This document shows, piece after piece, positions 1-21,606 of a DNA stretch of 21,606 bases. Within the stretch, counting starts at the first letter, position 1, and every line of letters starts with the position of its first letter. This DNA is from a virus. The stretch spans positions 1 to 21,606 of IMG/VR virus record IMGVR_UViG_3300017917_002000, one strand, 5' to 3'. Both the position numbers and the translations under genes were made by a program. The notes below the pieces were generated by a model, which saw only the letters and a list, made by a program, of their open reading frames with translations, did not search any database and was not told the origin of the DNA.

Positions 1-149
1 CCTGCTCTGGCAACCTGTAGTGTTTCTTTGATAATCAACTCGGCGAACTTTTCCTTACTAAAATAAGTATCACCGTACTTACAATTGCCATCAACATCAA
101 GTAATGGCAGTTCAGCCTGTAGAGCAAGTTGTTTAATTCGTTCGTTCAT
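1..149 (-). CDS. Small phage hypothetical protein, 3' end outside window
   Basis: The reading frame is open from ATG at 149 to the left edge (49 codons visible), beginning MNERIKQLALQAE and containing FSKEKFAELIIKET. The start overlaps the stop of the upstream kinase gene as ATGA and has GGAG six bases upstream. The N-terminal pattern MNxRhxxLxxQA followed by an amphipathic FAELIxxE helix is of a kind I associate with short uncharacterised proteins of T4-like environmental phages; function is unknown. The protein encoded at 716-892 shares the same pattern. Length cannot be judged because the gene is cut. Confidence 0.75.
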   Translation of the reverse strand, partial: MNERIKQLALQAELPLLDVDGNCKYGDTYFSKEKFAELIIKETLQVARA

Positions 150-610
150 CACACTCTCCAAATTTCTTTGAAACCTTCTGACAAGTCCGGCTCTTCCCAG
201 TCCTCAATCATGCGAGCAATAACATCGGGTGGGATTGTTTTGCCCGGGCGACTGGCCAATCGTCGCGCCAACTCCTCTGGCTCGGGTGTGGGGAACACCA
301 CGGCAATGGCGTAGTATTCCGGCAACATGCGAAACTTTTTGGCACGGCTGGCCCGAGTGGTACTGGTCTGATCCCAGATGATGTCGTGGCCATTGGCCTG
401 TGCCACAAGTGCATGGTTGGTCATCATGCGAACAGCGATAGGCATGTATTCTTCAAACACTTCACTGTAAGTCTTGCCTTCTCTCTTGGCATAATCTTCC
501 ACCCAGGGATCGGTACTGACCACTGGCAAGCCCAAGGCCCAGATTTGATTTTTGATCCAGGTGCTTTTGCCTGATCCTGGCACTCCCACCAACATGTATA
601 ACTTAGGCAC
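149..610 (-). CDS. P-loop kinase, polynucleotide 5'-kinase-like (AAA_33 type)
   Basis: A 153-residue protein with a Walker A GVPGSGKST at residues 9-17, a TD at 33-34 in the position of the catalytic/base-binding Asp of polynucleotide kinases, WDQTSTTRASR at 79-89 (the D-x-T-N...R lid-like segment) and a C-terminal PxxVIxRMxxxWExPxxxEGF block. This order is typical of the T4 Pnkp/zeta-toxin kinase superfamily, so it probably phosphorylates a nucleic acid 5'-OH end or a small metabolite; the exact substrate is inference. No phosphatase domain is fused, unlike T4 PseT. I chose GTG at 610 because GGAG lies five bases upstream and the preceding small gene stops at 612; a TTG at 667 would swallow that gene. 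The stop forms ATGA with the next gene. Confidence 0.8.
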   Translation of the reverse strand: MPKLYMLVGVPGSGKSTWIKNQIWALGLPVVSTDPWVEDYAKREGKTYSEVFEEYMPIAVRMMTNHALVAQANGHDIIWDQTSTTRASRAKKFRMLPEYYAIAVVFPTPEPEELARRLASRPGKTIPPDVIARMIEDWEEPDLSEGFKEIWRV

Positions 611-611
611 A

Positions 612-719
612 CTAACTCCAAAAATATTGTGCAACGCCAAACACAAACACAGCCACACCAAACACAAACAGGGCAGGCTGTATCACATAGAATACCAAGA
701 ATGCTTCAAAATCATTCAT
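612..719 (-). CDS. 35-aa single-span membrane protein
   Basis: A short open frame MNDFEAFLVFYVIQP... of 35 residues. Residues about 7-33 are almost entirely hydrophobic (Phe, Val, Ala, Gly, Leu), consistent with one transmembrane helix and a short acidic N-terminus. The start codon overlaps the stop of the upstream gene as ATGA, GGAG lies upstream, and the stop is one base before the GTG of the kinase gene, so it fits the translational coupling of the whole operon. Function unknown; small phage membrane proteins of this size can be holin accessories, superinfection factors or inhibitors, but nothing here decides between them. Confidence 0.7.
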   Translation of the reverse strand: MNDFEAFLVFYVIQPALFVFGVAVFVFGVAQYFWS

Positions 720-892
720 TCCGCAACTCCAAAATGTTCTTTGGTTATTTTAGCACATTCTTCCACCACCAACTTGGTGTATGTTGCCAATTGTGCAGGG
801 GTAAGCATGGCTGATCCATAAGGTGCAGCCTTGACCACATCAACAGGTTGATTGCGGGCTTGAGCCAATAGTTCAAACATTCTATTGTTCAT
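716..892 (-). CDS. Small phage hypothetical protein (paralogue of the 1-149 gene)
   Basis: A 58-residue protein starting MNNRMFELLAQAR and ending in a helix LATYTKLVVEECAKITKEH. The start at 892 is chosen because it forms ATGA with the upstream stop and has GGAG eight bases upstream; a longer frame exists but would overlap the upstream gene by 80 bases. The N-terminal MNxRhxxLxxQA and the C-terminal hVxEC helix match the pattern of the partial gene at 1-149, so the two look like members of one small phage family. Function unknown. Confidence 0.8.
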   Translation of the reverse strand: MNNRMFELLAQARNQPVDVVKAAPYGSAMLTPAQLATYTKLVVEECAKITKEHFGVAE

Positions 893-1158
893 TTCAAATC
901 TCCACGCAAGGTGTGCCACATCTTGGGATCGGTGCCCAAGTAGATGCGATACTTTTGATAATTTCGCCACTGGCTCAGTTTATTCACGCCACGCTCAACC
1001 CAGTCAAACATGGCACTGCGGAACCACAGCGGATTAGCAATGGCCAATACCAATGCCACCAGCACAGGCACAATCAGCACAGCCACGGTGATCCAATGAA
1101 ACGCCATGGCACGATAATAACGGCCGCCACCGGGTACCAGTTCAATTTCTTTACTCAT
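889..1158 (-). CDS. Small membrane protein, one transmembrane helix
   Basis: An 89-residue protein. Residues about 20-42 (FHWITVAVLIVPVLVALVLA) form one strong transmembrane segment; the rest is a basic, aromatic-rich tail (WVERGVNKLSQWRNYQKYR). Start at 1158 gives an ATGA overlap with the upstream stop and an AAGGA nine bases upstream; ATG at 1167 would lie directly against the AAGGA and is less likely. Membership of the same coupled operon is clear. I do not recognise the family. Confidence 0.8.
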   Translation of the reverse strand: MSKEIELVPGGGRYYRAMAFHWITVAVLIVPVLVALVLAIANPLWFRSAMFDWVERGVNKLSQWRNYQKYRIYLGTDPKMWHTLRGDLK

Positions 1159-1565
1159 ATTTGCCATTCCTTTTTTACTTTGCGTTTGAGAATCTTATCA
1201 GCCACTGCCAACAAATCTTGTGTGACATCTTGTTCAATGTCTTTGTCCTTGGACTTTTTGAGACCCAGTGCAATCTTTTCTTCTTCATTCAGTTTACTCA
1301 GGGCCGCACGCCGCAGTAGAAGTCGCTCTTGTTTGCGTTCTTCCTTTTCACGAGCCTTGCGATCTGCTTCCTTGTGCGCGGCCCACCATTCACGCACTTC
1401 ATCATCACGGAGCAACAACAAGTCTTCGATCTGATTGTTTTCCAGTTCTTGCAGTGCTTTACAAGCAATGCGAGCCAGCATGTCGGCCTGCTCTTTTAAG
1501 AGTCGAATTTTGGCGCTGTCGTCGTCATACGAGCGCCATTTATCATCATAACTCATGCAGGGCAT
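1155..1565 (-). CDS. Charged coiled-coil hypothetical protein
   Basis: A 136-residue, highly charged protein starting MPCMSYDDKWRSYDDDSAK. Residues about 20-110 are rich in Glu, Lys, Arg and Leu with long predicted helices (for example DRKAREKEERKQERLLLRR), consistent with a coiled coil. The ATG at 1565 has GGAG six bases upstream. It follows a 49-aa gene with a 13-base gap and has its own candidate sigma70 promoter 43 bases upstream (1615-1644). No enzyme motif is visible; function unknown. Confidence 0.8.
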   Translation of the reverse strand: MPCMSYDDKWRSYDDDSAKIRLLKEQADMLARIACKALQELENNQIEDLLLLRDDEVREWWAAHKEADRKAREKEERKQERLLLRRAALSKLNEEEKIALGLKKSKDKDIEQDVTQDLLAVADKILKRKVKKEWQI

Positions 1566-1578
1566 GTTACTCTCCTTG

Positions 1579-1728
1579 TTATTTGCGGGTTCGGATGGCA
1601 AAGTAGTAACGGTTATTATACACATAACCGTGAATCATTGTCAACAGCGGAAAACGATTGCCGTACTCTTTTGCCGCATTACGAACAGCAACAAAACGAT
1701 TGACTTTCACTGGCTTTCTCATGTTCAT
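1579..1728 (-). CDS. 49-aa basic hypothetical protein
   Basis: A short frame MNMRKPVKVNRFVAVRNAAK... ending YYFAIRTRK, net basic, no cysteines. Its ATG overlaps the stop of the upstream gene as ATGA and its TAA lies 13 bases before the next start, which is the same spacing logic as the rest of the operon. The alternating hydrophobic/basic pattern suggests a small mixed alpha/beta fold that could bind nucleic acid; this is inference. A near-consensus promoter and an inverted repeat fall inside its last third, so the DNA would be doing two jobs. Confidence 0.65.
   Translation of the reverse strand: MNMRKPVKVNRFVAVRNAAKEYGNRFPLLTMIHGYVYNNRYYFAIRTRK
1609..1631. repeat. Inverted repeat over the -10 box (candidate operator)
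   Basis: Perfect 8-bp arms ACGGTTAT (1609-1616) and ATAACCGT (1624-1631) separated by 7 bases. The repeat spans the -10 hexamer at 1615-1620 and the predicted start site near 1608, the classic place for a repressor operator. It also lies inside the 49-aa coding region, so coincidence cannot be excluded. Confidence 0.45.
1615..1644 (-). promoter_or_regulatory. Sigma70-like promoter TTGACA-18-TATAAT
   Basis: On the minus strand a perfect TTGACA (1639-1644) is followed after 18 bases by a perfect TATAAT (1615-1620). Predicted start near 1608, giving a leader of about 43 bases before the ATG at 1565. It sits inside the 49-aa gene upstream, so it would be an internal promoter for the 136-aa protein and the genes to its left. 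Confidence 0.6.
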
Positions 1729-2120
1729 TCAACCTTGTAGGTGGCTTTCAAAAACTCCACGCATGCGGCTTCGGTGCGTTTGGTCACCACAACCCGGCCG
1801 CCCCAGAAGCCCACAAACAGATTGCGGTGTGGCACAAACTTCACTTCACCGTCCGCACCAGTGTGCTTTTGACGAGTGGCTGGCCGGGCAGGTGCGGCCT
1901 TTTTTGCAGGAGCCTTTGGCACTGCCGCCACAGCAGGCTTGACTGCCACGGCCTTTGCAGGCGCAGGTACAGGCACTTTCAAAGGCTGGTGTGCATAACC
2001 GTGCTTGGCATCATAGCGGGCTATGGCTTTTTCGTCCATGCCCCAAGTGGCCAGCAGTCGCCGGACTTCGGTGCCGGGCAGTTGATTCCAATGTATGATA
2101 GGGTCAGTCCAGTTAGTCAT
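1725..2120 (-). CDS. Two-domain hypothetical protein with Ala/Pro/Lys linker
   Basis: A 131-residue protein: an N-terminal piece (residues 1-47, MTNWTDPIIHWNQL...), a low-complexity linker rich in Ala, Pro, Lys and Val (about 48-85) and a C-terminal piece (about 90-131) with HRNLFVGFWGGRVVVTKRT. The linker resembles flexible hinges that tether two small folded domains. ATG at 2120 has AAAGGAG seven bases upstream and lies 22 bases from the predicted start site of the promoter at 2149-2177. The leader AAAGGAGCCCCAAATG nearly repeats that of the 2588-2782 gene. Function unknown. Confidence 0.8.
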   Translation of the reverse strand: MTNWTDPIIHWNQLPGTEVRRLLATWGMDEKAIARYDAKHGYAHQPLKVPVPAPAKAVAVKPAVAAVPKAPAKKAAPARPATRQKHTGADGEVKFVPHRNLFVGFWGGRVVVTKRTEAACVEFLKATYKVE

Positions 2121-2148
2121 TTGGGGCTCCTTTGTTGTCTATGTGTGT

Positions 2149-2177
2149 ATTATAACAAATTGGGATTTATTGAGCAA
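2149..2177 (-). promoter_or_regulatory. Sigma70-like promoter TTGCTC-17-TATAAT
   Basis: Minus strand: TTGCTC (2172-2177), 17-base spacer, perfect TATAAT (2149-2154). It overlaps the last codons of the GIY-YIG gene and would start RNA near 2142, about 22 bases before the ATG at 2120. Confidence 0.65.
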
Positions 2178-2499
2178 CCGATTTCACACGCACATCGGTG
2201 TTCAACGCAGGTGCATACTTTTGTATTAACTCACGCTCTAACTTGTGTGCCGCAGTTTTGCCGCGCACAATGTCGATGATGGTGTAGTTGATAGCACCTT
2301 CGCCAGCGGCACGAATTGCTTCGTACAGGTTCCAACTCTTGTCTTCAGTGCGGCTACGGTAGATATGCTTGTTCACACGGCTACGGAGCGACATCGTGAT
2401 TGTGCGCTGGGTTTTGGCGGTAATACCAATGTAGTACTCAAATCCAATTTGGATACAGTACACAATGTGGCTTCGATCAGTGCGTTTCTTTCTCATCAT
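2167..2499 (-). CDS. GIY-YIG nuclease-domain protein
   Basis: A 110-residue protein with the GIY-YIG fold signature: HIVYCIQIG (11-19) and YYIGIT (22-27) for the two tripeptide strands, Arg41 followed by VNKH, and a helix ending [15 protein letters not shown] (86-100) with the conserved Glu90 and Asn100. The fold usually cuts DNA as a homing or repair nuclease; a stand-alone single-domain form fits a free-standing phage homing endonuclease or small repair nuclease, but there is no attached DNA-binding domain to say which. ATG 2499 is preferred: the strong promoter at 2506-2534 puts the RNA start at or next to this codon, so the mRNA may be leaderless; there is no Shine-Dalgarno sequence. ATG 2496 is equally possible. 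Confidence 0.85.
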
Positions 2500-2505
2500 G
2501 CATGT

Positions 2506-2534
2506 ATTATAGCATTTTGAGCATTTCGGGTCAA
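2506..2534 (-). promoter_or_regulatory. Sigma70-like promoter TTGACC-17-TATAAT of the GIY-YIG gene
   Basis: Minus strand TTGACC (2529-2534), exactly 17 bases, then perfect TATAAT (2506-2511). The expected start (seven bases past the hexamer) is about 2499, the A of the start codon. The -35 region shares an 11-base stretch, TTTGGTTGACC, with the promoter at 2824-2852. Confidence 0.75.
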
Positions 2535-2536
2535 CC

Positions 2537-2567
2537 AAAAAGTAGTACTACAAAAGTACTACTTTTT
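2537..2567 (-). terminator. 13-bp perfect hairpin, probable bidirectional intrinsic terminator
   Basis: Arms AAAAAGTAGTACT (2537-2549) and AGTACTACTTTTT (2555-2567) pair perfectly around the loop ACAAA. The A-tract on one side and T-tract on the other give a U-run after the stem on either strand. It lies 21 bases past the stop of the 2588-2782 gene and just before the next promoter, the expected place to end that transcript. The stem core is only moderately GC-rich. Confidence 0.7.
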
Positions 2568-2580
2568 TGGGTCAAAAAGT

Positions 2581-2596
2581 GTAAACTTTAGTTTAC
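2581..2596 (-). repeat. Small inverted repeat at the stop codon of the 64-aa gene
   Basis: GTAAAC (2581-2586) and GTTTAC (2591-2596) flank TTTA; read on the minus strand the TAA stop is in the loop and a T5 run follows two bases after the stem. It may be a weak first terminator in tandem with 2537-2567. Confidence 0.35.
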
Positions 2597-2782
2597 TTTT
2601 TCAATCCTAGCACGGAAGTAGTAATCTGGGCTACCGCCTTCTTCCCAATGCTTTGCATACTTTTCTGCATCTTCCAAGCAATCAAAGAACTTGATGTCGT
2701 TAGGGTCTACCCGCTGTCCCCAGCCCCGCTCGTACTCGGTAATACTAACTTTGTACAGTCCGGAAAGTTTGACTTCTGCCAT
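2588..2782 (-). CDS. 64-aa hypothetical protein
   Basis: A compact 64-residue protein beginning MAEVKLSGLYKVSITEYERG with an aromatic, acidic middle (FFDCLEDAEKYAKHWEEGG) and ending YYFRARIEKVN. The alternating strands and one helix suggest a small alpha/beta domain. ATG at 2782 has AAAGGAG seven bases upstream. It forms a single-gene unit with its own promoter (2824-2852) and a hairpin terminator (2537-2567), a layout typical of early phage genes that modify the host; its role is unknown. Confidence 0.8.
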   Translation of the reverse strand: MAEVKLSGLYKVSITEYERGWGQRVDPNDIKFFDCLEDAEKYAKHWEEGGSPDYYFRARIEKVN

Positions 2783-2812
2783 TTTGGGCTCCTTTCTTGG
2801 TGGGTACTACTT

Positions 2813-2826
2813 ACTGTAATTACAGT
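2813..2826. repeat. 14-bp perfect palindrome at a promoter start site (candidate operator)
   Basis: ACTGTAATTACAGT is fully self-complementary. It overlaps the -10 box (2824-2829) and covers roughly -9 to +5 of the promoter for the 64-aa gene, so a dimeric repressor bound here would block initiation. It also lies about 50-65 bases upstream of the divergent plus-strand gene. Confidence 0.5.
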
Positions 2827-2852
2827 TTAACAGATCAAGATTTACTGGTCAA
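2824..2852 (-). promoter_or_regulatory. Sigma70-like promoter TTGACC-17-TAAACT
   Basis: Minus strand TTGACC (2847-2852), 17 bases, TAAACT (2824-2829). Predicted start near 2817, giving a 35-base leader to the ATG at 2782. The -35 flank TTTGGTTGACC is identical to that of the GIY-YIG promoter. Confidence 0.6.
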
Positions 2853-2876
2853 CCAAACGTGTTGCTAATTACATAC

Positions 2877-3962
2877 ATGACAGTTGACTTGTATCACGAC
2901 ATTTACACCAGCGAAGCATTTACTAAAACACAATGCATATGGCATGAAAATGTCATGATGGATTTGTTCCGCAGCCAATTAATCAGTCTTGGTTATTCAC
3001 CTGCAAATGACAGTAGAAAAGTCTGGCGCCGTGGAGATCAAACAGTGGTGGTGTGTTTGGCAGATGACTTTGCCACATGTGGACCAATGGATCGTATACT
3101 GCCAATGGCACAGATGTTTGATTCAAAAACAGTGGTCATAACAGACAATCATGTTAACTCGCCCACACAATACCAGGTGCTACAGTTACCACATTCATAT
3201 TTTGGAATCTACAATTACAAACCCGCAATTGTTGACTGGAGCCCTGAACGCAGATTTAGTTTTGCTGTTAACAGATTGGACAACAAACGCCTGCGATTGT
3301 TTTTAGAACTGGTCACAAGAACCTTGTATCCAAACTCACGTGTGTTTGACCTGGAACGGGACTATGTTAATTTCAACTGCTGGCACTGGCAGAGCAGCAA
3401 CGACAGCCCTGAAGTTTTGCAACAAAATTTCAAGAATGAATTTGAATTTGTGCCCGATCAGTTAAAAAATCTGTATGCGCCTGCACTTGCACACATGACC
3501 CAACGCATGCCTTATCGCAATCACAGCAAAACGCTTGAACAACTGCATTCACATGTGTGGATGAACATGGTTGTGGAGACCTATTCTGGTGATACTGTGA
3601 TAGCACTCAGTGAAAAATTATTTAGAGCCTTGGTCACTCCGGTGCCATGGATCGTTTATGGTGGACGTCTCACCGTGGCGTATCTTCGTCAAATGGGGTT
3701 TGATGTCATGGATGATTTGATTGCGCACAATTATGATTACGCATTGGAAAAAGACAATGGTGAGTTTGGGGACAAGATGGTAGATTTTGTACGCGAAGGG
3801 CATGATGCTGTTGAACTGTTCCGAACCATGCCATGGGACCAACTGAGTCATCGCTGTCAAAAGGCCGCCCGTCACAATCAAAACTTGCTGGCACAAATGC
3901 AAGCCAATTGGCCCAGTGATTTTGCTCAGTGGTGGCCCCAAGTAATTGAAAAAATAAAATAA
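2877..3962 (+). CDS. GT10-like glycosyltransferase paralogue A
   Basis: A 361-residue protein. The recognisable part is in the C-terminal half: VVETYSGDTVIALSEK (Glu234, SEK at 245-247), then PWIVYGG and MGFDVMDDL (GFD at 274-276). This VxET...SEK...P(h)4G...GFD order resembles the nucleotide-sugar-binding half of family 10 (fucosyltransferase-type) GT-B enzymes and is shared with the genes at 6163-7116 and 16961-17983. The N-terminal half (acceptor side) is divergent. ATG 2877 is preferred; a GTG at 2859 is in frame but neither has a Shine-Dalgarno sequence. The stop overlaps the start of asnB as TAATG, so the two are translationally coupled. Sugar and acceptor are unknown. Confidence 0.7.
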   Translation: MTVDLYHDIYTSEAFTKTQCIWHENVMMDLFRSQLISLGYSPANDSRKVWRRGDQTVVVCLADDFATCGPMDRILPMAQMFDSKTVVITDNHVNSPTQYQVLQLPHSYFGIYNYKPAIVDWSPERRFSFAVNRLDNKRLRLFLELVTRTLYPNSRVFDLERDYVNFNCWHWQSSNDSPEVLQQNFKNEFEFVPDQLKNLYAPALAHMTQRMPYRNHSKTLEQLHSHVWMNMVVETYSGDTVIALSEKLFRALVTPVPWIVYGGRLTVAYLRQMGFDVMDDLIAHNYDYALEKDNGEFGDKMVDFVREGHDAVELFRTMPWDQLSHRCQKAARHNQNLLAQMQANWPSDFAQWWPQVIEKIK

Positions 3963-5497
3963 TGTGTGGTGTTTTGTTTGTGCAAAGTCAGCGGCCTCTT
4001 GGCCTTGATCTACACCTACAGGCAGTGCAAAAGATACATGCTCGTGGGCCAGATTTCACACACTATCAACACCACAACAACATTTTCATAGCGCAAACTG
4101 TGCTACACATCACAGGAGAGGATGAGTTTTATCATCGCCCACGCTCTGACTTCCTGGCCTACAACGGTGAAGTATACAATTATCGTTGGTTTGGCAAATA
4201 TAGCACAGACACCGAATTGGTTTATCGCACAGTGCGAGAACAAAACTACAAAAAATTTCCTTACTTTGAAGGACCTTGGGCTTGGATCTACACCAACTTT
4301 GAGTCAGTGAGATTTGCCACAGATCCACAAGGTGAACGCTGTCTGTATCGATATCAAGATGATAACATTTTGATTGTGAGCAGTGAAGTGTCGGCCATCT
4401 TGTGCTATGTGCAACCCAAAATTCGCACTCTGTCTTGGACTCAAAAACACTGGCCTGTCATACGCCACACACCTTATGAAGGCATTGAACGAATCACACC
4501 AGGTCAACTGTACACAGAGTCAGGAACTACTTTTAAAATAGACAGCATGTTTGATTGGACAAATAACGACCAGTCTATCAGTCAAGCAGAAGCGCAAGAA
4601 GAATTTGATTGGATATTTGACAAAGTAATGGCAGACATGCGGCCCACTGAACCCGCAGGCATCACCGTCAGTGGCGGTGTTGACAGTGGAATCATACTTG
4701 CAGCCATGCCGTTCGCTCAAGGCTTGTATACCACAGTATGTGAAGGCAAAGATACTGTGAGTAACCGAGTGGCGGAATTTCTAAATGAATTGCAACAACA
4801 ACGGCTCACTCTATTGCCAATGAGTGAACAAACTTGGGCACAGGAGTTGATTGACATTGTGCGTCATTCTCAAATGCCTGTACAAAGTTGGAGTTTTGTG
4901 GGCCAATGGCACATTGCTCGTCATTGCCGTCAACGCATACTGTTCACCGGCCTGGCTGCTGATGAACTGTTTGGTGGATATCCTGTGTATCAAAACATGG
5001 TGTTTGATACCACAACATCGGCCAGCCCATACAGTTGTTTTGATCCTGAAGACACAGACAGCCAAATTCTTTGGAACCAGTGTGTGTCATCATCCCAAGG
5101 ACATGCAGGTGCTGCCACACTGTTGATGGATTATCTTGTGCAGATCACAGCCGTGGATGCTCGTGGTGTGGACTCAATGACCATGGCACACGGAATAGAA
5201 CCACGTTCGCCGTTCATGCATCCGAAACTGATCAAGTTTGCTCTCAATTTGCCTTGGTCATTGAGACAGGGTAAACCATTGTTGCAAACAAGATTTTTAA
5301 AGAAATGGTCCAAGGAATTGCTGTTGCCTAAACAAGGATTTGCAGGACACTGCAATGACAGTTTGCCTTGGTTGGAAGTGGCTGTTCCTGCATCTGCTGA
5401 TCGATCCGCACAATGGAAACAGATTCAATCCACTACTTTTTTACAGTACTGTGGTATTGATTCCAGTCAATTACACAATCAAACCACTCAGGAGTGA
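3962..5497 (+). CDS. asnB: Asparagine synthetase, glutamine-hydrolysing (AsnB type)
   Basis: A 511-residue class II glutamine amidotransferase/synthetase. The N-terminal MCGVLF leaves Cys2 as the nucleophile after Met removal; HARGPDF (26-32) and YNGEVYNY (67-74) complete the glutaminase site. The synthetase half has the PP-loop SGGVDSG (237-243) for ATP pyrophosphate and TGLAADELFGGY (329-340), with EPRSPFMHPKL later. So both the ammonia-producing and the adenylating site look intact and the enzyme should amidate Asp, or a related carboxylate, using Gln and ATP. It starts inside the stop of the upstream glycosyltransferase (TAATG). Length is a little short of bacterial AsnB (about 550). In a glycosyltransferase island it could amidate a sugar carboxylate rather than free Asp; that is inference. 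Its last 65 bases overlap the convergent gene 5433-6140. Confidence 0.93.
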   Translation: MCGVLFVQSQRPLGLDLHLQAVQKIHARGPDFTHYQHHNNIFIAQTVLHITGEDEFYHRPRSDFLAYNGEVYNYRWFGKYSTDTELVYRTVREQNYKKFPYFEGPWAWIYTNFESVRFATDPQGERCLYRYQDDNILIVSSEVSAILCYVQPKIRTLSWTQKHWPVIRHTPYEGIERITPGQLYTESGTTFKIDSMFDWTNNDQSISQAEAQEEFDWIFDKVMADMRPTEPAGITVSGGVDSGIILAAMPFAQGLYTTVCEGKDTVSNRVAEFLNELQQQRLTLLPMSEQTWAQELIDIVRHSQMPVQSWSFVGQWHIARHCRQRILFTGLAADELFGGYPVYQNMVFDTTTSASPYSCFDPEDTDSQILWNQCVSSSQGHAGAATLLMDYLVQITAVDARGVDSMTMAHGIEPRSPFMHPKLIKFALNLPWSLRQGKPLLQTRFLKKWSKELLLPKQGFAGHCNDSLPWLEVAVPASADRSAQWKQIQSTTFLQYCGIDSSQLHNQTTQE

Positions 5498-6140
5498 TGG
5501 CAAGTTCTGTGTGTGCTCGAGCATAGGCCACAAATGCTTGTACACAATCTGATTCACTGGGTGTAACCCATCTGGTTTGATCACTGTTGTATTCGTACCA
5601 GTACATGCCAAATGGTGCTGTAGGATCTGTAAGTCTAAACGAGAACAACTGACCTGGCTTTGCTCGGCACAACATGGCAAATTCTTCCAGTGTATTAACT
5701 GGTTGTAAATGAGCATAATGGCCGGCTCTACCAATATGAGTGCTTATGAACGCAGGAACCGTTTTAATTTCTGGTATACGCTCTAAACATCGCAATCTAC
5801 TATCACCGGTGCCAGGTACCAAGATGCCATCAGTGTCTAACAGCAACCAAGGTTTTACAATGCCTTGTGCTCGAATATCATGTATCCAAAGATTCAATTT
5901 GACCAAGTTAGCAATGTCATAGTGATTGCGTGGATCGGCTGCAAATCCATCTATTCCATCATGTGTGAGCCATTCCATAGCCCAGCGACATAAATCACCA
6001 AGTCGCTGATTGGTAGGCAAGTTTTGAAATTCTGAGCAAGGATTCCAAAACAAACAATGTGCGCCTTGATGTAGGCTTTGCTTGACAGGATCAACATTGC
6101 CAGGCCAAAAGACTTCAATTAGAGGATTATTCCAGTACAT
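5433..6140 (-). CDS. 235-aa protein of unknown function in the glycosyltransferase island
   Basis: A 235-residue soluble protein starting MYWNNPLIEVFWPGNVDPVK, rich in Trp and Tyr, with a central stretch VKPWLLLDTDGILVPGTGDSR (residues about 95-115). The DTDGhLVPG segment looks superficially like a HAD-type DxDGT motif but the rest of that fold is not recognisable. Another block, WLTHDGIDGFAADPRNHYD, precedes it. ATG 6140 has no clear Shine-Dalgarno sequence. Its 3' end runs 65 bases into asnB on the other strand and its start is 22 bases from the divergent glycosyltransferase. I do not recognise a family. Confidence 0.75.
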   Translation of the reverse strand: MYWNNPLIEVFWPGNVDPVKQSLHQGAHCLFWNPCSEFQNLPTNQRLGDLCRWAMEWLTHDGIDGFAADPRNHYDIANLVKLNLWIHDIRAQGIVKPWLLLDTDGILVPGTGDSRLRCLERIPEIKTVPAFISTHIGRAGHYAHLQPVNTLEEFAMLCRAKPGQLFSFRLTDPTAPFGMYWYEYNSDQTRWVTPSESDCVQAFVAYARAHTELAITPEWFDCVIDWNQYHSTVKK

Positions 6141-6162
6141 AATTCTACTTAGTAAATACCCA

Positions 6163-7116
6163 ATGACATATGATCAATTGATGGCTCACACTTTCGAATC
6201 GCTGGGAGTTGACTCTATCATGGTTTACAATTGTTTTCAGCCGCCTTATGATAGCAATACCGGTTGGCCATTGAAGTTGCCAGACGTGACTTTTGGACCT
6301 AAAACCTTGCTGGTGTTGCACTTTCAAGATTTTGTTTCCATAGGGCAACCAGTCAAAGAACTTTTAACGGTTGAGGAAAAGTATGGAAAAAATTGCAATC
6401 AAATTATAGTTGCACACATGAGTCATGGGTTAGAACAGTGTTATCATGGTGCAATCCAATTGATAGAATACAACAATCACAATCTCTACACTTGTGAATC
6501 TATTGCACCACGCCAAGCAGAATGGCGACCATATTTTGAACAACCTAGATCGCTGGCCTGGCAGTGTTTGAATGGTAGAAAATGTCAACACAGACAGCGA
6601 GTAGCAAATGTGTTACGACATTGGCCAAATGGCATTTTGAGTTATGGCGACGAAATACTGCTTGATCAATGGGACTATTCTTCATATCGTGGCACTGAAA
6701 ATGATGAGAACTTTGTGCGCCTGGCACCGTTGTATGCTAGGTGTGCTGTGAACATTGTTACTGAAACTCAGTATGATGACAGGCCCGGAGTGATCAGTGA
6801 AAAAACTTTACTGGCAATGATTGCCGGGCAGATACCAATTGTGATTGGTCATCCAGGAGTAGTGCAAGGTTGTCGAGAGTTGGGGTTTGACATGTTTGAA
6901 GATCTTGTGGACACTTCGTATGATTGGTTGCCAAATGAGCAACGAGCGGAGGCTGCATTAGAACTTAATCAAGATTTGATATTGGGCAATATTGATCTCA
7001 AGCCATATCAAGAAAGATTGCAACGCCAACAAACATTTGTTCTTGATGCTTATCCTAAATGGATACGATCAAACTTTGTCCATCAGGCACAATCATGTGC
7101 GAACAAGATAGTTTAA
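6163..7116 (+). CDS. GT10-like glycosyltransferase paralogue B
   Basis: A 317-residue protein with the same C-terminal signature as the gene at 2877: NIVTETQYDDRPGVISEKT (Glu201, SEK 212-214), QIPIVIGHPG, and LGFDMFEDLVD (GFD 241-243). Upstream a CLNGRKCQHRQRV segment is the counterpart of CLNRGGRTHRVKF in paralogue C. It is likely a GT-B nucleotide-sugar transferase acting in the cytoplasm. The start at 6163 is preferred to in-frame codons upstream, which would overlap the divergent gene; no Shine-Dalgarno sequence is visible, only an AT-rich AGTAAATACC just upstream. The 3' end overlaps the convergent gene 7093-7458 by 24 bases. Confidence 0.7.
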   Translation: MTYDQLMAHTFESLGVDSIMVYNCFQPPYDSNTGWPLKLPDVTFGPKTLLVLHFQDFVSIGQPVKELLTVEEKYGKNCNQIIVAHMSHGLEQCYHGAIQLIEYNNHNLYTCESIAPRQAEWRPYFEQPRSLAWQCLNGRKCQHRQRVANVLRHWPNGILSYGDEILLDQWDYSSYRGTENDENFVRLAPLYARCAVNIVTETQYDDRPGVISEKTLLAMIAGQIPIVIGHPGVVQGCRELGFDMFEDLVDTSYDWLPNEQRAEAALELNQDLILGNIDLKPYQERLQRQQTFVLDAYPKWIRSNFVHQAQSCANKIV

Positions 7117-7458
7117 AAACTTTTCCAGGTCGTTGTACATGGCCAACATCACTGCCTGCTTGCTACCAAACAAAATAATCTGTGGCTGTTTGCCAATTTT
7201 GATGTAGTAAGGGCAATCTAATTTTTTGTCCAAGGTCAACAAATGGCTAGGTTTGGCAACCAAGTTAGGTGGTGCATCAAATGCATAAGTTTCAAATTCC
7301 CAAGTGCTCAAAGCCATGAAGCCGGCATTGGTCAATCGCATGCCACCGCCTGACCTAAAATTCATCCACCATGACTTGCAGGCCTCGTCGTAGGTGGGAC
7401 GGTCATCTTCTGGAAGACCTTCGAGTATTCGTTCGGTAATTTGTTGTTTAGTTAGCAT
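7093..7458 (-). CDS. 121-aa phage hypothetical protein
   Basis: A 121-residue protein starting MLTKQQITERILEGLPEDDRP, with a WWMNFRSGGGMRLTNAGF segment (about residues 30-47) and KSHLLTLDKKLDCPYYI-like strands before a C-terminal helix. The order helix, Trp-rich Gly turn, LTxxGF strand gives the impression of a small alpha/beta domain seen in T4-like phages, but I cannot name it. It overlaps the upstream gene by 11 bases and has no strong ribosome-binding site of its own, so translation is probably coupled. Confidence 0.8.
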   Translation of the reverse strand: MLTKQQITERILEGLPEDDRPTYDEACKSWWMNFRSGGGMRLTNAGFMALSTWEFETYAFDAPPNLVAKPSHLLTLDKKLDCPYYIKIGKQPQIILFGSKQAVMLAMYNDLEKFLNYLVRT

Positions 7459-7744
7459 TGGGGTACACTGTATCCCCAGACTTTAATAGCACCACTGAAA
7501 ACTTTGTGGTTTGAAACTGTGTGTTGAGTTTGCGAGCCAAGTTCTTGGCATGGCCAGGATTTGAAAAACTGACCTTTTTATACTTGGGGCCAGGATATTG
7601 TGTGAGCATGTTTGAAGTTTTTAGATTGATTGGTTTATTGTCATAAAAAACTGCCCACACGCCTTCCGAGGCCAACACTTGCTCGGTCTTGTAAGTTTGT
7701 TTGTTGGTGATTTCAATTAACACCTGTGGCTTGGGTCTTGACAT
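7448..7744 (-). CDS. 98-aa phage hypothetical protein under a late promoter
   Basis: A 98-residue basic protein starting MSRPKPQVLIEITNKQTYKT and ending SGDTVYPNAN. The strand/helix pattern includes VWAVFYDNKPINLK and HAKNLARKLNTQF; no catalytic motif is seen. ATG 7744 has GGAG eight bases upstream inside the loop of an RNA hairpin (7745-7769), and a T4-like late promoter GATAAATA at 7761-7768. This argues for expression late in infection, apart from the early/middle genes upstream. Function unknown. Confidence 0.8.
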   Translation of the reverse strand: MSRPKPQVLIEITNKQTYKTEQVLASEGVWAVFYDNKPINLKTSNMLTQYPGPKYKKVSFSNPGHAKNLARKLNTQFQTTKFSVVLLKSGDTVYPNAN

Positions 7745-7769
7745 AGATAAACTCCGTGTTTATTTATCT
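7745..7769 (-). promoter_or_regulatory. RBS-adjacent hairpin with the late promoter embedded in it
   Basis: Minus-strand RNA: 5' arm AGATAAA (7769-7763), an 11-base loop with GGAG, 3' arm TTTATCT (7751-7745), then ATG. A G-U pair can extend the stem to eight. Read-through RNA from upstream genes would fold it and hold the start region; RNA begun at the late promoter would lack the 5' arm. Confidence 0.5.
7761..7768 (-). promoter_or_regulatory. T4-like late promoter GATAAATA
   Basis: GATAAATA on the minus strand differs from the T4 late consensus TATAAATA at the first base only. It lies in the only intergenic gap (31 bases) between the MazG-side operon and the 98-aa gene, 17 bases before its ATG. 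Confidence 0.6.
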
Positions 7770-7775
7770 CAATAA

Positions 7776-7988
7776 CTATGCAGATTTGAAACTGCCACCT
7801 GACAAAACCACTTCAATTGGCTCATTTTCTCTGGCTTGTTGTTGACGTGATTGCTCTAATGCCAATAACAATTTGGTTATATCGCCGTGCAAGTCTTTGG
7901 CATCGCGCATGGGCATGATGAGGTCTTTTTGTCCACGGCTTTCTGCTGCCTTTATGGCATCAATGAACCGATTGATGTGTAAACTCAT
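7776..7988 (-). CDS. 70-aa phage hypothetical protein
   Basis: A 70-residue protein starting MSLHINRFIDAIKAAESRG, largely helical (AKDLHGDITKLLLALEQSRQ), with a short C-terminal strand PIEVVLSGGSFKSA. The ATG forms ATGA with the stop of the MazG-like gene. No catalytic motif is visible. The amphipathic central helices suggest a small oligomer or a protein-binding factor; function unknown. It is the last gene of the long queD operon before the late promoter. Confidence 0.8.
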   Translation of the reverse strand: MSLHINRFIDAIKAAESRGQKDLIMPMRDAKDLHGDITKLLLALEQSRQQQARENEPIEVVLSGGSFKSA

Positions 7989-8338
7989 CTAAGGTACTGT
8001 TTCAAGTTAGGCGGTTGCCAACCTTCAGGCTTGAGTATTTTGCCATCTTCTCTACGCGACACAGCACCAGTGGTTGGATCAACCTTGGCCATGTTACTGC
8101 GATGTACTTCATTCCATGCCCCTTCCACATCCACACCAATTGAATGTAATGCACCAATGGTCACAACCAAGATGTCAACTAATGCATCAACATCATCTTC
8201 TCTAGTGGTTGAATCTTCTAACTCTTGCACTTCCTCTTTGATGAGAGTGTGGTAGAGTTTGTACTGTTCGATATTCTCAATGCCAGTGGTTTGGCCTGAT
8301 GCCAACATAAACATTTGGTGGTCTTTAAATGGATTCAT
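7985..8338 (-). CDS. MazG-like nucleotide pyrophosphohydrolase
   Basis: A 117-residue all-alpha NTP pyrophosphohydrolase. Metal-binding EEVQE (35-39) and DALVD (51-55) are the ExxE and ExxD-type helices of the MazG/HisE/dUTPase superfamily, followed by GVDVEGAWNEVHRSNMAK (69-85) and GKILKPEGWQPPNL, both typical of the phage version. It probably removes pyrophosphate from a (d)NTP or related nucleotide, cleaning the pool or lowering an alarmone; the substrate is inference. ATG 8338 has AAGGAG seven bases upstream. It overlaps the upstream gene by 14 bases and the downstream one as ATGA. Confidence 0.85.
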   Translation of the reverse strand: MNPFKDHQMFMLASGQTTGIENIEQYKLYHTLIKEEVQELEDSTTREDDVDALVDILVVTIGALHSIGVDVEGAWNEVHRSNMAKVDPTTGAVSRREDGKILKPEGWQPPNLKQYLR

Positions 8339-8768
8339 TTGCTTGCTCCTTTGTGTAAAATGGTCCTTGATACTTGTAACGCTCTAGTGCAATTAATTTA
8401 GGATTACGCACTACTTTCCATGAACGATGTTGTTTTACTGCATACCAACCGGCTGCAAACCATGACTTGGATTTTTCTTCTTTGGTAAACAGTGGCAGTT
8501 TCAGTCGCACATTCCACAGTCCATTGTATGTCTTGCATCCAGTTTCGTACCCATGAACTGAATCATTGGGTGGTTGTGTTGTGGTTTCAGAAGGTTCAAA
8601 CGTGATGTCAATCACTTCTCTAACCATGGGCATGGTTTTATAATTGGATATTTGATTTTGTATTTTTACAACATAGCCATCTGCACTGGCTTCAATGTTG
8701 CCAATCTTTTGATTGTTTTGTTTGAGTATCCAATATTGATTGTCAATCACGGGTTTTGCTACTATCAT
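8325..8768 (-). CDS. 147-aa phage hypothetical protein
   Basis: A 147-residue beta-rich protein starting MIVAKPVIDNQYWILKQNNQ. The sequence alternates strands (YWILKQNNQKIGNIEA, GYVVKIQNQ) up to about residue 60, then has a GYETGCKTYNGLWNVRLKLPLFTKEEKSKSW-type middle and a YAVKQHRSWKVVRNPKLIAL segment. I associate this layout with uncharacterised proteins next to the exonuclease in T4-like environmental phages. ATG 8768 overlaps the exonuclease stop as ATGA, which suggests the two are made together. Function unknown. Confidence 0.8.
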   Translation of the reverse strand: MIVAKPVIDNQYWILKQNNQKIGNIEASADGYVVKIQNQISNYKTMPMVREVIDITFEPSETTTQPPNDSVHGYETGCKTYNGLWNVRLKLPLFTKEEKSKSWFAAGWYAVKQHRSWKVVRNPKLIALERYKYQGPFYTKEQANESI

Positions 8769-9799
8769 ATTAATACTCCTTGATAGGTTTGATTAAGCCA
8801 GCGACCAACTGTTTCGGCTTGATCACTGAGTTTGGTGAGTTCATATTTGCCACAGAATTTGAGAAAGTGTGCGCCCACCATGCCTGTGTCTTTGTGGCTG
8901 ATTTGTTCACATATCACAGCATCTACAACATCTTTTACAGCCTGCGGTTGTGCGGTGAGGTCAATCAGTTCACAGTTGCGTTCATAGTCTTCTAGCACCT
9001 TGTGTTCAACTTGTTCATGGTCCATCCAACGTTGCAACATGAGATTGTTCCAAGAGTAGCCTTTTTTGTCACGATCCTCAAATGCTTCTGTAAGACCCAC
9101 TTGATTCTTGGTGCCTTTCACACGCACACCTGGATAAGCAGAAAACACATTGTCACCGGGATCGCCACGCATGCACTTCAAGAACAACACCCACTTCTGA
9201 TAGTCAGGTGGAGTCACAAAATCCTTATCGGCCTTGCCAACTTTAATCTTGGAATTGCTTTCGATTGAAAAACTCAATTTGTTGCCTTTGGCATCAGTTA
9301 CGCCGTCAACACTGAACAGGTGATCGTTTATGCCGTTGTAAAGTTGCACATTTGGTGCAACCAACTGAACGAAGTCTGAGTCACTGCTGACAATAATATG
9401 TTCATCTTGGGGATGTAGTGCAATCCAGCGGGCAATGATATCGTCTGCTTCTGCTGTTGGGCAACGGAGTACGCTACAATTTGTTTTCTCGGACAAGTAT
9501 TTAGTCAGTTCATCATAGGTCTCCCAAAACAACTTGTCCTCTTCTGCTTCAGTTTCGCTCATGGCCTGGCGTGCTACAGTGCGATTGGCTTTGTAGGGCT
9601 TGTAGTAATCTTTGCGCCAGCTACGACCTTCTAGTGCGAAAACCACGTGATCTACGCCAAAACGCCGCGCTACCTTGTTGGCGCTCATCATGGTTAGATG
9701 TAGTGCAAAGCCTAATTTGGTCCATGTGTCACTGGCCCTGTGTGCCGAATGGCGGGCGCGGAAGAACATGTTGGCAGTGTCAATCAGTAGATATTTCAT
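8765..9799 (-). CDS. Phage 5'-3' exonuclease / flap nuclease (T4 RNase H-Pol I 5'-nuclease superfamily)
   Basis: A 344-residue structure-specific nuclease. Acidic metal ligands are visible: LLIDTAN (Asp7), EADD (117-120), SSDSDF (138-143) and GDPGDN (212-217), the last being the start of the H3TH DNA-binding motif followed by AYPGVRVKG. WRKDYYKPYKANR (61-73) is the conserved arch/substrate-binding segment. It should remove RNA primers and 5' flaps from lagging-strand DNA. It is slightly longer than T4 Rnh (about 305). ATG 9799 is preferred to TTG 9802, which immediately precedes it; the start lies 20 bases inside the upstream gene. Confidence 0.9.
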   Translation of the reverse strand: MKYLLIDTANMFFRARHSAHRASDTWTKLGFALHLTMMSANKVARRFGVDHVVFALEGRSWRKDYYKPYKANRTVARQAMSETEAEEDKLFWETYDELTKYLSEKTNCSVLRCPTAEADDIIARWIALHPQDEHIIVSSDSDFVQLVAPNVQLYNGINDHLFSVDGVTDAKGNKLSFSIESNSKIKVGKADKDFVTPPDYQKWVLFLKCMRGDPGDNVFSAYPGVRVKGTKNQVGLTEAFEDRDKKGYSWNNLMLQRWMDHEQVEHKVLEDYERNCELIDLTAQPQAVKDVVDAVICEQISHKDTGMVGAHFLKFCGKYELTKLSDQAETVGRWLNQTYQGVLI

Positions 9800-10508
9800 C
9801 AAAGCGGTCCAGAAGTTTGTGTTGTTTCATGTAGTGTAACACATATTCAGACCAAAATCTATGGCCATCGGCTCCAAAATGGTAACTTTTGGGATTCACA
9901 TGCTCGAATCCGTTGTTTTTTAGTATAGCGGCCCAACTGTAATTTTGTGAATATGGATCAATGTAATGGTGTTGCCAATCTCTCTGATTTGGTTGGTCGG
10001 CAAACGTACTGTTTCCGTTGAAGAACAAATGTCGTACATTTAGGTCTTTTAGGCGGCAGTGTAAGTGCCAAATTTTATTGTGCCATTCTTGCGTTTTTTG
10101 AGTCCAATCAACGTCTACTATGTATTGGCGATATCTTGCTTCCAGTTCCGGAGGAACCATGTCTGTGCCACTGGCATTCACTTGGTAATACTTGCCTTCG
10201 TACAGCCATTCCTCTCGTTCCCAGGTGGTCCATTGTATCACCATCACAGTGTTATACAAACGATCATAGTTGTTCTGAATCCAGTCTGTAGTGGTTCGCA
10301 GTATGCGATCATTGCTGGCTGCTGTTTCGGCATCGCAATAAAACTCAGCATGCAGCATTTTGCTCAAATGCCTGCCCCAACTGGCTTCCAAATTGATTGG
10401 ATGTGGTCTACGGTCAATACCATATCTACCATCATCTACAGCAAATACATCTGGCACCACTGCTTCGGCGGCCGCTGTGTGGCTGCATCCGTTTACATAC
10501 AATATCAT
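9780..10508 (-). CDS. SGNH-hydrolase-like phage protein
   Basis: A 242-residue protein opening MILYVNGCSHTAAAEAV; GCSHT (7-11... residues 7-10) fits the GxS nucleophile block I of SGNH esterases, FFNGNS further on could be the GxN block, and HFGADGHRFWSEYVLHY near the C-terminus fits the catalytic DxxH block. So the order Gly-Ser, Asn, Asp-His is present at the expected places. Such enzymes deacetylate glycans or cleave esters, and phage members are found with glycan genes; that role is inference. It sits between a short hypothetical gene (ATGA overlap) and the exonuclease (20-base overlap). Confidence 0.65.
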   Translation of the reverse strand: MILYVNGCSHTAAAEAVVPDVFAVDDGRYGIDRRPHPINLEASWGRHLSKMLHAEFYCDAETAASNDRILRTTTDWIQNNYDRLYNTVMVIQWTTWEREEWLYEGKYYQVNASGTDMVPPELEARYRQYIVDVDWTQKTQEWHNKIWHLHCRLKDLNVRHLFFNGNSTFADQPNQRDWQHHYIDPYSQNYSWAAILKNNGFEHVNPKSYHFGADGHRFWSEYVLHYMKQHKLLDRFDEISTD

Positions 10509-10723
10509 GTTAATTTTAATTTTAGAAATGTTGCCATCTTGGGATCTTTGATTTTTGCTTGTGTACAGACTCCACGGCCATTACCAAAAAACTGGTAGTT
10601 TGGGGTAACTTCCCAATCGTCACCGCCAATTCTATTATGCAGATAGAACTTGCGTGGTCCAATATGACGTTGGCATAGTTCAGCTACTTTTCGAAAGTCG
10701 CAGTCGAACTCTACTGTGATCAT
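10505..10723 (-). CDS. 72-aa phage hypothetical protein
   Basis: A 72-residue protein starting MITVEFDCDFRKVAELCQRH, with a HNRIGGDDWEVTPNY strand-turn and a C-terminal KDPKMATFLKLKLT. The pattern beta-alpha-beta-beta suggests a small ferredoxin-like fold. Both ends are ATGA overlaps with neighbours, so it is clearly in frame with the operon. Two cysteines (residues 8 and 17) and one later are present without a metal-binding spacing. Function unknown. Confidence 0.8.
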   Translation of the reverse strand: MITVEFDCDFRKVAELCQRHIGPRKFYLHNRIGGDDWEVTPNYQFFGNGRGVCTQAKIKDPKMATFLKLKLT

Positions 10724-11196
10724 CGCTGTAGCAATACTTTTTCTGTTTCAGCAGCCACCACACGTTTGCGGAGACTTGAGCTTGAGAACGAATGATCTCT
10801 TCTGTTGAACACAATCTCAATGCCACGATCGTAACACTCCTCACGACCAGTAAAATCTTTTTCAGCATATTCAATGCCTAGAATACGAACATCTAACGGC
10901 AATATTAACAGAAGGTCACAGAGATCTTGTTCGGTTTGGTACACAACAACTTCATCAACATAACGGCATGCAGAAAGCTGTATCTGTCGCTCCACAACAC
11001 TTTGTATCGGACGATTCTTAGTCTCAGGCCTATCGATAGTTGGGTCTGTTTGGAGCCCGGCGATGAGGTAGTCACAGTGATTCTTGGCTTCCGAAAGCAT
11101 AGCAATGTGGCCCGCGTGGAGCATATCAAAGGTTGAGAAAGTGATGCCAATTCGTTTGCCTTCAGATTTGAGTTGTTTGATGTGATTGAATATCAT
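10720..11196 (-). CDS. Nucleotidyltransferase of the glycerol-3-phosphate cytidylyltransferase (TagD) type
   Basis: A 158-residue cytidylyltransferase-like enzyme. GITFSTFDMLHAGHIAML (17-34) carries the HxGH nucleotide-binding motif; RPIQSVVER (62-70) followed by RYVDEVVVY matches the TagD substrate/CTP region, and SSSSLRKR (137-144) corresponds to the ISTT/IxxR loop that binds the triphosphate. It should join CTP (or ATP) to a phosphorylated small molecule such as glycerol- or sugar-phosphate. About 25 residues longer than Bacillus TagD, mostly an N-terminal helix. Adenylyltransferases such as RfaE/HldE C-domain are alternatives. ATGA overlaps at both ends. Confidence 0.85.
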   Translation of the reverse strand: MIFNHIKQLKSEGKRIGITFSTFDMLHAGHIAMLSEAKNHCDYLIAGLQTDPTIDRPETKNRPIQSVVERQIQLSACRYVDEVVVYQTEQDLCDLLLILPLDVRILGIEYAEKDFTGREECYDRGIEIVFNRRDHSFSSSSLRKRVVAAETEKVLLQR

Positions 11197-11441
11197 TCTT
11201 TGTATGTTGGGTTGGGAAATTCTAGTTCAAAGATGTGATAGGAGTTCGTGCCGCTTTCGGTATCTTTGAGCGTTTCTAAAGTTCTATTGTGTTCGGCCTC
11301 TTGCAAGGTCATGTACACACCTGTGCCAATATAACTGCCTGATGCTGCGGTGCCCACGGCGTTGATATTCAACCCAGTTTTTGTGGCCATTTTCATCAAA
11401 TGATAAAACTTCAAAGTTTTAGGCGGCTTGATTGGTTCCAT
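11193..11441 (-). CDS. 82-aa phage hypothetical protein
   Basis: An 82-residue protein starting MEPIKPPKTLKFYHLMKMATK with AVGTAASGSYIGTGVYMTLQEAEHNRT and ending FELEFPNPTYKE. The Gly/Ala/Ser-rich centre followed by a short helix and edge strand suggests a small beta-alpha domain. It starts within the stop of the upstream gene (TAATG) and ends in an ATGA overlap with the cytidylyltransferase gene. Function unknown; no cysteine or catalytic cluster is visible. Confidence 0.8.
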   Translation of the reverse strand: MEPIKPPKTLKFYHLMKMATKTGLNINAVGTAASGSYIGTGVYMTLQEAEHNRTLETLKDTESGTNSYHIFELEFPNPTYKE

Positions 11442-11875
11442 TAGCCTATCTCACTCCGGCCGTCACCAAGGTCACGCTTTTGCACATACATGCCAGAGTT
11501 TTTAATTGCTTGTTCTTGTTCCCATGTTTCCATCACAACATGACGGCAAACATTTTGAAACCAACGATCCACAATCTCTCCGTCAGTGTCTGTTGGCTTC
11601 ATCATGTATCCTGCTTTGATCAAGCGGGCCACAAAAATTTCATTCCAATCCAGTTCAAATGCACCCTGATGCAAGTTGTTGGGGTCTACATCTATACGCA
11701 ATACCTGTACCCAAGGTTCGCCCTTTTCTGTAGCAATCTGCTTTTCAGTCTTGGGTGGTTCTTCAACCGCTCGGCCCTTGACAACTGTGCCGGCTGCTTT
11801 AATGCTGTCAACTAAATCGTCAACTGAATCACGCTTTGCGACCTTTTGGGGTTTTTTCTTCAGCCAATCAAACAT
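11441..11875 (-). CDS. 144-aa phage hypothetical protein
   Basis: A 144-residue protein starting MFDWLKKKPQKVAKRDSVDD. After a basic, probably disordered N-terminus (to about residue 50), a folded part begins at GEPWVQVLRIDVDPNN and continues FELDWNEIFVARLIKAGY and VDRWFQNVCRHVVMETWEQE. I associate this with a family widespread in T4-like environmental phages, of unknown role. The ATG directly follows the queE stop (TAAATG), so translation is probably continuous with queE. Confidence 0.8.
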   Translation of the reverse strand: MFDWLKKKPQKVAKRDSVDDLVDSIKAAGTVVKGRAVEEPPKTEKQIATEKGEPWVQVLRIDVDPNNLHQGAFELDWNEIFVARLIKAGYMMKPTDTDGEIVDRWFQNVCRHVVMETWEQEQAIKNSGMYVQKRDLGDGRSEIG

Positions 11876-12730
11876 TTATTTCCCCCAGCCATTGCCCCAA
11901 AGATCCACATGCAATCTTGGACTATAGTTGTAACCACGAGCCAGTGCCCAGTCTGCCACATTTACTCGATTGCGTTCGTATGGAGTAACCACACCACCTT
12001 GTGGCATCACGTAAGTAACACCACGGAATCCTGCTTCACGATATGCAGCCACAGCACGATCAACTTCTTCAAAGTGTGCTTCACTATCAACAACAAACTT
12101 TAGATATACAGTTCCGTGATCTTGATATTCTGCAATAATTTTGGGTTTGATGGCATCCAACCACAATTCGCCTGATGCTGACAGTTTGGGACTTACTGAA
12201 AAAGTAATTTCATTGTGTCCTTGCAGCCAATAGTTCAAGAAGTCCTTGAACTTGGGTTGTAGCGTTTGAGTACCATTGGTTTCAAATGTGATGTTCTTCA
12301 AATCACTCATAGCGTCTTGACTCAGCAGTTCTTCATAACCACGCTGCCAACCTAGTAACGGTTCACCACCTGTGATTACAAGATGCACATCATTGCCGTT
12401 GTCCTGTTGCCAACGATGGTTGGGAGTGAGTGCCAGCATCTTTGCAATCAGTTCATCGTGTGCAAGTGTGTGACTTAGGTCCTTGAATGCAGGGTGCCAA
12501 CTGGCATACGAGTCGCATCCTGTGTTAACAAGAGGAAGATCTTCAAAAGTTTTGTAGAGATGGATGGATTTGGCTACCTCATCCGCCTCAGTGCTCTTAT
12601 GGCCGGGAGCGCAGCCAAATCCCGCGCATGTAAAGTTGCAGCCGAAGGTTCGTAAGAACACAGAAGGAACTCCAACAAATCGTCCTTCGCCCTGAGCAGA
12701 GTAAAATAGTTCACTGACTTTTAATTTCAT
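11876..12730 (-). CDS. queE: 7-carboxy-7-deazaguanine synthase (QueE, radical SAM)
   Basis: A 284-residue radical-SAM enzyme converting 6-carboxy-5,6,7,8-tetrahydropterin to 7-carboxy-7-deazaguanine. ELFYSAQGEGRFVGVPSVFLR (7-27) is the QueE signature, GCNFTC gives Cys31 and Cys35, ITGGEPLL (119-126) is the SAM-binding GGEP, and FETNGT follows. The cluster motif is unusual: next cysteines are Cys40 (CX3CX4C) and Cys72 in GCDSY, which looks like the WCDT of ordinary QueE displaced by an insertion of about 35 residues. ATG 12730 (MKLKVSE) forms ATGA with the methyltransferase stop. Longer than E. coli QueE (about 223). In the same strand as folE, queD and yhhQ-like genes. Confidence 0.93.
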   Translation of the reverse strand: MKLKVSELFYSAQGEGRFVGVPSVFLRTFGCNFTCAGFGCAPGHKSTEADEVAKSIHLYKTFEDLPLVNTGCDSYASWHPAFKDLSHTLAHDELIAKMLALTPNHRWQQDNGNDVHLVITGGEPLLGWQRGYEELLSQDAMSDLKNITFETNGTQTLQPKFKDFLNYWLQGHNEITFSVSPKLSASGELWLDAIKPKIIAEYQDHGTVYLKFVVDSEAHFEEVDRAVAAYREAGFRGVTYVMPQGGVVTPYERNRVNVADWALARGYNYSPRLHVDLWGNGWGK

Positions 12731-13503
12731 AGTTTTGTTGCTTTGACCAGTAGATGCCAACCCAAGTATTCTCTCACAGCCTGTCTATGGGAATCCGACA
12801 TGACTTCAAACCAAGGCTCTAATTCGTAGCGTCCTTGTTTGTATGCATCTACATTGTACATGAAACAGTGGTCTTGACGCAACCTCTCAATGTGCCAACT
12901 ATTGCTCAACAGGCGATATATTTCATCTTTTGAGAAGGCCTGTGCATAAGGGCATCCGGCTTGTGCTTCAAATTGATCCAGGCCCTTTTGGATCATGGCA
13001 TACTTCCAGGAGTTTTTGGCATATACCATAAAGCGAAACTCACCGCCGGGTACCAGTACTTCTTTGACATTTTCAATTATGGTATCAATACCTGGAAAGT
13101 GATGGATCACTCCGTAACTGTACACAAGATCAAACTGACCAAGATCACTAAAACTCTTACTGGCGTCTTTGACATGAAACTCTCCTTCTAGTTCAAGCAC
13201 TTTGAACCGATTTTGACTGAGTGCGATGCTTTGTTCACTTAGGTCAATGCCCACATATTCAGCACCGGCCTTGGCAAACTCTTCAGCGTCTGATCCAATG
13301 CCGCAGCCAATTTCTAACACACGCTTGCCGGCCCACAAGTGAAACCCCGCAAACTCAGGAATGTGTGGTTCCACACGATATCTGCGTTCGCTTACTTCAC
13401 GAAAGAACTCGGGTGTTCCGATGTCACTTTGGCCATGTTTGATATTGCATGGCTGTGTGTTCCAGTATCGACGGATTTTATCTTCTATATTACTTTGTGA
13501 CAT
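12727..13503 (-). CDS. Class I SAM-dependent methyltransferase
   Basis: A 258-residue methyltransferase. Motif I is VLEIGCGIGSDAEEFA (62-77), motif II ends in VGIDLSEQSI (84-93), and FDLVYSYGVIHHFP corresponds to motif post-II/IV; the C-terminal part is a family-specific region. The IHHFP segment and small-molecule-like layout resemble UbiE/phage sugar or lipid methyltransferases more than DNA methyltransferases, which would show DPPY or similar. ATG 13503 lies 14 bases inside the upstream glycosyltransferase gene; an extended start (to 13527) would overlap it more. Located between a GT-A gene and queE; substrate unknown. Confidence 0.9.
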   Translation of the reverse strand: MSQSNIEDKIRRYWNTQPCNIKHGQSDIGTPEFFREVSERRYRVEPHIPEFAGFHLWAGKRVLEIGCGIGSDAEEFAKAGAEYVGIDLSEQSIALSQNRFKVLELEGEFHVKDASKSFSDLGQFDLVYSYGVIHHFPGIDTIIENVKEVLVPGGEFRFMVYAKNSWKYAMIQKGLDQFEAQAGCPYAQAFSKDEIYRLLSNSWHIERLRQDHCFMYNVDAYKQGRYELEPWFEVMSDSHRQAVREYLGWHLLVKATKL

Positions 13504-14332
13504 AATTTTTAACCGCAGGATGAGCAAACTGAACCATTTGCTTGTTTACATCATTGAGCTTGAGTTTTTCCCAAGGATCTTGTGTGCCAGTAAAAATGTT
13601 GGCAAAAAACGTCATGTCAAGATTGTGTTCTTTTTGCAGGTAATTGGCAATTTTTGCACAGTCCTTTTGACGAATGTCTGTTTGGTGTATGCTGTGGAAA
13701 TCGTCTGGGTCCATGGGATTGCCTTCCAACATGGGACGATTCAAGAATGTTTCATCTTTGTTGTTGCCAGTTAGGTCGTGTCGATCATGCAAAACCTCAA
13801 CAGGAATTCGTTCCATGATATCTAACATATATGCTTGTTGGCTTAGCCAAGCATCAGAAATTTGATGTGGGCTCAAGTAGCCCAACAGATCCAACCACTT
13901 GCGTGGTACAATTGGGAAGATGCTGTAAGGATGAAGGTTATGAGTGCGGAAGGCCAGCAGTTTGAACTGACCATCCCATTTCATAATTTCAGCGTCCCAA
14001 TCCTGTGTTTTCATCACAGCATCGTCGTTCCAGAAAACCAACCAGCGAGCATCACTGTTTCTGGCCAGTTCGTTCACATACTCATTGAGTCTAATATAGC
14101 CCAAGGGTTCAAAACTCATTGCAGTGTAGTTCACTTGGTTGTCATCCAACCAAGGTTGTACCACTTGTTCAAAGTGTTTGGTTCCTACTTCGTCGTCATT
14201 GTCAAAGGCCAACATCAATTGAATTTGATCAGGATCTTTGGCCAACGAGATCAAGCTCTGTACACTGCGTTCCAGCATTTCTGCTCGACCGCGTGTGGGC
14301 AGTAGTATTGCTATATTAAACTCTGGTGTCAT
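13490..14332 (-). CDS. GT-A fold glycosyltransferase (family 2-like)
   Basis: A 280-residue protein. FNIAILLPTRGRAEMLERSVQSL (5-27) is the first beta-alpha of family 2 glycosyltransferases, FDNDDE (43-48) lies where the nucleotide contacts are, and FWNDDAVM (100-107) is a DxD-like metal/sugar-nucleotide motif. The C-terminal half (HDRHDLTGNNKDETF) is not assignable. It should transfer a sugar from a nucleotide donor in the cytoplasm. The start directly follows the upstream stop (TAAATG), so it is co-translated with the transporter gene. Confidence 0.8.
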   Translation of the reverse strand: MTPEFNIAILLPTRGRAEMLERSVQSLISLAKDPDQIQLMLAFDNDDEVGTKHFEQVVQPWLDDNQVNYTAMSFEPLGYIRLNEYVNELARNSDARWLVFWNDDAVMKTQDWDAEIMKWDGQFKLLAFRTHNLHPYSIFPIVPRKWLDLLGYLSPHQISDAWLSQQAYMLDIMERIPVEVLHDRHDLTGNNKDETFLNRPMLEGNPMDPDDFHSIHQTDIRQKDCAKIANYLQKEHNLDMTFFANIFTGTQDPWEKLKLNDVNKQMVQFAHPAVKNYVTK

Positions 14333-14950
14333 TTAAGCCTCTTCGTGTGCTAGTTTTTTCTGCAACTGATTCAATAACAAACCATATGCAGGCAGGATAA
14401 CCACAAGACTCACAATCAGTTTGGTAATGCTTTGATTGGTAGCCACAATGTGCCAGTTGGCCGCCATGAACTCATTGGCGCCACCAGCAAATGCAGTGAA
14501 GAAGAACACATAGGTATCAAAGAATGTGCTCACAATCGAACTCAGTGCAGGAGCAATCCACCAGGTGGCATACTTCTCACGAATGTATTGAAACACATAC
14601 ACATCCAGCAAGTTGCTGATAAAGTAAGCACAGCCACTGCCAAGACCAATACGGAATGCCACTGAATCAGGAGCACCGCCCAGTTTGACCACTGCCATGC
14701 TAACTAGAATAGCAGGAATGAATGCCAACGCAATCACTGCTCGGCCAGTTTGCTTGCCCAACAGTCTCACAGTCAAGTCGGTCAACACAACCACTAATGG
14801 GAATGTAAACGCGGCAACTGCCAATGGCGCACCAAAAATTTCAAATTTAAACTGAACAAGATAATTGCTGATGGCAATGATAATGACATGTGCCAGCATG
14901 AGCTTGTAGGCCAATGCACGGTCAACACCATTTAAGATTCGATCTAACAT
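14333..14950 (-). CDS. yhhQ: VUT/YhhQ-family queuosine-precursor transporter
   Basis: A 205-residue integral membrane protein with five or six hydrophobic segments. FTFPLVVVLTDLTVRLLG (49-66), FISNLLDVYVFQYIREK and SSIVSTFFDTYVFFFTAF are the conserved loops of the YhhQ (DUF165) family, which imports preQ0/preQ1 in bacteria. A phage copy would feed 7-deazaguanine precursors to the cell or complement the FolE-QueD-QueE steps. ATG 14950 has AAGGA six bases upstream; the 17-base gap behind queD contains TATAAAAA, a poor late-promoter match. Confidence 0.9.
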   Translation of the reverse strand: MLDRILNGVDRALAYKLMLAHVIIIAISNYLVQFKFEIFGAPLAVAAFTFPLVVVLTDLTVRLLGKQTGRAVIALAFIPAILVSMAVVKLGGAPDSVAFRIGLGSGCAYFISNLLDVYVFQYIREKYATWWIAPALSSIVSTFFDTYVFFFTAFAGGANEFMAANWHIVATNQSITKLIVSLVVILPAYGLLLNQLQKKLAHEEA

Positions 14951-14967
14951 GATTTTTCCTTTTTATA

Positions 14968-15471
14968 TTAAACGAACAGATCTTCCATCCACTCGCGATG
15001 GCCTTCTCTAAAAGCCATGTTGCTCTGTGTTTCGCGCACTTCCACACGATAGCACCAGAGACGCTCTGCTTCACCCGGGCCCCATAGATCCGGAATGTAA
15101 ACACCGTTCACATACTTGTACAGCATGTCTGCCAGACCTTCACAGCCCAGTCGTGGCAGGATAGTGAGTTTGGCCATATTCTTTTCTTGCAGTAACTTGA
15201 ACGTTTCAAGTTCAGGATCATCTTGTGCTACCAACAAGGTGTGATCAAATTGATCTTCGAGGGTGCGTTTGAGTTCTTTGAGCCCGCCATAATCTGCGGC
15301 CCAGTTTCGCACGTCCAGATCATCTGTGCCAAAGTAAAACTTCATTGAAAATGAGTAACCGTGAATCAGATTGCAGTGGCTGTCAGCACGCCATTGGCGG
15401 TATGCGCAGGGGAAACTATCGTGATACTCTTTGGTACTGGTGTACTTGTATTGTCGGGGTTGATTTGCCAT
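14968..15471 (-). CDS. queD: 6-carboxy-5,6,7,8-tetrahydropterin synthase-like (QueD/PTPS family)
   Basis: A 167-residue T-fold enzyme of the QueD/PTPS family. SHCNLIHGYSF (31-41) keeps the catalytic Cys33 and His37 but the usual third-ligand His is Tyr39; FPCAYRQW (20-27) stands where FxxAHR usually supplies the first zinc His, now Tyr24. ADYGGLKELK, FDHTLL and VEVRET are the remaining family blocks. So fold and Asp/His catalytic positions look intact but two of three zinc ligands are changed; Cys22 or His32 might take over. It would act between FolE and QueE. ATG 15471 has a perfect AGGAGG and a promoter of its own (15488-15516). Confidence 0.85.
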   Translation of the reverse strand: MANQPRQYKYTSTKEYHDSFPCAYRQWRADSHCNLIHGYSFSMKFYFGTDDLDVRNWAADYGGLKELKRTLEDQFDHTLLVAQDDPELETFKLLQEKNMAKLTILPRLGCEGLADMLYKYVNGVYIPDLWGPGEAERLWCYRVEVRETQSNMAFREGHREWMEDLFV

Positions 15472-15479
15472 ATTGTCCT

Positions 15480-15500
15480 CCTATGTTATTATAGCATAGG
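15480..15500. repeat. Inverted repeat across the -10 box and start site of queD (candidate operator)
   Basis: CCTATG (15480-15485) and CATAGG (15495-15500) flank nine bases that can continue pairing. It covers the -10 box (15488-15493), the predicted start (about 15481) and the edge of the AGGAGG. Because RNA would start inside the right arm, it acts, if at all, as DNA. Confidence 0.45.
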
Positions 15501-15516
15501 CAGCAGAGTTTGTATA
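15488..15516 (-). promoter_or_regulatory. Sigma70-like promoter TATACA-17-TATAAT of the queD operon
   Basis: Minus strand TATAAT (15488-15493) is perfect; the -35 hexamer TATACA (15511-15516) matches TTGACA at four of six. The start near 15481 leaves a leader that is little more than the AGGAGG ribosome-binding site. Confidence 0.5.
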
Positions 15517-15552
15517 GCGGGATGATGCCGGACAGGCCGCTGAAAGGAATAC

Positions 15553-15948
15553 TTATGCAGGTTTTTGGTAGCCTGCTGTTTTGTAGTTGGCTTGTCCGGC
15601 TATTACGCCACGCACTCCGCCAACAGGGTCAGCACAATCGCCAGCACGTCGTGGAATCAAATGCACATGCGGATACATCACAGTTTGACCTGCTTCGCGA
15701 CCCATGTTTATACCGATGTTAAATGCATCGCAGTCGCCTCGTTCTACCATGCGTCGCCCATGTAATAAGGCTGCCTCGACACAATCCATGGTTACATTAT
15801 CACTGTTGTAATGTGGCACAAACAACAAGTGACCAGGTGTAACAGGATAACGATCACGGAACACCGCCACGTGGTAGTCTGAAAGTTCTTCTACCCGATC
15901 GTCCCACGGTGCAATGTCTTGCTGATAAGCAATTTCTAAATCGGTCAT
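15553..15948 (-). CDS. HIT-family nucleotide hydrolase/transferase
   Basis: A 131-residue histidine-triad protein. YPVTPGHLLFVPHYNS (34-49) is the first HIT block, AFNIGINMGREAGQTV (75-90) the second, and YPHVHLIPRR (92-101) the triad. His94 and His96 keep the HxH core but the first His of H-x-H-x-H is Tyr92. HIT enzymes hydrolyse nucleotide phosphoramidates or dinucleoside polyphosphates, or transfer nucleotides. ATG 15948 overlaps the upstream stop as ATGA. It is the last gene of the folE-led operon, just before the queD promoter. Confidence 0.9.
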   Translation of the reverse strand: MTDLEIAYQQDIAPWDDRVEELSDYHVAVFRDRYPVTPGHLLFVPHYNSDNVTMDCVEAALLHGRRMVERGDCDAFNIGINMGREAGQTVMYPHVHLIPRRAGDCADPVGGVRGVIAGQANYKTAGYQKPA

Positions 15949-16328
15949 TCTTGTTCCAATTCCAGTTCACCGTAAAACCAATATTCAGTATCGTCGTTTG
16001 ACCAGCCTAGGGCCTCCATGCCTTCGTAAAAATCTTCTTCCCAAGCCTCTTGAATTTCTTCTTGTTCTTCTTCAGTCATGTCATCCGGAAATTTCCAGTC
16101 TGCCCAGCAACCATCGTCGAGGTGGTCAAGTTCCCAATCATATTCACTGTTGCCAAGTTCGTAACCATCGGGGTTGGCAAGATCTACATCAGGGCGTTCA
16201 TCGCTTTCACAATAGAATTTGCCCCAACGATAGCCTTCTTCACGAATGATTACACGACCGTCTTTGTACCAAAACTGGCGTTCAACAGCGTTCTTTTTGG
16301 TCTTAGTGGTTAGAACCCAAGTAGCCAT
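15945..16328 (-). CDS. 127-aa acidic phage hypothetical protein
   Basis: A 127-residue protein starting MATWVLTTKTKKNAVERQFW, then GYRWGKFYCESDERPDVD and a very acidic C-terminal half (PDDMTEEEQEEIQEAWEEDF). Tryptophan content is high (eight or more). The acidic half could mimic nucleic acid or bind a basic partner, but this is speculation. ATG 16328 has AAGGA six bases upstream. Similar proteins occur in environmental T4-like phages as far as I recall; none has a known function. Confidence 0.8.
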   Translation of the reverse strand: MATWVLTTKTKKNAVERQFWYKDGRVIIREEGYRWGKFYCESDERPDVDLANPDGYELGNSEYDWELDHLDDGCWADWKFPDDMTEEEQEEIQEAWEEDFYEGMEALGWSNDDTEYWFYGELELEQE

Positions 16329-16330
16329 GA

Positions 16331-16498
16331 TTATTCCTTTTCTTCAGTTGCGTTGTCGTACCCTCGCTGGAAGTCGTCAGCATCAGCTTCGGCATCTTCC
16401 AGTTTCAAATACGGATTGTTGCACTTTTCGCCGGCCTTGGCCTGCTCATAGCCTTGTTGATAAGGCGCTTGTTCGTAAGGAGTAATTTTCTTAGCCAT
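16331..16498 (-). CDS. 55-aa hydrophilic hypothetical protein
   Basis: A 55-residue protein starting MAKKITPYEQAPYQQGYEQA, with a second half DAEADADDFQRGYDNATEEKE. The repeated YxxGY/QxGYxxA pattern (YQQGYEQAKAG and FQRGYDNA) resembles short repeat-like helices that bind one another. The ATG sits in the upstream stop (TAATG) and the stop is two bases before the next ATG, with AAGGA in between, so the gene is well supported despite its size. Function unknown. Confidence 0.75.
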   Translation of the reverse strand: MAKKITPYEQAPYQQGYEQAKAGEKCNNPYLKLEDAEADADDFQRGYDNATEEKE

Positions 16499-16824
16499 TA
16501 GTCTGCTCTTTCTATTTCAGTTGCTTCACGTACCAGCACTAAGAGTTCTTCTACAGTGCCTACCATGATTTTGGCAGTCTTCCAATTGTCTTCGTCGTCC
16601 CTGCCGCCCACTTCAATCATGTAGCCATTGTCATACATGTTGATAGTAAAGTTTTCATTGACCTTGGTCAATTTGTCGCTGAGTTTGTTAACTGACCCTG
16701 CGACTTTTGCTTTTGATTTTGCCATTAGATTCTCCTGTGTGGTTAATGCTTCGAATTCCTGTTTGAGCTCTTCAAGAGCCTGTTCCATGTCTATTTCTGA
16801 TTTTTTTGGTTTTCGTGGAGCCAT
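16498..16824 (-). CDS. 108-aa phage hypothetical protein
   Basis: A 108-residue protein: a basic N-terminus MAPRKPKKSEIDMEQALEEL, a long helical region (EELKQEFEALTTQENLMAKS), then a C-terminal alpha/beta part FTINMYDNGYMIEVGGRDDEDNW with VGTVEELLVLVREATEI. The layout is a helical bundle plus a small beta domain. Its start directly follows the upstream TAA. I do not recognise a function. Confidence 0.8.
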   Translation of the reverse strand: MAPRKPKKSEIDMEQALEELKQEFEALTTQENLMAKSKAKVAGSVNKLSDKLTKVNENFTINMYDNGYMIEVGGRDDEDNWKTAKIMVGTVEELLVLVREATEIERAD

Positions 16825-16938
16825 TTAGATCTCCGCCAAGTGATATTGAGAGTATGGATAGTTGGTCTGCAGCCATTCCAACAAACCTTCTTCAACTGGC
16901 AACTGAATGTCACCAGTGCGATTGGTAATAATAGTCAT
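16825..16938 (-). CDS. 37-aa hypothetical protein
   Basis: A 37-residue peptide MTIITNRTGDIQLPVEEGLL... with a short strand, a turn and an acidic helix, ending YHLAEI. ATG 16938 overlaps the stop of a nine-codon frame (16935-16964) as ATGA and has only a distant AAGG, so it is likely translated by re-initiation. A longer in-frame version to 17028 would overlap the upstream gene by 68 bases and lacks a convincing start. Function unknown. Confidence 0.6.
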   Translation of the reverse strand: MTIITNRTGDIQLPVEEGLLEWLQTNYPYSQYHLAEI

Positions 16939-16964
16939 TGAGATTTTGCCTTGTAAAAGTTCAT
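16935..16964 (-). other. Nine-codon relay mini-ORF
   Basis: ATG 16964 overlaps the TGA of the glycosyltransferase gene, GGAG lies four bases upstream, and the frame reads MNFYKAKSQ before a TGA that overlaps the ATG of the next gene. It has the form of a translational relay between two genes, not a protein with its own role. Confidence 0.45.
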
Positions 16965-17983
16965 GCAACTCCAACCCCGGGGCTAGGTGGACTCTGTGTA
17001 CGAGGTGCTGTGAATTGATATGGATCAATTTTGGGCATGCGTATCATAATACGATCTCTAAACTGATCACTGTGAAAATACTGTTTGTTACGTTCTACTC
17101 TGTCTTGCACTTGCCTGTAATCATCAAGTATAGTGCCGGAATCGATCCAACGCTTTACAAAACTGGCAATTTGCTCCAGTCTAGTATCTTCATTGCTTTC
17201 TTGGTCCCACGTTCGCCATGGCACAATATCTTCAAACATGTCAAACCCAATGTCAACATGAAATTGGTTGATTCCAACATTACCTACTAAAATTGGTATT
17301 TGCCTTGCTATAAAAGGTTTACAGCATTTTTCTGTAAGCGATGGAAATTCTGTTTGTGTTTCTGTAACCACATTCACAGCATATTGATCATATACTGGAT
17401 GTTCTACCCCCACATCATTGATAGGAGTGACGCCATCTGGATCAAATCCATCACCGGGTAAACGCCCAGTTTGCCAAGGCAACTCGTCTATGATAGGAAC
17501 CGTAAGGCACATGAGATTGGCATAGTCTTTCATTAAGTGATAGAACTTAACTCTGTGTGTGCGCCCACCTCTATTCAAACACATTACTCCATGAGTTTTT
17601 GTTCCAAGAGCATCAAACCTATCTCTGTACATGTGACTAAAATTATTTCTATTACTGTACATATACATCCATATTGGAAACCAATGCATGTCAGGTGCTG
17701 ATTGGTTATACCACTCAGTATACATTGAAGTCAAGGTAGTTAGGCCAATTAACTCGTTGGGTATTAACTTTGGAGGAAAAGCATTTTGCGAAACATCAAC
17801 CACTACATTTTTACAAGGATGTTTTTCTAACAGTGTGATTATTTTTTTGCTGTTGTATTTGGCATTTTTTTCATCAAAGTCACAGTGCCATATATCTAAG
17901 TCTGACACAATTACTATGTCTTGATAAAACCATTGCGATAGGTAGGGTTTGGCTGCACTGCCACCATAGATGTTGTATATCAT
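16961..17983 (-). CDS. GT10-like glycosyltransferase paralogue C
   Basis: A 340-residue protein sharing the signature of the genes at 2877 and 6163: AVNVVTETQTEFPSLTEK (Glu208, TEK 217-219), RQIPILVGNVG, and IGFDMFEDIVP (GFD near 246). A CLNRGGRTHRVKFYHLM block about 55-70 residues earlier is the counterpart of CLNGRKCQHRQRV in paralogue B. It is probably a GT-B nucleotide-sugar transferase; donor and acceptor unknown. The Pro/Ser-rich C-terminus (TQSPPSPGVGVA) is likely a tail. ATG 17983 overlaps the folE stop as ATGA. The same-strand neighbour folE contrasts with the plus-strand position of the other two copies. Confidence 0.7.
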   Translation of the reverse strand: MIYNIYGGSAAKPYLSQWFYQDIVIVSDLDIWHCDFDEKNAKYNSKKIITLLEKHPCKNVVVDVSQNAFPPKLIPNELIGLTTLTSMYTEWYNQSAPDMHWFPIWMYMYSNRNNFSHMYRDRFDALGTKTHGVMCLNRGGRTHRVKFYHLMKDYANLMCLTVPIIDELPWQTGRLPGDGFDPDGVTPINDVGVEHPVYDQYAVNVVTETQTEFPSLTEKCCKPFIARQIPILVGNVGINQFHVDIGFDMFEDIVPWRTWDQESNEDTRLEQIASFVKRWIDSGTILDDYRQVQDRVERNKQYFHSDQFRDRIMIRMPKIDPYQFTAPRTQSPPSPGVGVA

Positions 17984-18672
17984 CGCGGCGCAAAGTCCTG
18001 TTGCAGTTTGATGTTGTCAAAGAATTCCTTCTTCACGCCCGGGTCAGTCTTGAATGCACCGTGTAGTACTGTGGTCTGGGTGAGACTACTATGGGCCATA
18101 ATACCGCGATTCTCACAACATCCGTGGGTAGCTTGAATATAAACGCCAACGTCTCGGGAGCCAGTCGCCGTTTCAATTTCTCTTGCAATATCCATACATA
18201 GTTCTTCTTGGAGAGTGCCCCGTCTAGCACACCACTGGGCGATACGTGTGTATTTCGATAGACCAATAAGTTTGGGACCAGCAATGATTCCAATATAAGC
18301 CACACCCGACACAGGCTGGTGATGATGTGAGCACATGCTTTTAAGCTCCGAACGCACAACCAACATGCCCTCGTACTTTCCGTCCGTATCATTTGGAAAC
18401 GCCGTTGCATTAGGACTCTCCTCATACCGGCCAGCCATGATTTCATTGAAGTACATTTTTGCAAGACGCCTTGCTGTGCCTTGGGAGTTGGGGTCATTTT
18501 CTCTGTCTATTAGTAACACATCAAGCACTTGTTCAAATGCTACGGTGGCTTCGTCGATCAAATTCTCTTTGGTTTCTTCATCAACATATTCACTGATGTT
18601 GTCGCCTGCCCAGAATCTTTTACCTTCTGCCCTCATCTGCTGACGAAGGACTTGTGATAAGTGTTTTTCCAA
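17980..18672 (-). CDS. folE: GTP cyclohydrolase I
   Basis: A 230-residue enzyme converting GTP to 7,8-dihydroneopterin triphosphate, first step of both folate and 7-deazaguanine synthesis. SMCSHHHQPVSG (112-123) gives zinc Cys114 and His117, HGCCENRG (183-190) gives the third zinc ligand Cys185, and LIGLSKYTRIAQWCARR (135-151) is the conserved pocket. ARRLAKMYFNEI and the N-terminal helix are also family-like. I accept TTG at 18672 as the start because GGAG lies eight bases upstream and the leader then fits the strong promoter 18711-18739; the next ATG would remove 12 residues. In this context the product probably goes to QueD. Confidence 0.93.
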   Translation of the reverse strand: MEKHLSQVLRQQMRAEGKRFWAGDNISEYVDEETKENLIDEATVAFEQVLDVLLIDRENDPNSQGTARRLAKMYFNEIMAGRYEESPNATAFPNDTDGKYEGMLVVRSELKSMCSHHHQPVSGVAYIGIIAGPKLIGLSKYTRIAQWCARRGTLQEELCMDIAREIETATGSRDVGVYIQATHGCCENRGIMAHSSLTQTTVLHGAFKTDPGVKKEFFDNIKLQQDFAPR

Positions 18673-18686
18673 TTGTTATTCTCCGT

Positions 18687-18704
18687 ATAGACGTGGATGT
18701 CTAT
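18687..18704 (-). promoter_or_regulatory. 5'-end hairpin in the folE leader
   Basis: ATAGAC (18687-18692) and GTCTAT (18699-18704) pair around a six-base loop. The predicted transcript start is about 18704, so the mRNA would begin with this stem-loop, followed by ACGGAG and the TTG start. It could stabilise the 5' end; as DNA it could also be an operator. Confidence 0.45.
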
Positions 18705-18710
18705 TTGATA

Positions 18711-18739
18711 ATTGTATGCTATTTAGATTGTGGTGTCAA
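18711..18739 (-). promoter_or_regulatory. Sigma70-like promoter TTGACA-17-TACAAT of the folE operon
   Basis: Minus strand perfect TTGACA (18734-18739), 17 bases, TACAAT (18711-18716). It overlaps the last codon and stop of the upstream oxygenase-like gene and starts RNA about 32 bases before the folE TTG. Confidence 0.75.
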
Positions 18740-19278
18740 GACTGTTTGAGAAAACCCGATACCTGCAGAGTGTATTTGTCTTGCAGTCCTGCATTGGTTG
18801 ACAAGTGCAGAATGTCACTGTTCCATATAAATCCATCACCTGCTGTCCAATCCACACTGGTGTGAATTTTCTCATCCTGGTCCACATATTGAATCATGTG
18901 ACCTAACTTGTAATCTTCTAAATATATATTTGCTCTTACTTTGGTTTCGGTGCGATCAGGATATCGCTGATTGATTTGATAAAATGTATCTCTATGATAT
19001 GGTACTGTACATCCTGGTGGCTGTAAAATAGTGCTTACAGTAATCACATCAATGCCTAGTTTGTTGCCAAGTTCCTCATAGTCAATTTGTTCAGAGGTCC
19101 ACCACAATTGTTGGATAATGGTATTTTCAAAGCAATAACTTTTAGGGAAACCACCAAATTTATCATGAATGTCATTGAGTTCATACACTTGATGTTTGAT
19201 ACAACTTCCTTCATGAACGCTGTAGTCAGCATTTAAAAACACTGAAAAATCATAATCAAGGTGGATAGTTTTGAGCAT
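18736..19278 (-). CDS. 2OG-Fe(II) oxygenase-like (double-stranded beta-helix) protein
   Basis: A 180-residue protein. TVPYHRDTFYQ (91-101) contains an HxD pair (His95, Asp97), and ILHLSTNAGLQDKYTLQVSGF (156-176) carries the distal His158 with a following basic residue, the iron and co-substrate layout of phage 2-oxoglutarate/Fe(II) hydroxylases. GDGFIWNSD precedes it in the way of the beta-helix turn. It might hydroxylate a sugar, a nucleotide base or a protein side chain; the neighbours (aminotransferase, GalE) favour a sugar. ATG 19278 follows a 16-base gap containing GCTAAATA, a weak late-promoter-like box. There is no clear ribosome-binding site. Confidence 0.65.
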   Translation of the reverse strand: MLKTIHLDYDFSVFLNADYSVHEGSCIKHQVYELNDIHDKFGGFPKSYCFENTIIQQLWWTSEQIDYEELGNKLGIDVITVSTILQPPGCTVPYHRDTFYQINQRYPDRTETKVRANIYLEDYKLGHMIQYVDQDEKIHTSVDWTAGDGFIWNSDILHLSTNAGLQDKYTLQVSGFLKQS

Positions 19279-19294
19279 ATGATATTTAGCGGTG

Positions 19295-19891
19295 TCAATC
19301 TACGATTTTTATTTCGCGTAAATCCGGATATTGCACATGCACAGGTTTGGGATTCAGTTCCTTGACACCTTGCAGTAGTGCGATACCTTGCACTGCATCT
19401 TCTATGCTGGGGCGGTAATGATAGCCAACATTAAAAGTTTTTTGATTTTGCCACGGTGCAACAGTTAAGTCTCTGCCATCGTATCGTTGACGCAATATTG
19501 TTTCATATGCCTTTTTGTCATCCAATAAAATAGCGCCACCGTGACCAATAGCCAATGGCTTGCTGTAACCAAAACTCAAACATTGCATGGTTCCTGCCCG
19601 GTACATATCCTTTTCCAAACGTCTTGCACTATCCCAGATTCTAGTCAGGCCGAATGGGTATTCGCCTACCCATTGTTTAGGTGAATGATTTTCATAACTG
19701 TACTTGATACCCAGTTTGTGCATGAGCATGGGAATACTTAGATAGGTAAACGGAGTCATAATAACTTCTTGTACTTGATCATATCGCAAGCACAACTCTA
19801 TTGCATGTGTACAGCAATCAGTCATGATTGCATAAGGTGCTCCTGTGAACTCTGCCAGTTCTTCTTCAAACTTTTTTATCTTGTCAAACAT
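19295..19891 (-). CDS. Compact DegT/DnrJ/StrS-type PLP aminotransferase
   Basis: A 198-residue protein recognisable as a sugar aminotransferase: PYAIMTDCCTHAIELCL (19-35) is the cofactor-phosphate loop, VIMTPFTYLSIPMLMHKLG follows, IWDSARRLEK holds Asp87 for the pyridine nitrogen, LSFGYSKPLAIGHGGAI (105-121) holds the PLP lysine Lys111, and GYHYRPSIEDAVQGIALLQ is the GYNxR block. Normal family members have about 370 residues; here about 70 residues of the middle and most of the C-terminal domain are missing, yet key cofactor residues remain. ATG 19891 (weak GGA) is preferred; ATG 19906 is in frame. The 5' end overlaps galE by 8 bases. Confidence 0.8.
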   Translation of the reverse strand: MFDKIKKFEEELAEFTGAPYAIMTDCCTHAIELCLRYDQVQEVIMTPFTYLSIPMLMHKLGIKYSYENHSPKQWVGEYPFGLTRIWDSARRLEKDMYRAGTMQCLSFGYSKPLAIGHGGAILLDDKKAYETILRQRYDGRDLTVAPWQNQKTFNVGYHYRPSIEDAVQGIALLQGVKELNPKPVHVQYPDLREIKIVD

Positions 19892-20828
19892 ACCAATTCC
19901 ATGCATGGCGTATCATATCTTCTAGGCTGTATTGACGCCATGCACCAGCAACTTTATTGAACTTGTCAGAACTTGCAGTGAGTTCTGGCGGATCGCCAGC
20001 ACGGCGAGTCTCCACACCAATATAAGGCATCTTGCCGATGATAGTTCTTGCCCGCTCCATTACCTGCTTGACACTGAATCCTTGATTTGATCCAAGGTTA
20101 TAGATGCCCGAAGGAATTTTATGATACAAGGCCAAGGCGTGAGCCCTTGCAATATCAGCCACATGCACATAATCACGAACGCAAGTTCCGTCTTGTGTGG
20201 GATAGTCGTCACCATATATTCTAAACTGCTCATCATCTCTCGTGGCCTCTAATAACTTGGCAATTAGATGTGTGGCACCAGGCTCTTGTCCGTGCCTGCC
20301 CTTGGGGTCAGCGCCGCAAGCATTGAAGTAGCGAAAACTCACATAATCAAGTCCATATGCCCGATGATAACTTTCCAGCATCATGTCAATCATCAACTTG
20401 CTCTCGCCGTATGGACTGACTGGTTCTTTTGGATCCACTTCATGAATGGGATTCATGATAGGTTCACCATATGTGGCAGCACTAGAACTAAAAACAAATC
20501 TGCAACGAGGCATGCTGTTCTTGACAATGTCCAACAGTTTCAGCGTCTTGGCCACATTGTTGTTATAGTATTCGCTAGGGTTCTTTACACTTGGACCCAC
20601 AAGACTGGTGCCAGCACAGTGAATGATAGCATCAGGTAGTTTTGCAATAGTCCAACTCAATGCAATATCGGATGCAAAGTCTTGTGTGAGCCATCCATTA
20701 CAAATGCCGTCTAAATGTTTAGGCGGCTGTCTGCGGTCAATGCCATACACTTCATGGCCGGCATCTTTCAATGTCAGCACAGTTTGTCCGCCAATGTATC
20801 CGGCTGAGCCGGTAACAATCACAATCAT
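19884..20828 (-). CDS. galE: UDP-glucose 4-epimerase-like (GalE, extended SDR)
   Basis: A 314-residue Rossmann-fold epimerase. VTGSAGYIGG (5-14) binds NAD, Asp31 binds the ribose, FSSSAATYGE (113-122) has the catalytic Ser, and YGESK (140-144) is the Tyr/Lys pair. FNACGADPKGRHGQEPGATHL and RDYVHVADIARAH are typical of GalE, which interconverts UDP-glucose and UDP-galactose (or the N-acetyl forms). It supplies a sugar donor for the nearby glycosyltransferases. ATG 20828 forms ATGA with the upstream stop. Slightly shorter than E. coli GalE (338). Confidence 0.95.
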   Translation of the reverse strand: MIVIVTGSAGYIGGQTVLTLKDAGHEVYGIDRRQPPKHLDGICNGWLTQDFASDIALSWTIAKLPDAIIHCAGTSLVGPSVKNPSEYYNNNVAKTLKLLDIVKNSMPRCRFVFSSSAATYGEPIMNPIHEVDPKEPVSPYGESKLMIDMMLESYHRAYGLDYVSFRYFNACGADPKGRHGQEPGATHLIAKLLEATRDDEQFRIYGDDYPTQDGTCVRDYVHVADIARAHALALYHKIPSGIYNLGSNQGFSVKQVMERARTIIGKMPYIGVETRRAGDPPELTASSDKFNKVAGAWRQYSLEDMIRHAWNWYV

Positions 20829-21142
20829 TCTTCTACACCAAATTCATCATCAAATGCATCGTGGCCGAACCAATCGCGAAATTGATCTCTAAACGATTGA
20901 TCTTGTTTTAACCAATACTCAATGGCTTCTTGGTATTCTTCACTCAATGCCCAAAAGCCCTGTCTGAAATAACCAGCCTGTTCGTCACTGGCTTCTTCAC
21001 GCAATTGTTCTGCTGTGACATCGCTGTCTTCTTCATCAGACTCTTCCATTTCGTCGGCAGCAATCCAACTGTCCCAAGCATCGGAATGTGCTTCCTCATT
21101 TAAAGTTTCTACCAGTTGGTAGACTTCATCCAGTGTTTTCAT
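20825..21142 (-). CDS. 105-aa acidic hypothetical protein
   Basis: A 105-residue very acidic protein starting MKTLDEVYQLVETLNEEAHSD, with DEMEESDEEDSDVTAEQLRE in the middle and a Phe/Trp-rich helical end (FRQGFWALSEEYQEAIEYWL). It has ATGA overlaps on both sides. The acidic, helical character is like other small phage proteins that bind host or DNA-like partners, but no family is recognised. Confidence 0.8.
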   Translation of the reverse strand: MKTLDEVYQLVETLNEEAHSDAWDSWIAADEMEESDEEDSDVTAEQLREEASDEQAGYFRQGFWALSEEYQEAIEYWLKQDQSFRDQFRDWFGHDAFDDEFGVEE

Positions 21143-21606
21143 TTTTCAATCTTTACAACTTGATATTTTTCGTGAGCAGCGTGGTCACGATATCTATTAC
21201 CCGCTCGGTTCCATTGCTCGCCCATGCCAGTAATAATATCCACAATGCGGTCAACAGTGGCATTGTTCCAATCGCTAATAAGTCCCATGTTGTGGTGTGG
21301 TTCACGCAGGAGGTTTTGCAGTTTGTGATAGGCATCATCTATGCTCCAAGGGACATAAAGGCGGTTTGGATCATTTGCAAAAGTTTCGGGGAAACTGCGA
21401 TAGGCAGGATAAAGAACATTGCAGCCAAGAGTGTCAGCCTCGGAAACTGTGTTAGAGACCCAGTCTTGTAAAGCACAATTAAACAGCACACGAGTGTTAT
21501 TGAGATGAGCATAGTATTCATTCTTGCTTATGTTATCATAAATTTTGAGCTTGCCTTCTGCCTCCATACGGCGGGCACGTTCAATATACTCTGGATTGTT
21601 GGATCG
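21139..21606 (-). CDS. GT-B glycosyltransferase (group 1-like), 5' end outside window
   Basis: The frame is open from the TAA/TGA at 21139 to the right edge (155 codons), so the N-terminal domain is outside. The visible part, LKIYDNISKNEYYAHLNNTR, then FNCALQDWVSNTVSEADTLGC, matches the C-terminal donor-binding half of group 1/4 glycosyltransferases (Y...L....h.hN....E...EA...G). YPAYRSFPETFANDPNRLYV and a helix follow. It is the upstream member of the galE/aminotransferase set. Donor and acceptor unknown. Confidence 0.65.
   Translation of the reverse strand, partial: RSNNPEYIERARRMEAEGKLKIYDNISKNEYYAHLNNTRVLFNCALQDWVSNTVSEADTLGCNVLYPAYRSFPETFANDPNRLYVPWSIDDAYHKLQNLLREPHHNMGLISDWNNATVDRIVDIITGMGEQWNRAGNRYRDHAAHEKYQVVKIEK

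Follow-up and report, generated by a model that had tools for sequence, protein, structure and literature searches.

Among the closest described counterparts of the phage locus examined here is WbpS (PGN_1234) of Porphyromonas gingivalis, a homologue of the asparagine synthetase AsnB whose deletion abolishes a uronamide while the acid remains (PMC7468200). The locus likewise carries an AsnB homologue associated with genes for sugar transfer. However, WbpS is a cellular, non-phage enzyme whose substrate is a diacetamido glucuronic acid, and its likeness to the phage protein lies in family membership and sugar-pathway context. A second point of comparison is cyanophage S-SCSM1, in which an annotated asparagine synthase lies within a cluster of glycosyltransferase (GT) and methyltransferase genes. 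Both this protein and the ASNS of S-SCSM2R are phage-encoded AsnB homologues with V or I at position 49. However, they are ~25–29% identical to the protein described here, and no homologue of its neighbor, gC, was found in the phage collection searched. Because an AsnB homologue among phage GT genes is thus already on record, the claim of the sequence-only reading that this arrangement would be a new use in a phage is overstated. Rather, the novelty resides in the altered enzyme, its gC partner, and the conserved cassette.

Judging from sequence comparisons, we give about even chances to the proposal that the locus is a glycan-decoration cassette whose AsnB relative would amidate a sugar acid on a surface decoration made by the phage. 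The locus offers a testable case of phage-made modified sugars, in which an amide-forming enzyme and its partner gene are fixed while the GTs differ among phages. If the proposal is true, it bears on how surface decorations diversify for receptor use, superinfection exclusion, or recognition.

Layout of the Island

The island resides in IMG/VR record IMGVR_UViG_3300017917_002000, whose 21,606 bases were analyzed in full and are called the window hereafter. Open reading frame (ORF) calls place four genes at positions 2877–7116, in the order GT (plus strand), asnB (plus), gC (minus), and second GT (plus), and the remaining conserved genes of the window all lie on the minus strand. This agrees with the strands and ORFs assigned by the sequence-only reading, which had described a plus-strand island in a minus-strand window. 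The first gene, gA (2877–3962, plus strand), codes for a GT-like protein of 361 amino acids and, when relatives are compared, ranks with the most divergent in its neighborhood. The sequence TAATG at 3960–3964 couples its stop codon to the start codon of asnB (gB; 3962–5497, plus strand), as had been reported. The product of asnB is an AsnB-family amidotransferase of 511 amino acids that comprises class II glutaminase and PP-loop synthetase domains.

Convergent with asnB is gC (5433–6140, minus strand; 235 amino acids), and the overlap of their 3′ ends, also recognized earlier, measures 65 bases. The starts of gC and gD are divergent, with 22 bases between them. The latter gene (6163–7116, plus strand) codes for a second GT-like protein, begins with a conserved ATG at 6163, and occupies a slot that is variable in relatives. 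A third GT-like paralogue of the gA/gD family is located beyond the island (16961–17983, minus strand) and exhibits ~31–33% identity to gD homologues. Adjoining the island is an ORF at 2167–2538 that by eye resembles GIY-YIG proteins and keeps its position in nearly all relatives. No match to the island was obtained by a DNA-level search against annotated phages or by an Rfam scan, and a promoter and terminator scan, with 15 promoter-like sites versus 9.7 expected, was uninformative.

Conservation of Gene Order and Variability of the GT Slots

All four island proteins have homologues in relatives. A search with gC yielded 103 loci, of which 80 were retained. Six of these end at a contig edge before the position of asnB, leaving 74 informative viral loci, and an asnB homologue adjoins gC in 72 of them. 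The two exceptions (L068 and L093) keep gA-type and gC genes but are missing asnB. Many gC loci are near-copies of one virus, such that 42 gC and 32 AsnB sequences are distinct below 93% identity. AsnB homologues at 81–84% identity, as well as more distant ones, are found at the equivalent position of other viral contigs. The synteny comparison that had been proposed for this locus therefore reveals a gene order kept in dozens of viral contigs, and we conclude that the island is real, conserved, and functionally coherent. Its carriers are a widespread group of uncultured large phages represented in IMG/VR. One related record that carries the island (L204; record G003, 148 kb) encodes a T4-type major capsid protein (Gp23, E = 1.1e-97).

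The junction between the upstream GT gene and asnB is also maintained. In 31 of 36 distinct loci, the stop codon of the GT gene shares one base with the start codon of asnB, and in the remaining five the two codons lie one base apart. The one-base overlap is retained down to 43–44% AsnB identity and with GTs of only 35–40% identity. This coupling also spans loci whose AsnB and GT proteins are 43–50% and 35–49% identical, respectively, to those of the window. Its constancy argues against the possibility that the GTs glycosylate phage DNA at hydroxymethyl pyrimidines, with asnB as a mere neighbor. Although one related record encodes a homologue of the T4-type major capsid protein, which would be in keeping with that role, the thymidylate synthase/dCMP hydroxymethylase family was unmatched in the window and in 13 related records, mostly fragments. 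We regard DNA glycosylation as highly improbable.

Among close relatives, median dN/dS values are 0.12 for asnB and 0.08 for gC, and both genes are under purifying selection. Median identities to the window proteins across 27 close loci are 82% for AsnB, 83% for gC, and 92% for an exonuclease, compared to 60% for gA, while gD was found in only 10 of these loci. The slots beside gC and the gene called g08 are filled in relatives by other GTs or by proteins resembling radical SAM enzymes or 2-oxoglutarate (2OG) oxygenases. Given the low identity or patchy presence of the GTs and the high identity of AsnB and gC, the GT genes vary whereas the asnB–gC pair is stable.

Several genes in these slots can be specified. 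Radical SAM-like proteins are encoded between g08 and g09 in L001 (4513–5508), L004 (5039–6064), and L032 (5659–6684), the last assigned by similarity to L004. A 2OG-oxygenase-like ORF of ~200 amino acids is present between gC and asnB in L075 (3642–4235, minus strand; Pfam 0.0028) and L059 (8641–9273, minus strand). In L115, a gene at 10830–11870 that adjoins gA/gD-type GTs appears by eye to be amidinotransferase-like and has no Pfam match.

GT-Like Proteins and gC

The sequence-only reading had assigned both GTs to the GT10 type. This assignment stands in part, because local profile–profile similarity to GT10 proteins is observed over one motif (E..x..TEK..A...P...G, about 53 columns), but neither gA, gD, nor any of 32 homologues matches PF00852, the GT10 family. 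In comparisons with a GT10 set, broad gD-containing sets gave probabilities of 46–63%, the gD core set 14–16%, and gA alone 0.3%, with controls below 1%. The island proteins may thus share this motif with GT10 fucosyltransferases, but they differ in having no Pfam match and in a likeness limited to those columns. A profile comparison indicates that gA and gD are homologous to each other (97.2% probability). Based on these alignments, “GT-like” is a better label than “GT10.”

Searches with gA, gD, and gC against phage, PHROG, and Pfam collections produced no usable family except ParB_N (PF02195) for gC, which is matched by 15 of 42 gC homologues (best E = 5.5e-4). In addition, the gC profile retrieves Noc at E = 0.0046. 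An AlphaFold model of gC reaches a pLDDT of 91 when built from 42 sequences, compared to 40 from nine near-identical ones, and Foldseek places ParB, Noc, and sulfiredoxin (Srx) on top of the matches to this model (probability up to 1.00 over ~52 residues, E = 0.015–0.03, TM-score ~0.2). Sequence profiles and model together show that gC has a ParB/sulfiredoxin-like core and is otherwise unmatched. This core of ~50 residues has a GxxxR motif resembling those that bind nucleotides, as in ParB, Noc, Srx, and free serine kinase. However, the remainder of gC is without a match, and the TM-score of ~0.2 is to whole proteins. Members of the ParB/Srx fold bind or use nucleotides, and by analogy it is possible that gC serves as a kinase or as a nucleotide-dependent partner.

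Altered Residues in the AsnB-Family Protein

The asnB product matches PF00733 (5.5e-23) and PF13537 (6.6e-7), whereas its score of 147 bits against TIGR01536 falls under the curated cut-off of 267 bits. A profile search of contigs with a shallow AsnB alignment gave no match. In an alignment to E. coli AsnB, each of the 32 distinct island sequences retains the catalytic residues C1, R30, N74, G75, E76, D98, D238, D351, E352, and K449. The island enzymes therefore share with AsnB and ASNS the domain order, the Cys nucleophile, the NGE sequence, D98, the SGGxDS motif, D351/E352, and K449. However, two residues, R49 and E348, are replaced in every island copy.

The first of these, R49, binds the carboxylate of glutamine in E. 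coli AsnB, and its human counterpart, Arg-48, belongs to the glutamine network (PMC6748925). This position is Val in 32 of 32 distinct island sequences (V47 in the window, codon 4100–4102, plus strand), whereas all 77 of the other bacterial homologues have Arg; Val is also found in the SAR11 protein L119 and in cyanophage S-SCSM2R. The second, E348, is a residue of the aspartyl-AMP pocket that corresponds to human E364 and aligns with L331 of the window protein (codon 4952–4954, plus strand). It is replaced by L, I, V, A, or Q in all 32 island sequences, whereas 66 members of the 77-sequence comparison set have E or D. This set was chosen by the pattern ADELFGGY, which biases it but leaves positions 348 and 49 unfixed.

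Human ASNS variants E364A and E364Q are inactive when supplied with aspartate, ATP, and ammonium (PMC6748925), and the loss of the acid at position 348 argues against ordinary aspartate amidation by the island enzymes. It is therefore very unlikely that the gene encodes an ordinary asparagine synthetase that supplies asparagine for phage protein synthesis. Such a role would fit the family-level match, the conservation of SGGxDS, D351, E352, and K449, and the presence of asparagine synthase in some giant viruses. However, the matching human variants are dead, TIGR01536 is matched below its cut-off, and the position of the protein in the tree presented below is separate from that of E. coli AsnB. 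When a phage gene is annotated as asparagine synthetase, these residues should be checked before the annotation is read as asparagine supply.

Because R49 is Val in every copy, the island enzyme cannot be called an intact glutamine-dependent synthetase, as had been done, and glutamine may not be the nitrogen donor. For the same reason, we still consider an amide-bond ligase, in which the glutaminase chemistry would be altered or dispensable and the carboxylate of a glycan or peptide would be joined to an amino acid or other amino compound. The family members beta-lactam synthetase and lasso cyclases, which are among the matches, do such chemistry, and some relatives have radical SAM, 2OG-oxygenase-like, and possibly amidinotransferase-like genes nearby (the last by eye only). 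However, the glutaminase residues C1, N74, G75, E76, and D98 are invariant in the 32 copies, which would be unexpected if ammonia release were unused, and we judge this ligase role unlikely.

Phylogeny of the AsnB Homologues

In a quick tree, all island AsnB sequences form one clade (SH-aLRT 100). This clade adjoins L119, L120, and S-SCSM2R and lies apart from E. coli AsnB, with joining branches supported at SH-aLRT 92–94. S-SCSM2R sits on a long branch and S-SCSM1 on a distant long one. The cellular copies nearest the phage clade come from SAR11 and Vicinamibacterales loci with sugar genes. For example, L119 (SAR11) belongs to a sugar-nucleotide cluster with members of the CTP_transf_3, dTDP-sugar isomerase, nucleotidyltransferase, and dehydratase families, and the L120 locus carries a Gfo/Idh/MocA gene as well as CTP_transf_3, a family in which some enzymes activate sugar acids. 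Thus, the phylogeny suggested as a check groups the island enzymes with copies from sugar-gene loci rather than with E. coli AsnB. With the gene order also conserved, neither of the two outcomes that the sequence-only reading named as refuting was observed, and its interpretation is supported in part.

This placement bears on another candidate acceptor. The window encodes QueE (11876–12760), a YhhQ-type transporter (14333–14950), QueD (14968–15471), and FolE (17980–18672), and searches of the window and seven related records gave no QueC or TGT match above cut-off. The AsnB homologue might accordingly stand in for QueC through its glutaminase (Gat) and PP-loop domains, amidating the QueE product 7-carboxy-7-deazaguanine to a 7-amido base for DNA modification. 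Gat-QueC proteins have the same broad domain logic (PMC6884629), but a QueC domain was not matched anywhere in the window. Moreover, L093 has queE without asnB, the 148-kb record G003 (possibly incomplete) has asnB without a queE match, and the AsnB homologue is coupled to a GT gene rather than to que genes, with its closest relatives among sugar genes. We consider this role quite unlikely, and rank both deazaguanine amidation and DNA glycosylation low. Three related records contain a QueC-like match, which by eye appears to be an NAD synthetase and was rejected as QueC.

Proposed Amidation of a Sugar Acid

The genetic linkage of asnB to sugar-transfer genes, seen in gene order and GT coupling, together with the changed recognition residues, makes amidation of a sugar acid probable compared to asparagine synthesis. 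In the pathway we propose, the GT-like enzymes would transfer sugars to an acceptor that may be a phage virion protein or a host surface glycan. The AsnB-family enzyme, whose translation is coupled to that of one GT, would activate a carboxylate with ATP by AMP-forming PP-loop chemistry and convert it to an amide, presumably using ammonia from its class II glutaminase domain. By analogy with WbpS in Porphyromonas, the likeliest acceptor would be a sugar carboxylate, yielding a uronamide. The ParB/Srx-fold protein gC may have a part in this pathway, perhaps by binding nucleotides.

A more specific version of this proposal seems doubtful to us. The island enzymes may form a phage amidotransferase subfamily in which both the donor (R49V) and acceptor (E348 loss) pockets are rebuilt. 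Such enzymes would take nitrogen from a source other than free glutamine and, with the ParB/Srx-fold partner, amidate or ligate a glycan carboxylate, producing a phage-specific surface decoration that is varied by swaps of the flanking GTs.

Sugar Genes in the Window and in Related Records

Sugar acids could be generated by other genes of these phages. A search of the window and 13 relatives detected the UDP-glucose/GDP-mannose dehydrogenase family (PF00984) in 4 of these 14 records, among which are the largest two, at 215 and 343 kb. The best NCBIfam models for these proteins are nucleotide sugar dehydrogenase and UDP-glucose 6-dehydrogenase, both below curated cut-offs, and Pfam agrees on the family. 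It is possible that this UDP-glucose-dehydrogenase-like enzyme is the source of the sugar carboxylate in relatives. No UDP-glucose dehydrogenase was found in the window record, a 21.6-kb fragment, and no CTP_transf_3 member in the window or the 13 related records.

In the related phage record L256 (1093–3198), a UDP-glucose-dehydrogenase-like gene adjoins an ORF that by eye is NAD-synthetase-like. The window carries a DegT/DnrJ aminotransferase-like ORF (19295–19906; 203 amino acids) that matches DegT over two segments and is possibly a truncated gene, adjoined by a GalE-like epimerase gene (19884–20828). A cytidylyltransferase-like protein is encoded at 10720–11196, and its best PHROG is heptose-phosphate adenylyltransferase (4.6e-32).
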